Source: Pseudomonas azotoformans (lineage in GTDB: Bacteria > Pseudomonadota > Gammaproteobacteria > Pseudomonadales > Pseudomonadaceae). Taken from it: a stretch of DNA of 64,000 nucleotides. Below, piece by piece: positions 1 to 64,000 of the stretch. Position numbers and translations under genes: made by a program. Below the pieces are notes generated by a model. The model worked only from the letters and a program-made list of their open reading frames with translations. It had not been told where the DNA came from and did not search any database. Where the stretch lies: NCBI RefSeq assembly GCF_900103345.1, contig NZ_LT629702.1, positions 5,192,501-5,256,500 of the forward strand. The letters run 5' to 3'. Position 1 is the first letter of the stretch. Each line of letters opens with the position of its first letter.

Positions 1-1616
1 TTGCCGCTTCTGCGGTTCCAGTAGTTCTGTGAGGAACCGGTCAGGTACACCGAGCCGTTGCCCAGGCTCTGGTTGAGGCTGATGTCCATCCGGTCGCGCA
101 GGCGTGAAAGGTTGTCCAGGCTGCGGTCGTCGATGGCGAGGTCGCGCGCCCGTGCGGCGTCGGCCACGCTCAGGAAGCCCTCCGTGGAGTAGCGGTAGGC
201 ACCGAGGGCAAAGTGGGTGCCGGTGTCGGTGAAGTTCTTGCTATAGCGCAACTGCACACTTCGCCCGCCACGGGAGTCGTGGCCCGGAAGCTTCGCGGAG
301 GAGTTGGTCAGGTCAAGCGATAGCGCGCCGAACGGCGTGTTGAAAGCCGCACCCAGCAACTGCGATTGATAGTCTTCGCCCATCACCACGCCGGTGTAGC
401 CGGTCAGCAGGTTGCTGAGGCCGTGCTGGTAAGTGGCTTGCATCAGGGTCGGCGGATAGCGCAGCCCGATCTCATCCAGCTTGCCGACACTCAATGAGTA
501 GCGGCTGTAGCCGGCGCGCAACAGGTTGGCGTTGGCGGCAAAGGGAACAATGAACTCACGCTTGCGGCCATCGGCCTCGGTAATCGTGACGGTCAGGTCA
601 CCGCCATAGCCTGTGGCAAACAGGTCGTTGAGCACAAACGGGCCGGGAGCCACGGACACTTCATCGAGCAGCACACCGCGCTGGCGCACGGTGACCCGCG
701 CGTTGGTTTCGGCGATGCCACGTACGACCGGTGCGAAGCCAGTCATAGAGTCAGGCAGCATCCGGTCGTCACTGAACAGGCTGGCGCCCCGTATGCGTAC
801 GCTGTCAAACAGCTCGCCCGAGGTAAAGATCTCACCCGCCACCAATTGAGAGCGCAGCGGGGCCAGTTCGCGCTGCACGTAGGTGCTGCTGCTTTGATAG
901 CCAGCACTGCTATCGTTGCGGCTGAAGCTGCCGTTATGTCGCCAGTGCCATTCACCCAGGTTGAGGCCGGTGTTCAAGCCCAGGTAGTGGGAGTCGATGG
1001 TGCGGCCATTGGTCTGTGTCGCGAAGGAGTTGACGTTGTAGCGCACGAAGGCCGCGTCAACGCCGCTGTCCCAGTGCTTGGGGTCGACATAGCCCCGCGC
1101 CTGGCGCAGCAGGTAGATCTGCGGCACCTGCAGTTCCAGGCGGTTCTCGCCCGAGTCGAACTGGCTGCTGCTGCCGGGCAGGTAGGTTGCGATGTCATCG
1201 CAGCGGGAAAACTCCGGTGCAGGCGGCTGGCCGGCCTCGGCGGGTTGATTTTTCGGCGCATCCAGATCGATGCCAAACCGGACAAGTGCGTCGCGCTCAA
1301 GGCACATCTGCGCCGAGTCCTGGCCTTCAACGGCGACGAAGACCACGGTTTCACGCCCGATCCACTGGCCGTTGAGGTAGACATCGGTGCGGTAAGTGCC
1401 GGGCAGCACGATGTTGCCGCGGCTGAACTTTGAAATGTCGACCTGCTGGTCGACCGCCCGATCCGGAAAGAAGGCGGGGTTGAACTCGACATTCTCGACA
1501 CCGTAGGCGGCCACGGCATTGACGCTACTGAGCAGCAACAGGCAGCGCGCCATGAGCATCGATTGACGACGTGACAGGGATCCGGCGCTTACGCTGGCAG
1601 GCGTGTTGGAACTCAT
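1..1616 (-). CDS. Fimbrial outer-membrane usher (PapC/FimD family), 3' part outside window
   Basis: Reading the minus strand from ATG 1616 gives about 538 uninterrupted codons running off the left edge, so the C-terminal third of a normal ~800-850-residue usher is missing from view. A signal peptide (hydrophobic residues ~24-36) is followed by FNPAFF (45-50) of the N-terminal subunit-binding domain. Further on are DVYLNGQWIG and GYGGDLTVTITEADG, then PFAANANLLRAGYSRYS at the start of the beta barrel. Ushers form the outer-membrane pore that recruits chaperone-subunit complexes and threads the pilus outward. It is the last visible gene of the subunit-chaperone-chaperone-usher operon, about 145 bases after the upstream chaperone. 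An in-frame ATG at 1625 is possible, but GAGA is better spaced for 1616. Confidence 0.93.
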   Translation of the reverse strand, partial: MSSNTPASVSAGSLSRRQSMLMARCLLLLSSVNAVAAYGVENVEFNPAFFPDRAVDQQVDISKFSRGNIVLPGTYRTDVYLNGQWIGRETVVFVAVEGQDSAQMCLERDALVRFGIDLDAPKNQPAEAGQPPAPEFSRCDDIATYLPGSSSQFDSGENRLELQVPQIYLLRQARGYVDPKHWDSGVDAAFVRYNVNSFATQTNGRTIDSHYLGLNTGLNLGEWHWRHNGSFSRNDSSAGYQSSSTYVQRELAPLRSQLVAGEIFTSGELFDSVRIRGASLFSDDRMLPDSMTGFAPVVRGIAETNARVTVRQRGVLLDEVSVAPGPFVLNDLFATGYGGDLTVTITEADGRKREFIVPFAANANLLRAGYSRYSLSVGKLDEIGLRYPPTLMQATYQHGLSNLLTGYTGVVMGEDYQSQLLGAAFNTPFGALSLDLTNSSAKLPGHDSRGGRSVQLRYSKNFTDTGTHFALGAYRYSTEGFLSVADAARARDLAIDDRSLDNLSRLRDRMDISLNQSLGNGSVYLTGSSQNYWNRRSG

Positions 1617-1720
1617 GTTTACCATTCTCAAAAATAAGGACTGTCCGAATTTGGGCAAAGGGAACCCCTGCCCAAAAAAAGGGGCATTAGCCGAACGTGT
1701 GTAACGAAGTGGATAGCGTT

Positions 1721-1750
1721 GCCAGCGGCTAGACGAATGTCGCCGCTGGC
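1721..1750 (-). other. Intercistronic inverted repeat between chaperone and usher
   Basis: GCCAGCGGC (1721-1729) and GCCGCTGGC (1742-1750) form a perfect 9-bp stem with a 12-base loop, 13 bases after the chaperone stop codon. No T-tract follows on the minus strand, so it is more likely an mRNA-stabilising or attenuating hairpin than a full terminator. Role is inferred only. Confidence 0.5.
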
Positions 1751-1762
1751 GTATTCAGGCCT

Positions 1763-2539
1763 TCATTTGGCGAGCTTGGCGCGGTGAGGGATGGCCACCC
1801 CAAAGTCGTCGAGCGTCTGGAACTCCACGGTTTGCGAGGGGTTCGGCGGTGACTTGAGGCTGGGCAGCTCGAAGCGGTTGCGTCCTCCCGGCACCACCAT
1901 GTTGTCCGTGCCGGACGCCACAGCCTTGCGGGCATGGCGTTGCTGTGCCTCCAGCACATCGACCTGGTCGAACGTCACGTGATACGGGGTGGGGTTATAG
2001 ACTTCGAGGACCTGGCCCTGCTCGGTGGACTCGCGTCGCCACTGCAGTTTGCCTGGCGCCTCTTCCACGCTATAAGGCAGATTCGGCGGACGGAAAAACA
2101 GCTTGATCCGCGAGCGAAAAGCCAGCTGCAACTGATTGTCCTGCGGACCGCCTTGTGCCTGGGAAGGCACCTCCAGCACGTTGAACCAGAACAGGCTTTC
2201 CTGTTTCGATGGCAGGGCCTCGCCCGTATACGCCAGGCGTACGACCTGCTGTTTGCCGGGCTCCATGCGGAAGATCGGCGGTGTGGTCACGAAGGGTACG
2301 CCCGCCAGATCCGGCGTCGAGTACTCGTCGCCATTGTCCAGCCAGGCCTGGATCAGCACCGGCGCCTGATTCTTGCTTTCAAGCCGCACCGTGACTTCTT
2401 TGTCGTTCTGCGGGTAGACAATGCGGGTGCTGCCGATGACAACACTCGCGTGTGCGACGGCAGTGCCGAACAGCGCGAAGGCGACTGCGATGAACCTGGG
2501 CAGGTGTGTGAGAGACATTGCGTTCATGGCGGTGCTCAT
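1763..2539 (-). CDS. Periplasmic pilus-assembly chaperone (PapD-like), second copy
   Basis: 258 residues. A signal peptide ends in AVAHA (~residue 31), followed by an immunoglobulin-like chaperone with TRIVYPQND, FRMEPGKQQVVRL and ESLFWFNVLEVP. The basic pair that anchors subunit C-termini in PapD is matched by the Arg of TRIVYP and the Lys of RIKLFFRP. It escorts unfolded fimbrial subunits through the periplasm to the usher. ATG 2539 overlaps the stop of the upstream chaperone gene (ATGA), so translation is probably coupled. It is clearly paralogous to that chaperone but divergent. Two chaperones with one major subunit and one usher suggest specialised subunits, perhaps a tip adhesin, encoded beyond the left edge. 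Confidence 0.92.
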   Translation of the reverse strand: MSTAMNAMSLTHLPRFIAVAFALFGTAVAHASVVIGSTRIVYPQNDKEVTVRLESKNQAPVLIQAWLDNGDEYSTPDLAGVPFVTTPPIFRMEPGKQQVVRLAYTGEALPSKQESLFWFNVLEVPSQAQGGPQDNQLQLAFRSRIKLFFRPPNLPYSVEEAPGKLQWRRESTEQGQVLEVYNPTPYHVTFDQVDVLEAQQRHARKAVASGTDNMVVPGGRNRFELPSLKSPPNPSQTVEFQTLDDFGVAIPHRAKLAK

Positions 2540-3312
2540 CTCACGGCTGAAGGGCTAAGGCTCGCCGAGTGGCGAACGCGGGCGCCGAAGTCGCTGACGC
2601 TGGTGAATTCGACTTTGGGCGTGCCGCTGGGGCGATCGCGCAACTGCGGCAGCGCAAACAGTTTCACATCGCCGGACGGCATCAACAGACCGTCATTGGG
2701 GTCCTGGTTCGCGGCTTTGCTGAACCGTTTGCCTTGGCTCAGCAGGTCAACCGATGTCAGCGAAATATGGTAAGGCGTCGGGTTGGTCGCTTGCAGTGCG
2801 TAGCCGTTATTGTGAGGTACCAGCTGCCATTGCAGTTTCGAAGGGGCGCTGGCCACCGGGTAGGGCAACGATTGAGGGCGCAGGAACACACGCAAGCGGG
2901 TCCGAAACGCCAACTCGATCTGATTGTTCTGCTCGGCGCCCGCTGTCACCGGTGGCACCTCCAGCACGTTCAGCCAGTACAGGCTTTCCCGGTCGGTGGG
3001 GCCGGGTTCGCCGGAGTAGCGCAAGCGCAACGCCTGCTGTTGATGAGGCTCGATGCGAAAGATCGGTGGTGACAGCGTAAACGGTGTCTGCGCAGTCGCG
3101 GGTGTTGAGCGGATGTCACCGGCATCCAGCCAGGCTTGCACCAGGGCGGGTCGGTCCCCTCTGTTCTCCAGCCGCACGACGACCTCTTGATGTTCGGCCG
3201 GGAAGATCACGCGGGTCCCATAAATAATCACCCCTGCATGGGCGGGCATCGCTTTGAGCGACAGCAACCCAACGGCACAGGTGGCAAGCGCAAGGCGAGC
3301 CATTTTTTTCAT
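2536..3312 (-). CDS. Periplasmic pilus-assembly chaperone (PapD-like), first copy
   Basis: 258 residues with a clear signal peptide (MKKMARLALATCAVG..., cleavage after AHA ~26). The PapD fold is marked by TRVIFPAEHQEVVVRLENR, FRIEPHQQQALRLRYSG, ESLYWLNVLEVPP and TRLRVFLRPQSLPYP. It stabilises pilins in the periplasm by donating a beta strand. It lies 93 bases after the subunit stop codon, with a hairpin in between, and overlaps the next chaperone by 4 bases. Both chaperones have the same length, which suggests an old duplication. Substrate specificity cannot be read from the sequence. Confidence 0.92.
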   Translation of the reverse strand: MKKMARLALATCAVGLLSLKAMPAHAGVIIYGTRVIFPAEHQEVVVRLENRGDRPALVQAWLDAGDIRSTPATAQTPFTLSPPIFRIEPHQQQALRLRYSGEPGPTDRESLYWLNVLEVPPVTAGAEQNNQIELAFRTRLRVFLRPQSLPYPVASAPSKLQWQLVPHNNGYALQATNPTPYHISLTSVDLLSQGKRFSKAANQDPNDGLLMPSGDVKLFALPQLRDRPSGTPKVEFTSVSDFGARVRHSASLSPSAVR

Positions 3313-3377
3313 AGTGTCGCAACTCTTCGAATCGGGGGGATGGACCTGCCTGACTGCGGCAGGCCCGTTTCATGCGA

Positions 3378-3395
3378 GGCCTGCTGGCGCAGGCC
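3378..3395 (-). other. Hairpin between fimbrial subunit and chaperone genes
   Basis: GGCCTGC-TGGC-GCAGGCC is a perfect 7-bp stem 10 bases after the subunit stop codon, with no T-tract. Such hairpins often stabilise the subunit part of fimbrial mRNAs, giving much more subunit than assembly proteins. The structure is visible; the role is inferred. Confidence 0.5.
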
Positions 3396-3405
3396 CATTG
3401 GTCCC

Positions 3406-3987
3406 TTAATCGGCGTACACGACCATGAAGCCAACGCGAGTCTTGACCGTGCCCTCTGTGGCGGGAGCGGTGGCGTACATTTGCGCGGCCAGTGGAATCA
3501 CTGCCTGGTTGTCGGCGATCACCACGCCTTCCGATTTCTCGGTGTACACGTGGATTGGCGTGCCATCGCGGTTGGTCACTTCAACCTGGACATTCTTGGC
3601 GTTAGCGGTGTCGCTCGGGTCATCGTAGCCGTCGATGTTCAAGCGGCCGGTGGCCACGTCAATGGCGGGGCTGGTGGGGTCGAATGCAACCATGGCGGTG
3701 CGACCGTTGGTGCAGCTGCCTTCACCGGGTGCACCAATACGGATGGTGAAGCCTGTCAGGTTGGCTCGAGCGCCCGCGCTCGCCAGTCGGGCGGCGGATA
3801 CACCGCCCAGGTTGACGTCCTTGACCACTGCCCCGGTGCCCGGTGCCGAACCTTCAACCGTGCAGGTCACATCGTTCACTAATCCAGTGAAATTGATGGT
3901 GCCGTCATTGGCAGCGTGTGCGGTTTGCGATGCAGCAGCGGCCAAGGCAATAGCTGCCGCTAGGGTAGAGAGCGTGTTGAATTTCAT
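3406..3987 (-). CDS. Fimbrial major subunit (type 1-like pilin)
   Basis: 193 residues from ATG 3987, preceded by GTGGGAATACT; an upstream in-frame ATG (4044) would precede the signal sequence and is less likely. The signal peptide ends ASQTAHA. The mature protein starts ANDGTINFTGLVNDVTCTV, where NFTG and the first Cys are typical of type 1 pilins. The second Cys of the disulfide is in GEGSCTNG. The C-terminal VGFMVVYAD is the alternating-hydrophobic strand donated to chaperone and neighbouring subunit. First gene of the operon, behind a ~330-base AT-richer control region. Confidence 0.9.
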   Translation of the reverse strand: MKFNTLSTLAAAIALAAAASQTAHAANDGTINFTGLVNDVTCTVEGSAPGTGAVVKDVNLGGVSAARLASAGARANLTGFTIRIGAPGEGSCTNGRTAMVAFDPTSPAIDVATGRLNIDGYDDPSDTANAKNVQVEVTNRDGTPIHVYTEKSEGVVIADNQAVIPLAAQMYATAPATEGTVKTRVGFMVVYAD

Positions 3988-4323
3988 AGTATTCCCACTT
4001 CGTGAATTATCTTTTTGATCCGCCACAGGCAGCGATCGCTGCACCGGGTTTTATCCAAGTGGCGGAGCACATAATGTGTCGTGGAAAGAGCATGTTGCCT
4101 ATAGAGAAGTCTCTAGATTTGCCTCGTGATTATTCGAAAATCTCCTGGCTGATTCAAAGTAGTTGTATTTACTTTTTTTGTAAGAGCGGGATGTAAGACG
4201 CAGCTGAAAGAAAAGGACTTATTATTGTTGCGTGTTGATACCTGCGTGTGGCTGGGATATACCGTGCTCGAACTAAAGAGAGAATTTTCGTAATGAGCGG
4301 TAATCACTTGAGCGGGTTTCTTG
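3988..4323. promoter_or_regulatory. Divergent control region: fimbrial operon / response regulator
   Basis: About 335 bases without a convincing gene, visibly more AT-rich than the surroundings. It contains three palindromes: GCAGCGATCGCTGC (4029-4042), CACATAATGTG (4068-4078), and TAGAGA-AG-TCTCTA (4102-4115). These lie 42-130 bases upstream of the subunit start and are candidate operators. I could not pick a convincing -35/-10 for the fimbrial operon. Short open frames across the region lack ribosome binding sites and are not supported. Confidence 0.5.
4235..4263 (+). promoter_or_regulatory. Sigma-70-type promoter for the response-regulator gene
   Basis: TTGATA (4235-4240), a 17-base spacer, then TATACC (4258-4263). 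Predicted transcription starts near 4270, giving a leader of ~54 bases. Called by eye. Confidence 0.5.
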
Positions 4324-5019
4324 ATGCCTACTTCTACATCCAATATGCACACCGTCATGTTGCTTGATGATCATGAGATGGTTCGACAGGGGATCGAGCT
4401 GGGGTTGGGCAATGAGGCAGACCTTGCGGTGATCGGCTCTTTCGGCACGGGCAAGGAGTTGTTGGAGGCTTTGGCGCTGAGGCCTGCGGATGTGGTGGTG
4501 ATGGACTTCATCCTCGGCCCTTCCGACCTGGACGGCCTTGGCTTGATCCAGACGTTGAGCCGACGCTTCGGGCAATGCAGGCCGATTGTCGTATCCTCGC
4601 ACTACACCCCGGCGACCGTATCATTGGCGTTGAAGGCGGGCAGTTGGGGAGTCTTGGGCAAGACCCAGAAACTGACGGAGTTAATCACGGCTATCCGAAC
4701 GGTCGCCCAAGGCCGTATCTACTTGCAGCCTTGTATGCTGTCGGCCATCCAGGGCATGCAGCCTGTTTCTGATATGGGCAACATGAAATCGAAAATGGAA
4801 CCATCAAGTTCATTACGGCTGAACACCAGCCTTACACCCAAGGAACAAGAAGTATTGCGCTGTTTCCTCGATGGGATGTCAGTGAGTTCAATTGCGGCAA
4901 AGTTTTCGCGCAGCGCGAGTACGATCAGCACGCAGAAGCAATCAGCCTATCGGAAGTTGGGTATCAAGACCGACAGTGAACTTTTCAAGTTCACTCAGCA
5001 GTTCGGTGTACTTGAATAG
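4324..5019 (+). CDS. NarL/FixJ-type response regulator (REC + LuxR HTH)
   Basis: 231 residues from ATG 4324 (GAGCGGG upstream). The receiver domain (~10-130) has the acidic pair DD (15-16), the phosphoacceptor Asp61 in VVVMDF, the switch Ser in VVSSHY and the Lys of LGKTQK. A C-terminal LuxR helix-turn-helix (~170-228) has LTPKEQEVLRCFLDGMS and ASTISTQKQSAYRKLGI. The organisation is that of RcsB/BvgA-type regulators, which often control fimbriae. It is divergent from the fimbrial operon, so that operon is its most likely target (inference). No histidine kinase is in the window. G+C looks lower than that of the pha genes beside it, consistent with acquisition together with the fimbrial genes. 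Confidence 0.88.
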   Translation: MPTSTSNMHTVMLLDDHEMVRQGIELGLGNEADLAVIGSFGTGKELLEALALRPADVVVMDFILGPSDLDGLGLIQTLSRRFGQCRPIVVSSHYTPATVSLALKAGSWGVLGKTQKLTELITAIRTVAQGRIYLQPCMLSAIQGMQPVSDMGNMKSKMEPSSSLRLNTSLTPKEQEVLRCFLDGMSVSSIAAKFSRSASTISTQKQSAYRKLGIKTDSELFKFTQQFGVLE

Positions 5020-5056
5020 TGAAAGGGCTGTAAGAAAGTTTTCTTGCGTTCGAAAG

Positions 5057-5677
5057 TTAATTCGCATTATCCAGGTAACGTAGCGCTAATTGTTCAATGG
5101 CCTGTCGCGCCGGCGACAACAAGTGCGGCGCGACCAGCATCATGACCTGGTAGACCGCCACTCGCACTTCGCCTTCCCGGTCGAGAATGCGCTGGTAATC
5201 CAGGGAGAACAGCAAGGTCATGGTGATCTGTTCCACCAGCTGCCCCAGTGCCTGGGTATCGCTGGCCAACTGGCCGGCGGCCTTCAGTCGCGCAAGCAGG
5301 GACGCCAAGGTGCGCTTGAGCGCCGTGAGCAGGTTGCGGATGCCCTTGGCCAATTTCGGCAGGCGCCCCGCCAGGTTTGACAGGTCCTGGAACAGGAACC
5401 GGTAATGCGCCATGCGCTCGACGATCAGGTGCAGGAACAGCCAGTAGTCCTGTGGTTCCAGTTGCGCGTCTGCCGGTGGGTCGAGCAAGGGCGTCAGTTC
5501 ATTCTGGAAGCGCTCGAACAGCCCGAGCACCAAGGGCTCCTTGCCATGGAAATGGTAGTAGAGGTTGCCGGGGCTGATCCCCATTTCATTGGCCACCTCC
5601 ATGGTCGACACGTTGGGTTCGCCCTTCTGGTTGAACAATTGCAGGGCACATTCAAGGATACGGTCGCGGGTCTTCAT
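5057..5677 (-). CDS. phaD: TetR-family regulator PhaD
   Basis: 206 residues with an N-terminal TetR DNA-binding domain: RILECALQLFNQKG, then MGISPGNLYYHFHGKEPLV (~8-58). A long helical ligand-binding C-terminus follows. In mcl-PHA loci PhaD sits directly after phaC2 and activates the phaC1 and phaI promoters, probably in response to acyl-CoA-type signals. Here it starts 28 bases after the phaC2 stop, so it is in the same operon. Downstream, phaF/phaI are not found: the next gene is the convergent response regulator. Identity rests on family motifs and position. Confidence 0.92.
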   Translation of the reverse strand: MKTRDRILECALQLFNQKGEPNVSTMEVANEMGISPGNLYYHFHGKEPLVLGLFERFQNELTPLLDPPADAQLEPQDYWLFLHLIVERMAHYRFLFQDLSNLAGRLPKLAKGIRNLLTALKRTLASLLARLKAAGQLASDTQALGQLVEQITMTLLFSLDYQRILDREGEVRVAVYQVMMLVAPHLLSPARQAIEQLALRYLDNAN

Positions 5678-5704
5678 CCAGTCTTCTTAATGTGATCGTT
5701 GAGC

Positions 5705-7387
5705 TCAGCGTACGCGCACGTAAGTGCCCGGTGCCGCTTCCATCGGTGGGTAATTCTGGTTGCCCAGGGCGGTGAGGGTTTCGCGTTGCACGCCGGAACG
5801 CTGCTGGATCCACTCCAGCCACCGCGGCCACCAGCTGCCTTCGACATGGTCGGCGTCGTAGTACCAGGCACGTGGGTCGCTGCTCAGCTTGAGGTTCTCG
5901 ACGTAGTTGGCCTTGGGGTTGCCCGGCGGGTTGAGAATGCTCTGGATATGCCCGCTGTTGGACAGCACAAAGCGCCGCTCACCGCCCAGCAACTGGGTGG
6001 AGCGGTACACCGCATCCCACGGCGTGATGTGGTCGTTGATGCCGGCCACGCTGAAACTGTCCACTGTGACCTTCTGCAAATCGATGGGCGTGCCACAGAC
6101 TTCCAGGCCGCCGGGATGGCTCAGCGGGTTGTGCTTGAAGAAGTCCAGCAGGTCGCCGTGCAAGGCGGCGGGCAGGCGCGTGTTGTCGTTGTTCCAGTAC
6201 AGGATGTCGAAGGCTGGCGGCTCCTTGCCCAGCAGGTAGTTGTTGATCCAGTAGTTCCAGATCAGGTCATTGGGGCGCATCCAGGCGAACACCTTGGCCA
6301 TGTCGCGGCCGTCGAGCACGCCTTGCTGGTAGGAGCGGCGCTTGGCGGCTTCCAGGGTCTGCTCGTCGGCGAACAGGGTGGCAGGGCTGTCGATCTGGCT
6401 GTCCAGCAGGCTCACCAGGTAACTCGCGCTGGAGATGCGCCGCAGCTGACGCTTGGCCTGCAAGTGGCCTTGCAGCGCGGCGATGGTCAGGCCGCCCGCG
6501 CAGGCGCCCATCAGGTTGACCTCGCGGGCCCCGCTGATCGCGCGACAGACGTTGAGCGCTTCCTCCAGCGCGGCGACATAGGTTGAGAGGCCCCATTCGC
6601 GATGCCGCACATCCGGGTTGCGCCAGCTGACCATGAAGGTCTGCAGGCCGTTTTTCAGGGCGTACTGCACAAAGCTGTTGGCCGGGCTCAGGTCGAAGAT
6701 GTAGTACTTGTTGATCTGCGGCGGCACGATCAGCAGCGGCTTGGCGTACTGTTTTTCGCTCATGGGCTTGTACTGGATCAGCTCCAGCAGCTCATTGCGA
6801 AACACCACCGAGCCGGGGGTGGTGGCGACCGTCTTGCCCACTTCGAAGGCGTGCTTGCTCACCTGGCGCGGCAGGCCATTGTTGTGCAGCAGGTCCTCGA
6901 ACAGGTTGCTCACCCCGCGCACCACGCTGTTGCCGCCGGAGTTGAGCAGCTCCTTGATCGCCAGCGGGTTGAGCAGGGTGTTGGATGGCGAGACCGCATC
7001 GTTGAGCAAGGAGAAGGCAAAGTGCGCACGGGCCCGGTCATCGGCGCTGAGGGTGCTGTCATCGATCCAGTGGCGTGTCTGTTTCTGCCAGCTCAAATAG
7101 GCCTGCAGGCTGCGCCGGTACAGGGGGTTGAGCTTCCAGGTGGGGTCGTTGAAACGGCTGTCGTTGGGGTTGGGTTCGTGCACGGTTTCACCGAGCAGCA
7201 CGCGGCCCAGTTGCCCGCTCAACGCCCAGGCGTGCCGAACGGTATGCACCGGGTTGCGCAAGCCATGGGCAGCCACGCTGCGCAGGGTCGACAGCAAATC
7301 CCGGCCGCGCAGGCCGGTGATCGCATTTTGCGCGTTGATGAACGCGGCGGGGGTGGGCGCCGGGTTCGTCACGGGTCTTTCTCGCAT
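5705..7387 (-). CDS. phaC2: Class II PHA synthase 2
   Basis: 560 residues from ATG 7387, which has AAGGAG eight bases upstream; a longer frame to 7456 has no such site. It polymerises (R)-3-hydroxyacyl-CoA (C6-C14) into medium-chain-length PHA at the granule surface. The lipase-like box NLMGACAGG places the catalytic Cys at 296. The catalytic Asp and His lie in SVAGINDHITPWD and SNSGHIQSILNPPGN. Length and Cys296 match the class II family. About 55% of residues look shared with PhaC1 of this locus. Lies between phaZ and phaD. Confidence 0.97.
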   Translation of the reverse strand: MRERPVTNPAPTPAAFINAQNAITGLRGRDLLSTLRSVAAHGLRNPVHTVRHAWALSGQLGRVLLGETVHEPNPNDSRFNDPTWKLNPLYRRSLQAYLSWQKQTRHWIDDSTLSADDRARAHFAFSLLNDAVSPSNTLLNPLAIKELLNSGGNSVVRGVSNLFEDLLHNNGLPRQVSKHAFEVGKTVATTPGSVVFRNELLELIQYKPMSEKQYAKPLLIVPPQINKYYIFDLSPANSFVQYALKNGLQTFMVSWRNPDVRHREWGLSTYVAALEEALNVCRAISGAREVNLMGACAGGLTIAALQGHLQAKRQLRRISSASYLVSLLDSQIDSPATLFADEQTLEAAKRRSYQQGVLDGRDMAKVFAWMRPNDLIWNYWINNYLLGKEPPAFDILYWNNDNTRLPAALHGDLLDFFKHNPLSHPGGLEVCGTPIDLQKVTVDSFSVAGINDHITPWDAVYRSTQLLGGERRFVLSNSGHIQSILNPPGNPKANYVENLKLSSDPRAWYYDADHVEGSWWPRWLEWIQQRSGVQRETLTALGNQNYPPMEAAPGTYVRVR

Positions 7388-7476
7388 GAGCCAACACTCC
7401 TTCGTCAAGCCATCAAACAGGCACGCCAATTCAGAACCATAGTCGGTTCCTGGCAAGTTGCGCGGCGGTGTGGTCC

Positions 7477-8322
7477 TTACACGGCCGGTCGCGGATGAAT
7501 CACCGCGCGCATGCGCTCCTCTTCAAGAAACTTCATGATGATCGGCGCCACGGCTTCGGCCCGGGTGATCAGGAACAGGTGGCCGTCATCGATGATGTGC
7601 AACTGTGCATTGGGAATGCGCCAGGCGAGCATGCGCATGTTGATCAGCGGGATCAGCGGGTCATCGTCCCCCGCCAGCACCAGGGTAGGCTGGCGGATCT
7701 TGTGCAGCCAGTGGATGCTGGTCCAGCCCAACCCGGCGAACAGTTGCCAGTAGTAGCCAAGCTTGCCGGCCGAGCGCACTTTGCTGGCGTGTTCGGCAGC
7801 CAGTTTCGAATCGCGGCGGAACGAGCCACCGTAGATCATCGGCGCGATGCGCACCACGTGGGACGGCTGGATGTAGCGGCGCGGGCTGGCCATCAGCCAC
7901 AGCACCTTCGGCTTGCCCGGCACCATCACCGCACCCGCCGCCGTGGCTGCGAGGATCAACTTCTTGCACCGCTCCGGGTAGTCATAGGCAAACTGCTGCG
8001 CCAACGCGCCACCCCAGGACACGCCCACTGCATTCACCTGGCCATAGTCCAGGTAGTCGAGCATGCGCGCGGTGAGTTTGGCCAAACCGGGAAAACGGTA
8101 CGGCCGATTGGGCGTCGACGAACCGCCCACGCCGGGCACATCGAAGGCGATCACTTCCAGGTCCGGGTCCAGTGCCTGGACGAACGGAAACACCAACTCA
8201 AGGTTGGCGCCGATGCCATTGAAGATCAGCAACGGCGTCAAGTGAGGCTTGCCCGGGCGTACCGCCGTGCGGATGGTCTGGCCATCCAGGTCGATGGTAC
8301 GGAAGATGAACGGTTGCGGCAT
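7477..8322 (-). CDS. phaZ: Intracellular PHA depolymerase
   Basis: 281-residue alpha/beta hydrolase from ATG 8322 (AGGG upstream; a TTG two codons earlier is also open). It degrades stored mcl-PHA to 3-hydroxyalkanoic acids, allowing polymer turnover. The nucleophile elbow is VGVSWGG (Ser102). The acid lies in VLAGDDDPLIP and the His in DDGHLFL. Length equals the usual ~283 residues of the family. Its place between the two synthase genes is the standard mcl-PHA arrangement, separated from phaC1 by a REPIN. Confidence 0.95.
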   Translation of the reverse strand: MPQPFIFRTIDLDGQTIRTAVRPGKPHLTPLLIFNGIGANLELVFPFVQALDPDLEVIAFDVPGVGGSSTPNRPYRFPGLAKLTARMLDYLDYGQVNAVGVSWGGALAQQFAYDYPERCKKLILAATAAGAVMVPGKPKVLWLMASPRRYIQPSHVVRIAPMIYGGSFRRDSKLAAEHASKVRSAGKLGYYWQLFAGLGWTSIHWLHKIRQPTLVLAGDDDPLIPLINMRMLAWRIPNAQLHIIDDGHLFLITRAEAVAPIIMKFLEEERMRAVIHPRPAV

Positions 8323-8360
8323 GCTCAAACCCTGTGAAGTGTTACAGCCGGAATGCGCTC

Positions 8361-8455
8361 AATGTGGGAGGGCGCTTGCCCCCGATAGCGGTGTGGCAGT
8401 TACAGTTGTATCAACGGACAGTCAGCCATCGGGGGCAAGCCCCCTCCCACATTTG
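8361..8455. repeat. REPIN (paired inverted REP)
   Basis: Two inverted arms, TGTGGGAGGGCGCTTGCCCC and its near-complement ending CCCCCTCCCACA, flank a ~45-base centre between phaC1 and phaZ. The left arm has one mismatch (GGCGC for GGGGC) relative to the other copies in the window. It could modulate phaC1/phaZ mRNA balance. Confidence 0.9.
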
Positions 8456-8468
8456 AATGCATTTCAAT

Positions 8469-10148
8469 TTAGCGTTCGTGTACGTAGGTGCCTGGCGCGG
8501 CCTCTGCTGCGGCGTAGGTTTTGTTACCCAAACTCGTCGGAGCCTTCTTCAACTTGCCCGCTCGCTCCGCCTGCCATGCCTGCCAATGCAGCCACCACGA
8601 ATCCGTATGCTTGGTCGCATTCTCCTGCCACTCAAGCGGCTTGCCCGCCAGGCCGTCGCTGGTCTGGTAGCGCGCCTTGGGGTTGCCCGGCGGGTTGAGG
8701 ATGCTCTGGATATGCCCGCTGCTCGACAGCACGAACTCGACCTTGCCACCAAACAGCTGCGCCGACTTGTAGCAGGACTGCCACGGCGTGATGTGGTCGT
8801 TGGTGCCGGCCAGTGAATAGATATCGGCGGTGACCTGCTTGAGGTCGATGGGCGTGCCGCACACTTCCAGGGCGTTGGCGCGTACCAGTGGGTTGTTCTT
8901 GAACAGCTCGATCAGGTCGCCATGGAACGCCGCCGGCAAGCGCGTGGTGTCGTTGTTCCAGAACAGGATGTCGAACACCGGCGGCTCGTTGCCCAGCAGG
9001 TAGTTGTTCACCCAGTAGTTCCAGATCAGGTCGTTGGGGCGCATCCAGGCGAACACCTTGGCCATGTCGCGGCCTTCGAGCACGCCGGCCTGGTAGGAAT
9101 GGCGCTTGGCCGCCTCCAGGGTCTGCTCGTCAACGAAGAGCGCCACCTGGGTGTCCAGCGTGGTGTCCAGCACGCTCACCAGCAGGGTCAGGGCGTTGAC
9201 CTTCTTCTCCCCCAGCGCCGCGTAGTGCCCCAAGAGGGCGGTGCAGGTGATGCCGCCGGAGCAGGCGCCGAGCATATTCACGTCTTTGCTGCCGGTGATC
9301 GCGGTGACCACGTCGACGGCTTCTTTCAGCGCTTCGATATAGGTCGACAGGCCCCACTCGCGCTGGGCCTTGGTCGGGTTGCGCCAGCTGACGATGAACG
9401 TCTGCTGGCCATTGCGCAGGCAAAAGCGCGCCAGGCTCTTCTCCGGGCTCAGGTCGAATACATAGAATTTGTTGATCTGTGGCGGCACCACCAGCAGCGG
9501 GCGTTCGTGCACCTGTTCGGTGATCGGCTTGTACTGGATCAACTCCAGCACGTCATTGCGAAACACCACCGCGCCTTCGGTGGTGCCAAGGGTCTTGCCC
9601 ACTTCAAAGGCGCCCATGTTGACCTGGCTCGGCATGCCGCCGTTGTGCACCATGTCCTTGGCCAGGTGGGACAGGCCGTCGAGCAGGCTCTTGCCGCCGG
9701 TTTCAAAGAAACGTTTGACCGCCGCCGGGTTGGCCGCGCTGTTGGTAGGCGCCATGGCTTCGGTCATCAGGTTGATCACGAAATGGCCGCGGCTGATGTC
9801 CTGTTCCGACAGGTTGCTGTCGCCGATCCAGTCGTGCAGTTCCTTGCGCCACGCCAGGTAGGTTTGCAGGTAGCGCTTGTAGAGCGGGTTCTGGCTCCAG
9901 GCCGGATCGGTGAAGCGACGATCATCGCTCTCCGGCACCAGTGCGGATTTGCCAAACATCACATTCTTGAGCTCGACGCCAAAATGAGCGACGTGCTTGA
10001 CGCTGTGCAACGGTTGCTTGATGGCTTGGGTCAGCACCATCTTCGCCGAGGCGAGTAAATCCTTTTTACGTAACGCGATGATCGGGTTGAGCCCCAGAGT
10101 GTTTTCCGAGGCCTGGCGTTTCAAGTCATCGTTGTTCTTGTTACTCAT
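8469..10148 (-). CDS. phaC1: Class II PHA synthase 1
   Basis: 559 residues from ATG 10148 with GGAG eight bases upstream. This is the first gene of the phaC1-Z-C2-D operon and the main polymerase for mcl-PHA from (R)-3-hydroxyacyl-CoA. The catalytic Cys296 lies in NMLGACSGG. Asp and His motifs are LAGTNDHITPW and SSSGHIQSILNPPGN. The conserved PPQINKFYVFDL and FIVSWRNP are present. Length is exactly that of well-studied class II PhaC1 proteins. A sigma-54-type promoter lies ~105 bases upstream of the start, suggesting nitrogen-linked control. Confidence 0.97.
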   Translation of the reverse strand: MSNKNNDDLKRQASENTLGLNPIIALRKKDLLASAKMVLTQAIKQPLHSVKHVAHFGVELKNVMFGKSALVPESDDRRFTDPAWSQNPLYKRYLQTYLAWRKELHDWIGDSNLSEQDISRGHFVINLMTEAMAPTNSAANPAAVKRFFETGGKSLLDGLSHLAKDMVHNGGMPSQVNMGAFEVGKTLGTTEGAVVFRNDVLELIQYKPITEQVHERPLLVVPPQINKFYVFDLSPEKSLARFCLRNGQQTFIVSWRNPTKAQREWGLSTYIEALKEAVDVVTAITGSKDVNMLGACSGGITCTALLGHYAALGEKKVNALTLLVSVLDTTLDTQVALFVDEQTLEAAKRHSYQAGVLEGRDMAKVFAWMRPNDLIWNYWVNNYLLGNEPPVFDILFWNNDTTRLPAAFHGDLIELFKNNPLVRANALEVCGTPIDLKQVTADIYSLAGTNDHITPWQSCYKSAQLFGGKVEFVLSSSGHIQSILNPPGNPKARYQTSDGLAGKPLEWQENATKHTDSWWLHWQAWQAERAGKLKKAPTSLGNKTYAAAEAAPGTYVHER

Positions 10149-10264
10149 CTACGACGCTCCATTGTCCGAAAGACGAGTACCGGGGACCGCTGCGCACCCA
10201 GTTTCGATACACAACACAAGCCTGGTACTGCGACTCGGGTGACCGTTGATACCGCATCGTCAAA

Positions 10265-10280
10265 TGCAGGGAACTTGCCA
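10265..10280 (-). promoter_or_regulatory. Sigma-54 (-24/-12) promoter of phaC1
   Basis: On the minus strand TGGCAAGTTCCCTGCA has the GG and GC dinucleotides at the correct 10-base interval and differs little from the TGGCACG-N4-TTGCA consensus. Transcription would start near 10254, giving a ~105-base leader. A -24/-12 promoter has been reported before phaC1 of P. aeruginosa, which agrees. The rest of 10149-10397 shows no gene. Confidence 0.65.
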
Positions 10281-10397
10281 GTTCCATTGGTTACCCGAGT
10301 TTAATTTTTTTCGCAAGCGGGCCAATCGTTGGCCATGCGACAGGGCATTCAAGCAGATGAAATTAGAAAATGCGCTCTAAAGAGCAAGAGGCCTGAG

Positions 10398-10775
10398 CTA
10401 GAGCATCAGCCGTACGACCGACTCGCTCGGGTCGCGGGTTTTGCCGGCAGCTTTGAGTTCAGCAAGATAGTCGGCCCACAGCGCGTCCTGACGCACGGCC
10501 AACTGGTAGAGGTAGTCCCAGGTGAACAGTCCGCTGTCATGCCCATCGTCGAAGGTCAATTTCAATGCGTACTGGCCGGCCGGTTCGATCTTGATCAACT
10601 TCACGTGGAGTTTGCCGAATTGCAGGATCGGTTTGCCGTGGCCCTGGACCTCGGCGGAAGGCGAGTGGGTGCGCAGCAGTTCGGCAGGGAGCTGGTACAC
10701 CTCGTCGGGCCCGTAGGTGAGGCCGAGGGTGTTGGAGGTTTTGTGGAGGTTTACAGCAGTAGGAAATTTCGACAT
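10398..10775 (-). CDS. DUF971 (GBBH-like N-terminal) protein
   Basis: 125 residues from ATG 10775 (AGGA nine bases upstream; an earlier in-frame start at 10805 is unlikely). The domain, found at the N-terminus of gamma-butyrobetaine hydroxylases and in iron-sulfur biogenesis-associated proteins, shows NTLGLTYGPDEVYQLPAELLR, LKLTFDDGHDSGLFTWDYLY and DPSESVVRLML. It conserves the position this gene occupies between hslU and phaC1 in pseudomonads. Molecular role is not established. A REPIN separates it from hslU, so it is probably transcribed separately or with read-through. Confidence 0.85.
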   Translation of the reverse strand: MSKFPTAVNLHKTSNTLGLTYGPDEVYQLPAELLRTHSPSAEVQGHGKPILQFGKLHVKLIKIEPAGQYALKLTFDDGHDSGLFTWDYLYQLAVRQDALWADYLAELKAAGKTRDPSESVVRLML

Positions 10776-10805
10776 TGGCAATAATCCTGATGGAACCGGC
10801 CTCAA

Positions 10806-10898
10806 AATGTGGGAGGGGGCTTGCCCCCGATAGCAGTGTGTCAGTCAGTACATAGTTGTCTGACAGACCGCCATCGGGGGCAAGCCCCCTCCCACATT
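10806..10898. repeat. REPIN (paired inverted REP)
   Basis: Arms AATGTGGGAGGGGGCTTGCC and the reverse complement around CGGGGGCAAGCCCCCTCCCA, with a ~45-base centre, lie between hslU and the DUF971 gene. Same family as the copies at 8.4, 13.0, 36.6 and 61.1 kb. Confidence 0.92.
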
Positions 10899-10923
10899 GA
10901 AGCGAAGCGATTCTGTGTGAGGC

Positions 10924-12261
10924 TTACAGAATATAGCGCGACAAGTCTTCGTTCTGTGCCAATTCGCCCAAGTGGCTGTTGACGTATTCAGCGTCGATCT
11001 TGATCACTTCGCCATTCTGCGCACCGGCCAGGTCGCCGGCACTGAAGGACACTTCCTCCAGCAGCCGCTCCAGCAAGGTGTGCAGGCGACGGGCACCGAT
11101 GTTCTCGGTCTTCTCGTTGACCTGCCAGGCAATCTCCGCCAGGCGCTTGATGCCGTCTGGCTGGAACTCGATGCCCAAGCCTTCGGTTTTCAGCAGTTCA
11201 CGGTACTGCTCGGTGAGCGAGGCGTGCGGCTCGCTGAGGATGCGTTCGAAGTCGCCCGGGGTCAGCGCCTTCAATTCCACGCGGATCGGCAGGCGGCCTT
11301 GCAGCTCCGGCACCAGGTCGCTTGGCTTGCTCAGGTGGAAGGCACCGGAGGCGATAAACAGGATGTGGTCGGTCTTGACCATGCCCAGCTTGGTGTTCAC
11401 GGTGCAGCCTTCGATCAGCGGTAGCAGGTCGCGCTGTACGCCTTCACGGGACACATCGACGCCGCCGGAGTTGCCGCGCTTGGCCACCTTGTCGATCTCG
11501 TCGATAAACACGATTCCATGCTGCTCGACCGCCTCCAGGGCCTTGGCCTTGAGTTCTTCCTCATTCACCAGGCGCCCGGCTTCTTCATCGCGCACCAGCT
11601 TCAGGGCGTCCTTGACCTTGAGCTTGCGGCTTTTCTTCTTGCCCTTACCCATGTTGGCGAACAGGTTCTGCAACTGGCTGGTCATTTCTTCCATGCCAGG
11701 CGGGGCAGAGATGTCGACACCGGAGACTTCGGCGACTTCGATCTCGATTTCCTTGTCATCCAGCTGGCCTTCGCGCAGGCGCTTGCGGAACAGTTGGCGG
11801 GTGTTGGAATCCGAGGCCGGTGCGGCGTCTTCATTGAAGCCCATGCGTGCCGGTGGCAGCAGGGCGTCGAGAATGCGTTCTTCGGCGGCGTCTTCGGCGC
11901 GATGGCTGACCTTGGTCATTTCCTGTTCGCGCAGCATCTTCAAGGCAGCGTCGGCCAAGTCACGGATGATCGACTCGACGTCACGGCCCACATAGCCCAC
12001 TTCGGTGAACTTGGTGGCTTCGACCTTGATGAACGGCGCGTTGGCCAGCTTGGCCAGGCGGCGGGCGATCTCGGTTTTACCGACGCCTGTAGGGCCGATC
12101 ATCAGGATGTTCTTCGGCGTTACTTCAACGCGCAGTTCTTCGGGCAGTTGCATCCGGCGCCAGCGGTTACGCAGCGCGATGGCTACGGCGCGCTTGGCAT
12201 CGTCCTGGCCGATGATATGGCGGTTGAGTTCATGGACGATTTCGCGGGGAGTCATGGACAT
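10924..12261 (-). CDS. hslU: HslU (ClpY) ATPase of the HslUV protease
   Basis: 445 residues starting [18 protein letters not shown] (ATG 12261; ATG 12255 is an alternative). It is the AAA+ unfoldase that feeds substrates into the HslV peptidase ring during heat shock. Walker A is [13 protein letters not shown], Walker B is [11 protein letters not shown], and sensor-2 is [10 protein letters not shown]. The central I domain contains an acidic stretch ([20 protein letters not shown]). It lies 37 bases after hslV in the same operon and would use the sigma-32 promoter upstream of hslV. Confidence 0.98.
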
Positions 12262-12298
12262 AATGTTTGGCGGCCTCAAGCGGGAATAAGCCTACGGC

Positions 12299-12829
12299 TT
12301 ACTCGGCGAGGTCCTGCTCCTCAATGGTGAAGTTGTGGTTGGTGAACACGCAGATATCGCCGGCGATACCCAGGGCGGTCTCGACGATTTCGCGGGCCGA
12401 CAGGTCGGTTTTCTTCAACAGTGCGCTGGCTGCCGCTTGGGCATAGCCACCGCCGGAACCCATGGCGATCAGGCCATGTTCGGGCTCAACCACATCGCCG
12501 TTGCCGGTGATGATCAGGGACGCGTCTTTGTTGGCGACGGCCAGCATGGCTTCCAGGCGGCTGAGGGAGCGGTCGGTGCGCCATTCTTTGGCGAGTTCGA
12601 CGGCGGCGCGCACGAGGTGGCCCTGGTGTTTCTCCAGCTGGCCTTCGAAACGTTCGAACAGGGTGAAGGCGTCGGCGGTAGCGCCGGCAAAGCCCGCGAG
12701 AACCTGGCCGTGGTACAGGCGACGCACTTTCTTGGCGTTGCCTTTCATCACGGTATTGCCCAGGGAAACCTGGCCGTCGCCGCCCATGACGACTTTGCCG
12801 TGGCGACGTACTGAAACGATGGTGGTCAA
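12299..12829 (-). CDS. hslV: HslV (ClpQ) threonine peptidase of HslUV
   Basis: 176 residues if translation starts at TTG 12829. This start is required by biochemistry: the mature N-terminus must be the catalytic Thr ([20 protein letters not shown]), exposed by removal of the initiator Met, and GGAG lies eight bases upstream. The in-frame ATG at 12844 would add five residues (METLP) before TTG and bury the nucleophile. Length then equals the usual 176-177. Other motifs: Lys33-region [11 protein letters not shown] and [11 protein letters not shown]. It degrades misfolded and regulatory proteins in the cytoplasm with HslU. Confidence 0.96.
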
Positions 12830-12876
12830 GGGGAGAGTCTCCACGCAGCGGGGCGAAAATGCCCTGATGGAAACTC

Positions 12877-12903
12877 ATATGGGGGTGGCGGGGGGGATTT
12901 CAA
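12877..12903 (-). promoter_or_regulatory. Sigma-32 heat-shock promoter of hslVU
   Basis: Minus strand: TTGAAA (12903-12898), a 13-base spacer, and CCCCATAT (12884-12877). This is essentially the sigma-32 consensus (CTTGAA / CCCCATnT). Transcription would begin about 40 bases before the hslV TTG start. Confidence 0.8.
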
Positions 12904-12971
12904 CCGTAGGGGGTTATGGCGGACGAGTGGCGCTCAATGGTCTGACACACATTCCAGTGCGCTGCAAAACC

Positions 12972-13068
12972 AAATGTGGGAGGGGGCTTGCCCCCGATGG
13001 CATTGTGTCAGTCGCCGAAAATGCTGACTGATCTACTGCTATCGGGGGCAAGCCCCCTCCCACATTTG
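12972..13068. repeat. REPIN (paired inverted REP)
   Basis: Inverted arms AAATGTGGGAGGGGGCTTGC and complement, centre ~45 bases, between the SPOR gene and the hslV promoter. Confidence 0.92.
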
Positions 13069-13086
13069 ATCCAGGTTGGCTGAAGG

Positions 13087-13788
13087 TCAGCGGCTCTGGC
13101 GTTGTTGTAACAACAGGTTGCTAAAGCCCGCGCCAGCCAGTTGCTTCTGCGCCACAGTCAGCTGTTCACGGTTGCTGAACGGACCCACCAGTACGCGATA
13201 CCAAGTCGCATCCTTCACAGTGCCGGACTCCACCGTCACCGATTGGCCCAGCAGAATGATCTGCGCCCGCACGCGATCCGCATCTGCCTGTTTGGGGAAC
13301 GAGCCCGCTTGCAGGAAGAACTTGGTTACCGGCGCGGCCTTGGTCTCGGCCACCGGCGGGGCTGGCGGCGGGGTGATCCCGGCCAATGCGGCCTGGGCAC
13401 GCGCCGTGTCGATCTTCGCGGCTTCCGCCGGGGTGACCGGGGTGGTCGGCACTTGCGGCGTCGGCAGGGTTTTCTCCGGCACGGCGTCCGGCGGCACGAT
13501 CACTTCCGATTCGGGCAACAGCGTGTAGAAGTCGTACTTCGGCTTCACCGGGGCAGTCGGGCTCGGCGCAGTCTTGTTGGCTTCGGCCATTTTCGTGGCT
13601 TTCTGCTGCTCCTGCTTGACCCGTTTGACGTCATCGCCCTTGCCCGGATCCAGTTTCATCAGGAACACGATAAACGCGCCGACGGTGAGGCCGATCGCCA
13701 TCCACAACCAGCCCGGGATCGGCTTCTTCGCCGGGGCCTGGTAGCGGCTGGCGCCGCGCTTGGGTGCTGGTTTTTTCTTGGCAGCCAA
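13087..13788 (-). CDS. FtsN-like SPOR-domain membrane protein
   Basis: 233 residues from TTG 13788, one base after the argS stop; no ATG exists before the membrane segment. A basic N-terminus (AAKKKPAPKRGASRY) precedes one transmembrane helix (~26-44, WLWMAIGLTVGAFIVFLM), a Pro-rich periplasmic linker with charged and helical stretches, and a C-terminal SPOR domain (~155-228: FFLQAGSFPKQADADRVRAQ, WYRVLVGPF). SPOR domains bind denuded septal peptidoglycan. The topology and the argS linkage match the gene often annotated FtsN-like in pseudomonads; whether it is the true FtsN cannot be settled here. GGAG ten bases upstream supports the start. Confidence 0.85.
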   Translation of the reverse strand: MAAKKKPAPKRGASRYQAPAKKPIPGWLWMAIGLTVGAFIVFLMKLDPGKGDDVKRVKQEQQKATKMAEANKTAPSPTAPVKPKYDFYTLLPESEVIVPPDAVPEKTLPTPQVPTTPVTPAEAAKIDTARAQAALAGITPPPAPPVAETKAAPVTKFFLQAGSFPKQADADRVRAQIILLGQSVTVESGTVKDATWYRVLVGPFSNREQLTVAQKQLAGAGFSNLLLQQRQSR

Positions 13789-13789
13789 C

Positions 13790-15526
13790 TTACATACGCT
13801 CCAGTGTTTCCAGGCCCAACAGTTCCAGGCCTTGCTTGAGGGTCCGTCCCGCCAGGGCGGCGAGGCGCAGGCGGCTTTGCTTCTGGGCTTCGTCGTCGGC
13901 GGTCAGGATCGGGCAGTTCTCATAGAAGCTGGAGAACAGGCCGGCGACTTCATACAGGTAGGTGCACAGGATGTGCGGCGTACCTTTCTCGCCGACGCTG
14001 TTCAGCACTTCGCCGAATTGCGCCAGCTTGGCAGCCAGTTCCTGCTCGTGCGGGGCGTCCAGCACGATGTGCCCTTCAACTTCGCTGAAGTCCTTGCCCA
14101 GCTTGCGGAACACGCCGGCCACACGGGTGTAGGCGTACAGCAGGTACGGTGCGGTGTTGCCTTCGAAATTGAGCATCAGCTCGAAGTTGAAGCTGTAGTC
14201 GCTGGTGCGGTGCTTGGACAGGTCGGCGTATTTCACCGCGCCAATGCCCACCACGCGGGCGATGTTGCGCAGGTCTGCCTCGGCCAGCTCCGGGTTCTTT
14301 TCCTTCACCAGGTTGTAGGCACGTTCCTGGGCTTCGGTCAGCAGGTCGATCAGCTTCACGGTGCCGCCGTCACGGGTCTTGAACGGGCGGCCGTCGGCGC
14401 CGTTCATGGTGCCGAAGCCCATGTGTTCCATGTGCATCGGGTGGGTGACGAAGCCTGCGCGGCGTGCTACTTCAAACACCTGCTGGAAGTGCAGGGCCTG
14501 GCGCTGGTCGACGAAATACAGCGCACGATCCGCCTTGAGCACGCCACTGCGGTAGCGCACGGCCGCCAGGTCGGTGGTGGCATACAGGTAGCCGCCATCG
14601 GCCTTGACGATGATCACCGGCAGCGGCTCGCCGTCGGCGGTCTTGAACTCTTCGAGGAACACGCACTGCGCGCCGTTGCTTTCCACCAGCAGCCCGGCGG
14701 CCTTGAGGTCGTTGACCACATTGATCAGGTCGTCGTTGTAGGCGCTTTCGCCCATCACGTCGGCCATGGTCAGCTTGACGTTGAGCAACTCGTAGATTTC
14801 CTGGCAGTGCGACAGCGAGATCTCACGGAAGCGGTTCCACAGCGCCAGGCATTCCTGATCGCCGGCTTGCAGCTTGACCACCAGGCCACGGGCGCGGTCG
14901 GCGAACTCTTCGGATTCGTCGAAGCGCTTCTTGGCGGCGCGGTAGAAGTTTTCCAGGTCCGACAGCTCGTTGCTGGTGATCGGGTTCTCTTGCAGGTAAG
15001 CCATCAGCATGCCGAACTGGGTGCCCCAGTCGCCCACATGGTTCTGACGGATCACGGTGTCGCCGAGGAACTCCAGCACCCGCGCCACGCCGTCGCCGAT
15101 GATGGTGGAGCGCAGGTGGCCCACGTGCATCTCTTTGGCCAGGTTCGGTGCCGACAGGTCGATGACCACGCGCTGCAGTGGGCCGGCCTTGCGCACGCCG
15201 ATCCTGGCGTCGGCCAAGGCGGCATCCAGGCGCGAAGCCAGGGCCTGGGTGTTCTGGAAGAAGTTGATAAAACCGGGGCCGGCGATCTCGGCCTTGGTGA
15301 CGCTTTCGTCGGCAGGCAGCGCGGCGATGATTTTTTCCGCGAGGTCGCGCGGTTTCATGCCGGCCGGCTTGGACAGCATCATCGCAATGTTGCTGGCGAA
15401 GTCGCCGTGGGTCTTGTCGCGGGTGTTTTCCACCTGGATCGCCGGCGACAGGCCTTCAGGCAACACACCTTCGTTGACGAGTTGGGTGAGGGCTTGTTGG
15501 ATCAGCTGGCGAATGGTGTCTTTCAT
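13790..15526 (-). CDS. argS: Arginyl-tRNA synthetase
   Basis: 578 residues from ATG 15526 ([13 protein letters not shown]), which has AGAGAA upstream; the open frame extends to 15547 without support. Class I synthetase charging tRNA-Arg. The HIGH motif appears as HVGH in [15 protein letters not shown]. ArgRS lacks a canonical KMSKS, as expected. The N-terminal Add-1 domain recognises the tRNA D-loop, and a C-terminal anticodon-binding (DALR) domain ends [12 protein letters not shown]. One base separates its stop from the SPOR gene start, so the two are probably cotranscribed. Confidence 0.98.
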
Positions 15527-15636
15527 GGTGTTCTCTTTCGACCGCAAGCGGCGGCGCGCGATGCGCAGGTGGAAAAACTGGGCATTATCCGTGGCGAGGG
15601 CGAGCTTGCCAACCTTCGCGGGACCTGTGGCCAGGG

Positions 15637-17856
15637 TTAATACAAATCTACCGGGTCAACGTCCAACGACCATCGCACTTGCCGGCCGCTGGGCATTTGC
15701 TCCAGGGCAAGCAACCAACTACTTAATAGCCGGTGCAGCGGCGCGCGGGAGGTTGCCTGCAAGAGTAGCTGAGCGCGATAGCGCCCGGCACGGCGCTCCA
15801 TGGGCGCAGGCACCGGGCCGAGCAGTTCGATGCCGCTCAGCCCCAGCTCGCCGAGCAAACGTTCTGCCGCGCTGCACGCTTCATCCAGGAAACCTTCGGC
15901 CTGCCCTGGTTTGTGCGCTTCGGCGCGCAGCAATGCCAAGTGGGAAAACGGCGGCAAGCCGGCGGCGCGACGTTCGCTCAGGGCCTGTTCGGCGAAGGCG
16001 AAGTAGCCTTGTTCGGTGAGCTGGATCAGCAACGGATGGTCGGCCAGGTGCGTCTGGATAATCACCCGGCCAGGCTCCTCGGCACGGCCCGCACGGCCCG
16101 CGACCTGTACGATCAACTGCGCCATGCGCTCGCTGGCGCGGAAATCCCCGGAGAACAGCCCACCGTCCGCATCAAGGATCGACACCAGGGTCACCCGTGG
16201 AAAGTGATGCCCCTTGGCAAGCATCTGCGTGCCGATGAGGATGCACGGCTGGCCTTTCTGGATGGTGGCAAACAGCTGGTTCATCGCGTCTTTGCGCGAC
16301 GTGCTGTCACGGTCGACCCGCAGCACCGGGTAATCCGGGAACAGGATGCCCAGGCGCTCTTCGGCACGCTCGGTGCCTGCGCCTACCGGTCGCAGGTCGA
16401 CTTTGCCGCACTGCGGGCAATGGCGCGGCACCCGCTCCACATGGCCGCAGTGGTGGCAGCGCAGTTCGCCGTGGCGCTGGTGCACGGTCATGCGCGCGTC
16501 GCAGCGCTCGCACTCGGACATCCAGCCGCAGTCATGGCACAGCAGGGTCGGCGCAAAACCCCGGCGATTGAGAAACACCAGCACCTGCTGACCAGCGGCG
16601 AGGGTCTGGCCGATGGCTTGCTGCATCGGCCCGGAAATGCCGCTGTCCAGCGGGCGGCTTTTGACGTCCAGGCGCAGGAAACGTGGTTGCTTGGCGCCGC
16701 CCGCCCGTTCGTTGAGGCGCAGCAGGCCGTAACGACCGGTGTAGGCGTTGTGCAGGCTTTCCAGGGACGGCGTGGCCGAGCCCAGCACAATCGGGATGTC
16801 TTCCTGGCGAGCGCGCACCAGCGCCAGGTCGCGGGCGTGGTAGCGCAGGCCTTCCTGCTGTTTATAGGAGCCGTCGTGCTCCTCGTCGATGATGATCAGC
16901 CCGGGGTTTTTCATCGGGGTGAACAGCGCCGAACGGGTGCCGATAATAATGTCGGCCTCGCCGTCCCGCGCCGCCAGCCACGACTCCAGGCGCTCACGGT
17001 CGTTGACTGCCGAGTGCACCAGGGCGATGCGCGCATTGAAGCGCTGCTCGAAGCGCGCCAGGGTTTGCGGGCCGAGGTTGATCTCGGGGATCAGCACCAG
17101 CGCCTGTTTGCCGGCTTGCAGGGTCTCGCGGATCAACTGCAAATAGACTTCGGTTTTGCCGCTGCCCGTGACGCCGGCCAGCAGGAACGCGTGGAAGCTG
17201 TCGAAGCCTGCGCGAATCGCTTCGTAGGCGGCGCGTTGCTCGGGGTTCAGCGGCAATTCCGGCTGGGCCAGCCAGTGTTCGTGGCGGGCGTCGGGGGCGT
17301 GCTTGCGGATTTCCACCTGCACCAGGCCTTTGGCGAGCAGCAGGTCGAGGCTGTCTTTGCTCAGCATCAGCTTGCTCAGCAGCTGATGCGCCACGCCATG
17401 GGGATGCTGCGCCAGCGTGGCCAGGGCCTCGCGCTGGCGCGGCGCGCGGGCGATACGCGGGTCGTCGAGGCGCGCGCCGGGCACCATCGACCAGAAGCGT
17501 TCCTGGCGCGCTTCGGCCAGTTCGCCCTGGCGCAGCAGCACCGGCAACGCCCAGCTCAAGGTGTCGCCCAGGCTGTGCTGGTAATACTGGGCGGTCCACA
17601 GGCACAGCTTGAACAGCGCGGGTGGTAGTGGTGGGGTGGCGTCGAGGATGGCCAGGGCAGGCTTGAGTTTTTCGGCCGGTACTTCGCTGTGATCGGTGAC
17701 TTCCACCAGAATGCCGATCATCTCTCGGCGCCCGAACGGCACGCGCACACGCATGCCCGGTTGCAACTGCGCGCGCAGTACACCGGCTGGCGCCCGGTAA
17801 TCGAACAGGCGGCGCAGGGGCGAGGGCAGGGCTAGGCGCAGAATGGCGTCGGGCAC
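15637..17856 (-). CDS. priA: Primosomal protein N' (PriA helicase)
   Basis: 739 residues if the GTG at 17856 ([14 protein letters not shown]) is the start, which matches the usual length. The frame is open to ATG 17934, but those 26 residues are Pro/Arg-rich and not family-like. PriA restarts stalled replication forks. Seen in order: 3'-DNA-binding domain, helicase Walker [18 protein letters not shown] box [12 protein letters not shown], the zinc region with paired Cys (CHDCGW, CERCDA, CHHCGH, CPQCGK), and helicase C with [10 protein letters not shown]. Divergent from rpmE. Confidence 0.97.
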
Positions 17857-17974
17857 GCGGGGGGTCTCATATAAAGGCAGGCGGTGGCGCAGGGGCGGGA
17901 GCCTAGCAGACAGGGGAGGGCTTGGGTATGCCACGGTTTTCTGATGAAAGGAGGTTTTCCGCCGGATGTGCGGC

Positions 17975-18002
17975 TTGCGCGATTGAAAAGGTCTGGTAGA
18001 AT
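17975..18002 (+). promoter_or_regulatory. Promoter of rpmE
   Basis: TTGCGC (17975-17980), 16-base spacer, TAGAAT (17997-18002). Leader of ~60 bases to the rpmE ATG. Confidence 0.5.
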
Positions 18003-18071
18003 CCGCGGCCTAATTACGTGCGGTATTCGACAATAGTGTCGAGTGGCGGCACGCTAGCCCGAGGAAGTGCC

Positions 18072-18305
18072 ATGAAAGCCGATATCCATCCAGCGTACGA
18101 AACCATCGAAGTCACCTGCAGCTGCGGCAACAAGTTCGAAACCCGTTCGAACCTGTGCAAGCCACTGGGTACTGACGTATGCAACGAGTGCCACCCGTTC
18201 TACACCGGTAAGCAGAAAACTCTGGACACCGGCGGCCGTGTACAGCGCTTCGCAGATCGCTTTGGTGCTTTCGGCAAGAAGCCTGCTACTACTCCAGCAG
18301 AGTAA
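18072..18305 (+). CDS. rpmE: 50S ribosomal protein L31 (zinc-binding, C+ type)
   Basis: 77 residues from ATG 18072 with GAGGAA upstream. [20 protein letters not shown] and [14 protein letters not shown] supply the four Cys of the zinc ribbon of the C+ form of L31, the form replaced by a zinc-free paralogue during zinc starvation in many bacteria. Structural protein of the large ribosomal subunit at the central protuberance. The zinc-free paralogue is not in the window. Confidence 0.97.
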
Positions 18306-18319
18306 GGCTCAAAAGCCTT

Positions 18320-19126
18320 ATGGGCTTTTGCCAGCTGTTGAAAAAGGCGTCCCTTGTGGGCGCCTTTTTTGTGCCTGGGATTTGGCTTTCAGTCGCACAG
18401 GCCGGCGTGTTTTGCCCCGCGCCGGCCGCCCTGGCCCGGGTGGACGTGCAGCGTGTGGTGGATGGCGACACAGTACGCCTCAAGGATGGCCGCAGTGTGC
18501 GGATGATCGGCCTCAATGCGCCTGAAACCGGCAAGCAAGGCCGCTCCGACGAGCCGTATGCCGTTGCGGCCCGCCAGCGTCTGCAGGCGTTGGTTGAGGC
18601 CAGTGGCGACCGGGTTGGCTTGGTGTTGGGGCGCGAGAGCAAGGACCGTTACGGCCGTACCTTGGCCCACCTTTACGGCGCTGATGGCGAGAATCTTGAG
18701 GCGCAACTGCTGGCCGAGGGTCTGGGGTTCCAAGTGGGCGTCGCGCCCAACGTCGATCTGGTCACCTGTCAGCAGGCTGCTGAAAACAGCGCCCGTCAGG
18801 CGCGATTGGGCCTGTGGCGCAAATCACCTGTGCAAAGTGTGGTGCAACTCAAGCAGTCCGGCTTCGCCTTGGTCAGCGGCCGAGTGAGCAAGATCGAACG
18901 CAATCGCGGCGGAATCTGGATCGACTTGCAGGGCTCACTGGTATTACGCATTGCACCCGAACTCACTCGCCAGTTCGACTCCGCATTGCTCAGTGGTCTG
19001 CAAGGCAGGACAATCGAAGCCCGTGGCTGGGTGCAGGATCGATCCAAAGGGGGTGGCCGGAAAAACGGCCAGGCACGTTGGTTGCTGCCACTGACCGACC
19101 CCAGCATGCTCAAATTGACTGATTAA
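18320..19126 (+). CDS. Exported thermonuclease (SNase-like)
   Basis: 268 residues from ATG 18320. The signal peptide has a KK n-region and a hydrophobic core, and ends SVAQA (24-28). The staphylococcal-nuclease OB fold follows (~40-165): VVDGDTVRLKDG, RMIGLNAPETG, KDRYGRTLAHLY and LLAEGLGF. These contain the Asp/Arg/Glu set of the active site (DGDT, Arg of VRMIGLNAPE, ESKDRYGR). A ~100-residue C-terminal region with LVSGRVSKIERNRGGIWIDL resembles an extra OB-like domain. Probably a periplasmic or secreted nuclease for phosphate or nucleotide scavenging. It begins only 14 bases after rpmE and its first codons overlap the rpmE terminator. Confidence 0.88.
   Translation: MGFCQLLKKASLVGAFFVPGIWLSVAQAGVFCPAPAALARVDVQRVVDGDTVRLKDGRSVRMIGLNAPETGKQGRSDEPYAVAARQRLQALVEASGDRVGLVLGRESKDRYGRTLAHLYGADGENLEAQLLAEGLGFQVGVAPNVDLVTCQQAAENSARQARLGLWRKSPVQSVVQLKQSGFALVSGRVSKIERNRGGIWIDLQGSLVLRIAPELTRQFDSALLSGLQGRTIEARGWVQDRSKGGGRKNGQARWLLPLTDPSMLKLTD
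18344..18370 (+). terminator. Rho-independent terminator of rpmE, inside nuclease coding sequence
   Basis: AAGGCG-t-CCC-ttgt-GGG-CGCCTT followed by a T-run (18363-18370). It lies within codons ~9-17 of the nuclease gene, so it codes for part of the signal peptide. Confidence 0.7.
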
Positions 19127-19239
19127 TAAAAAATTGTAGACATTTTTTTATTCGATTGTGAACAGTTAAGCCCTTGTATCCCGTGGCCTTAGACCAAAGT
19201 ACGGCGCTTTGGGGCCTTGACACCTGTGACTACCCAGTC

Positions 19240-19268
19240 TTGTAGGGACTTTGCGACACGCGTATCCT
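19240..19268 (+). promoter_or_regulatory. Possible promoter of maeB
   Basis: TTGTAG (19240-19245), 17-base spacer, TATCCT (19263-19268). A perfect TTGACA also occurs at 19217 but without a good -10. The rest of the 181-base gap shows no gene. Confidence 0.35.
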
Positions 19269-19307
19269 CGGCGGTCCGTCGACCAACAGTAAAAGCGGAA
19301 TGCCGAT

Positions 19308-20576
19308 ATGTCTGATTTGAAAACTGCCGCTCTCGAATATCATGCCCATCCTCGTCCAGGAAAGCTGAGTGTAGAGCTCACCAAGGCCACTGCCACCGCC
19401 CGCGACCTGTCGCTGGCCTACAGCCCTGGTGTTGCCGAGCCCGTACGTGAAATCGCCCGCGACCCCGAACTGGCGTACAAGTACACCGGCAAAGGCAACC
19501 TGGTTGCAGTGATTTCCGATGGCACCGCGATTCTCGGCCTGGGTAACCTCGGTCCATTGGCTTCCAAGCCAGTCATGGAAGGTAAGGGCGTGCTGTTCAA
19601 GCGCTTCGCCGGCATCGACGTTTTCGACATCGAAGTCGACTCCGAAAGCCCGCAGGCGTTCATCGACACGGTCAAGCGCATTTCCATCACTTTCGGTGGC
19701 ATCAACCTGGAAGACATCAAGGCACCTGAGTGCTTCGAGATCGAAAAGGCCCTGATCGAACAGTGCGACATTCCGGTATTCCACGATGACCAACACGGCA
19801 CCGCGATCGTAACCGCGGCCGGCATGATCAATGCCCTGGAAATCGCTGGTAAAACCCTGGCTGACGCGCAGATCGTCTGCCTGGGCGCCGGCGCTGCGGC
19901 CATCTCCTGCATGAAGTTGCTGGTGAGCATGGGCGCCAAGCTGGAAAACATCTTCATGGTCGACAGCAAGGGCGTGGTCCAGTCCGAGCGTACCGACCTG
20001 AACCAGTACAAGGCGATGTTTGCCCACGCCACCGACAAGCGCACCCTGGCTGACGCCCTTGACGGTGCAGACGTGTTCGTCGGCCTGTCCGGCCCGAACC
20101 TGCTGAGCGCCGAAGGCCTCAAGTCCATGGCGGCAAACCCGATCGTGTTCGCCTGCTCCAACCCGGACCCAGAGATCTCGCCGGAACTGGCGCACGCCAC
20201 CCGTAACGACGTGATCATGGCCACCGGTCGTTCGGACTACCCGAACCAGGTCAACAACGTACTGGGCTTCCCGTTCATCTTCCGTGGCGCCCTGGACGTT
20301 CGCGCCAAGCGCATCAACGAAGAGATGAAAGTAGCCGCCGCCAATGCCCTGCGTGAACTGGCCAAACTGCCGGTGCCTCAGGAGGTGTGTGACGCCTACG
20401 GTGGCATCAAGCTGGAATTCGGTCGTGAGTACATCATCCCGAAACCAATGGATAAGCGCCTGATCACCCTGATCTCCGATGCCGTGGCCAAAGCCGCCAT
20501 CGAGACCGGCGTGGCCACCCTGCCGTATCCGAAGCACTACCCGCTGCAAAGCGTGGATGATGTGTTCAACGGCTAA
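19308..20576 (+). CDS. maeB: Malic enzyme (short form, no PTA domain)
   Basis: 422 residues. It oxidatively decarboxylates malate to pyruvate, making NAD(P)H. The catalytic Tyr is in AYSPGVAEPVREI (Tyr38) and the Lys in KPVMEGKGVLFKRF. The metal-binding segment is FDIEVDSE, the malic signature FHDDQHGTAIV, and the dinucleotide-binding loop LGAGAAAISC. E. coli MaeB carries a C-terminal phosphotransacetylase-like domain; this 422-residue protein stops before it, as is usual in pseudomonads. Cofactor preference cannot be decided by eye. Monocistronic, followed by a strong terminator. Confidence 0.95.
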   Translation: MSDLKTAALEYHAHPRPGKLSVELTKATATARDLSLAYSPGVAEPVREIARDPELAYKYTGKGNLVAVISDGTAILGLGNLGPLASKPVMEGKGVLFKRFAGIDVFDIEVDSESPQAFIDTVKRISITFGGINLEDIKAPECFEIEKALIEQCDIPVFHDDQHGTAIVTAAGMINALEIAGKTLADAQIVCLGAGAAAISCMKLLVSMGAKLENIFMVDSKGVVQSERTDLNQYKAMFAHATDKRTLADALDGADVFVGLSGPNLLSAEGLKSMAANPIVFACSNPDPEISPELAHATRNDVIMATGRSDYPNQVNNVLGFPFIFRGALDVRAKRINEEMKVAAANALRELAKLPVPQEVCDAYGGIKLEFGREYIIPKPMDKRLITLISDAVAKAAIETGVATLPYPKHYPLQSVDDVFNG

Positions 20577-20595
20577 GCCGTTGTAGCGCACCAAC

Positions 20596-20629
20596 AAAAA
20601 GCCCCGGCTCTCGCGAGTCGGGGCTTTTT
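20596..20629 (+). terminator. Rho-independent terminator of maeB
   Basis: AAAAAGCCCCG-gctctcgcgagt-CGGGGCTTTTT: long GC stem flanked by A and T runs; can work in both directions, for maeB and for ponA read-through. Confidence 0.9.
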
Positions 20630-20656
20630 GCTGTGTGGTGTTCGCCGATGGCCTTT

Positions 20657-20788
20657 GTAGTGAGCGGGCTTGACCCGCGCTGGGTGGCGAAGCCACCCCA
20701 ACACCTGGCACTTGGTTCTAGCTAGAGAAACTCGGTGCCTGGATTGGGGCGGCTGCGCCACCCAGCGCGGGGCAAGCCCGCTCACTAC
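20657..20788. repeat. 132-bp long inverted repeat (second REP class)
   Basis: Arms of ~33 bp, beginning GTAGTGAGCGGGCTTGACCC and ending GGGCAAGCCCGCTCACTAC, are near-perfect complements. The interior (ACCCCAACACC / GGTGCCTGGATTGGGG) can extend the pairing. The element lies three bases beyond the ponA stop codon. Its sequence differs from the TGTGGGAGG... REPINs of the window. Confidence 0.85.
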
Positions 20789-20791
20789 AGG

Positions 20792-23254
20792 TCAGAACAG
20801 ATCGATCGGCGCCGCTTCATCTGCCGGCAGCGGGCTACCCGGTGCAACGCCATTGCCCAGTTCGTTGACCGACGGCGGCGTGTCTTCGCTCTTGAACAGT
20901 TCGAAGTACGCGTTCGGCGTGCTTGGCGACGCTGCACGGCCACTGATCGGGTCGATGCGCAGGCTGAGGATGCCTTCCGGCTCCGGCTGGGTGTGCGGCG
21001 GCTTGTCCTTCAAGGCTGCGCCCATGTAGCTCATCCAGATCGGCAGCGCGACGGTGCCACCGAACTCGCGGCGGCCCAGGCTTTCCGGCTGGTCATAGCC
21101 GGTCCACACGGTTGTCACGTAGTCGGCGTTGTAGCCGGAGAACCAGGCGTCCTTGGATTCGTTGGTGGTACCGGTCTTGCCGGCGATGTCCGGCCGGTTC
21201 AGCGCCAGGGCACGGCGGCCGGTACCCTTCTTGATCACATCTTCCAGGATGCTGTTGAGAATATAAGTGGTACGGCCGTCGACAATCCGCTCGGCAACTG
21301 CCGGCGCCTGTGGCTCCGCCGGGGTACCGTTGGCGGCCGGTGTCGTGCCTGGGGTCGGCTCGATGGTGATACCGCCATTGCTCGGTGCTGCCAGGCCATC
21401 GGTGGCGGCCACGCCGTTGACCACGTCGCCTGGCACGCGTGGCGGGTTGGCGGTGAACAGGGTGTCGCCGTTGCGGCTTTCGATCTTGTCGATCAGGTAC
21501 GGCGTGATCTTGTAGCCGCCGTTGGCAAAGGTGCTCCAGCCGGTGGCGATTTCCATCGGCGTGAGGGTCGCGGTGCCCAGGGCCAGGGACAGGTTGGGTG
21601 GCAGGTCTGACTTGGCGAAACCGAAACGCGTCATGTAATCGATGGTCTTGCCCACGCCCATCGCCTGCAGCAAGCGGATCGACACCAGGTTACGCGACTT
21701 GTAGAGCGCTTCGCGGATGCGGATCGGGCCAAGGAAGGTGTTGGTGTCGTTCTTCGGACGCCAGACCTTGTCCAGGTACTCGTCTACGAACACGATCGGC
21801 GCATCGTTGACCAGGCTGGCGGCGGTGTAGCCGTTGTCCAGCGCGGCACTGTAGATGAACGGCTTGAAGCTCGAGCCCGGTTGGCGCTTGGCCTGGGTGG
21901 CGCGGTTGTAGTTGCTCTGCTCGAACGCGAAACCACCGACCAGGGCGCGGATTGCGCCGTTCTGTGGGTCCAGCGACACCAGTGCGCCCTGGGCCAACGG
22001 CACCTGGCTGAACTTGAGGCTGTCGTCCTTCTGGCGTTGCACGCGGATCAAATCGCCCACCTGCGCTACGTCCGACGGCTGCTTGGGCATCGGGCCCATG
22101 CTGTTGGTGTTCAGGAACGGGCGCGCCCATTTCATGCTGTCCCACGCCACATGGGCTTCGCCGGTGCGGGTCAGGACCTGTACGCCATCTTTCTTCACCT
22201 GGGTGACGATGGCTGGCTCCAGGCCGCTGATCGCACGTTGTTTGCCCAGTTCGGTGGTCCAGGCACTCAGGGTCTTGCCCGGCAGGCGTGATTCGGGGCC
22301 GCGGTAGCCGTGACGCTGGTCGTAGGTGATCAGGCCGGAATGCACCGAATTATTGGCGATGTCCTGCAAGTCGCTCGGCACGGTGGTGGTCACGCGGAAA
22401 CCTTCGGTATACGCCTCGCTGCCGTAGCGGCCGACCATCTCGGCACGCGCCATTTCAGCGATATACGGCGCGTTCACTTCCGGGGTTGGTACGTGGTAGC
22501 TGGCGTTCAACGGCTCGGCGATGGCGCTTTCGTAAGCGGCCTGGTCGATCTTGCCCAGCTTGTACATGCGCCCCAGGATCCAGTCGCGGCGCTCTTTGCT
22601 GCGCGCCGGGTTGGCCAGTGGGTTGAAGCGTGAAGGCGCCTTGGGCAGGCCGGCGATCATGGCCATCTGCGCCAGGCTGGCGTCACGGATGGACTTGCCA
22701 TAGTAGACCTGCGAGGCCGCCTCGATCCCGTAGGCGCGGTTGCCCAGGTAGATCTTGTTCACGTACAGCTCAAGGATCTCATCCTTGGTCAGCTGGCGTT
22801 CGATTTGCAGCGCCAGGAGGATCTCGGTGGCCTTGCGCGAAAAGCTGCGCTCGCTGGTGAGGAAGAAGTTCTTCGCCACCTGCATGGTGATGGTGCTGCC
22901 GCCGGATTGAATGTGTCCGCTTTTTACCAATTGCGTGGCCGCACGCACCAGGCTGCTGGGGTCGACACCATAGTGGTTGGCAAAATTATCGTCTTCGGCC
23001 GAGAGCAGGGCGCTGATGAAATTGGGTGGAATATCGGCAAAACGGATCGGTGTGCGGCGCATTTCGCCAAACTCCGCGATCAGTTTTTCATCGCTGCTGT
23101 AGACCCGCAAAGGAATCTGCAACTGGATACTTCTGAGGGCCTCTACGGAGGGCAAACCCGGACTAAGGTAGAGGTAAGCCCCGCTGAGCACGAGCAGCAG
23201 CCCGCAAACGATGGCGACAATGGAGTACCCGAAAAACTTCAGCAGACGAATCAA
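20792..23254 (-). CDS. ponA: Penicillin-binding protein 1A (bifunctional transglycosylase/transpeptidase)
   Basis: 820 residues from TTG 23254; no suitable ATG exists near the N-terminus. An N-terminal membrane anchor (~8-30) is followed by a GT51 glycosyltransferase domain with catalytic Glu87 in LLSAEDDNFANHYG, plus GGSTITMQVAKN and KIYLGNRAYGIEAA. The transpeptidase domain has SxxK as SSFK (Ser461), SxN as YKSRN, and KTGT in AGKTGTTNESKDAWF. It polymerises and cross-links peptidoglycan at the inner membrane. Position beside pilMNOPQ is conserved in gammaproteobacteria (mrcA-hofMNOPQ in E. coli). Confidence 0.97.
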   Translation of the reverse strand: MIRLLKFFGYSIVAIVCGLLLVLSGAYLYLSPGLPSVEALRSIQLQIPLRVYSSDEKLIAEFGEMRRTPIRFADIPPNFISALLSAEDDNFANHYGVDPSSLVRAATQLVKSGHIQSGGSTITMQVAKNFFLTSERSFSRKATEILLALQIERQLTKDEILELYVNKIYLGNRAYGIEAASQVYYGKSIRDASLAQMAMIAGLPKAPSRFNPLANPARSKERRDWILGRMYKLGKIDQAAYESAIAEPLNASYHVPTPEVNAPYIAEMARAEMVGRYGSEAYTEGFRVTTTVPSDLQDIANNSVHSGLITYDQRHGYRGPESRLPGKTLSAWTTELGKQRAISGLEPAIVTQVKKDGVQVLTRTGEAHVAWDSMKWARPFLNTNSMGPMPKQPSDVAQVGDLIRVQRQKDDSLKFSQVPLAQGALVSLDPQNGAIRALVGGFAFEQSNYNRATQAKRQPGSSFKPFIYSAALDNGYTAASLVNDAPIVFVDEYLDKVWRPKNDTNTFLGPIRIREALYKSRNLVSIRLLQAMGVGKTIDYMTRFGFAKSDLPPNLSLALGTATLTPMEIATGWSTFANGGYKITPYLIDKIESRNGDTLFTANPPRVPGDVVNGVAATDGLAAPSNGGITIEPTPGTTPAANGTPAEPQAPAVAERIVDGRTTYILNSILEDVIKKGTGRRALALNRPDIAGKTGTTNESKDAWFSGYNADYVTTVWTGYDQPESLGRREFGGTVALPIWMSYMGAALKDKPPHTQPEPEGILSLRIDPISGRAASPSTPNAYFELFKSEDTPPSVNELGNGVAPGSPLPADEAAPIDLF

Positions 23255-23472
23255 GGCTTTTGGATTTCCAGAGAAAAGAATGGGTTAGGCGTCGGGGCTT
23301 GCATGGCAATCGATGGATCGACCCGAGCTGCAGATAAAAAGCGGCAAAAAACGCTGGGCATTAAAGCATTTTTCGACTTGGGGCGTCATTCGCACCTGCT
23401 CAACAAGTCGACCGAATGCATGGCGCCCGGCGGCAATCAGGCGGTATGACAGGCAAAGCTTTAGGGAGTTTT

Positions 23473-24126
23473 ATGGGAAAAGGATTTTTCACGGGAAAAC
23501 TCGACACCCTGCTGGGCGTCGACATCAATGACACGGCAATCCGGCTGGTGGAGCTGGGCCGTTCATCCTCTGGTTACAACATTCGCGGCTACGTCACCCA
23601 GGCATTGCCGGTACGTTCGGTGGTCGACGGCACATTCCTGGATCTCGAAGGTGTGGGGCGCACCTTGCGCAGTGCATTGTCACGGTTGGCGACGTCGGTC
23701 CGTGGCGCTGCCGCTGCGGTGTCCGGGCCTTCGGTGATCACGCGTATGATCGAGATGGAGGCGGGGCTGACTGACGACGAGATGGCCTGGATGATCCAGA
23801 TGGAGGCAGACCAGTACATTCCTTATCCATTGGATGACGTGGCCATCGACTTTCAAGTGCGTGGGCCGGCCGCCCTCGACCCAGGTCGTGTCGAGGTGCT
23901 GCTGGCGGCGTGCCTGAAGGAACATGTCGAGGCTCGGGAGGCGGTTCTGGCGCTGGCCGGGCTGGTGCCGAGGGTGGTCGATGTCGAAGCGTTTGCATTG
24001 GCGCGCGCTTGCAGTCAGGATTTCGCCAGCTTCACGCCGAGCCATCGAGTCGATGGTGCACAATGGGCCGTGGACGCCCAAGGGATGGGAATTGCTTGCG
24101 GGTTGGCCCTGAGGAGTTTCGCTTGA
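23473..24126 (+). CDS. pilM: PilM-like protein with large internal deletion
   Basis: 217 residues from ATG 23473 (AGGGAG upstream), against ~354 in normal PilM. Residues 1-~180 align with the N-terminal half of the actin-like fold: LLGVDINDTAIRLVELGR, IEMEAGLTDDEMAWMIQMEADQYIPYPLDD (split here as two visible blocks), and LLAACLKEHVEAREAVLALAGL. After FALARACSQDF the protein jumps to MGIACGLALRSFA, which is the extreme C-terminus of the family. About 135 residues with the second ATP-binding half are absent, with no frameshift. PilM normally binds ATP and the PilN cytoplasmic tail. Here ATP binding is doubtful, while the PilN-binding part may survive. First gene of the operon. Confidence 0.9.
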   Translation: MGKGFFTGKLDTLLGVDINDTAIRLVELGRSSSGYNIRGYVTQALPVRSVVDGTFLDLEGVGRTLRSALSRLATSVRGAAAAVSGPSVITRMIEMEAGLTDDEMAWMIQMEADQYIPYPLDDVAIDFQVRGPAALDPGRVEVLLAACLKEHVEAREAVLALAGLVPRVVDVEAFALARACSQDFASFTPSHRVDGAQWAVDAQGMGIACGLALRSFA

Positions 24127-24677
24127 AGACACGAATCAACCTTTTGCCTTGGCGCCAGGCGCTGGCGGAGCGGCGACGCAAGTACCTGCTGGCGTGTTTG
24201 CTGGCGTTCGCCTGCGCGGCGCTTGCGGCTGTGTGGCTGGCGGACCAGGTGATCGACCAGGCCATTGATCGGCAAGTGACCCGCAATGACCATCTGGGCA
24301 AGCAAATCACCGGCCTCGATTCGCGCATCAGGACCATCGACGACCTGCAGGAGCAAAGCCAGCAGTTGGCACAGCGCATGAAGGTTGTGCAGGACCTGCA
24401 CGACTCCCGCTCGTCCGGCGCGCAATTGTTGGATCAGTTGGCGCGCGCAGTACCCGATGGTGTGCATCTGCATGAAGTGGTGGCGAAGGGCGATACGATG
24501 AGTATCAGCGGCAGTGCCGAATCCAGCCAGGATATCGCCCAACTGATGCGTCGCCTGGAGGCCGCACAAGGCGCCCATTCCACGCGGTTGCAACAGGTGC
24601 GAACTGAAGGTGCGCGCGGCAACAATGAATTCCAGTTGATGGTGCGACAGGGCGAGCCCTCCGAGGCGCAACCTTGA
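24123..24677 (+). CDS. pilN: Type IV pilus/DNA-uptake inner-membrane protein PilN
   Basis: 184 residues from TTG 24123, overlapping the pilM stop by 4 bases, with GAGGAG seven bases upstream. The N-terminus MKTRINLLPWR carries the conserved INLLPW motif that docks into PilM. One transmembrane helix follows (~21-42), then a coiled coil (~45-95) and a small periplasmic ferredoxin-like domain. PilN pairs with PilO to form the inner-membrane alignment subcomplex. Only slightly shorter than the usual ~198 residues. The long open frame beginning at 23910 is an upstream extension without start signals. Confidence 0.92.
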   Translation: MKTRINLLPWRQALAERRRKYLLACLLAFACAALAAVWLADQVIDQAIDRQVTRNDHLGKQITGLDSRIRTIDDLQEQSQQLAQRMKVVQDLHDSRSSGAQLLDQLARAVPDGVHLHEVVAKGDTMSISGSAESSQDIAQLMRRLEAAQGAHSTRLQQVRTEGARGNNEFQLMVRQGEPSEAQP

Positions 24678-25639
24678 GCCCGCTGAGGCTCAATCTTTCT
24701 GCACTCACTCACAACGCTGCAAAATGGCCCCTACCTGGCAAGGCCCTGTTGGGCTGTGCGCTGGCGAGCCTGATATTTGTGGTGGGTGACCTTGTGTGCC
24801 TGAGCCCGTCGCGGCAACGGTTGCATCAGGTTGAGGTGCGGGAAGTCGCCCTGCAACAGCAAGTCGCTGAAAAGACGGCCCTGGCTGCCACCCTTGAGGC
24901 GCGCGTGCAGCAGCTCCAATTAATGCAGGCGAAAGCGGATGAGCTTTTCCGGGCGTTGCCGGGGAAATCCGAAATGCCCGGCTTGCTCGAAGACATCGCG
25001 CACTTGGCAGTGGCCAATGGTCTGGTGCTCGAGAGTGTCACGCCATCGGACGAACAGTCTCAGCCGTACTATTACGAGCAGCCGGTACAGGTCGGCGTGG
25101 CAGGGGCTTACCACGACCTGGCGACGTTCCTGAGTAGCTTGGGTGGCCTGGCGCGAATTGCGACGGTGCATGATGTTGTCCTGCGACGGGATGGCAAGCT
25201 GCTGCGCCTTGATCTACTGGTCAAGAGCTATTGGCTGCCGGGTGGTGGGGGAGGTGGTCAGGCCCGCCAACGACAATCCTTTGTCTACGAGGCTTCCGGG
25301 CTGCGCGACCCTTTTCAGCGGCTTGCCGTTCAGGTCGATCATCTACCTGGGCGGCAAGCTCGCGCGCCGGATCTCGCCCGGCCACGCGCAGCCTTGGAAA
25401 ACCTTGCGCTGGACCAGTTCGAAATGGTCGGCACGTTGTCCCGTGGGTCGCAGTTCTTCGCCTTGCTGCGTGCGGCCTCCACGGTGCATCGCCTGGCGGT
25501 CGGTGACTACCTGGGGCCGGACCATGGCCGGGTCACGGCTATCCATGAGCGTTACATAGAGCTGGTCGAGCTGTTTCCCGATGGTCAGGGAGCATGGCTG
25601 GAACGCCCACGAACCCTGGTGTTAAACGTCAACTCATAA
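24674..25639 (+). CDS. PilO-PilP fusion protein
   Basis: 321 residues from TTG 24674 (GAGG eight bases upstream), overlapping pilN by 4. Residues 1-187 are PilO-like: membrane helix 24-43, coiled coil ~45-92, periplasmic ferredoxin-like fold to SYWLPG. A Gly run (190-195) and QARQRQ link to residues 202-321, which are PilP: SFVYEASGLRDPFQ, then the HR domain FEMVGTLSRGSQFFALL, VHRLAVGDYLG, VELFPDG and AWLERPRTL. The PilP signal peptide, lipobox and start codon are absent, so PilP here is tethered through the PilO helix instead of a lipid. In P. aeruginosa PilO (~207) and PilP (~174) are separate; their sum exceeds this protein by ~60 residues. Confidence 0.9.
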   Translation: MSPLRLNLSALTHNAAKWPLPGKALLGCALASLIFVVGDLVCLSPSRQRLHQVEVREVALQQQVAEKTALAATLEARVQQLQLMQAKADELFRALPGKSEMPGLLEDIAHLAVANGLVLESVTPSDEQSQPYYYEQPVQVGVAGAYHDLATFLSSLGGLARIATVHDVVLRRDGKLLRLDLLVKSYWLPGGGGGGQARQRQSFVYEASGLRDPFQRLAVQVDHLPGRQARAPDLARPRAALENLALDQFEMVGTLSRGSQFFALLRAASTVHRLAVGDYLGPDHGRVTAIHERYIELVELFPDGQGAWLERPRTLVLNVNS

Positions 25640-25652
25640 CGGAATCGAACCC

Positions 25653-27035
25653 ATGAAAAGGATTTTCTCGTCCTTCGGTGTGGCGCTATGGATAGCGTTC
25701 ACGGCGCCGATGGCTGTTGCTGTGCCCAATCGTGTAGACCTGATCCAGTTGCCACCGCCTGGCAGCGCCACGTCGAGCGCTTACACCGGCGACAAGCTGA
25801 ACCTCAACTTCCAGAGCATCGAGTTGCGCACGGCGTTGCAGCAAATCGCCGACGTCGCGGGCCTCAATCTGGTAGCCAGCGACGACGTGCAGGGCTCGAT
25901 TACCCTGCGCCTCAAGGATGTGCCCTGGGATCAGGCGTTGGACCTGGTGCTGCAAGCCAAGGGCCTGGATAAGCGGGTAAAGGCCGGTGTATTGCTGGTC
26001 GCGCCGGCCGAGGAGTTGGCCGCGCGTGAGCTGTTGACCCTGGAATCGCGCAAGCAAATGGCCGAACTGGCGCCGTTGCGCAGGGAGCTGTTGCAGGTCA
26101 ATTACGCCAAGGCGGCGGACCTGGCCAAGTTGTTTCAGTCAGTCACGGGCCTTGAGGGCGTCACCGATGAGCGTGGCTCGGTGGCGGTGGATGATCGCAC
26201 CAACAACATCATCGCCTATCAGACTGGCGAGCGGCTGGAGGAGCTGCGCAGGATCGTGGCGCAACTGGATGTGCCGGTGCGTCAGGTCATGATCGAGGCG
26301 CGGATTGTCGAGGCCAATGTCGATTACGACAAAAGCCTGGGCGCACGCTGGGGTGGGCGGCTCACTCGCGGCAACTGGGGCGCCGGTGGCATTCCGAAAC
26401 CTCTGGCTGAGGGCGCGGAGCCGCCGGAAAACCCACCCAGTTCACCATTTGTGGACTTGGGGTCACTCGCCGGTTCATCGGGCCTGGGCATCGCCTTTAT
26501 CACCGACAACCTGCTGCTGGACCTGGAGCTCACCGCCATGGAGAAAACCGGTAACGGCGAAATCGTCTCGCAACCCAAGGTGGTCACTTCCGACAAGGAA
26601 ACCGCACGCATCCTCAAAGGCACCGAGATTCCCTACCAGGAATCCAGCTCCAGCGGCGCCACCTCGGTGTCGTTCAAGGAAGCCTCGCTGTCGCTGGAGG
26701 TCACCCCGCAAATCACCCCTGATGACCGCGTGATCATGGAGGTGAAAGTCACCAAGGATGAACCCGACTACCTGAACAAACTCAACGATGTGCCGCCGAT
26801 CAAGAAAAACGAGGTCAACGCCAAGGTGCTGGTCAAGGATGGCGAGACCATCGTCATTGGCGGGGTTTTCTCCAATACCCAAAGCAAAGTGGTAGATAAA
26901 GTGCCATTTTTGGGCGATGTGCCGTATCTTGGCCGCCTTTTCCGGTGCGATGTGCTGGCGGAGAAAAAATCCGAGCTGCTGGTATTCCTGACTCCGCGTA
27001 TTATGAATAACCAGGCGATTGCTGTGAGTCGTTGA
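25653..27035 (+). CDS. pilQ: PilQ-type secretin, short form without AMIN domains
   Basis: 460 residues, about 250 fewer than P. aeruginosa PilQ (~714). After the signal peptide (ends AVAVP) it goes almost directly to the STN/N0 domain ([22 protein letters not shown] is its start) and the N1/KH-like domain ([16 protein letters not shown]). The secretin core follows, with [58 protein letters not shown] and [14 protein letters not shown]. The N-terminal peptidoglycan-binding AMIN repeats are missing. It would form the outer-membrane pore. Size and layout resemble HofQ/ComE DNA-uptake secretins of enterics and Pasteurellaceae more than PilQ of twitching pseudomonads. Confidence 0.92.
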
Positions 27036-27039
27036 TTCT

Positions 27040-27558
27040 GTGCGAAATTTGATTCTTGTAGGACCGATGGGGGCTGGGAAAAGCACCATCGGCCGTTTGC
27101 TGGCCAAAGAGCTGCGCCTGCCGTTCAAAGATTCCGACAAGGAAATTGAATTGCGCACGGGCGCCAATATCCCATGGATCTTCGATAAGGAAGGCGAACT
27201 GGGCTTTCGTGACCGCGAGCAGGCGATGATCGCCGAGCTGTGCGGCTGCGATGGCGTGGTATTGGCGACAGGTGGTGGCGCGGTAATGCGTGACGAGAAC
27301 CGCCGCGCGCTGCATGCCGGTGGTCGGGTGGTCTACCTGCATGCGTCGGTCGAGCAGCAAGTGGGCCGCACCGCCCGTGATCGCAATCGCCCGTTGCTGC
27401 GTACGGCCAACCCGGAGAAAACCCTGCGGGATCTGCTGGCGCTGCGCGATCCGCTGTATCGGGAAATTGCCGATCTGGTGGTAGAAACCGATGAGCGGCC
27501 ACCCCGGATGGTGGTTCTCGACATTCTTGAGCGCCTGCAACGGCTGCCACCCCGTTAA
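27040..27558 (+). CDS. aroK: Shikimate kinase I
   Basis: 172 residues from GTG 27040, four bases after pilQ, with only a weak GAG upstream. Phosphorylates shikimate at the 3-hydroxyl in the chorismate pathway. Walker [10 protein letters not shown] (8-16), substrate residues Asp31/Asp33 (KDSDKEIE) and Arg57 (FRDRE), glycine-rich ATGGGAV, and lid Arg in RNRPLL. Clustered with aroB as in E. coli and P. aeruginosa. Confidence 0.97.
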
Positions 27559-27597
27559 AGCCAGGCACGAAATGCGCTATTCTCGGCGGCGCGCCAA

Positions 27598-27649
27598 CAC
27601 CTCTCAAGGTGTGGCGTAGAGCCATCAGGCAACGTCAGCGTTTGACGTT
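27598..27649 (+). promoter_or_regulatory. Two hairpins in the aroK-aroB spacer
   Basis: CACCT-CTCA-AGGTG (27598-27611) and AACGTCA-GCGTT-TGACGTT (27631-27649) lie in the 125-base gap upstream of aroB. Neither has a T-tract. They could tune aroB translation or mRNA stability; the role is unknown. Confidence 0.35.
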
Positions 27650-27683
27650 ACCGGTCGTCAATACATTTTCAACGCGGGGACAC

Positions 27684-28784
27684 ATGCAGACACTTAAGGT
27701 CGATCTAGGCGAGCGCAGCTACCCGATCCATATTGGCGAAGGTCTGCTGGACCAGCCCGAGTTGCTCGTACCGCATATTGCCGGGCGGCAAGTGGCGATC
27801 ATCTCCAATGAAACGGTCGCGCCGCTGTATCTTGAGCGTCTGAGCCGCAGCCTAGCGGCGTACTCCGTTATTTCTGTGATCCTGCCCGACGGCGAGGCCC
27901 ACAAGAACTGGGAAACCCTGCAACTGATCTTTGATGGCCTGCTGACTGCACGCCATGACCGCCGCACCACGGTGATCGCTCTGGGCGGCGGTGTGATCGG
28001 CGACATGGCCGGTTTTGCCGCGGCCTGCTACCAGCGTGGCGTGGACTTTATCCAGGTGCCGACCACCCTGCTGTCCCAGGTCGATTCGTCAGTGGGCGGC
28101 AAGACCGGCATCAACCACCCGCTGGGTAAGAACATGGTTGGCGCGTTCTACCAGCCGCAAGCCGTGCTGATCGACACCGCGACCCTCAACACCTTGCCGC
28201 CGCGCGAGCTGTCGGCGGGCCTGGCGGAAGTCATCAAGTACGGGCTGATCTGCGACGAACCGTTCCTGACCTGGCTCGAAGAGCATGTCGACGCGTTGCG
28301 CAATCTGGACCAGGCCGCACTCACCGAAGCTATTTCCCGCTCTTGCGCCGCCAAGGCGCTGGTGGTGAATGCCGACGAGCGGGAGTCCGGCGTACGGGCC
28401 ACCTTGAACCTGGGCCACACCTTCGGCCATGCGATCGAAACGCACATGGGCTATGGTGTGTGGTTGCATGGCGAGGCCGTGGCAGCTGGCACGGTGATGG
28501 CATTGGACATGTCGCAGCGCCTGGGCTGGATCAGCGCCCAGGAGCGTGACCGTGGCATCCGCCTGTTCCAGCGCGCCGGTTTGCCGGTGATTCCGCCTGA
28601 AGAGATGACCGAGGCAGATTTCCTCGAACATATGGCAATAGACAAGAAAGTGATCGACGGTCGACTGCGACTGGTGCTGCTACGCCACATGGGCGAGGCG
28701 GTGGTGACCGACGATTATCCGAAAGAGATTTTACAGGCCACGCTGGGAGCGGATTACCGCGCCCTGGCCCAGCTTAAAGGTTAA
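27684..28784 (+). CDS. aroB: 3-Dehydroquinate synthase
   Basis: 366 residues from ATG 27684 (GGGGA just upstream; the open frame back to 27609 is unsupported). Converts DAHP to 3-dehydroquinate, second step of the shikimate pathway, NAD+- and metal-dependent. NAD-binding [16 protein letters not shown], substrate region [17 protein letters not shown], and metal ligands in [16 protein letters not shown]. Ten bases separate it from the damX-like gene. Confidence 0.98.
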
Positions 28785-28794
28785 TAAGATCCCG

Positions 28795-30354
28795 ATGACT
28801 AGTTTGCATGCCGACGAGGCGTTCCTCGGCCATTACCAGTTAAGCCACGACCCCTTTGCTCCACGGGTGCCTGGTTTCAAATTTTTCCCGGCCCAGCGCA
28901 AGCCAGTGCTCGGCCAACTGCACCACCTCGCGCGCTACAGCCAGTTGCTGCTGGTCGTGACCGGCCCGTTGGGCAGCGGCAAGACCCTGCTGCGCCAGGC
29001 CCTGGTGGCCAGCACCAACAAGCAGTCGGTCCAGAGTGTGGTGGTATCCGCCCGTGGTGCCGGTGATGCGGCGGGCGTGTTGCGCCAGGTCGCCCAGGCA
29101 CTGGACGTGGCCACGGCTGAGCCGAACGCGATCCTCAAGCAGGTGGTACAGCTGGGCCTGACCGGCCAGGAAGTCTACCTGCTGGTGGATGATGCCGAGC
29201 AGCTCGACGAATCCGCCCTCGAAGCGCTGCTGGCGCTGGCGGCGGGCACGCCGGAAGGCCGTCCGCATGTATTCCTGTTCGGTGAGTCGTCGCTGATCGC
29301 CGACCTGGAGCAGATCAGCGGTGATCAGGAGCTGTTCCACGTCATCGAGCTGCAGCCGTACGAAGAGGAAGAAACCCGCGAATACCTGGCTCAACGCCTG
29401 GAAGGTGCAGGGGCGGGTATCGAACTTTTCTCCGCTCAACAGATCTCTGATATTCACGAAAGCTCCGACGGCTGGCCTGGCACCATCAACCAGGTTGCCC
29501 GCGATGCCATGATCGAAGCCATGATTGCCAGCCGCACCGCGGTCAAGCGTCCAAAGATGGGGTTCACTATGCCTAAGAAACACGTATTGGCTATTTCCGC
29601 CGTTGTTGTGGTCGCTGTTGCCGCCGCCTGGTTGATTCCGGGCCGCAGCAAGGCGCCGACCACCGCCGGTGCGCCAACCGAGCAGGCGCAATTGCCACTG
29701 GGCAAACCCACGCCAAATGTTGAGTTCGCCAATTCCGGCCAACCGACCAACCTGCCGATGGTCGGCCAGCCTGTCATGCGTGGCCCGCTCGCCGAAGAAG
29801 CCGGTGGCATTTCCGAAGGTGACGACGGCGTGCCGGTTGAAGGTTCCAGCGCAACACCGCCGACCGTCACGACCACTGCACCACCTGCTGGCGTGCCAGC
29901 CGGTCAGCCAGCGGCAAAACCAACGCCGGCACCGACTGTTGCAACCGCCAAGCCTGCGCCCGTGACCAAGCCGGTCGCGCCTGCGCCAGCTGCCAAGCCA
30001 GCACCAGCAGCGGCCGCCAAGCCTGCTGAAAAACCGGCTGCCACCGTGGCCAAGGCCGGTGCTGCGGGTAGCGGTTGGTATGGCAGCCAGCCTTCGGGCA
30101 ACTTCGTGGTGCAGATCCTCGGCACCAGCTCTGAAGCCAATGCCCAGGCGTTCGTCAAAGAGCAGGGCGGCGAGTACCGTTATTTCAAGAAAGTGCTCAA
30201 CGGCAAGCCTCTCTACGTGATCACCTATGGCAGTTTCTCCAGCCGTGCAGCGGCTGATTCTGCCATCAAGGCCTTGCCAGCGAAGGTTCAGGCTGGTAAA
30301 CCTTGGCCTCGCACTGTTGCCAGCGTTCAACAAGAACTCGCAACAACTCGCTGA
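28795..30354 (+). CDS. DamX-like AAA-ATPase/SPOR septal protein
   Basis: 519 residues. N-terminal cytoplasmic ExeA-like AAA domain (~1-250) with Walker A VTGPLGSGKTLLRQAL and Walker B VYLLVDDAEQLDE. One transmembrane helix (~264-282, LAISAVVVVAVAAAWLIPG). A long Ala/Pro/Lys-rich periplasmic linker (~290-425, repeated KPAP-type units). C-terminal SPOR domain (~435-515: FVVQILGTSSEANAQAFV, LYVITYGSF). In E. coli damX is also directly after aroB, and DamX localises to the division septum through its SPOR domain. E. coli DamX lacks an obvious ATPase with this length, so function is inferred. Confidence 0.85.
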   Translation: MTSLHADEAFLGHYQLSHDPFAPRVPGFKFFPAQRKPVLGQLHHLARYSQLLLVVTGPLGSGKTLLRQALVASTNKQSVQSVVVSARGAGDAAGVLRQVAQALDVATAEPNAILKQVVQLGLTGQEVYLLVDDAEQLDESALEALLALAAGTPEGRPHVFLFGESSLIADLEQISGDQELFHVIELQPYEEEETREYLAQRLEGAGAGIELFSAQQISDIHESSDGWPGTINQVARDAMIEAMIASRTAVKRPKMGFTMPKKHVLAISAVVVVAVAAAWLIPGRSKAPTTAGAPTEQAQLPLGKPTPNVEFANSGQPTNLPMVGQPVMRGPLAEEAGGISEGDDGVPVEGSSATPPTVTTTAPPAGVPAGQPAAKPTPAPTVATAKPAPVTKPVAPAPAAKPAPAAAAKPAEKPAATVAKAGAAGSGWYGSQPSGNFVVQILGTSSEANAQAFVKEQGGEYRYFKKVLNGKPLYVITYGSFSSRAAADSAIKALPAKVQAGKPWPRTVASVQQELATTR

Positions 30355-30564
30355 AGATCAGGCGGCCTTACCCAGGCCGCCCTCCCGGCACCTCAAAAAA
30401 ACTACAACAGCGTGCAGCCCTGAAGGCCGCGCGCTTTGTGGTGTCTGCGTCACAGTGGCTTTTGAGTCGTAGCGGTCAGAATTAAAAAAGTTTTGACTAG
30501 CACAGCATATCGCTTTAAACCTTTCATAAATGCGACATAGATTTGCGACATTTCGTCGCTAAAT
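30355..30564. other. damX-gltB spacer
   Basis: The ~350-base gap starts with a hairpin GGCGGCC-ttaccca-GGCCGCC (30361-30381) just after damX; it lacks a T-tract, so it is a weak terminator at best. The remainder up to the gltB promoter at 30565 shows no gene. Confidence 0.5.
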
Positions 30565-30593
30565 TTGTGAGCGTCTGTGTCGGTGTGTACAAT
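30565..30593 (+). promoter_or_regulatory. Sigma-70 promoter of gltBD
   Basis: TTGTGA (30565-30570), a 17-base spacer, TACAAT (30588-30593). Predicted leader is ~105 bases to the gltB ATG and contains GCCGGCGTACGTTCGGCG, an imperfect stem. Confidence 0.6.
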
Positions 30594-30704
30594 GACCTCC
30601 CTTTTGCCCCCGCTAAGCCGGCGTACGTTCGGCGTGGAAGGTAACCGGTTGAATTGAAAAGAAATTTGCCTCGAAATAAGAGGCAGCCTGGTGAGAAAGT
30701 GTCT

Positions 30705-33700
30705 ATGAAAGCAGGTCTGTACCAACCCGATGAATTCAAGGATAACTGCGGTTTCGGCCTGATAGCCCATATGCAGGGCGAGCCCAGTCATACCCTTCTG
30801 CAAACGGCCATCGAGGCCCTGACCTGCATGACCCACCGCGGTGGGATCAACGCCGATGGCAAGACCGGTGACGGCTGCGGCTTGCTGATTCAAAAGCCCG
30901 ACCTGTTCCTGCGCGCTGTCGCAAAAGAGCAATTTGCGGTCGACCTGCCCAAGCAGTACGCGGTGGGCATGGTGTTCTTCAACCAGGACCCGGTCAAAGC
31001 CGAAGCCGCTCGCGAGAACATGAACCGCGAGATCCTGGCTGCCGGCCTGCAACTCGTCGGCTGGCGCAAAGTGCCGATCGACACCAGCGTACTCGGCCGC
31101 CTGGCCCTGGAGCGCCTGCCGCAGATCGAGCAAGTGTTCATTGCAGGCGATGGCCTGAGCGACCAGGACATGGCGATCAAGCTGTTCACGTCGCGTCGTC
31201 GCTCGTCCGTGGCCAACGCCGCCGACACCGACCACTACATCTGCAGCTTTTCCCACAAGACCATCATTTATAAAGGCCTGATGATGCCGGCGGATCTCAC
31301 CGCCTTCTATCCGGACCTGAGCGATGAGCGCCTGCAAACCGCAATCTGCGTGTTCCACCAGCGCTTCTCCACCAACACCCTGCCGAAATGGCCGCTGGCC
31401 CAGCCATTCCGCTTCCTCGCCCACAACGGCGAGATCAACACCATCACCGGCAACCGCAACTGGGCCGTGGCCCGTCGCACCAAGTTTGCCAACGACCTGA
31501 TGGACCTGGAAGAGCTCGGCCCGCTGGTCAACCGTGTGGGTTCCGACTCCTCCAGCATGGACAACATGCTCGAACTGATGGTCACCGGCGGCATCGACCT
31601 GTTCCGTGGCGTGCGCATGATCATTCCGCCAGCGTGGCAGAACGTCGAGACCATGGACCCGGACCTGCGTGCATTCTACGAGTACAACTCGATGCACATG
31701 GAGCCGTGGGACGGCCCGGCCGGTGTCGTGATGACCGACGGCCGCTACGCGGTGTGCCTGCTCGACCGTAACGGTCTGCGCCCGGCGCGTTGGGTCACCA
31801 CCACCAACGGTTTCATCACCCTCGCGTCGGAAATCGGCGTGTGGGACTACAAACCCGAAGACGTCATCGCCAAAGGCCGCGTGGGCCCGGGCCAGATCCT
31901 GGCCGTGGACACCGAAACCGGGCAGATCCTCGACACCGACGCCATCGACAACCGCTTGAAGTCCCGTCATCCGTACAAGCAATGGCTGCGCAAGAACGCC
32001 CTGCGCATCCAGGCGACCATGGAAGACAACGACCACGGTTCGGCGTTCTACGACGTCGATCAGCTCAAGCAATACATGAAGATGTACCAGGTCACGTTCG
32101 AAGAGCGCGACCAGGTGCTGCGTCCGCTCGGCGAGCAAGGCTACGAGGCGGTCGGCTCCATGGGCGACGACACGCCGATGGCCGTGCTGTCCCAGCGCGT
32201 GCGCACGCCGTACGACTATTTCCGCCAGCAGTTCGCCCAGGTGACCAACCCACCGATCGACCCGCTGCGCGAAGCCATCGTGATGTCCCTGGAAGTCTGC
32301 CTCGGTGCCGAACGCAACATCTTCCAGGAATCGCCTGAGCACGCCTCTCGTGTGATCCTCAGCTCGCCGGTCGTGTCTCCGGCCAAGTGGCGCTCGTTGA
32401 TGACCCTGGAGCGTCCAGGCTTCGACCGCCAGATCATCGACCTGAACTACGACGAAAGCCTCGGCCTTGAAGCCGCGGTGCGCAACGTCGCCGACCAGGC
32501 TGAAGAAGCCGTGCGGGCCGGTCGTACCCAGATCGTCCTGACCGACCGCCACATCGCGCCGGGCAAGCTGCCGATCCACGCCTCGCTGGCGACTGGCGCA
32601 GTGCACCACCGCCTGACCGAAAAAGGCCTGCGCTGCGACTCCAACATCCTTGTGGAAACCGCCACCGCCCGCGACCCGCACCACTTTGCGGTGTTGATCG
32701 GCTTCGGCGCCTCGGCGGTGTACCCGTTCCTTGCGTACGAAGTGCTGGGTGACCTGATCCGTACCGGTGAAGTACTGGGCGACCTCTATGAGGTGTTCAA
32801 GAACTACCGTAAGGGCATCACCAAGGGCCTGCTGAAGATCCTGTCGAAGATGGGCATCTCCACCGTCACGTCCTATCGCGGTGCGCAACTGTTCGAAGCC
32901 ATCGGCCTGTCCGAAGAAGTTTGCGAGCTGAGCTTCCGTGGCGTCCCGAGCCGTATCAAGGGCGCGCGTTTTGTCGACATCGAAGCCGAGCAGAAAGCTT
33001 TGGCAGCCGAAGCCTGGAGTGCGCGCAAGCCGATCCAGCAAGGCGGCCTGCTCAAGTTCGTGCACGGTGGCGAATACCACGCGTACAACCCGGACGTGGT
33101 CAACACCCTGCAAGCCGCCGTGCAGCAGGGCGACTACGCCAAGTTCAAGGAATACACCTCGCTGGTGGATAACCGCCCGGTGTCGATGATCCGCGACCTG
33201 TTCAAGGTGAAGACCCTGGACACGCCGATGGACATCAGCGAAGTCGAGCCGCTGGAGTCGATCCTCAAGCGCTTTGACTCCGCCGGTATTTCCCTGGGCG
33301 CCTTGTCGCCCGAGGCTCATGAAGCCCTGGCCGAAGCCATGAACCGCCTGGGTGCGCGTTCCAACTCCGGCGAAGGCGGTGAAGACCCGGCGCGCTACGG
33401 CACCATCAAGAGCTCGAAAATCAAGCAGGTGGCGACTGGTCGTTTCGGCGTGACCCCGGAATACCTGGTCAACGCCGAAGTGCTGCAGATCAAGGTTGCC
33501 CAGGGCGCCAAGCCGGGTGAAGGCGGTCAACTGCCGGGCGGCAAGGTCAACGGTCTGATCGCCAAGCTGCGTTACGCAGTGCCGGGCGTGACCCTGATCT
33601 CGCCGCCGCCGCACCACGACATCTATTCGATCGAAGACTTGTCGCAGCTGATTTTCGACCTGAAACAAGTCAACCCGCAGGCGCTGGTCTCGGTGAAGCT

Positions 33701-35150
33701 GGTGGCAGAAGCCGGCGTGGGTACTATCGCCGCCGGTGTGGCCAAGGCCTATGCCGACCTGATCACCATCTCCGGCTACGACGGTGGCACCGGCGCTTCG
33801 CCGCTGACCTCCATCAAGTACGCCGGTGCGCCGTGGGAACTCGGCCTGGCCGAAACCCACCAGACCCTGCGCGGCAACGACCTGCGCGGCAAGGTGCGGG
33901 TGCAGACCGACGGCGGCCTGAAAACCGGCCTCGACGTGATCAAGGCCGCGATCCTCGGCGCCGAAAGCTTCGGCTTCGGTACTGCGCCGATGATCGCCCT
34001 GGGCTGCAAATACCTGCGCATCTGCCACCTGAACAACTGCGCCACCGGCGTCGCCACTCAGAACGAGAAGCTGCGCAAGGATCACTACATCGGCACCGTC
34101 GACATGGTGGTGAATTTCTTCACCTATGTCGCCGAAGAGACCCGTGAGTGGCTGGCCAAGCTGGGCGTGCGTTCGCTGGAAGAGCTGATCGGGCGTACCG
34201 ATCTGCTGGAAATCCTCGAAGGCCAGACCGCCAAGCAGAACCACCTGGACCTGACGCCGCTGTTGGGCAGCGATCACATCCCGGCCGACAAACCGCAGTT
34301 CTGTGGCGTGGACCGCAACCCGCCGTTCGACAAGGGCCTGTTGGCCGAGAAGATGGTCGACATGGCAGGCGGTGCGATCAACGACGCCAGCGGTGGCGAA
34401 TTCGCCCTGGATATCTGCAACTGCGACCGTTCCATCGGTGCACGCATCTCCGGCGAAATCGCGCGCAAGCACGGCAACCAGGGCATGGCCAAAGCGCCGA
34501 TCACCTTCCGCTTCAAGGGCACCGCGGGCCAGAGCTTCGGCGTGTGGAACGCCGGCGGCCTGCACATGTACCTGGAAGGCGACGCCAACGACTACGTGGG
34601 CAAGGGCATGACCGGCGGCAAGCTGGTGATCGTTCCGCCCAAAGGCAGCGTGTACAAGACCCAGGACAGTGCCATCATCGGCAACACCTGCTTGTACGGC
34701 GCCACCGGTGGCAAGCTGTTCGCCGCCGGTACCGCCGGTGAGCGTTTCGCCGTGCGTAACTCCGGTGCCCACACCGTGGTGGAAGGCACCGGCGATCACT
34801 GCTGCGAGTACATGACCGGGGGCTTTGTCGCGGTACTGGGCAAGACCGGTTACAACTTCGGTTCGGGCATGACCGGCGGTTTCGCCTATGTGCTCGACCA
34901 GGACAACACCTTCGTCGACAAGGTCAACCACGAGTTGGTCGAGATCCAGCGGATCAGCGGCGAAGCCATGGAGTCCTACCGGAACCACTTGCAGCACGTG
35001 CTGGACGAGTACGTCGAGGAGACCGGCAGCGAATGGGGTCGTAACCTCGCCGAAAACCTCGATGATTACCTGCGTCGTTTCTGGCTGGTCAAGCCCAAGG
35101 CTGCCAACCTGAAATCGTTGCTTTCCAGCATCCGTGCCAACCCGCAGTGA
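30705..35150 (+). CDS. gltB: Glutamate synthase (NADPH) large subunit
   Basis: 1481 residues from ATG 30705 (GAGAAAG upstream). A short propeptide of 14 residues precedes the catalytic Cys15 ([11 protein letters not shown]) of the Ntn-type glutaminase domain. Then the central domain, the FMN-binding synthase domain ([31 protein letters not shown]), the 3Fe-4S Cys cluster [15 protein letters not shown], and the C-terminal GXGXG beta-helix ([17 protein letters not shown]). With GltD it makes two glutamates from glutamine and 2-oxoglutarate, the main ammonia-assimilation route with GlnA. Confidence 0.99.
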
Positions 35151-35173
35151 TATGCGCCTGAAGAGTTTGATGA

Positions 35174-36601
<1,428 letters not shown>

Positions 36602-36628
36602 CCCCGTTCAGGCTGAAATGCGGTCAAA

Positions 36629-36723
36629 CATGTGGGAGGGGGCTTGCCCCCGATAGCGGTGGTTCAGTTACAGATATTGAGACTGACACACTGCAATCGG
36701 GGGCAAGCCCCCTCCCACATTTG
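36629..36723. repeat. REPIN (paired inverted REP)
   Basis: Arms CATGTGGGAGGGGGCTTGCC and complement, centre ~45 bases, 28 bases after gltD. Confidence 0.92.
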
Positions 36724-36768
36724 TTTTGCGGTGTGTTCAAGCTACCGCGACAAATTGACCCGATAGAC

Positions 36769-36796
36769 AAAAGGCACGGCTCATACCGTGCCTTTT
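36769..36796 (+). terminator. Rho-independent terminator downstream of gltBD
   Basis: AAAAGGCACGG-ctcata-CCGTGCCTTTT, an 11-bp stem with flanking A and T runs; marks the end of the gltBD transcript, ~45 bases before hemE. Confidence 0.8.
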
Positions 36797-36843
36797 GCGT
36801 CCGGCTCTGAGAAAATGCCCGCACTTTTTTTGCGGATGCCGAC

Positions 36844-37911
36844 ATGACTGCCCTCAAGAACGACCGTTTCCTTCGTGCCCTGCTCAAGCAACCCGTGGAC
36901 GTCACCCCTGTTTGGATGATGCGCCAGGCCGGTCGCTACCTGCCGGAATACCGCGCCAGTCGCGCCAACGCCGGCGATTTCATGAGCCTGTGCATGAACC
37001 CGGAGTTCGCCTGCGAAGTCACCATGCAGCCGCTGGACCGCTACCCACAACTGGACGCGGCCATCCTTTTCTCCGACATCCTCACCATTCCTGATGCCAT
37101 GGGGCAGGGCCTGTACTTCGAAACCGGCGAAGGCCCGCGTTTCAAGAAAGTCGTCAGCACCCTGGCCGATATCGAAGCCCTGCCGATCCCGGATCCGCAC
37201 AAAGACCTGGGTTACGTGATGGACGCCGTCAGCACCATCCGCCGCGAGCTTAACGGCCGTGTGCCGCTGATCGGCTTCTCCGGCAGCCCCTGGACCCTGG
37301 CCACCTACATGGTCGAAGGCGGCTCGTCGAAAGACTTCCGCAAGACTAAGGCCATGCTCTACGACAACCCGCAAGCCATGCACCTGCTGCTGGACAAGCT
37401 GGCGCAGTCGGTCACGTCCTACCTCAACGGCCAGATCATGGCCGGCGCCCAGGCGGTTCAGATCTTCGACACCTGGGGCGGCAACCTCTCGGCGGCGGCG
37501 TACCAGGAGTTCTCCCTGGCCTACATGCGCAAGATCGTCAGCGGCCTGATCCGCGAGCACGAAGGCCGCAAGGTGCCGGTGATCCTGTTCACCAAAGGTG
37601 GCGGCCTGTGGCTGGAAAGTATTGCCGACGCCGGTGCCGACGCACTGGGCCTGGACTGGACCTGCGACATTGGCGAAGCTCGCCGTCGCGTTGGCGGCCA
37701 GGTCGCGCTGCAAGGCAACATGGACCCGACCGTGCTGTACGCCAAGCCGGAAGCGATCCGCACCGAAGTCGGCCGCATCCTCGCCAGCTACGGCAAAGGC
37801 AGCGGGCATGTGTTCAACCTGGGTCATGGCATCACCCCGGAAGTGAACCCGGAGCATGCGGGTGCGTTCCTGCGTGCGGTGCATGAGTTGTCGGCGCAGT
37901 ATCACGAGTGA
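36844..37911 (+). CDS. hemE: Uroporphyrinogen decarboxylase
   Basis: 355 residues, normal length. Decarboxylates the four acetate groups of uroporphyrinogen III to coproporphyrinogen III in haem synthesis. The N-terminal signature [15 protein letters not shown] occupies residues 22-36 and the second signature is [17 protein letters not shown]. The catalytic Asp is in [14 protein letters not shown], and the C-terminus has [14 protein letters not shown]. Monocistronic between two terminators. Confidence 0.98.
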
Positions 37912-37924
37912 TTGTTGCCCAATA

Positions 37925-37958
37925 ACAAACGCCCGGTTTATGCCGGGCGTTTTTGTTT
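37925..37958 (+). terminator. Terminator of hemE
   Basis: AACAAACGCCCGG-tttatg-CCGGGCGTTTTTGTT: long perfect stem with a T-run. Confidence 0.9.
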
Positions 37959-37980
37959 GAACTGAGCAGACGTAAGGTGC

Positions 37981-38008
37981 TTGTAATGTCCATCATTGCG
38001 GACATAAT
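37981..38008 (+). promoter_or_regulatory. hipBA promoter with overlapping inverted-repeat operator
   Basis: TTGTAA (37981-37986), 16 bases, CATAAT (38003-38008). Between and overlapping them is ATGTCC-N8-GGACAT (37986-38005), a perfect inverted repeat with the same N8 spacing as the E. coli HipB operator TATCC-N8-GGATA. HipB/HipA binding here would block RNA polymerase. Confidence 0.7.
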
Positions 38009-38046
38009 CAAAATATTGATCTTAAAAGTCCGCTTTGGGTGACATT

Positions 38047-38298
38047 ATGTTGCTGGTTAATCCGCCCGAGCTGGGTGAAAGAATACGACAACTGCGTCGC
38101 GCCAAGGGCTACAGTCAAGCGCAACTGGCGGACCGAGCCAAGTGCAACCGCAAAACCATCATGGACCTTGAAGCCGGAGAAAATGTCGCGATGTATACCG
38201 TATTCAGGGTGATTTCTGCCTTGGGAATGGCATTGGAAGTTGTCGATAAACGCATTGACCTCAAGTCCCTGGCCGATCTGGTGGAGCACGATGAGTAG
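38047..38298 (+). CDS. hipB: HipB-type antitoxin/repressor
   Basis: 83 residues from ATG 38047 (GGGTGA just upstream; TTG 38035 would add four residues). XRE-family helix-turn-helix ERIRQLRRAKGYSQAQLADR and NRKTIMDLEAGENV (~14-55). It binds the operator 40-60 bases upstream and neutralises HipA. Its stop overlaps the hipA start by 8 bases. Size and partner match HipB. Confidence 0.88.
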   Translation: MLLVNPPELGERIRQLRRAKGYSQAQLADRAKCNRKTIMDLEAGENVAMYTVFRVISALGMALEVVDKRIDLKSLADLVEHDE

Positions 38299-39562
38299 GG
38301 TCAAATTGCTCAACGTCGTCACCCCCCAGGGACATTCAGGCGAACTGTCCAAGGGCTCGCAGTTTGCGTTTTCCTATTCGTCGGCTGATGCCGAGCGTGA
38401 GGCATCGCTGGTCATGCCCTACGACCCGACGCCTTCAGTCACCAATGTGCTGCATCCGATTTTCGATATGAACGTACCAGAAGGTTTTCTGGCCGATCAG
38501 ATCAAGCGACGGATGGCCAAGCACATGCAGGTGGATGAGATGCGCCTGTTGTCGATCATCGGGGGGAATCAGATTGGGCGGTTGACGTACCAGAACCCTG
38601 TCGAGGCGTCAGTTCCTATACAGGCTCAGGTGGGGCTCCAGCAAATACTCTCAGCCGATAGCTCCCAGCACGTATTTGAATTTCTGGTGGAAACGTATTT
38701 CGAGTCGGGCATTTCCGGCGTGCAGCCCAAGGTACTGGTGCCCGACCTGGACAAGCTGGCCGGCAACCGTAAAACCATGCTCAGTTCCGATCTGATCGTG
38801 AAGTCTGGCGCCGATGAGTACGCTCACTTGGCCCAGAACGAATTTCTCTGCATGGAAGCTGCCCGCATCGCGGGCATGGAGACCCCACCTTTCTGGTTGT
38901 CCGAAGGGGGGGATCTGTTTGTCATGGAGCGCTTTGACCTGACCCCCTCGGGGCGGCTTGGCTTTGAAGATATGGCCGTGCTGTTGGGGCTCAACAAAGA
39001 TCCCCATGACAATTACAAGTATTCCCAGAGCTACGAAACCCTCGCCGCGGTTATCAATCATGTTTGTGCGCAAGGTGAGCCGCTACGTGAGCTTGAGCGG
39101 TTTTTCTCGTCGGTCTGCTTGTCGGTCATGGTACGTAACGGTGATGCGCACCTGAAAAACTTTGGCGTGATCTACACCCATCCGGGTGCGCGCGAAACGG
39201 TGCAGTTGGCGCCTGTATTCGATGTCACCACTACCACCGTGTATGAAAACTACAACCCCAAGTCCGGTCGTTCATTGGTTGATCGCACCCTGGCAATCAA
39301 ACTGAACAAGGCGAAGACTTACCCGGACCGTCAGCAACTGATGGAGTTTGGCCGTAAGTACTGTGCGGTGGAGAAGCCTGGGGTGATCATCGAGCGAATC
39401 GCAGAGGCGATGTCCGAGGCGCTTGTTACGCATCAGGCTCGCATCGACGCCGAACTGTTTTCGGCGATGCAAACTGAGTGGGACGGGGGACGTGCCATGG
39501 CGCTCCATGATTCGGTATCCACCGGGATGAAGCGAAAACCTGTTGTGAAAAAACCGCTATGA
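38291..39562 (+). CDS. hipA: HipA-type serine/threonine kinase toxin
   Basis: 423 residues from ATG 38291 with GGAG upstream. N-terminal HipA domain (FAFSYSS, ASLVMP, FDMNVPEGFL). The phosphorylatable loop region is SGISGVQPKVL. Kinase core includes the catalytic loop RNGDAHLKNF and metal-binding Asp in APVFDVTTTT. E. coli HipA phosphorylates glutamyl-tRNA synthetase and promotes persistence; the target of this protein is unknown. The C-terminus (MKRKPVVKKPL) is basic and its last codons form the terminator stem. Confidence 0.9.
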   Translation: MSRVKLLNVVTPQGHSGELSKGSQFAFSYSSADAEREASLVMPYDPTPSVTNVLHPIFDMNVPEGFLADQIKRRMAKHMQVDEMRLLSIIGGNQIGRLTYQNPVEASVPIQAQVGLQQILSADSSQHVFEFLVETYFESGISGVQPKVLVPDLDKLAGNRKTMLSSDLIVKSGADEYAHLAQNEFLCMEAARIAGMETPPFWLSEGGDLFVMERFDLTPSGRLGFEDMAVLLGLNKDPHDNYKYSQSYETLAAVINHVCAQGEPLRELERFFSSVCLSVMVRNGDAHLKNFGVIYTHPGARETVQLAPVFDVTTTTVYENYNPKSGRSLVDRTLAIKLNKAKTYPDRQQLMEFGRKYCAVEKPGVIIERIAEAMSEALVTHQARIDAELFSAMQTEWDGGRAMALHDSVSTGMKRKPVVKKPL

Positions 39563-39574
39563 AGCGGTTTTTTC
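39548..39574. terminator. Bidirectional terminator between hipA and the MFS gene
   Basis: AAAAAACCGCT-atg-AAGCGGTTTTTT, overlapping the hipA stop codon; A-run and T-run allow it to end transcripts from both sides. Confidence 0.85.
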
Positions 39575-39586
39575 TTTAACACGACT

Positions 39587-40861
39587 TCATGCCGTTGCTT
39601 GCGCCAACGGCGGCAACTTCGCCAACTTCAACGCCACCAGCAACGCGCCAATCAACAACGCCACGATAAACGCGCCGATCCCGTTCCACCCGGCGAAGTG
39701 CCAGAAGAACCCGCCTGCCGTTCCGGCAACACTCGACCCCACGTAGTAGCAGAACAGATACAGCGATGACGCCTGCCCCTTGGCCTTGACCGCGCGACGG
39801 CCGATCCAGCTGCTGGCCACCGAATGGGCGCCGAAGAAACCGAAAGTGAAGATCAGCATGCCCGGCACCACCAGCCACAGCGGGGTGAACAGGGTCAGCG
39901 CCATGCCGGCGAGCATCAGCACGATAGTGGCCCAGAGCACGCGGCGACGGCCGAGGCGGTCGGCCAGGGAGCCAATCTTGGCCGAGCTGTAGATGCCGGA
40001 GAGGTACACCAGCGACAGCAGGCCGACCACCGCCTGGCTCAGGTCGTAGGGATCGGCCAGCAGCCGATAGCCGATGTAGTTGAACATCGTCACGAACGCA
40101 CCCATCAACAGGAAGGCTTCGAGAAACAGCCACGGCAGGCCGGCGTCCTTGAAGTGCATGACAAAGCCGTCCACCAGGCTGCGCGGCTTGAGGCTGGTGG
40201 CGCGGAAGTTGCGCGATTCGGGGAGGATTTTCCAGAATACCGTGGCGGCGATCAGCGCCAGGGCACCGATGATCAGCATTGCGGTGTGCCAGCTGACGAA
40301 GTCGATCAACACGCCGATGATCAGGCGCCCGCTCATGCCGCCAATCGCGTTACCGCCGATGTACAGGCCCATGGCCAGGCCGATGTGCTGCGGGTGGATC
40401 TCTTCGCTCAGGTAGGTCATGGCCACGGCGGCCAGGCCGCTCAGCGACAGTCCTACGAGTGCGCGCATCAGCAGGATGCCTTCCCAGGTCGGCATCAGGC
40501 CACTGGCGATGGTGGCCAGCGCGGCGCAGAACAGCGCGGAGACCATCACCGGCTTGCGCCCCAGCCGGTCGGAGATCGGCCCGGTGATCAGCAAGCCGAA
40601 CGCCAGCATCGCCGTGGCCACCGACAGGATCAGGCTGCTTTGCGCCGCATTGATGGAAAACTCATGGGACAGCGCCGGCATCATCGGCTGCACGCAATAC
40701 AGCAGCGCAAAAGTGGCGAAACCGCCGGAGAACAGTGCCAGCACCGTGCGCATGAACATCGGCGTGCCTTTTTCGATGTACGCGTTATTGAGCTGGGCCA
40801 CCACCTCATCCAAGGCAGTGGGCGGTACGTCTTGAGCGAGTGGAGCGACAGCAGCTTTCAC
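39587..40861 (-). CDS. MFS transporter (YnfM/CmlA-like, 12 TM)
   Basis: 424 residues from GTG 40861 (GAGG four bases upstream; no earlier ATG). About 35 cytoplasmic residues precede twelve hydrophobic segments. The MFS loop 2-3 signature is GPISDRLGRKPVMV, repeated in the second half as GSLADRLGRRRVLW. Likely proton-driven export of a small molecule across the inner membrane; substrate unknown. The gene is divergent from a LysR regulator 125 bases away, so it is probably its target. E. coli YnfM is the closest family I recognise, but arabinose/drug exporters of the same clan are possible. Confidence 0.85.
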   Translation of the reverse strand: MKAAVAPLAQDVPPTALDEVVAQLNNAYIEKGTPMFMRTVLALFSGGFATFALLYCVQPMMPALSHEFSINAAQSSLILSVATAMLAFGLLITGPISDRLGRKPVMVSALFCAALATIASGLMPTWEGILLMRALVGLSLSGLAAVAMTYLSEEIHPQHIGLAMGLYIGGNAIGGMSGRLIIGVLIDFVSWHTAMLIIGALALIAATVFWKILPESRNFRATSLKPRSLVDGFVMHFKDAGLPWLFLEAFLLMGAFVTMFNYIGYRLLADPYDLSQAVVGLLSLVYLSGIYSSAKIGSLADRLGRRRVLWATIVLMLAGMALTLFTPLWLVVPGMLIFTFGFFGAHSVASSWIGRRAVKAKGQASSLYLFCYYVGSSVAGTAGGFFWHFAGWNGIGAFIVALLIGALLVALKLAKLPPLAQATA

Positions 40862-40985
40862 GGGGACCTCGAGGAGGAAGAGCCTGCCGGGACCGGCAAT
40901 GCAAAAAAGAATATAGCTCGCTAATGATTCTTTCCAATATATTGTTCGACCTGTTTGATAGCTTTAACGACCTAATGAGGTTTGC

Positions 40986-41879
40986 ATGGAATTGCGTCAC
41001 TTGCGGTACTTCATCGCCGTCGCCGAAGAACTGCATTTCGGCCGGGCCGCGCAGGTGCTGGGCATCTCGCAGCCGCCGTTGAGCCAGCAGATCCAGGCGC
41101 TGGAGCAAGAGGTGGGCGCACGTTTGTTTGAGCGCACCAATCGTCGGGTCGAGCTGAGCGAGGCCGGGCGGCTGTTCCTGCAAGAGGCACGGCTGGTGCT
41201 GGCGCAGGTCGACAAGGCGGCGGATGTGGCGCGCCGGGCGCAGTTGGGTGAACTGGGCGAATTGAAGATTGGCTTCACCTCATCGGCACCGTTCAACTCC
41301 AGTATTCCCCAGGCGATTTTCGCGTTTCGCCAGGCATTCCCGGCGGTGCATCTGAACCTGCAGGAGATGAGCAGCACCGAAGTGGCCGAGTCGCTGGTGG
41401 ACGAGTCGATCCAGGTGGGGCTGATGCGCCCGCTGCCATTGCCGGATTCCTTGAGCGTGGTCGAGTTGATGCGCGAACCTCTGGTCGCAGTGTTGAACGC
41501 CGGTCATGCGTTGGTGCGCGGCAGTGAACGTGGTTTGCACCTGGCGCAGTTGGCGGACGAACCGTTTGTGTTTTTCCCGCGCACCTACGGCAGTGGTCTT
41601 TATGCGCAGTTGCTGAACCTGTGCCGTGACGCGGGTTTCAGCCCGCACTTCGCCCAGGAGGCGGGCGAGGCGATGACCATCATCGGCCTGGTGGCGGCGG
41701 GGCTGGGGGTGTCGGTGCTGCCGGCGTCGTACCAGCGCATAAGGATCGATGGGGTGGTGTATCGCACGTTGCTGGATCAGGAGGCGATGACGGCGGTGTG
41801 GCTGGTGCAGCGCGAAGGTGTGCAGACGCCGATGGCTAAGGCTTTTGTGGAGTTGTTGACGCGTAAGGCATTGGTGTAG
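40986..41879 (+). CDS. LysR-family transcriptional regulator (CatR/BenM-like)
   Basis: 297 residues. N-terminal winged HTH (1-60): MELRHLRYFIAVAEELHFGRA, then ISQPPLSQQIQALEQEVG and LFERTNRRVELSEAG. Effector-binding domain from ~90 with FTSSAPFNSSIPQAI and GLVAAGLGVSVLPAS. Divergent from the MFS gene across a 124-base AT-rich spacer (40862-40985), a common arrangement where the regulator controls the transporter. The closest family is BenM/CatM-type; the ligand is unknown. Confidence 0.92.
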   Translation: MELRHLRYFIAVAEELHFGRAAQVLGISQPPLSQQIQALEQEVGARLFERTNRRVELSEAGRLFLQEARLVLAQVDKAADVARRAQLGELGELKIGFTSSAPFNSSIPQAIFAFRQAFPAVHLNLQEMSSTEVAESLVDESIQVGLMRPLPLPDSLSVVELMREPLVAVLNAGHALVRGSERGLHLAQLADEPFVFFPRTYGSGLYAQLLNLCRDAGFSPHFAQEAGEAMTIIGLVAAGLGVSVLPASYQRIRIDGVVYRTLLDQEAMTAVWLVQREGVQTPMAKAFVELLTRKALV

Positions 41880-41966
41880 GTGCAATCACATATCAGGTAA
41901 CGCAAGCGACTTAGTTATTCGCTGAAAAGTTACGCAGAATCGCTTTTTCTCAAGCGAGTGATATGG

Positions 41967-42353
41967 ATGGCACTTCTCTATCAGCCCAAGGAGGGCAGCG
42001 TGTTGATTTGTGACTTTCGAGGCTATGAGGTCCCGGAAATCATCAAGATTCGCCCGGTTATTGTGATACGCAAGCACCGAACCAATAAATTGCTGGTGAC
42101 GGTTGTACCCTTGAGTACTACTGCACCGCAGACGGTCCTCAATCACCATTTGCAGCTTGATAGCCATCTCCAAGGAGCGAGCCCTACCTGCTGGGCGAAA
42201 TGTGACATTGTGGCGACCGTCAGCTTGGGCAGGCTCGACCGAATCAAAAGCAAAGATCGTCATGGAAAACGAACTTACAAAATCGCAGAACTCACCCCTG
42301 ATCAATTTCTCGCGATAAAAGTGGCGGTGCGCAGTGCGCTGGGGTTGCGCTGA
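41967..42353 (+). CDS. PemK/MazF-like toxin, no partner visible
   Basis: 128 residues from ATG 41967 (a GTG at 41958 is also in frame). The SH3-like PemK/MazF fold is suggested by PKEGSVLICDFRG, EIIKIRPVIVIRKH and VTVVPLSTTAP. A C-terminal segment has CDIVATVSLGRLDRI, as in PemK proteins (I-T/S...LSRID-like). Such toxins are sequence-specific mRNA endonucleases. No antitoxin-like frame lies upstream (87-base gap to the LysR gene) or downstream. Codon use and G+C are lower than in the flanking APE operon. Orphan toxin or part of a larger system is undecided. Confidence 0.75.
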   Translation: MALLYQPKEGSVLICDFRGYEVPEIIKIRPVIVIRKHRTNKLLVTVVPLSTTAPQTVLNHHLQLDSHLQGASPTCWAKCDIVATVSLGRLDRIKSKDRHGKRTYKIAELTPDQFLAIKVAVRSALGLR

Positions 42354-42412
42354 AAGATGAACGGCACTTTGCCACGGGTTGTCGGAAGGCTGTTTTCAGG
42401 CATACTGCCCAA

Positions 42413-42536
42413 GTTCCCGAAAGGGGCTTGTGAGACTCTGAGGATCCTGGGCAACCAGCCATCGCAGAGCCAGGCAGGAAGCGGCGATGACAAGCCAACC
42501 TGTTTGTGAAGAGGGCGCCGAATGGCGCCCTTTGTC
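42413..42536 (+). ncRNA. Candidate small structured RNA
   Basis: A promoter-like TTGTCG-N16-CATACT (42379-42406) lies ahead, and a strong terminator AGGGCGCC-gaat-GGCGCCCT-TTGT (42512-42534) ends the unit, giving an RNA of ~124 nt. Inside, GGCTTGT (42425-42431) pairs with ACAAGCC (42490-42496), and the directly adjacent GCGATG (42484-42489) pairs with CATCGC (42460-42465), a nested two-stem fold. No open frame fits. CTCTG/CAGAG adds a third possible helix. I do not recognise the family. Confidence 0.45.
42511..42534. terminator. Strong hairpin between the candidate RNA and the APE operon end
   Basis: AGGGCGCC-gaat-GGCGCCCT, with TTTGTCGTTT on the plus-strand side. It probably ends the plus-strand RNA; on the minus strand it lies 24 bases after the last APE gene but has no good T-run. 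Confidence 0.65.
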
Positions 42537-42557
42537 GTTTCTGGAGCAGCGCCGGCC

Positions 42558-43007
42558 TTAATTCTGTTTAGAGCTGCCCGTCTGCTCAAACAACTGCGCC
42601 GCCGCACCAGCCCCGTCCGCACCGTTGTTGCGCAACCCCGCCATGATGTCGCGATCCAGCATGCTCACCCAGCGGTTGTAGTTGCGATGGATCTTGCCAT
42701 CCTTGTAGCCCAGTTCGCGGCTGTCGCGGTAGGTGATGGCGTAGCTGTTGCGGGTGTAGCGGATGTCGATGGCGGCGTAGTACTGGTTACGCACATTGAT
42801 CTCGGCCTGCACCAGTTGCGGGCTCAGGCGTTGTACCGTCCATTCGCGTTTTTGCAGGGCGTTGACGATCACCATTTTCATTTTTTCTTCGCTGACCTGG
42901 GCGTTGGCCGGCAGGTCGTGCTGGGTGTTGAGGATCGGCTTGCTGGTGCAACCGGCGGTGACCAGCAGGGCCAGGGTGATCAAGGTGACGCGTAGCAAGG
43001 AAGACAT
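42558..43007 (-). CDS. APE-operon lipoprotein (unknown function)
   Basis: 149 residues. Signal peptide with lipobox LLVTAGC, so lipidated at Cys20 and probably in the outer membrane (Thr-Ser follow, no Asp at +2). The body has VIVNALQKREWTVQRLSP, IDIRYTRNSYAITYRDS and YNRWVSMLDRDI, a small fold of the kind found in lipoproteins near xanthomonadin/APE genes. Last gene of the 20-gene operon, 26 bases after the terminal ketosynthase. Function not recognised; a role in polyene anchoring is a guess. Confidence 0.7.
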   Translation of the reverse strand: MSSLLRVTLITLALLVTAGCTSKPILNTQHDLPANAQVSEEKMKMVIVNALQKREWTVQRLSPQLVQAEINVRNQYYAAIDIRYTRNSYAITYRDSRELGYKDGKIHRNYNRWVSMLDRDIMAGLRNNGADGAGAAAQLFEQTGSSKQN

Positions 43008-43033
43008 TCCGTTTTCTCCAATCGATTAAAAAG

Positions 43034-44260
43034 TCAGGACCAGCGGCGGAAAATCAGCGAGGTGTTGACGCCGCCAAAGGCAAAGTTGTTGTTCATCACA
43101 TAGTCGTGGTGCATCTCGCGGAACTCACCTTGCAGGTAATCCAGCTCGCCGCATTGCGGGTCTACCGAATCCAGGTTGAAGGTGTGCACGTACTGGTCGC
43201 GGTTCATCATCTCGATGCTGAACCACGACTCCAACGCGCCACACGCGCCGAGGGTATGGCCTAGGAAACTCTTCTGCGAACTGATGGGCATGCGGCTGCC
43301 GAACAGGCTGCTGGTGGCCAGGGTTTCAGCGATGTCGCCTTGGTCGGTGGCAGTGCCATGCCCGTTCACGTAGCCGATCGCGAACGGCTCAAGCCCGGCA
43401 TCTTCCAGGGCCAGTTCCATGGCGCGGCGCATGGTTTTCTGCTCCGGGCGGGTGGTGTGCTGGCCGTCGGCGTTGCTGCCGAAGCCGACAATCTCGGCAT
43501 GGATATGCGCACCACGCGCCAGGGCATGTTCGAGTTCCTCGAGTACCAGCATGCCGCCGCCTTCACCGATCACCAGGCCATCGCGGCCGCTGTCATAGGG
43601 GCGTGGGCTGGTTTGTGGGGCGTCGTTCTTCAGGCTGGTGGCATAGAGCGCATCGAACACCATGGCCTCGGTGGGGCACAGTTCTTCGGCGCCGCCGGCG
43701 AGCATCAACGGCAGGCGGCCGAACTTGATTGCCTCGTAGGCATAGCCGATGCCCTGGCTGCCACTGGTGCAGGCGCTGGAGGTGGGAATGAGCCGCCCGG
43801 TCAGGCCAAAGAAGATGCTGATATTCGCCGCCGTGGTGTGCGGCATCATGCGCACATAGGAGTTGGCATTCAGCCCCTCGGCCACCGAGTTCAGCAGCAT
43901 GTTGCCGAACGCCTTGATCTCGTCGGTGCTGCCGGTAGACGAGCCGCAGGCCACGCCCATGCGCCCGTCCTTGATCGATTCATCGCCTAGCAAACCGGCG
44001 TCCTGCAACGCCTGTTCCGCGGCCCACACCGCCAGGCGCGAGACACGACCCATGCTGCGCAATTGTTTGCGCGTCCAATGGGCGGGCACGACGAAGTCGT
44101 CGATCGGCCCGGCCAGGCGCGTGTTCAGTTCAGTAAAGCGATCCCACTCATCCATGCGCCGGATGCCGCTGCGGTTGGCGCGGAAGTTGGCCGAAATGGT
44201 TGCCCAATCGCTGCCCAGGGAGGTCATGCCGGCCATGCCGGTGACGACGACGCGCTTCAT
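43034..44260 (-). CDS. apeR: Beta-ketoacyl-ACP synthase of the APE pathway (ApeR position)
   Basis: 408 residues from ATG 44260 with GGAGG nine bases upstream, overlapping the ketoreductase stop by one base-shift (ATGA). FabF/KAS II fold with catalytic Cys164 (SSACTSGS), His301 (NGHGTATDQGD) and His335 (FLGHTLGACG), all intact. The order KS-DH-KR-KS at the end of the operon equals the apeO-P-Q-R order of published APE clusters. It would extend the polyene or load the first extender. Which step each KS performs cannot be read here. Confidence 0.9.
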   Translation of the reverse strand: MKRVVVTGMAGMTSLGSDWATISANFRANRSGIRRMDEWDRFTELNTRLAGPIDDFVVPAHWTRKQLRSMGRVSRLAVWAAEQALQDAGLLGDESIKDGRMGVACGSSTGSTDEIKAFGNMLLNSVAEGLNANSYVRMMPHTTAANISIFFGLTGRLIPTSSACTSGSQGIGYAYEAIKFGRLPLMLAGGAEELCPTEAMVFDALYATSLKNDAPQTSPRPYDSGRDGLVIGEGGGMLVLEELEHALARGAHIHAEIVGFGSNADGQHTTRPEQKTMRRAMELALEDAGLEPFAIGYVNGHGTATDQGDIAETLATSSLFGSRMPISSQKSFLGHTLGACGALESWFSIEMMNRDQYVHTFNLDSVDPQCGELDYLQGEFREMHHDYVMNNNFAFGGVNTSLIFRRWS

Positions 44261-44988
44261 CAGCACAAACCTCCATTCACGGCCAGGACCTGGCGCGTGA
44301 TATAGCCGGCTTCAGCTGACATCAGGAAATTCACCGCACCAGCCACTTCTTCCGGCGTGCCCATGCGCTGTGCCGGGATCATTTTCATCAGCTCTTCCAC
44401 CGGCACGTTTTCATCCAGCATCGCCGTGTCGATCAAGCCGGGAGCCACGCAGTTGACGGTGATCTTGCGCTTGCCCAGCTCGATGGCCAGGGCCTTGGCC
44501 GCGCCAATCAGACCGGCTTTGGACGCGCTGTAGTTGACCTGGCCACGGTTACCGATCAAACCGGAAACCGACGTAATGCACACGATACGCCCAGCCGCGC
44601 GACGACGAATCATCGGCATCATCACCGGGTGCAGCACGTTGTAGAAACCGTCGAGGTTGGTGCGCATCACCACGTCCCAGTCATCTTCCGACAGGGCCGG
44701 GAACGCGCCGTCACGGGTCAGGCCGGCATTGAGCACCACGCCGTAGTAGGCGCCATGTTGCTCCACATCGGCCTCGAGAATTTGCTTGCACAGCGCACGA
44801 TCCGCCACGTCGAACTGCAGCACCCGCGCCTTGCGGCCCAGGGCTTCAACCTCGGCCTGCACCGCATCGGCCTCGGCACGACCGCTGCGGCAGTGCAGCA
44901 CGAGGTCATGCCCGGCCTGGGCCAGGCGCAGTGCAATGGCGCGGCCGATGCCACGGCTGGAGCCGGTGACCAGTACGGATTCAGTCAT
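44260..44988 (-). CDS. apeQ: 3-Ketoacyl-ACP reductase (FabG-like) of the APE pathway
   Basis: 242-residue short-chain dehydrogenase. NADPH motif GSSRGIG (9-15), NAG at 87-89 (LNAGLTRDG), and catalytic Ser140, Tyr153 and Lys157 (YSASK). It reduces the beta-keto group after each condensation, before dehydration to the conjugated double bond. Overlaps the dehydratase gene by 4 bases and the last KS by a shared ATGA. Confidence 0.93.
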   Translation of the reverse strand: MTESVLVTGSSRGIGRAIALRLAQAGHDLVLHCRSGRAEADAVQAEVEALGRKARVLQFDVADRALCKQILEADVEQHGAYYGVVLNAGLTRDGAFPALSEDDWDVVMRTNLDGFYNVLHPVMMPMIRRRAAGRIVCITSVSGLIGNRGQVNYSASKAGLIGAAKALAIELGKRKITVNCVAPGLIDTAMLDENVPVEELMKMIPAQRMGTPEEVAGAVNFLMSAEAGYITRQVLAVNGGLC

Positions 44989-45446
44989 GGCGTTACGTCC
45001 TTCGATTCATCTAAATAATTGGCCGCCTGGGGCGGTCGAAATACATTCAAGCGGGCGCTCGCCTGGATACCATCAGCGGTCAGGTGGCATTCGAACACAC
45101 CCATGCCATTGTCGTCTTCCAGTGAGCGCAGGCCGTGGATGCGCAACTCGGCGCCTGCCGGAAAGTGCTCAACGTTGCACTCGAACTTGCGCGTGCCGAG
45201 CAGGAAGCCCAGTGCCACCGCTTCACCTTTCTGGCGTGCGCGACAACCGGCGTAGGCGGCGACGCTTTGCGCCATCAACTCGATGCCGACCCAGGCCGGC
45301 AGGCTGCCGTCAGCGCGGTTGAACAGGCCGCCTGGCTTGACCGTGGCGCAGGTGTGGATCTGCTCTTCATCGAACGACAGCACTTGGTCGATCAGGATCA
45401 TGTCGCCCGCATGGGGCAGCAATTCGGCGAGTGGCCAATCGATCAT
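44985..45446 (-). CDS. apeP: 3-Hydroxyacyl-ACP dehydratase (hotdog) of the APE pathway
   Basis: 153 residues, FabZ/FabA-like hotdog. LPHAGDMILID carries the catalytic His12 and PAWVGIELMAQSVAAYAG the acidic partner Glu56. It would remove water from 3-hydroxyacyl-ACP. APE systems use two dehydratase subunits that act as a pair; the second hotdog is fused to the ligase at 55.7 kb. Overlaps the ketosynthase by 4 bases. Confidence 0.9.
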   Translation of the reverse strand: MIDWPLAELLPHAGDMILIDQVLSFDEEQIHTCATVKPGGLFNRADGSLPAWVGIELMAQSVAAYAGCRARQKGEAVALGFLLGTRKFECNVEHFPAGAELRIHGLRSLEDDNGMGVFECHLTADGIQASARLNVFRPPQAANYLDESKDVTP

Positions 45447-46609
45447 GGGGCCTCTCCAATAATCAGGCTGACATTGTTACCGCCGAAGGCAAACGAGTTG
45501 CTCATCAGGCAGCGTTTTTCCAGGGCCTCTGTGGCTTGCGCCCAGTGCAAGGCGGGCAGTGCCGGGTCGGCCTGGCCGTCCCAGACATGCGGTGGCACCC
45601 GGTGGTGGACCAGGCTCAACCAGCAGAACGCCGCTTCCAGTGCACCGGCTGCGCCCAGGGTATGCCCGCTCATGGGTTTGGTCGATGAGCAAGGCACGCC
45701 TTGCGGGAACAGGCTGGCGACGGCCAGGCTTTCCATCGCATCGTTATGCTGGGTGGCGGTGCCGTGCAGGTTCAGATAGCCGATCTGCCCGGGTTGCAAT
45801 TTCGCGCTGGCCAGGGCCTTGCGCATTGCCTGCAACGCACCTTTGCCGGTGGGTTCGGGCGCGGAGATATGGTGCGCATCGCAACTGGCGCCGCTGCCCA
45901 GCAGGGCGATGGGTGCGGGCGCCTTGCTCATCAGGAACAGCACCGCTGCTTCGCCAATGTTGATGCCGTTGCGGTTCACCGAAAACGGGTTGCAGCGCTC
46001 GTTCGATACGGCTTCCAACGAGCTGAAGCCGTTAAGCGTCAGCTTGCACAGGCTGTCGACGCCGCCGCAGATCACCGCATCGCACACTCCCAGGTCCAGC
46101 AAACGCTGAGCACTCATCAAAGCGCGGGCACTGGAGGTGCAGGCGGTGGAGATCACATAGGCCGGGCCGCTCAGTTGCAGCCAGTCGGCGAGGAAGTTCG
46201 CCGGGGCGCTGAGTTCCTGTTGCTGGTAGTCGTAATCGCTGGGGAAGTGGTGGTCGCGCAAGTAATGAGCAATACCGCGACTGGCTTCGTCGATGCCCGA
46301 GGTGCTGGTGCCGAGCACGATGCCGACCCGCGATGCGCCGTAGGTGCGGATCGCCTGGCGGAGCTCGCCCTCGATCTGCAACGCTGCCTCCAGCAGCAAC
46401 TGGTTATTGCGGCTGCTTTGCTGGCCCAACTCGGTGGGTATGGTTGCCAGCTCGCCGTGCACCCCGGCCACCGGCAACACGCGTTCCGGCACCCAGCCAC
46501 TCTCGGCGCGCATGCCGGAGCAGTCACCGGCAAACAGGCGGCGGCTGACCTCGGCCTGGCCACGGCCGAGGGCGCAGATCACGCCGAGTGCGTTGAGGTA
46601 GGCGCTCAT
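45443..46609 (-). CDS. apeO: Beta-ketoacyl-ACP synthase of the APE pathway (ApeO position)
   Basis: 388 residues. Catalytic Cys157 (ISTACTSSA), His282 (NLHGTATQHND) and His316 (SGHTLGAAGA) are intact. Distinctly diverged from the other KS of the operon. In characterised APE systems this KS pairs with a KS-like chain-length partner, matched by the protein at 59.2 kb. ATG 46609 overlaps the stop of the DUF3261 gene. Confidence 0.9.
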   Translation of the reverse strand: MSAYLNALGVICALGRGQAEVSRRLFAGDCSGMRAESGWVPERVLPVAGVHGELATIPTELGQQSSRNNQLLLEAALQIEGELRQAIRTYGASRVGIVLGTSTSGIDEASRGIAHYLRDHHFPSDYDYQQQELSAPANFLADWLQLSGPAYVISTACTSSARALMSAQRLLDLGVCDAVICGGVDSLCKLTLNGFSSLEAVSNERCNPFSVNRNGINIGEAAVLFLMSKAPAPIALLGSGASCDAHHISAPEPTGKGALQAMRKALASAKLQPGQIGYLNLHGTATQHNDAMESLAVASLFPQGVPCSSTKPMSGHTLGAAGALEAAFCWLSLVHHRVPPHVWDGQADPALPALHWAQATEALEKRCLMSNSFAFGGNNVSLIIGEAP

Positions 46610-47088
46610 CGTGCCGCTCCTAGCGGCGTGATGCGGTAGCTCAAGGGCTGGCCAGTCATGTTCACGCTGAATACCTCGGACGACTGGTACACGATCTGCC
46701 AGTGACCCGGCAGGGTACGCGTCAAATCCATCGCCTGCGCGCTGGGGTACAGCGCACGCACGTCATCCGCCGAGGTCAGTGCAAACAACAGCGCGGCAAA
46801 CAGCTCGCGCGCCTGGGGATTGGGCGGCAGCAAGCCATCGGCTTGCCATTCGCCATCGATCAGCTTTTGCCGGGCCTGGGGGATGCCCAGCGGGTCCATC
46901 ATCGACCAGCGAATACCAGCGCCTTCGCGCTGGATCACCAGCAGCCAGTCCTGGCTCTGGCCGTCAGCCAGGCGTTGCACATGCAGTTGCAGCGGCAAGG
47001 CCAGGGTCGGGATTTTCTCGGGCAACGGCGCTTGGCTGGCGCAGGCACCCAGCAGCAACAGGCAACCGATCAACAGCCAGCGCATCAT
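46606..47088 (-). CDS. DUF3261 outer-membrane lipoprotein of the APE operon
   Basis: 160 residues from ATG 47088 (MMRWLLIGCLLLLGAC); lipobox LLGAC. The body (LPLQLHVQRLADGQSQDWLLV, GIPQARQKLIDGEW, ELFAALLFALTSADDV, SVNMTGQPLSYRITPLG) is of the DUF3261 type that accompanies MMPL exporters and LolA-like proteins in APE and xanthomonadin clusters. Probably the outer-membrane acceptor for the lipid-linked polyene, by analogy with LolB. Overlaps methyltransferase and KS genes by 4 bases on each side. Confidence 0.85.
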   Translation of the reverse strand: MMRWLLIGCLLLLGACASQAPLPEKIPTLALPLQLHVQRLADGQSQDWLLVIQREGAGIRWSMMDPLGIPQARQKLIDGEWQADGLLPPNPQARELFAALLFALTSADDVRALYPSAQAMDLTRTLPGHWQIVYQSSEVFSVNMTGQPLSYRITPLGAAR

Positions 47089-47819
47089 GACGCGGTACTC
47101 GCCAAAGGCTTGCGTGCCACGCAGTTGACCAGGGTTTCTTCGCGCTGACCCACCGGCGGCGCCTTGCGCAGGCCCCAGCGTTCCAGCAGGCCGAAGTCGC
47201 TGGAGCGGCTCCACCACAAGTACGGATACGAGACGTTTTGCGGGCCAAACTCAAAGCCTTGTTCGCGGAGCATCTCCAGGTATTCTTCGGCGCTTTTCTG
47301 CACATGCATCGGGTGGCGGAACAGCCAGCGGATCACCCAGGTGTCGATATAGGCTTCGGTGGACTCGGCAAACAGCAGGTAACCGCCCGGCTTGAGCACG
47401 CGGTAGAACTCTTGGAGTGCGCGATGCTGTTCCACCAGGTGATGGAAGGTCTGATGGCAGAACAGGATGTCCACGCTGTTGTCCGGCACTTGCAGGGTGG
47501 CGCAGTCACTGCCGATCAGCTCGATGGCCAAGCCCTGGCGCGCCGCTTCTGCACGGCTCAGCTCCAGGCTGTGCGGGTCCGCGTCCAGGCCGATCAGGCG
47601 CGCAGGGGCGAATACCTGCTGCAACAGCTTGAAGGATTTGCCCTGGCCGCAACCGGCGTCCAGCAGCACCGGCGCCTGCGGCAGCGGGTCGCTGAACAGG
47701 CTGCGCAGATCGTTGATCGCCACGCGTAACACGTGGTGCTGCCAGGTGTGGCTGCGCAGGAACCAGAAGCCGAACCGGGTTTCTTCGACGTAGTTCTTAC
47801 TCAAATACTGACTGCTCAC
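47085..47819 (-). CDS. SAM-dependent methyltransferase (class I)
   Basis: 244 residues from GTG 47819, overlapping the flavoenzyme stop (GTGA). SAM-binding motif I LLDAGCGQGKSFKLL, acidic loop IGLDADPHS, motif IV DILFCHQTFHHL and LKPGGYLLFAES. Many APE products carry a methyl group on the aryl head; C- or O-methylation of the hydroxyaryl ring is the likely reaction (inference). Confidence 0.85.
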   Translation of the reverse strand: MSSQYLSKNYVEETRFGFWFLRSHTWQHHVLRVAINDLRSLFSDPLPQAPVLLDAGCGQGKSFKLLQQVFAPARLIGLDADPHSLELSRAEAARQGLAIELIGSDCATLQVPDNSVDILFCHQTFHHLVEQHRALQEFYRVLKPGGYLLFAESTEAYIDTWVIRWLFRHPMHVQKSAEEYLEMLREQGFEFGPQNVSYPYLWWSRSSDFGLLERWGLRKAPPVGQREETLVNCVARKPLASTAS

Positions 47820-49063
47820 GCGGCATCCCCTGCACAAATTTCCGACAACATCCGCAAGCGTCGCTTGGGCTCACTCACAAACGGGTTGCGCTCATCCCAC
47901 GCATAACCGGCGAGGATCGACGCGATCATCCGGCGAATTTCCGGCGAGCTGCCCGGATGGAAGATCACATCCTGGAACGTCCCGGCGTACCAGCCTTCGA
48001 CGTAGCAGCGGAAGGTATCGACACCGCGCTTCAACGGTTCGGCAAACTCGGTCTGCCAGTCTACGGTTTCGCCGTTGAGCTGACGATGCAGCACGCCGGC
48101 TGCCATGCTCGCCGAACGCATGGCGATGGTCACACCCGAAGAGAACACCGGGTCGAGGAATTCCGCCGCGTTACCCAGCAAAGCGAAACCCGGACCGTGC
48201 AGGGCTTTGACGTTGGCTGCATAGCCGCCGATGGTCCGCGCTGGCGTATCCCAGACGGCGTTTTGCAGCACGCCGGACAGGCTTGGGGTCTCATCGATGA
48301 AGCCGCGCAGGCAGGCGTCGAGGTCAGCATCGCGACCGTCGAAATGCGGCTTGGCGGCGACTACGCCCACCGAGCAGCGGCCGTTGCTGAACGGGATGGT
48401 CCAGAACCAGATATCACGCTTCGTAGGGTGTGTGGTCACCAGGATCTTGGTGCGGTCGAAGCCCGGGTGTTCGATGCGATCTTCGATGTGGGTGAACACC
48501 GCCTGGCGCACCGGAAAGTCCGACGGCAGATCCAGCTCCAGCAGGCGCGGCAATACCCGGCCGTAGCCGCTGGCATCCAGCACGAACTTGGCCTTGAGGT
48601 GGTATTCGCTGCCGTTCTCCCGGCGCACATGCAGGTAGCGCGACTCGCCCTTGAAGTCCACGCCGACGATGGTTTCGCCGTAGCGGATGTCCACGCCTTG
48701 CTTGGCGGCCTGATCGGCCAGCAACTTGTCGAACTCGTCGCGCTGCACCTGGAAGGTGGTCGGTTTGCCGTTGCTGAAGGTGTCGCCGAAATCAAACGCG
48801 CTGTAGCGCTCGCCCCAGGCGAACGCGGCGCCGGTCTTCACCTGGAAGCCCGCCGCCTGCACGGCGTCGAGCATGCCGGCTTCTTCGATGAAGTCGATGC
48901 AGTGCGACAGCAGGCTTTCGCCAATCGAGAACCGTGGGAAATGCTGGCGCTCGATGATCAATACATCATGCCCTTTGCGCTTTAACAGCGCGGCGGCGAT
49001 GGCCCCGGATGGACCGGCACCGATCACCACCACCTGGCGACGTTCCATTTCAACTGTGGGCAC
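47816..49063 (-). CDS. FAD-dependent oxidoreductase, halogenase-like
   Basis: 415 residues from GTG 49063, chosen because AAGGAG lies seven bases upstream; ATG 49081 and ATG 49048 are less well placed. Rossmann motif VVIGAGPSG (12-20), FSIGESLL (45-52), then GFQVKTGAAFAWG with Lys76, and DIWFWTIPF containing WFWTIP (219-224), a match to the WxWxIP signature of flavin-dependent halogenases. The C-terminal FAD motif is GFALLGNAAEFLDPVFSSGV. Xanthomonadins are brominated aryl polyenes, so ring or chain halogenation is a real possibility. A non-halogenating hydroxylase of the same superfamily is the alternative. Confidence 0.82.
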   Translation of the reverse strand: MPTVEMERRQVVVIGAGPSGAIAAALLKRKGHDVLIIERQHFPRFSIGESLLSHCIDFIEEAGMLDAVQAAGFQVKTGAAFAWGERYSAFDFGDTFSNGKPTTFQVQRDEFDKLLADQAAKQGVDIRYGETIVGVDFKGESRYLHVRRENGSEYHLKAKFVLDASGYGRVLPRLLELDLPSDFPVRQAVFTHIEDRIEHPGFDRTKILVTTHPTKRDIWFWTIPFSNGRCSVGVVAAKPHFDGRDADLDACLRGFIDETPSLSGVLQNAVWDTPARTIGGYAANVKALHGPGFALLGNAAEFLDPVFSSGVTIAMRSASMAAGVLHRQLNGETVDWQTEFAEPLKRGVDTFRCYVEGWYAGTFQDVIFHPGSSPEIRRMIASILAGYAWDERNPFVSEPKRRLRMLSEICAGDAA

Positions 49064-49096
49064 GAGGGCTCCTTGCCACATTGGCGATAATCACAT

Positions 49097-51430
49097 TCAT
49101 AAGGCGTGTTTCTGTTGCCCGGCCCAGGGTGCCAGCATAAAGCTGAAGGCCAGGCCCAGGCTGACCGATAAGCCGAAATTGCTCACCGCCGGTGTACTGG
49201 ACACCGCCAGCAGGCCAAACGACAACCAGGTCGTCAACGCTGCCAACAAGGTCCCCAAGAGACTGACCGCAGGACCGCCGATTTGCTCGCGCATCAGGAT
49301 CGCGTAGTCGACGCTGATGGCCGTGACCAGCAGCAGGCCGAACAGGCTGAACAGCGTCAGCGGCTGGCCCAGCCAACCGAGGCTGGCCAGGCTGCACAGC
49401 GCCGCCAGCAACGGCAGGGCGACGATACGCAAGGCACCGCCGAAGCCGAATGGCAGGATCAGCAGCAGCACGATCAATACGCAGGACATCAACTTCAATT
49501 CCGCGGCGCTGATCTGGGTGTCGGCAAACACTCGGTTCAAGTCGCCCAGGCGGTCGACTAACTGCACGCCGGGCAGATCCAGCGCTTGCACACGCAGCAG
49601 CGCGGGGTTGTTCAAGCCTTGCAGGCTGACCATCGCCGCCACGCCGCCCTCCACCGGCCCGAGCCACAGCGTGCGCCAAGGTTCGGCCAGCGGGCCTTTC
49701 AGCGCGGCGTCGATGTCTTGGGTGGGCAGTGCTTGCAACTGGGTGACTTCGGCTTGCAAGGCACTGGCGGGTACGCCCAGGTCCAGCAGTGGTTGCCAGT
49801 GTTGCGGCAGTGCGTTCAGCGCATCGCGCAGTTGTTGCTGTTCGGCGGGCAGGCTGACCAATTGATTGAGCGCCAGGTAGCCCTGGAGCTTATCCATGTT
49901 CACCAGTTGATCAAGGCGTTGGCCCAGCGCACGTTGACGCTCCAACAGCTGCTGCTGGTTGTCTGCACGCACCAGGAAGAACTGGCTGGTGGGCTGGAAC
50001 CCGGTGATCCGCGCCACGGCCTGGGCTTCTTGCAGCAATTGCGGCGGCGCACCGATCCACTGGCGGATATCGTTCTTGCTGTTCAAGTGCCACAGACCAC
50101 CGGCGCAAAACAGCAGCAGCAGCGCCAGCAAGGCTGGGCTCGGCACGCGCTTGAGCAACGACTCGCGCACCAGCCACAGGCATTCGGCAATGCGCAGCGG
50201 CCATTGCGCCGGGCGCAGTTCGACGCCCTTGAGCAGCGCCGGCAGCAGGCACACGGCGGACAGGTACGCACCGACCAGACCCGCTGCGGAGAACACCGCA
50301 ATCTGGGTCAGCGCCGGGAACGGCGTCCAGGCCAGTGCCAGGTAACCGATGCAGCTGGTAGCCAGGCTCAGACTCAAGCCCGGCAAGGTGATGCGCAACG
50401 CCGGCCAACTGCGCCACGGCTGCAGGCTCCAGCTCTTCGACAGGTAGTGCAGCGGGTAATCCACCGCCACGCCGATCAGGCTGGAGCCCAGCACCAAGGT
50501 CATCACATGCATATGGCCGAACAGCGCCACACAGGCCACCGCGCCAAACAGCATGCCCACCAGCACCGGCACAAACGCTAGCAACACGCGCCAGCGGCGG
50601 AAGGCGAGCAGCAGCAACAACAGGATGCCGACGGTAGCGCCGCCGCCGACCCAGGTGATCTCCCGCGTGGCCTGCTGCTGACCATTGGCGGCGTACAACA
50701 AGCCGCTGGCGGCGAGCAACTGCGCGCCTTGCTGACCGGCTTGCGCGCGGCTCGCCTGGAGCAGGTCCGCCACTTGCAGCGGCAGTTTCATGTCGAAGGC
50801 ATTGCCGGTGGTGCGTGCCCGCAGCAGCACCCAGCTTTTGCCGTCGGCATCGGCGATCAGCGCACCGCTGCCGATATCCAGCTGCACCGAGCCGTGTTGC
50901 GGCTGGCTGTTCTGGATACGCCCGGTCAGGCCCAGCCAGTCATCCTGGCTCGGCACCAGGCTGAACCCGGTGAAGGGATCGAACAGGGCCTGTACGCGTT
51001 GCTGGATAAACGCGTCGGGGTGTTCGACGAGCTGTTCGCGGTCCTTGGTCGATAGCATCGCCAGGCGGCCACGCAGCAATTGCTCGCGCAGCGCCGGCAA
51101 GTCGGCTTGCAGGTTCCACTGCACCTTTTCAAACAGCCCGCTGGCCTGCCAGCGCTCGCCCAACTGTTGCGCCACGGCCACGGCTTGCTGGCGGTCGGCA
51201 TGCCCCACCAGCACCAGCATTTCGCGGTTCAGCGGTTCCTGCATGCGTTGTTCGGCTTGCTGTTCAAGCGCATCCGGGGTGTTGCCCGGCACCAGTTCCA
51301 TCAGGTTGGCCGACAGCGGCGCGCCGTGACGCCATTGCCATCCGGCCAGGGCCAGCATGGCCACCAGCAGGATCAGGAACAGGCGCGGCAGCAGGCGCTC
51401 ACTGGGCAAAGTCGTGTTGCTCCGCTTCAC
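49097..51430 (-). CDS. MMPL/RND-type lipid exporter of the APE operon
   Basis: 777 residues from GTG 51430; no good ribosome site is visible and the gene overlaps the LolA-like gene by 32 bases, so coupling is likely. First TM at ~17-32, a periplasmic domain to ~255, then a block of five TMs (256-410) with GSSLIGVAVDYPLHYL. A second TM, periplasmic domain and five-TM block repeat this layout (LLVTAISVDYAILM). The duplicated VDY sites match the proton-relay Asp/Tyr pairs of MMPL proteins. Expected to flip or extrude the polyene lipid from the inner membrane. Confidence 0.92.
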   Translation of the reverse strand: MKRSNTTLPSERLLPRLFLILLVAMLALAGWQWRHGAPLSANLMELVPGNTPDALEQQAEQRMQEPLNREMLVLVGHADRQQAVAVAQQLGERWQASGLFEKVQWNLQADLPALREQLLRGRLAMLSTKDREQLVEHPDAFIQQRVQALFDPFTGFSLVPSQDDWLGLTGRIQNSQPQHGSVQLDIGSGALIADADGKSWVLLRARTTGNAFDMKLPLQVADLLQASRAQAGQQGAQLLAASGLLYAANGQQQATREITWVGGGATVGILLLLLLAFRRWRVLLAFVPVLVGMLFGAVACVALFGHMHVMTLVLGSSLIGVAVDYPLHYLSKSWSLQPWRSWPALRITLPGLSLSLATSCIGYLALAWTPFPALTQIAVFSAAGLVGAYLSAVCLLPALLKGVELRPAQWPLRIAECLWLVRESLLKRVPSPALLALLLLFCAGGLWHLNSKNDIRQWIGAPPQLLQEAQAVARITGFQPTSQFFLVRADNQQQLLERQRALGQRLDQLVNMDKLQGYLALNQLVSLPAEQQQLRDALNALPQHWQPLLDLGVPASALQAEVTQLQALPTQDIDAALKGPLAEPWRTLWLGPVEGGVAAMVSLQGLNNPALLRVQALDLPGVQLVDRLGDLNRVFADTQISAAELKLMSCVLIVLLLILPFGFGGALRIVALPLLAALCSLASLGWLGQPLTLFSLFGLLLVTAISVDYAILMREQIGGPAVSLLGTLLAALTTWLSFGLLAVSSTPAVSNFGLSVSLGLAFSFMLAPWAGQQKHAL

Positions 51431-52085
51431 TTAGGGGCTGGGCTGCGGTGCTGTCCTGCATGCGCAGCAGGGTGCTGTCGCCCTGGGTTTCCAGCAGCTC
51501 GATTTTTTGCACCAACTCGCCACCGTCGATATTGATCTGGGTGAAGACTTGTTTTAACAGCAGCGAGCGTGGGATCAGCGTCAGCTTCCAGTCGTTGGCT
51601 TCGCCTTTCAATTGCAGTTCGAAGTCTCGCTGCAAGCCGCTGCTGTCGCCCTGCAGTACGGCCAGGAACAGGCGGTTCTGTTCAGCGCCGGCGCTCTTGT
51701 TCGGCAGCAGTTGCCAGCCATTGGTATCGCGACGGGCAATGCCCTGGGCGCTGATGCGGTAGTCCTGTTGCAGTGGGGTTTTCAGCAGCCACAGTAGGCC
51801 ATGGTCCTTGGCGAGCACGAAGGTGCCTTTGCTGACCAATGGCTGGGGCAGGGCGCGCAGGTGTTTTTCCTGGGTGAAGTTGCCGTGGATTACCGAGGGT
51901 TTGGCCAACTGGTCGCTGAGTTGCTGCAAATCGAAAGCGTGGGCACTGAAACTCAGGAACAACCCGATCAAAAATGTGGGAGCGGGCTTGCTCGCGAAGA
52001 ACTTGAGGACGCCGCGCAGTGTCAGGCGGATTGCGTTATCGTTGACGACCTTCGCGAGCAAGCCCGCTCCCACAGGGGATCTCAT
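51399..52085 (-). CDS. LolA-like periplasmic carrier with REP-derived N-terminus
   Basis: 228 residues from ATG 52085, which overlaps the thioesterase stop (ATGA). Residues 1-~37 (MRSPVGAGLLAKVVND..., LKFFASKPAPTF) are translated straight through a REPIN; the hydrophobic core LIGLFLSFSAHA then gives a plausible signal peptide cut before FDLQQLSDQL. The mature part has VIHGNFTQEKHLRALPQPLVSKG, WLLKTPLQQDYRIS and ELQLKGEANDWKLTLIP, the LolA/outer-membrane-lipoprotein-carrier fold (DUF-type of APE clusters). It should carry the polyene lipid across the periplasm between the MMPL exporter and the outer-membrane lipoprotein. Confidence 0.85.
   Translation of the reverse strand: MRSPVGAGLLAKVVNDNAIRLTLRGVLKFFASKPAPTFLIGLFLSFSAHAFDLQQLSDQLAKPSVIHGNFTQEKHLRALPQPLVSKGTFVLAKDHGLLWLLKTPLQQDYRISAQGIARRDTNGWQLLPNKSAGAEQNRLFLAVLQGDSSGLQRDFELQLKGEANDWKLTLIPRSLLLKQVFTQINIDGGELVQKIELLETQGDSTLLRMQDSTAAQPLSEAEQHDFAQ
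51973..52074. repeat. REPIN of a second arm type, inside a coding region
   Basis: Arms AATGTGGGAGCGGGCTTGCT and complement (CTTCGCGAGCAAGCCCGCTC), centre ~45 bases. Differs from the TGTGGGAGGGGGC family by GAGCGGGCTTGCTCGCGAAG. It lies wholly within the first 38 codons of the LolA-like gene. Confidence 0.92.
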
Positions 52086-52507
52086 TTCAAAGCTCTCTCT
52101 ACGGCGTCGGTGAATATCTTGGGGGAGGCCAGTTGCATCTCGCGGCTGGTGACGTCTACTGCGACTTGCACGGTGCTTGCGCGGGTCAAACGCTCGCCAC
52201 TGGCCAGGTCGGTGATCAGGTAGTTGACCTTCAAGCGGTTCTCCCACTCCACCAGGCTGGCGCGCACGTTGATGGTCTGGCCGAACACGGCGCCGCGCAC
52301 GTAGCGCAGTTGCAGGTCGATCACCGGCCAGGCGTAGCCCGATTCGAGCATCGCCGTATAGTTGTGGCCGAGCTTGTCCAGCAACGCGCAACGCGCCACC
52401 TCAAGGTACTTCACGTAATGCCCGTGCCACACGACGTTCATGGTGTCGACGTCAAAAAACGGCACGAGGATTTCAGTGTCGCAATGCAATACGCCCTGGC
52501 TACGCAT
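52082..52507 (-). CDS. 4HBT-type acyl thioesterase
   Basis: 141 residues from ATG 52507, overlapping the lyase stop by 8 bases. Hotdog thioesterase with PFFDVDTMNVVWHGHYVKYLE (seen in two halves), the Asp19/Asp21 region being catalytic in the 4-hydroxybenzoyl-CoA thioesterase family, and YVRGAVFGQTINVRASL. Probably releases or proofreads acyl chains from ACP/CoA in polyene synthesis. Confidence 0.87.
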   Translation of the reverse strand: MRSQGVLHCDTEILVPFFDVDTMNVVWHGHYVKYLEVARCALLDKLGHNYTAMLESGYAWPVIDLQLRYVRGAVFGQTINVRASLVEWENRLKVNYLITDLASGERLTRASTVQVAVDVTSREMQLASPKIFTDAVERALK

Positions 52508-54041
52508 GCAGCCTCCAATGTTGCTCGGCGATGCGTTGCAGGCACAGGCGCAGTTCGCCTTCCAGGGCGCGGTCTTCGATGACCGGTGGGAAGTCCTTGG
52601 CCAGCTCTTCATGCATCGCCGCCAAGGCGGGTGGCAGCGGCCGCGCATCCTCGGCCTGGGCCCGCAGCCATACGCCCTGGTTGGCGGCTAGCAGGGTCGC
52701 TGCGGCGACTTGTTCGGTCAGCTCCAGCACGCGGATCGCATCGCGGGCGGCGATGGTGCCCATGCTGACCTTGTCCTGGTTGTGGCACTCGGTGGAGCGC
52801 GAGAACACGCTGGCCGGCATCGTATTTTTCAGGGCTTCGGCGGTCCAGGCGCTGGTGCCGATCTGCACCGCCTTGAAGCCGTGGTTGATCATGGCGCGAT
52901 CAGCCGGCGCGCCGGACAGGTTGCTCGGCAGGCCGTGGTTGTAACGCACGTCTACCAGCAGCGCGAGCTGGCGGTCGAGCAGGTCAGCGACGTTGGCCAC
53001 CAGAGTCTTGAGGCTGTCCATGGCGAAGGCAATGTGCCCGCCGTAGAAGTGCCCGCCGTGCAACACGCGTTCTTCTTCGGCGTCGATGATCGGGTTGTCG
53101 TTGGCGCTGTTCAACTCGATCTCGATGAACGAACGCAGCCAGTTCAGGCTGTCGGCCAGCACACCGAGGACGTGGGGCGCGCAACGCAGCGAGTAACGGT
53201 CTTGCAGGCGATGCAGCGGTGCAGTGGGCGCATCGATGGCCAGGTCCTTGCGCAGCCAGGCGGCGACTTGCATCTGCCCCGGGTGCGGCTTGGCGGCGAA
53301 CAGGCGCTCGTCGAAGTGTTCCGGGTTGCCTTGCAGCGCCACCACGTTCAACGCGGTGATGCGCGTGGCCAGTTGCAGCAGGTAGTCGGCGCGGGCGAAG
53401 GCCAGGCATGCCAGGCCGGTCATCACGGCGGTGCCGTTCATCAGCGCCAGGGCTTCCTTGGGGCGCAGCACCAGGGGATCCCAGCCCAGTTCGCGGTGCA
53501 CGTCGGCGGCCTGGCGGCGTTCGCCACGGAACATCACTTCGCGTTCACCGGACAAGGTTGCGGCCACGTAGGACAGCGGTGTCAGGTCACCGCTGGCGCC
53601 CACCGAACCTTCTTCCGGGATCAGCGGCAGCACATCGTGTTCGAGGAACGCATGCAGGCGCTCCAGCAATTCCACGCGCACACCGGATACGCCGTGGCAC
53701 AGCGACTGCAAACGTGCAGCCAGCACCGCTCGGGTCGCCTGGGCGTCGAGCAGTTTGCCCAGGCCGCAACCATGGAACGTGTACAGATGACGGGGCAGGG
53801 CCTCGACGTGTTGCAAGGGCACCGCCACCACGCAGGAGTCGCCGTAGCCGGTGGTCACGCCGTAGATCACGCCTTCCTTGTCCAGCAGCGAGTCGAGGAA
53901 CTGCGCGCCCTTGGCGATGCGTTGGCGATAGGCGGCGTCATCCTGCAATTGGGTCGGCGCCTGACGGTTGGCCAGGGCCAGCACGTCTTCGATGCGCAAA
54001 GGGCGTTCGCCAAAGGTTACCGGCTCAAGATGCGTGGTCAT
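52500..54041 (-). CDS. Aromatic amino acid ammonia-lyase (HAL/TAL/PAL family)
   Basis: 513 residues from ATG 54041. The MIO prosthetic-group triad Ala149-Ser150-Gly151 is in GSVGASGDLTPLSY. Catalytic Tyr60 lies in IYGVTTGYGDS, and QDKVSM and NSANDNP complete the site. The residues that set substrate choice are Phe89-His90 (LYTFHGCGLG), unlike the Ser-His of HutH (LVLSHAAG), and the gene is not near hut genes. So it is more likely a Tyr/Phe lyase making 4-coumarate or cinnamate as the aryl starter for the polyene. Overlaps the upstream acyltransferase by 17 bases and the thioesterase by 8. Confidence 0.9.
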   Translation of the reverse strand: MTTHLEPVTFGERPLRIEDVLALANRQAPTQLQDDAAYRQRIAKGAQFLDSLLDKEGVIYGVTTGYGDSCVVAVPLQHVEALPRHLYTFHGCGLGKLLDAQATRAVLAARLQSLCHGVSGVRVELLERLHAFLEHDVLPLIPEEGSVGASGDLTPLSYVAATLSGEREVMFRGERRQAADVHRELGWDPLVLRPKEALALMNGTAVMTGLACLAFARADYLLQLATRITALNVVALQGNPEHFDERLFAAKPHPGQMQVAAWLRKDLAIDAPTAPLHRLQDRYSLRCAPHVLGVLADSLNWLRSFIEIELNSANDNPIIDAEEERVLHGGHFYGGHIAFAMDSLKTLVANVADLLDRQLALLVDVRYNHGLPSNLSGAPADRAMINHGFKAVQIGTSAWTAEALKNTMPASVFSRSTECHNQDKVSMGTIAARDAIRVLELTEQVAAATLLAANQGVWLRAQAEDARPLPPALAAMHEELAKDFPPVIEDRALEGELRLCLQRIAEQHWRLHA

Positions 54042-54960
54042 CGGTCTTCCAGAAAGGGTAAAAGTTGAACCATTGTTGGGGCGCTTCCAGGCAGAACTGG
54101 CCCAGGCGTGCGGCGTAGCGCGCGGTCCACAGGGCTATGACCTGCTCGCGGGTGTTGCGTTTCCATTCGATCGAATCTGAGAAAGGCTCGATGCTCAGGC
54201 GATAGCGGTTGCCGTGCTTGAGGCACATCAACAGGTTCACCGGGCATTTGAGCAATCCGGCCAGCAGCCACGGGCCTTGGGGGAAGGCGGCGTCATGGCC
54301 GAGGAAATCCACGCGTACCGTGCGCCCGCCGTGCAGCGGCACGCGGTCGCCGGCAATTGCCAGCCACTCGCCATCGTCCAGGCGCTGGCTGAGCAGCAGC
54401 ATGGTGGCCGGGTCCAACTCGCTGACCTGGATCAGGCGCAAGTGCGTCGCCCCGGCCTCGCCCAACAGGCGGTTGAATTGTTCAGCGTGCTTGGTGTGCA
54501 CCAGCACGTTCATGGTGACTTGCTCACCGAGCTCGGCCAGCGCCCGGCACACTTCGAGGTTGCCCAGGTGCGCGCCCACCAGCATCTGCCCGCGCTCGCC
54601 GCGCAGTTGTCCGCGCAATTGCGCCGGGTCGTTGATCTCGATCTGCTCCAGGCGCAGCTTGCCGTTCCACACGTCGAGCTTGTCGAGCAGCGAGTCGGCA
54701 AAGGCCATGAACTGGCCGAAGACTTTCCAGTGGGTAGGGCGCAGTTCGTCACGCCCGCTCCAGTCGGCCAGGCGCTGCTGGTATTGCCAGGCGCTCTGGC
54801 GTGCGGTGCGGCCGAACAGGAAGAAGTACAGGACGATGCCGTACAGCACCGGGCTCAGCAGTCGACGACCCAGGACCTTGGCGGCGAAGGCGGTGAGTTT
54901 CATCAGCCAATAGCTGCCGCGTTCCTCGCGGTCGGCCCAGTGTTTGCCGCTGTCGCTCAT
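54025..54960 (-). CDS. LpxL/HtrB-family lysophospholipid-type acyltransferase
   Basis: 311 residues from ATG 54960, overlapping the glycosyltransferase stop (ATGA). The acyltransferase motif HLGNLE (His131, Glu136; H-x4-E) in MLVGAHLGNLEVCRAL, then AIAGDRVPLHGGRTV and LGHDAAFPQGPWLLAGLL. A membrane segment is at ~35-50. Known APE clusters carry such an acyltransferase, often fused to a glycosyltransferase; here the two are separate genes. Likely transfers an acyl chain to the lipid anchor. Confidence 0.87.
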   Translation of the reverse strand: MSDSGKHWADREERGSYWLMKLTAFAAKVLGRRLLSPVLYGIVLYFFLFGRTARQSAWQYQQRLADWSGRDELRPTHWKVFGQFMAFADSLLDKLDVWNGKLRLEQIEINDPAQLRGQLRGERGQMLVGAHLGNLEVCRALAELGEQVTMNVLVHTKHAEQFNRLLGEAGATHLRLIQVSELDPATMLLLSQRLDDGEWLAIAGDRVPLHGGRTVRVDFLGHDAAFPQGPWLLAGLLKCPVNLLMCLKHGNRYRLSIEPFSDSIEWKRNTREQVIALWTARYAARLGQFCLEAPQQWFNFYPFWKTDDHAS

Positions 54961-55691
54961 GCTTGCCACCGTCGCCACAGGATCATCGGCGCGCGGATCA
55001 GCATGCCGAAGAACAACCGGGTGTGCATGGCCGAGATGCGTACGTTGTCGCGGAACAGGCGGAAGTGCGACAGTCCATCGGCCGGGTAATGCACCTGGGT
55101 CGGCAGCCAGCGCATCGGCTGGTTGCGCCAGGCCAGGCGCACCAGGATGTCGGAGTCGAAGTCCATGCGCGTGCCGATGTAGGCCGAGTTCATCAGCGCC
55201 AGCACCGGTGCCAGCGGGTACACGCGAAAACCGCACATCGAGTCGCGGATCTGCAACGACAGGGTGTTGATCCACACCCACACGTGGGTCAGGTAGCGCG
55301 CATACAAACGGCCTTTGGGCACGCTGTCGTCGTATTCCGGGTAGCCGCAGATGATCGCGTCGGGGTGCCGGCGCGAGGTGTCGATAAAGGTTTCGACTTC
55401 GCGCAGGTCGTGCTGGCCGTCGGCGTCGACTTGCAGGGCATGGCTGAAACCCAGGCGTGAGGCTTCGCGGAAGCCGGCCATCACTGCGCCGCCTTTGCCC
55501 TGGTTGCTGGGCAAGGTCAGCAGGGTGACGTTTTCCAGGGTTGCCAGTTGCGCCAATACCGCCGCGCACGTCGGGCTGCTGCCGTCATCCACCAACAGGC
55601 AGGGCAGGCCGCTGTCCAGCAGGCTGTGGACCACGGCCGGCACGGCGGCTTCGTGGTTATAGACCGGGATCAGAGCACAGGGGTTATGCAT
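54957..55691 (-). CDS. Family 2 glycosyltransferase
   Basis: 244 residues from ATG 55691, overlapping the ligase stop by 8. GT-A fold: [25 protein letters not shown] (35-40), and DADGQHD (89-95) as the metal/nucleotide-sugar site, with SNQGKGGAVMAGFREA. Similar to dolichol-phosphate-mannose synthase-like enzymes. Probably adds a sugar during building of the polyene lipid anchor. The C-terminus (MHTRLFFGMLIRAPMILWRRW) may contact the membrane. Confidence 0.87.
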   Translation of the reverse strand: MHNPCALIPVYNHEAAVPAVVHSLLDSGLPCLLVDDGSSPTCAAVLAQLATLENVTLLTLPSNQGKGGAVMAGFREASRLGFSHALQVDADGQHDLREVETFIDTSRRHPDAIICGYPEYDDSVPKGRLYARYLTHVWVWINTLSLQIRDSMCGFRVYPLAPVLALMNSAYIGTRMDFDSDILVRLAWRNQPMRWLPTQVHYPADGLSHFRLFRDNVRISAMHTRLFFGMLIRAPMILWRRWQA

Positions 55692-57354
55692 GGTCGGCTT
55701 CCAACTGGATCCGGCCGCTTGAGCAGGCCGCAACACCATTGCGATAGGCGAAATACAATTTGCCGCGCTGCGCATCAAAGCGCAGGTGCAGTTCGATCGC
55801 ATCGCCCGGGCGCACCAGTTGCTGGAACTTGAGCACTTCCATACCCGCAAAAGTCGCTGGCAGATCGAGCAGTTGCTGGCCCAGGTTGAACGCCCACTCG
55901 ACCTGCACCACGCCCGGCAGCACCGGCGTGACCGGGAAGTGCCCGCTGAAGTAGGCCAGGTCTGGTGGGACGCTCAGTTGCACGGTCCATTCGCCGTTGG
56001 CTTCGACGCGCTCCAAGACTTCCGGTGCCTTGGGCCGGGGTGCCAGCAACAGTGCCTCGATGTCGGCCTGAGGCAGTTTGCCCTGGCTGTTCAGCGGCAG
56101 CTGTCTCAGCAACCGCCAGCGACGTGGCAGGGCCAGGGCTTCGCAGTGCCGGCTCAGGTGTTGGCGCAGGGTTTGGGTGACGGTTCGGCGGCCTTGATTG
56201 CGCAACGCATGCAGGCCTTCCGCGCTCAACACCACCAGCGCGCCAAGTGAAGCGCGATTTTCCTGGACTACGCCCAGACGGGTTTCAGCGACCCACGGGT
56301 GGGCCATCAGCGCGTGTTCCAGCATGGGCAGGGAGATGCGTTTTTCTTCCAGCTTGACGATGCGATCCAGGCGGCCAAGCAGCTCGAAACGGCCATCGGC
56401 ATGGATGCGTACGGCGTCGGCGGTTTGTTCGACATGCCCCTCAGGCAGGTAAGGCGATGCAATGCGCAGGGCGCCGTCGGCATCCTGGCTCAGTTGCACG
56501 TCGGCAAACGGCTGCCAAGGTTGTGCGCCTTGGCGCCAGGCGATGCCGCCGGTTTCCGAGCTGCCGAGAATCTCGGTCGGCCACTGCTGCAAGCGGTCGT
56601 ATAGGCTGCCGGCGGCGTCCACCGGCAATGCGCCGCCGGACGAAAACACCCGCGACACCTGGCTCAGCGCCGGCCAGTCGAGGTTGTCGCCCATGCGCTT
56701 GAGCAGTGCCGGGCTGGCAACCCAGGCAAAGTGTGCATGCTCGCGGCTGGCGCGCTGCATGTCTTCAGGGAAGGCCAGTTGCTTGCGCACAAAGGTACGG
56801 CCGGCGCACAGCGGCCACAGTACGCGGAACAGCAAACCGTAGATGTGTTGGGTGGCGACGCTGCCGATGATGCAGGCGTCCTTGAGGTCCTGGCCCCAAA
56901 GGGTTTCCAGGGCCTCGACCTCGTTGGCCAGCTGGCGCAGGGTCTTGTCGATACGCTTGGGTTCGCCGCTGGAGCCGGAGGTGCACAGGCTCAGGTGGCA
57001 AGTGTCCAGATCCAGTGCGGTAGCGCTCAGTGGCGCCGCATACAGCGCCTCAAGGTCAGCCGCTTCGGTCAGCCAGGCATCCACGGCCTCATCCCAGCGT
57101 TGGCGGGTCTGAGGTTGCAGGTCGGCCGGCAGCAATACGCTGACCCCGGCGCGCCAGGCGCCCAGCAGGGCAATCGCCAGCAGGCCGGCATCTTCCAGGT
57201 ACACGGCCAGGCGCTGGACACCGCGCGCTTTCAGGCCGGCGGCCAGGCTCAGGGAGTGTGCCCACAGCTGGGCGTGATTCATGGCAGGTTCGGTGGTGAC
57301 CGGACGCTGTTCCAGCGGCTCAAGCAGCAGGTGCTCAAGTTTCAACCCATTCAT
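55684..57354 (-). CDS. Acyl-ACP ligase fused to hotdog dehydratase
   Basis: 556 residues from ATG 57354, overlapping the membrane protein stop (ATGA). Residues ~1-450 are an adenylating enzyme: P-loop [12 protein letters not shown] (123-134), [23 protein letters not shown], and Lys in [11 protein letters not shown]. Residues ~465-556 are a FabZ-type hotdog with [13 protein letters not shown] (His472). In described APE systems these are two genes, ApeH (ligase) and ApeI (dehydratase). The ligase would activate the aryl acid made by the ammonia-lyase and load it onto ACP. Confidence 0.88.
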
Positions 57355-57896
57355 ACGCGGCCTCGAACCCTTTGTCGTACCAGCCATTCCACGGCAAACA
57401 ACAGCCCCATCAGCCCGTAGGCGATCAGGCCGTTGTACAACGTCCACCAGCTCAGCGGCGCCCACAGGGTGAGGGCGGCGGCGAGCAGGCCATTACACAG
57501 AAAAAACACACTCCACACCACGGTGACCTGGCGGGTATACACGATGGCATGCGGGGGCAATACCGGGTCGGTCATGCGCGCCAGGCGCTCGACCATCGGC
57601 GGGCCGTATTTGAGGCTCAAACCAAACAACGCCAGCATGAACGCGCTGACCAGGCTCGGGTACCAGCGCAGCAAGCGGGGGTTGTCGAACCAGGCCAGCA
57701 ACAGGCAGAACACGATCACCGCCAGCGCCATCCAGCGGCTGCCGGGGCGTCGCGCACCGGTCAGTGCGCGCAGCAGCCACAAACTGCCGAGCAGCAGGCC
57801 GAATTGCCACGGGGCGAAGTGTTCGGTGCCGTAATACACCGCAAAGGGGTACAGCAGCCCCGCCAGCAACAGGCCAAGGCCGATCAGCCGGCTCAT
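57351..57896 (-). CDS. Integral membrane protein (COG4648-type) of the APE operon
   Basis: 181 residues, about five or six hydrophobic segments (3-20, 32-45, 56-69, 78-95, 127-146, 149-170) with a short polar loop PVLPPHAIVYTRQVTVVW. Proteins of this type occur in APE clusters between ACPs and ligase; function not established. Overlaps the ACP and ligase genes by 4 bases each. Confidence 0.85.
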   Translation of the reverse strand: MSRLIGLGLLLAGLLYPFAVYYGTEHFAPWQFGLLLGSLWLLRALTGARRPGSRWMALAVIVFCLLLAWFDNPRLLRWYPSLVSAFMLALFGLSLKYGPPMVERLARMTDPVLPPHAIVYTRQVTVVWSVFFLCNGLLAAALTLWAPLSWWTLYNGLIAYGLMGLLFAVEWLVRQRVRGRV

Positions 57897-58147
57897 GCGG
57901 CAGGCGTGACCAGACGGTACACCGCCTCAACCACATCGTTCACGGTGCGCACGGCCTTGAATTCCTCGGCGGCGATCTTCTTGCCGGTCTGGCGCTTGAT
58001 ATGGTCGATCAAGTCGACGGCATCGATGCTGTCGATTTCCAGGTCCTGGTACAGGTTGGCGTCCAGGGTGACGCGTTCCGGCGGCAGTTCAAACAGTTCC
58101 ACCAAGGCATCGCGCAGGGTGTTGAAAATATCGTCACGAGTTTGCAT
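57893..58147 (-). CDS. apeF: Acyl carrier protein 2 of the APE pathway
   Basis: 84 residues. Phosphopantetheine site Ser40 in DLEIDSIDAVDL. Overlaps the membrane protein gene by 4 bases. APE systems use two ACPs, one to receive the aryl starter from the ligase and one for chain growth; which is which cannot be told by eye. Confidence 0.93.
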   Translation of the reverse strand: MQTRDDIFNTLRDALVELFELPPERVTLDANLYQDLEIDSIDAVDLIDHIKRQTGKKIAAEEFKAVRTVNDVVEAVYRLVTPAA

Positions 58148-58156
58148 GGTCCGGTC

Positions 58157-58426
58157 TCAAGCTGCCTGTCTGGCTGTGACGAATGCCGCAAGGCTGGCCA
58201 CGTTGGTGAAGTGATTGCGGGTGTCCTTGGCGTCGGCATCGATCTTGATGCCGTACTTTTTCTGAATCGCCAGGCCCAGTTCCAGGGCGTCTACCGAATC
58301 CAGGCCGAGACCTTCGCCGAACAGGGTCTGCTCGCTGCCGATGTCGTCGACGCTGATGTCTTCCAGGCCCAGGGCCTCGATGATCAGCGCCTTTATGTCG
58401 TGCTCAAGGCGGTGTTGGTCGCTCAT
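58157..58426 (-). CDS. apeE: Acyl carrier protein 1 of the APE pathway
   Basis: 89 residues. Phosphopantetheine site Ser44 in EGLGLDSVDALELGLAI. The Gly-Leu before the DS differs from the Glu-Ile of ACP 2, showing divergence of the two carriers. Overlaps the acyltransferase gene by 23 bases. Confidence 0.93.
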   Translation of the reverse strand: MSDQHRLEHDIKALIIEALGLEDISVDDIGSEQTLFGEGLGLDSVDALELGLAIQKKYGIKIDADAKDTRNHFTNVASLAAFVTARQAA

Positions 58427-59216
58427 CTTCGGCGAGCTCCTTAATAAAATAGTGATGCAGGTAATCGTTGAGCTTGCGTGAGGCCTGGGGCGCGGGCCCC
58501 AGTGTTGCGAACGCCTGTGGTTCTATATCGGCACCCACCCGCAAACTGAAGTGCACGCGGCATTTCGGGATGCGATACCAGGGTTCGGCCTTGGTCAGCG
58601 TGGTCGGGCTGACCTTGATCACCACGGGGGTGATGATTGTCGCACCCCGCAGTGCAATGGCGGCACCGCCGCGATGAAAGGCAGGCGCCGCACCGGGTGT
58701 GGTGCGGGTGCCCTCGGGAAAGATGATCAGGGTCTGGCCACTGCGCAGGGCGTCTGCGGCTGCATCGAGCATCTCGGCACTGCCGTCGTTGCTGATATAA
58801 CCGGCGTCGCGAACCGGGCCACGCGTGAAGGGGTTCTGCCACAGGCTCTGCTTGACCACGCAGTTGGCCTGGCGCACCAGGCCGATCAGGAACACCACGT
58901 CGATCAGCGACGGGTGGTTGGCGATGATCATCTGGCCAGGGCGGCCGAGTTTTTCCGCGCCTTCGACGCTGTAGGTCAGCACGCCGGCGCGTTGCATCAG
59001 GCGGATAAAGAACCAGAACAGCCAACTGATCGTATGGCGCGCGCGGCTGCGGTGTTTTGCAGCGCTGCCTGGCAGGCAACTGAGCAATGGAAACACCAGC
59101 AAACGCAGGCACAACCCGCCGAAGCCGAACAGCGCAAAGCTGGCGGCGGTGGCGAACAGACGCCAGTAATAGGCGTCCCGTGGTTTTTCGTTCAGGGCTT
59201 GCGTTGCCAGTTCCAT
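58404..59216 (-). CDS. PlsC-type 1-acyl-glycerol-3-phosphate acyltransferase homologue
   Basis: 270 residues from ATG 59216 (GGAAGAA upstream), overlapping the KS-like gene by 25. Motif I NHPSLID (His101, Asp106) and motif III IIFPEGTRT (~166-173) are intact. A membrane helix at ~24-48. Family acylates lysolipids; in APE clusters it may take part in attaching the polyene to the lipid anchor. Confidence 0.9.
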   Translation of the reverse strand: MELATQALNEKPRDAYYWRLFATAASFALFGFGGLCLRLLVFPLLSCLPGSAAKHRSRARHTISWLFWFFIRLMQRAGVLTYSVEGAEKLGRPGQMIIANHPSLIDVVFLIGLVRQANCVVKQSLWQNPFTRGPVRDAGYISNDGSAEMLDAAADALRSGQTLIIFPEGTRTTPGAAPAFHRGGAAIALRGATIITPVVIKVSPTTLTKAEPWYRIPKCRVHFSLRVGADIEPQAFATLGPAPQASRKLNDYLHHYFIKELAEDERPTPP

Positions 59217-59911
59217 ACGCGGTTCTTCCAGGCATGTTGGCAGGCGACCTGTTCAGTGAGCAGGGTGCGCAGCAGGTTCAGGGCGTGGGGCCACTGGGTT
59301 TGAGTGTGTTGGACAGTGCCGCTGTTCAGTTCCACCTGCCACTCGTCGCCCGGCGTCAGCAGCAGACCGAGGGCGTAGGGGAAGGGTACGTCAACGATCC
59401 AGCTGGCATAGGCTTCGGGCGGCTGCTCTTCGGTAATCACCAGTAAAACCGCTGGCGCGCCCTCGTTGAGCAGCGCGGCGGCTTCGAGCATGCCGTGCTC
59501 CAGGCCATCGCCGGCGGCGGCGAGGGCGGTCATTTCGCTGGTTTCATTGCGCAGGATCGACCACAGCCCAATCACCGCATTGTGCACCGACAGGCTGAAC
59601 TGCGTCGGCGACAGCGGCTGCTCGCTGGCCAGGTCGCTGAGGATGTCGAGGGTGCGCGGGGTTTCGCCATGGCGGGAAATAAACACCAGCGGCAGGTCCT
59701 GCAAACCCTCAGCCAGTGGCCAACCTACGCTGAAAGCCATGCGCGCCAGGCGGCTCAAGCGGCGGCGCTGCATGGCCGGCAGGAACGAGACGTCAGGGGC
59801 TGCATCACTTGCGGGCAGCAACGCCGGCGCCTGACACCAGGCGCGCCAGTCGTCCACGCTATCGAGCCCGGGGGCCCAGGCGCGCCATTGGGCGATGTTG
59901 AAAGTGATCAC
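59192..59911 (-). CDS. Ketosynthase-like partner (N-terminal KS domain, CLF-type)
   Basis: 239 residues from GTG 59911. The ketoacyl-synthase-like N-terminal domain is truncated relative to a full KS (~400). FSLSVHNAVIGLW aligns with the active-site strand, but there is no Cys at the nucleophile position, so it cannot condense by itself. LVFISRHGE, DGLEHGMLEAAALL and WIVDVPFPYALGLLL are further matches. In published APE systems the first gene (ApeC) is such a chain-length-factor-like subunit that pairs with ApeO. First gene of the operon behind the promoter at 60.0 kb. Confidence 0.8.
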   Translation of the reverse strand: MITFNIAQWRAWAPGLDSVDDWRAWCQAPALLPASDAAPDVSFLPAMQRRRLSRLARMAFSVGWPLAEGLQDLPLVFISRHGETPRTLDILSDLASEQPLSPTQFSLSVHNAVIGLWSILRNETSEMTALAAAGDGLEHGMLEAAALLNEGAPAVLLVITEEQPPEAYASWIVDVPFPYALGLLLTPGDEWQVELNSGTVQHTQTQWPHALNLLRTLLTEQVACQHAWKNRVWNWQRKP

Positions 59912-59997
59912 TGAGAAGTTATCCCGCCCCTGCGGGCTTCCATGTGCGACTGTTGGCCCCGAATACCGGGACAGGGAACAATAGCCGAATGGCGCGC

Positions 59998-60026
59998 ATT
60001 ATCCCGGTGCCGTGGGGTTCTAGCAA
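59998..60026 (-). promoter_or_regulatory. Sigma-70 promoter of the APE operon
   Basis: Minus strand: TTGCTA (60026-60021), 17-base spacer, GATAAT (60003-59998). Predicted start is near 59991, giving an ~80-base leader before GTG 59911. No other good promoter was noticed within the 17-kb operon. Confidence 0.65.
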
Positions 60027-60260
60027 ACTTTGGTAAAGATTTGTGCACGGCTGATTACAAAATAGTGGAAAGGATTTACAGATTGTCCTTTACCGAGGGA
60101 CTGGATGGATTGTCGGACCGTTCTTTTTAATCTGTGGGCTGTGTATGACAGCCATCGCGCCAATGGCCTCGTGATGCAGCAGTGCATGGATGAACGAGGT
60201 AGCTAACAGGCGCTTTTGCCCTCTACACTCGGACATTCATTGATACACGGAGGTTTTTCC
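60027..60260 (+). promoter_or_regulatory. Upstream region and leader hairpin of parA
   Basis: Within the ~350-base gap between the APE operon and parA. CCTCGT (60167-60172) pairs with ACGAGG (60194-60199), with inner ATGCA/TGCAT, forming a two-part hairpin ~60 bases before the parA ATG. No clear -10/-35 was identified. Short frames in this region lack ribosome sites and are not called. Confidence 0.4.
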
Positions 60261-61031
60261 ATGCGGCGTGTGGTGTTCAATCAAAAAGGCGGCGTTGGCA
60301 AGTCCAGTATCGCCTGCAACCTGGCGGCAGTCAGCGCCAGCGAAGGTTATCGAACCCTGTTGGTGGACCTCGATGCGCAAGCCAACTCAACCCAGTACCT
60401 CACTGGGTTGACCGGCGACGATATCCCTATGGGAATCGCGGATTTTTTCAAGCAAACCTTGTCTTCCGGACCGTTTTCCAAGAAGAACAAGGTGGATATC
60501 TACGAAACGCCGTTCGACAACCTGCACGTGATCACCGCAACCGCAGAACTGGCGGACCTGCAGCCCAAGCTTGAGGCCAAGCACAAGATCAACAAGCTGC
60601 GAAAGTTGCTGGATGAGCTGAGCGAAGATTACGACCGGATTTACCTGGATACGCCTCCTGCGCTGAATTTTTATGCGGTTTCGGCGCTGATTGCCGCTGA
60701 TCGAGTGCTGATCCCTTTCGATTGCGACAGCTTCTCGCGCCAGGCGTTGTATGGCCTGCTGGCTGAAATCGAAGAGTTGAAGGAAGACCACAACGAAGGG
60801 TTGGAAGTGGAAGGCATCGTGGTCAACCAGTTCCAGGCCCGGGCGAGCCTGCCGCAGCAGATGCTGGATGAGTTGATTGCCGAAGGGTTGCCGGTGCTGC
60901 CGGTGTACCTGGCCAGCTCCGTGCGCATGCGCGAGTCGCACCAGGAGAGCAAGCCGCTGATCCACCTGGACCCACGTCACAAGCTGACGCAGCAGTTTGT
61001 GGAGTTGCATAACTTGCTGGAAAACGCGTGA
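60261..61031 (+). CDS. Orphan ParA-family ATPase
   Basis: 256 residues from ATG 60261, GGAGG ten bases upstream. Deviant Walker A KGGVGKS (9-15) in FNQKGGVGKSSIACNLAA, switch I DLDAQANSTQYL, Walker B IYLDTPPAL. No parB, centromere repeats or chemotaxis genes lie nearby, so it is not the chromosome-partitioning ParA. Such orphans position protein complexes or cell-pole machines. Position downstream of the hemE region is conserved in pseudomonads. Partner unknown. Confidence 0.9.
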   Translation: MRRVVFNQKGGVGKSSIACNLAAVSASEGYRTLLVDLDAQANSTQYLTGLTGDDIPMGIADFFKQTLSSGPFSKKNKVDIYETPFDNLHVITATAELADLQPKLEAKHKINKLRKLLDELSEDYDRIYLDTPPALNFYAVSALIAADRVLIPFDCDSFSRQALYGLLAEIEELKEDHNEGLEVEGIVVNQFQARASLPQQMLDELIAEGLPVLPVYLASSVRMRESHQESKPLIHLDPRHKLTQQFVELHNLLENA

Positions 61032-61053
61032 TCTAAAAGACAACACAAAACCC

Positions 61054-61146
61054 CTGTGGGAGGGGGCTTGCTCCCGATAGCAGAGTGTCAGTCAACCCAT
61101 TCATCAACTGACCCACCGCGATCGGGAGCAAGCCCCCTCCCACATT
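61054..61146. repeat. REPIN (paired inverted REP)
   Basis: Arms CCTGTGGGAGGGGGCTTGCT and complement (GGGAGCAAGCCCCCTCCCAC), centre ~40 bases, between parA and trxC, which converge here. The inner bases (TTGCTCCCGAT) differ from the TTGCCCCCGAT form. Confidence 0.92.
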
Positions 61147-61172
61147 TGATCTGTGTTGTGCTCAGGGGCGAG

Positions 61173-61607
61173 TTACACGCCCTGGCTGCGTAACCACGCC
61201 ATCAACTGCGGTAACGGAAACGCCCCACTCTGGCGCGCCACTTCGCGGCCATTCTTGAACAGAATCAAACTTGGGATCGAACGAATCCCCAACTGTGCCG
61301 ACAACTGCTGATTGGCCTCGCTGTCCAGCTTGGCCAACCGGCACTTGCCCTCCAACTGCCCAGCCGCCTGCTCGAACACCGGGGCAAACGATTTACACGG
61401 CCCACACCAGTCGGCCCACACATCCACCAGCAACGGCAAATCGCCTTTGATCTGGCTGGCGTAGTCGCCTTGCTTCAGCTCAAACGGTTTGTTCAGTAAA
61501 ACCGGCTGCTTGCAGCGCCCGCATTTGGGCGCATCGCCCAGGCGTTCGCCGGGGATGCGGTTGAGGCCGTTGCAGTGGGGGCAGGGCATGACAAGAGGTT
61601 CGGACAT
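61173..61607 (-). CDS. trxC: Thioredoxin 2 (zinc-binding)
   Basis: 144 residues from ATG 61607 with GGAG upstream. N-terminal zinc finger: Cys9/Cys12 (CPHC) and Cys29/Cys32 (CGRC). Thioredoxin domain with redox-active WCGPC (Cys68, Cys71) and cis-Pro in RSIPSLILF. Cytoplasmic disulfide reductase, oxidative-stress induced in E. coli. Convergent with parA across the REPIN. Confidence 0.96.
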   Translation of the reverse strand: MSEPLVMPCPHCNGLNRIPGERLGDAPKCGRCKQPVLLNKPFELKQGDYASQIKGDLPLLVDVWADWCGPCKSFAPVFEQAAGQLEGKCRLAKLDSEANQQLSAQLGIRSIPSLILFKNGREVARQSGAFPLPQLMAWLRSQGV

Positions 61608-61778
61608 GGTGGAGCTCCAACGAAAGCAGTCAGTGAAGCTCAATGTGGAGTCGGGCGCAGGTGTTATCAAGTTCTGAAGCGGCGTTGCATATGCTCACAG
61701 ATTTTTGCGCGTCGATTGCGCGCGCCTATCTAGGCTGTGAAAGCGTGCTCGACAAAGCACCACCGGTCCGATCGGCTC

Positions 61779-61834
61779 TATAGCAAATTGCGATACTCAG
61801 TGTTCGGGTATAACCTTCATAGCAAGATGCGATA
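61779..61834 (+). promoter_or_regulatory. higBA promoter with two palindromic operators
   Basis: TATAGCAAATTGCGATA (61779-61795) and CATAGCAAGATGCGATA (61818-61834) are 17-bp near-identical repeats, each an imperfect palindrome, starting 39 bp apart. TTGCGA (61788-61793) with a 15-base spacer to TATAAC (61809-61814) places the -35 in the first and the transcription start in the second. HigA (or HigBA) is the expected ligand. Confidence 0.65.
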
Positions 61835-61844
61835 GGGATGTTGC

Positions 61845-62144
61845 ATGCGAGTGATCAGTGCGAAGCAAATACGAAACGCCAAGGAAAAATGGCCTCACTC
61901 AGCCAGTGCTCTGGATGAGTGGCATCGAAAGGTCAAAGTCATCAGCCCTGAAGATTTTGCGACGTTGAGAGCCGTTTTCCCTGCTGTGGATAAAGTTGGG
62001 GCACTGCATGTGTTCAATATTGGAGGTAACAAGCTCCGCCTTGTTGCCATCGTGCGCTATCGAATGCAGCGCCTCTATATCCGGCATGTTTTGGACCATC
62101 GTGAATACGACAAGGGTAAATGGAAGGAATCATGGGAAAAATGA
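61845..62144 (+). CDS. higB: HigB-family mRNA interferase toxin
   Basis: 99 residues from ATG 61845, 10 bases after the second operator. RelE-superfamily HigB: DEWHRKVKVISPEDF, VGALHVFNIGGNKLRLVAIVRY and LYIRHVLDHREYDKGKW hold the basic and aromatic residues that in this family cleave mRNA in the ribosomal A site. Toxin-first order is typical of higBA. Overlaps the antitoxin gene. Confidence 0.9.
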   Translation: MRVISAKQIRNAKEKWPHSASALDEWHRKVKVISPEDFATLRAVFPAVDKVGALHVFNIGGNKLRLVAIVRYRMQRLYIRHVLDHREYDKGKWKESWEK

Positions 62145-62542
62145 GTGTATTGATCGAGCAAGTCGCCGAGCATTGGCAGTTCGTATCACCCTTGTTGCGT
62201 AAGCCGAAAACCGAGGCTGATTACGATGTGTTGGTCGAGGCGCTCGACGAATTGCTGGATATCGTGGGGGACGATGAAACCCATCCGCTGATGGGGCTGG
62301 TCGGTATCATAGGTGATTGGGTTGAGGCCTATGACTTAGAGCATTGGCCAATGCCTGAAGCGAGCGGAGTTGATGTATTGCGGTCAATGATGCGGGAGCA
62401 TGGCTTGACGCAAAGTGACCTGCCTGGGGTCGGTGCTCAGTCGGTTGTTTCAGAAATCCTGAGTGGAAAACGCCAGCTGAACGTTCGGCAGATTCGTTGG
62501 CTGGCGGAGTTCTTCAAGGTCCCTGTGGACATGTTCATCTGA
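62132..62542 (+). CDS. higA: HigA-family antitoxin
   Basis: 136 residues from ATG 62132 (AAGGA four bases upstream); ATG 62141, which overlaps the toxin stop as ATGA, and ATG 62120 are alternatives. The N-terminal half (DYDVLVEALDELLDIVGDDE) should wrap HigB; the C-terminal HTH (LRSMMREHGLTQSDLPGVGA, SEILSGKRQLNVRQIRWLAEFF) binds the operators upstream. Together with higB it forms a self-regulating type II module. Confidence 0.9.
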   Translation: MGKMSVLIEQVAEHWQFVSPLLRKPKTEADYDVLVEALDELLDIVGDDETHPLMGLVGIIGDWVEAYDLEHWPMPEASGVDVLRSMMREHGLTQSDLPGVGAQSVVSEILSGKRQLNVRQIRWLAEFFKVPVDMFI

Positions 62543-62581
62543 TCACGATCAAGGCGGTGTGCGATCTTCTGGATAGGCCTC

Positions 62582-64000
<1,419 letters not shown>

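Follow-up and report, generated by a model that had tools for sequence, protein, structure and literature searches.

Why should PilO and PilP, two parts of the type IV pilus alignment complex, be encoded as a single chain in this locus, and does that chain still serve a working machine? The window, that is, the whole 64-kb stretch of DNA analysed here, carries a pilM-pilN-pilOP-pilQ locus between ponA, which lies upstream on the opposite strand, and aroK/aroB (ponA, aroK and aroB were named from their frames). The features are collected in Table 1. The initial annotation had proposed that PilO and PilP are joined in one polypeptide from which the start codon and lipobox of PilP are missing, that the stoichiometry of the two is thereby fixed, and that this amounts to a new architecture.

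Table 1. Features of the pil locus, in window coordinates.
Feature	Position	Strand	Remarks
pilM, shortened	23416..24126	+	PilM profile 1-168 plus the last ~15 residues; true start maybe 23446 or 23473
pilN	24123..24677	+	184 aa + stop; TTG start overlapping pilM stop; INLLPWR motif kept; start read from sequence (the ORF list has a longer frame from 23910)
pilOP, fused PilO-PilP	24674..25639	+	321 aa from 321 codons, one intact frame in the ORF list; TTG start overlapping pilN stop (TTGA)
Probable membrane helix of pilOP, approx. residues 22-42	24737..24799	+	hydrophobic run and model helix 20-93
PilO domain of pilOP, residues 50-187	24821..25234	+	Pfam, structure matches
Linker of pilOP, residues 188-226	25235..25351	+	variable; low model confidence from about 190
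Gly run of pilOP linker, residues 190-195	25241-25258	+	
PilP domain of pilOP, residues 198-317	25265..25624	+	Pfam; without signal peptide or lipobox
pilQ, short secretin	25653..27035	+	N0/STN, Secretin_N, Secretin

The fused chain and what PilP lost

Both halves of pilOP match their families well above threshold and in the same frame: PilO (PF04350) with 108.6 bits (cut-off 22; E-value 3.9e-31) and PilP (PF04351), over profile positions 24-146, with 110.7 bits (cut-off 25.6; 7.6e-32). The closest solved relatives by sequence are PilO (2RJZ) and PilP (2LC4, 2Y4X) of the P. aeruginosa type. The genome from which the window comes is a single contig of 6.73 Mb, and the only PilP match in it is the fused gene. 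Since PilO and PilP form one chain, their covalent ratio is 1:1, and the proposal of a fixed stoichiometry follows directly.

An AlphaFold model of pilOP, built on a 32-row alignment, has a mean pLDDT of 79.8 and a pTM of 0.42. It consists of a long N-terminal helix (residues 20-93), a PilO core (101-187) and a PilP beta domain (227-317), joined by a linker (about 190-226) of low confidence, the end of which overlaps the Pfam match to PilP. In Foldseek searches, the PilO half matched P. aeruginosa PilO (5UVR) with a TMt of 0.80, and the PilP half matched P. aeruginosa PilP (2Y4X) with a TMt of 0.92-0.93. The traits that define PilO, namely an N-terminal membrane helix, a coiled coil and a ferredoxin-like core, are all found in the model and its match to 5UVR. 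Of those that define PilP, the C-terminal beta domain is there, as seen from Pfam and 2Y4X, and the signal peptide and lipobox Cys are not; much of the N-terminal segment that docks on PilN/PilO is also missing when the alignment is read by eye. The predicted PilO helix is thus left as the only visible anchor of the chain.

How much of PilP has gone can be estimated from relatives in which the genes are still separate. Under a strict pattern, a lipobox is recognised in 40 of 42 separate PilPs, the misses being L136 (LNGC) and L096 (broken frame). Within the separate loci of reduced type (defined below), the spacing from the lipobox Cys to R[DSN]PF is 43-44 residues in 10 of 12; for L052 it comes out as 51 because a motif further upstream was picked up, and there is no value for L096. 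In the fluorescens-like fusions (n = 26), the end of PilO, marked by a KTY-type motif, lies 22-33 residues before RDPF (a spacing of 7 for L068 is a motif artefact). By eye, the last ~16 residues of this junction are still PilP-like, and ~28 of the 44 residues between Cys and RDPF are absent from the PilP of the window. The spacing therefore implies that PilO has lost a short tail, and PilP its leader, its Cys and some 28 mature N-terminal residues. No Cys occurs within 45 residues before the DPF-type motif in any of the 54 fused loci scanned, which include the window and comprise the fused loci other than L093, L095, L098, L111 and L120. In P. aeruginosa, the unstructured N-terminal region of PilP (~18-76) binds the PilN/PilO dimer and the C-terminal domain binds PilQ (PMC5805733, in part). 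The simplest reading is that a covalent link to PilO would have left PilP with no need of its lipid or its docking peptide.

Could a separate PilP still be made from an internal start? In the window there is no in-frame ATG, GTG or TTG in the 45 codons before RDPF, so this candidate was rejected there. At least one in-frame start does occur in those codons in 52 of the 53 other fused loci (L084 has none), and no export signal was found behind the internal starts of the fused loci scanned over this interval. The Gly run reported in the linker is present, but the reading of it as a designed hinge was rejected, since aligned relatives have no run of six. At the other end of the gene, the NTGA overlap with the pilN stop codon is found in all 54 fused loci inspected.

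A slimmed machine around the fusion

The locus belongs to the type IVa systems, having pilMNOPQ genes with a PilQ secretin. PilQ scores 500.3 bits against TIGR02515 (cut-off 284.35); Pfam gives no match to an AMIN domain in it, and this domain is present in the full-type locus L136. PilM scores 182.1 bits against TIGR01175 (cut-off 133) and lacks ~130 internal residues, although its C-terminal end, ACGLALRSF, is retained. The aligned PilMs of fluorescens-like L084 and L059 and of the separate-gene sisters L071 and L054 share this gap. A model of the shortened PilM (mean pLDDT 67.9) matched P. aeruginosa PilM structures over 175-189 columns. By our reading, the missing part would be lobe 2, the inner lobes of the actin-like fold; the PilN binding site on PilM is the IA-IC cleft (PMC7613929, in part). 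A protein with an AAA-ATPase and a SPOR domain (DamX-like C-terminus) is encoded downstream of aroB, at 28795-30354 of the window.

Elsewhere in the genome of the window, nothing scores above the TIGR02538 cut-off for canonical PilB, and PilY1 has no match. A TfpB-like ATPase (L168:4533-6332) reaches 830.8 bits, short of the cut-off of 850 for TfpB (NF053534). A PilA-like pilin, a PilC-like protein and a probable PilD lie together at L167:4338-7019, with no pilB adjacent; the PilC-like protein is below every curated cut-off compared, and the probable PilD, which has no NCBIfam match at 1e-5, was named from its sequence. PilT is above its family cut-off, four further pilin-like N-termini lie in one cluster at 5660837-5662917 (minor-pilin genes), and ComEC, sought in this genome only, is present.

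The lack of canonical PilB and PilY1 extends to other genomes of the genus. Genomes were divided by their best PilP match into a reduced set (71 genomes, at most 122 bits) and a full set (127 genomes, at least 146 bits). Canonical PilB above the cut-off was found in 0 of 71 reduced versus 115 of 127 full genomes, and PilY1 in 0 of 71 versus 117 of 127, counts that are uncorrected for relatedness, so that genomes are not independent events. Two of the 12 full-type genomes below the PilB cut-off have partial hits (G033, G176). Eight genomes (G020, G060, G072, G087, G127, G136, G150 and G171) have a full-type PilP, no canonical PilB above the cut-off and no PilY1 match, and possibly represent an early stage of the same reduction. 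Six further loci (L052, L053, L058, L073, L079 and L087), all outside the fused fluorescens-like clade, combine short PilQ frames (417-489 aa) with a separate, lipobox-bearing PilP, which suggests that PilQ was shortened more than once.

Distribution and origins of the fusion

PilP was matched in 198 of 199 genomes of the same genus, and PilO and PilP share one open frame in 59 of these 198 (26 fluorescens-like, window included, and 33 putida-like), a count that leaves out second PilP matches in G017 and G065. The loci examined besides the window were those of the other 70 reduced genomes and of 30 full genomes. All 59 fusions fall among the 71 reduced genomes, the other 12 having separate genes; the state of L093, L095, L098, L111 and L120 was settled by Pfam. 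All 33 putida-like loci in the sample are fused. The 30 full-type loci examined are all separate, and the PilP frames of the other 97 are no longer than 255 aa from stop to stop, which is too short for both domains.

The fusion is also widespread in named records. The best 80 of 543 confirmed places gave 79 loci, covering the fluorescens-like set and its neighbours, and in 49 of these 79 the fused frame is open, always under a Pseudomonas title; they include P. extremorientalis (93% identical), P. marginalis, P. cedrina, P. simiae, P. poae, P. trivialis, P. rhodesiae, P. orientalis, P. yamanorum and others. The other 30 loci among these best places include P. gessardii, P. spelaei, P. koreensis, P. 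putida ASAD, one Pseudomonadales bin and three gammaproteobacterial bins, as well as the draft genome of P. lactucae MAFF 301380 (L258), in which pilOP is fused and its frame is broken inside the PilP half. Since P. putida ASAD (L274) has separate genes, a species name alone is no guide to the fusion. Homologues of a putida-like fusion (L094) contain both domains in 90 of 92 cases, the exceptions being P0168 (207 aa) and P0188 (193 aa), and have names that include P. putida, P. plecoglossicida, P. capeferrum, P. fulva and P. entomophila, which bears out the putida-like label. One putida-like fusion (P0128) is entered under Aeromonas caviae KAM380, a record that may be mislabelled or mixed. In a sample of 369 gammaproteobacterial genomes, 287 of them matched, no row of the shortened listing other than that of the window covers both halves; fusions may nevertheless exist beyond that listing or among the frames longer than 300 aa in other genera.

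Did the fusion arise once or several times? In a tree of the neighbouring protein PonA (99 rows, 57 of them fused; L098 and L104 lacked the marker), loci with separate genes come between the two fused clades, and parsimony requires three changes. Holding all 57 fused rows as one clade lowers the log-likelihood by 86.8 and is rejected (p-AU 0.000355), although the p-value is weakened because the fused group was named after the tree had been seen. A single ancient fusion common to both clades was rejected on this test, and the window accordingly does not share common descent of the fusion with the putida-like genes. Formally, the genes could also have fused once and later come apart again, regaining their lipoboxes.

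Within the fluorescens-like clade the history is less clear-cut. The PonA tree places six separate fluorescens-like sisters inside the fused set with modest support. A tree of five proteins (PonA, PilM, PilN, PilQ and AroK; 44 rows) gathers the 26 fluorescens-like fusions into one group with weak support (88/51), leaving outside it L096 and then L054, L067, L071, L078 and L080. A single fusion in this clade is favoured, but weakly, and the disagreement of the two trees over the separate sisters makes it possible that there was more than one. The last five sisters have short PilM and short PilQ frames together with a separate, lipobox-bearing PilP. Such a PilP, as read from the sister sequences, is the presumptive prior state, and because these sisters are short in PilM and PilQ yet unfused, shortening preceded fusion on the five-protein tree. 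The sixth, L096 (the same place as L263, P. fluorescens ISL-62), has separate pilO and pilP, with its PilP match spread over two frames.

Might the fused gene have been passed from one clade to the other? The PilO and PilP halves of the window match the six separate sisters with medians of 145 and 155 bits, and the putida-like fusions with medians of only 28 bits for PilO (29 of 33 matched) and 40 bits for PilP (32 of 33). The halves are thus closer to the separate sisters, which argues against transfer. The fusion apparently has more than one origin, in pilus machines that lack other parts as well.

Function or decay?

Most probably, the product of pilOP is a functional PilO-PilP chain, anchored in the membrane, that forms part of a slimmed type IVa pilus machine. 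The inner membrane would hold the chain by the N-terminal helix of PilO, with both domains in the periplasm, and the PilP domain, on a linker of 20-35 residues, would bind PilQ at its N0 region in the way that PilP does in other systems. The tether to PilO would stand in for the lipid anchor and for the disordered peptide that docks PilP on the PilN/PilO dimer. With less certainty, a machine that has no canonical PilB or PilY1 and a shortened PilM may no longer power twitching; it could make pili that are few or short, DNA uptake being their likeliest use, with the TfpB-like ATPase as driver and PilT for retraction. Any dependence of pili, twitching or DNA uptake on the pilOP locus is likewise a prediction of lower certainty.

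The same losses could also mean that the fusion is a step in decay, the pilus system being on its way out and the fused gene a remnant with little function. This would fit the lack of any canonical PilB above the cut-off and of any PilY1 match throughout the reduced set, the shortening of PilM and PilQ, and the broken frames of two relatives (L096 and L258), which indicate that some lineages may be losing the system. Selection bears on the matter from both sides. Pairwise dN/dS (Nei-Gojobori, own script; pairs hand-picked among near relatives and so non-random) is 0.17-0.41 for the fused gene across all 13 fluorescens-like pairs and 0.21-0.32 across all 5 putida-like ones. Split by part, which was feasible for 17 of the 18 fused pairs, it is 0.11-0.50 for PilO, the highest value coming from one pair, and 0.12-0.37 for PilP; in the linker (12-16 codons) it exceeds 1 in 3 of 13 fluorescens-like pairs. 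Four pairs of full-type loci give much lower values (PilO 0.006-0.056, PilP 0-0.08). As judged from these ratios, selection on both fused domains is purifying but relaxed relative to the full-type loci. The relaxation, however, is also found in six pairs of separate sisters (PilO 0.16-0.25, PilP 0.09-0.24), so the fusion is not its cause. Against decay stand the values below 1 for both domains, the low dN/dS of PilQ (0.05-0.22 in the 13 fluorescens-like fused pairs), the retention of the NTGA overlap in all the fused loci inspected for it, and frames that are open in 59 genomes of two clades and in the majority of the named loci drawn from the best 80 places. Decay of this kind is unlikely.

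It is also conceivable, though quite improbable, that the working chain is cut in the periplasm, leaving the machine with a separate PilO and a PilP that carries no lipid. A linker that varies in sequence and length and is modelled with low confidence would suit such cleavage, but no conserved cleavage motif could be made out by eye in the linker alignment, and a freed PilP would have no anchor and would be missing much of its docking segment. A joining of two genes by assembly or sequencing error can be dismissed, given the one-contig genome and the recurrence of the fusion in 26 fluorescens-like genomes, in the wider survey and in many named records of other strains.

Taken together, the two lineages may have independently rebuilt the alignment complex to a minimal form in which PilP is tied to PilO without lipid or docking peptide, the fluorescens lineage, with no PilB and a cut PilM, then being a natural minimal pilus, probably for DNA uptake; this combined reading is tentative, its chances being a little under even. 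If it is true, such a pilus shows which canonical parts serve only force and twitching. A conserved fusion that has apparently evolved independently is in any case a natural experiment on the alignment complex: a natural PilO-PilP chain fixes the ratio at 1:1, where arguments about the stoichiometry of the machine had relied on indirect evidence. The chain also suggests that PilP can do without its lipid anchor and docking peptide once it is tied to PilO. Its occurrence in two clades, always without canonical PilB or PilY1 in the sample, offers a testable case of the slimming of a twitching pilus.

Comparison with known systems

The fusion as such was already known. A PilO-PilP fusion in P. 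putida (UniProt Q88CU9) was described in 2011, together with the same inference of a 1:1 stoichiometry (PMC3169554, in part), and some homologues are labelled 'PilOP' or 'type 4 pili biogenesis protein PilO/PilP [Pseudomonas putida]' in databases. The initial annotation was right that the fusion is genuine and that its PilP half has no lipobox, and mistaken in calling the architecture new. What the present analysis adds is the slimmed machine, the loss of much of the PilP docking segment and the presence of fused genes in two separate clades. No description of a fluorescens-group fusion, of the lost docking segment or of a strict link to the loss of PilB and PilY1 was found in the open-access literature, nor were the separate fluorescens-like clade and its pre-fusion sisters found in print.

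The P. putida fusion resembles that of the window in having PilO and PilP in one open frame. The putida-like fusions of our sample differ in more than descent: their PilP profile matches begin at 59-73 in 32 of 33 (G044 at 30), and the 12 rows aligned are 23-32% identical to the window and have a C-terminal tail in 8 cases. The type IV pilus clusters of P. putida were given in 2010 as pilMNPQ, pilACD and pilEXW/fimT (PMC3056050, in part), a list consistent with pilO being fused and with pilB and pilY1 being absent. P. fluorescens A506 has no pilB and a tfpB homologue (PMC8213720, 2021, in part), a pattern shared by the genome of the window; the available portion of that paper does not mention a PilO-PilP fusion.

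In P. aeruginosa, PilO (2RJZ, 5UVR) and PilP (2LC4, 2Y4X) have the same fold as the respective halves of pilOP and clear sequence similarity to them, but each is a protein of its own, and PilP, a lipoprotein, docks by its N-terminal segment (PMC5805733, in part). A parallel is offered by GspC of type II secretion, which is a membrane protein, not a lipoprotein, and contains a PilP-like HR domain (PMC3724824 and PMC3169554, both in part); the GspC-GspD complex 3OSS was matched by Foldseek at an E-value of 0.19 only. The anchor is where the two differ, since the helix of GspC is its own, whereas that of pilOP comes from PilO.
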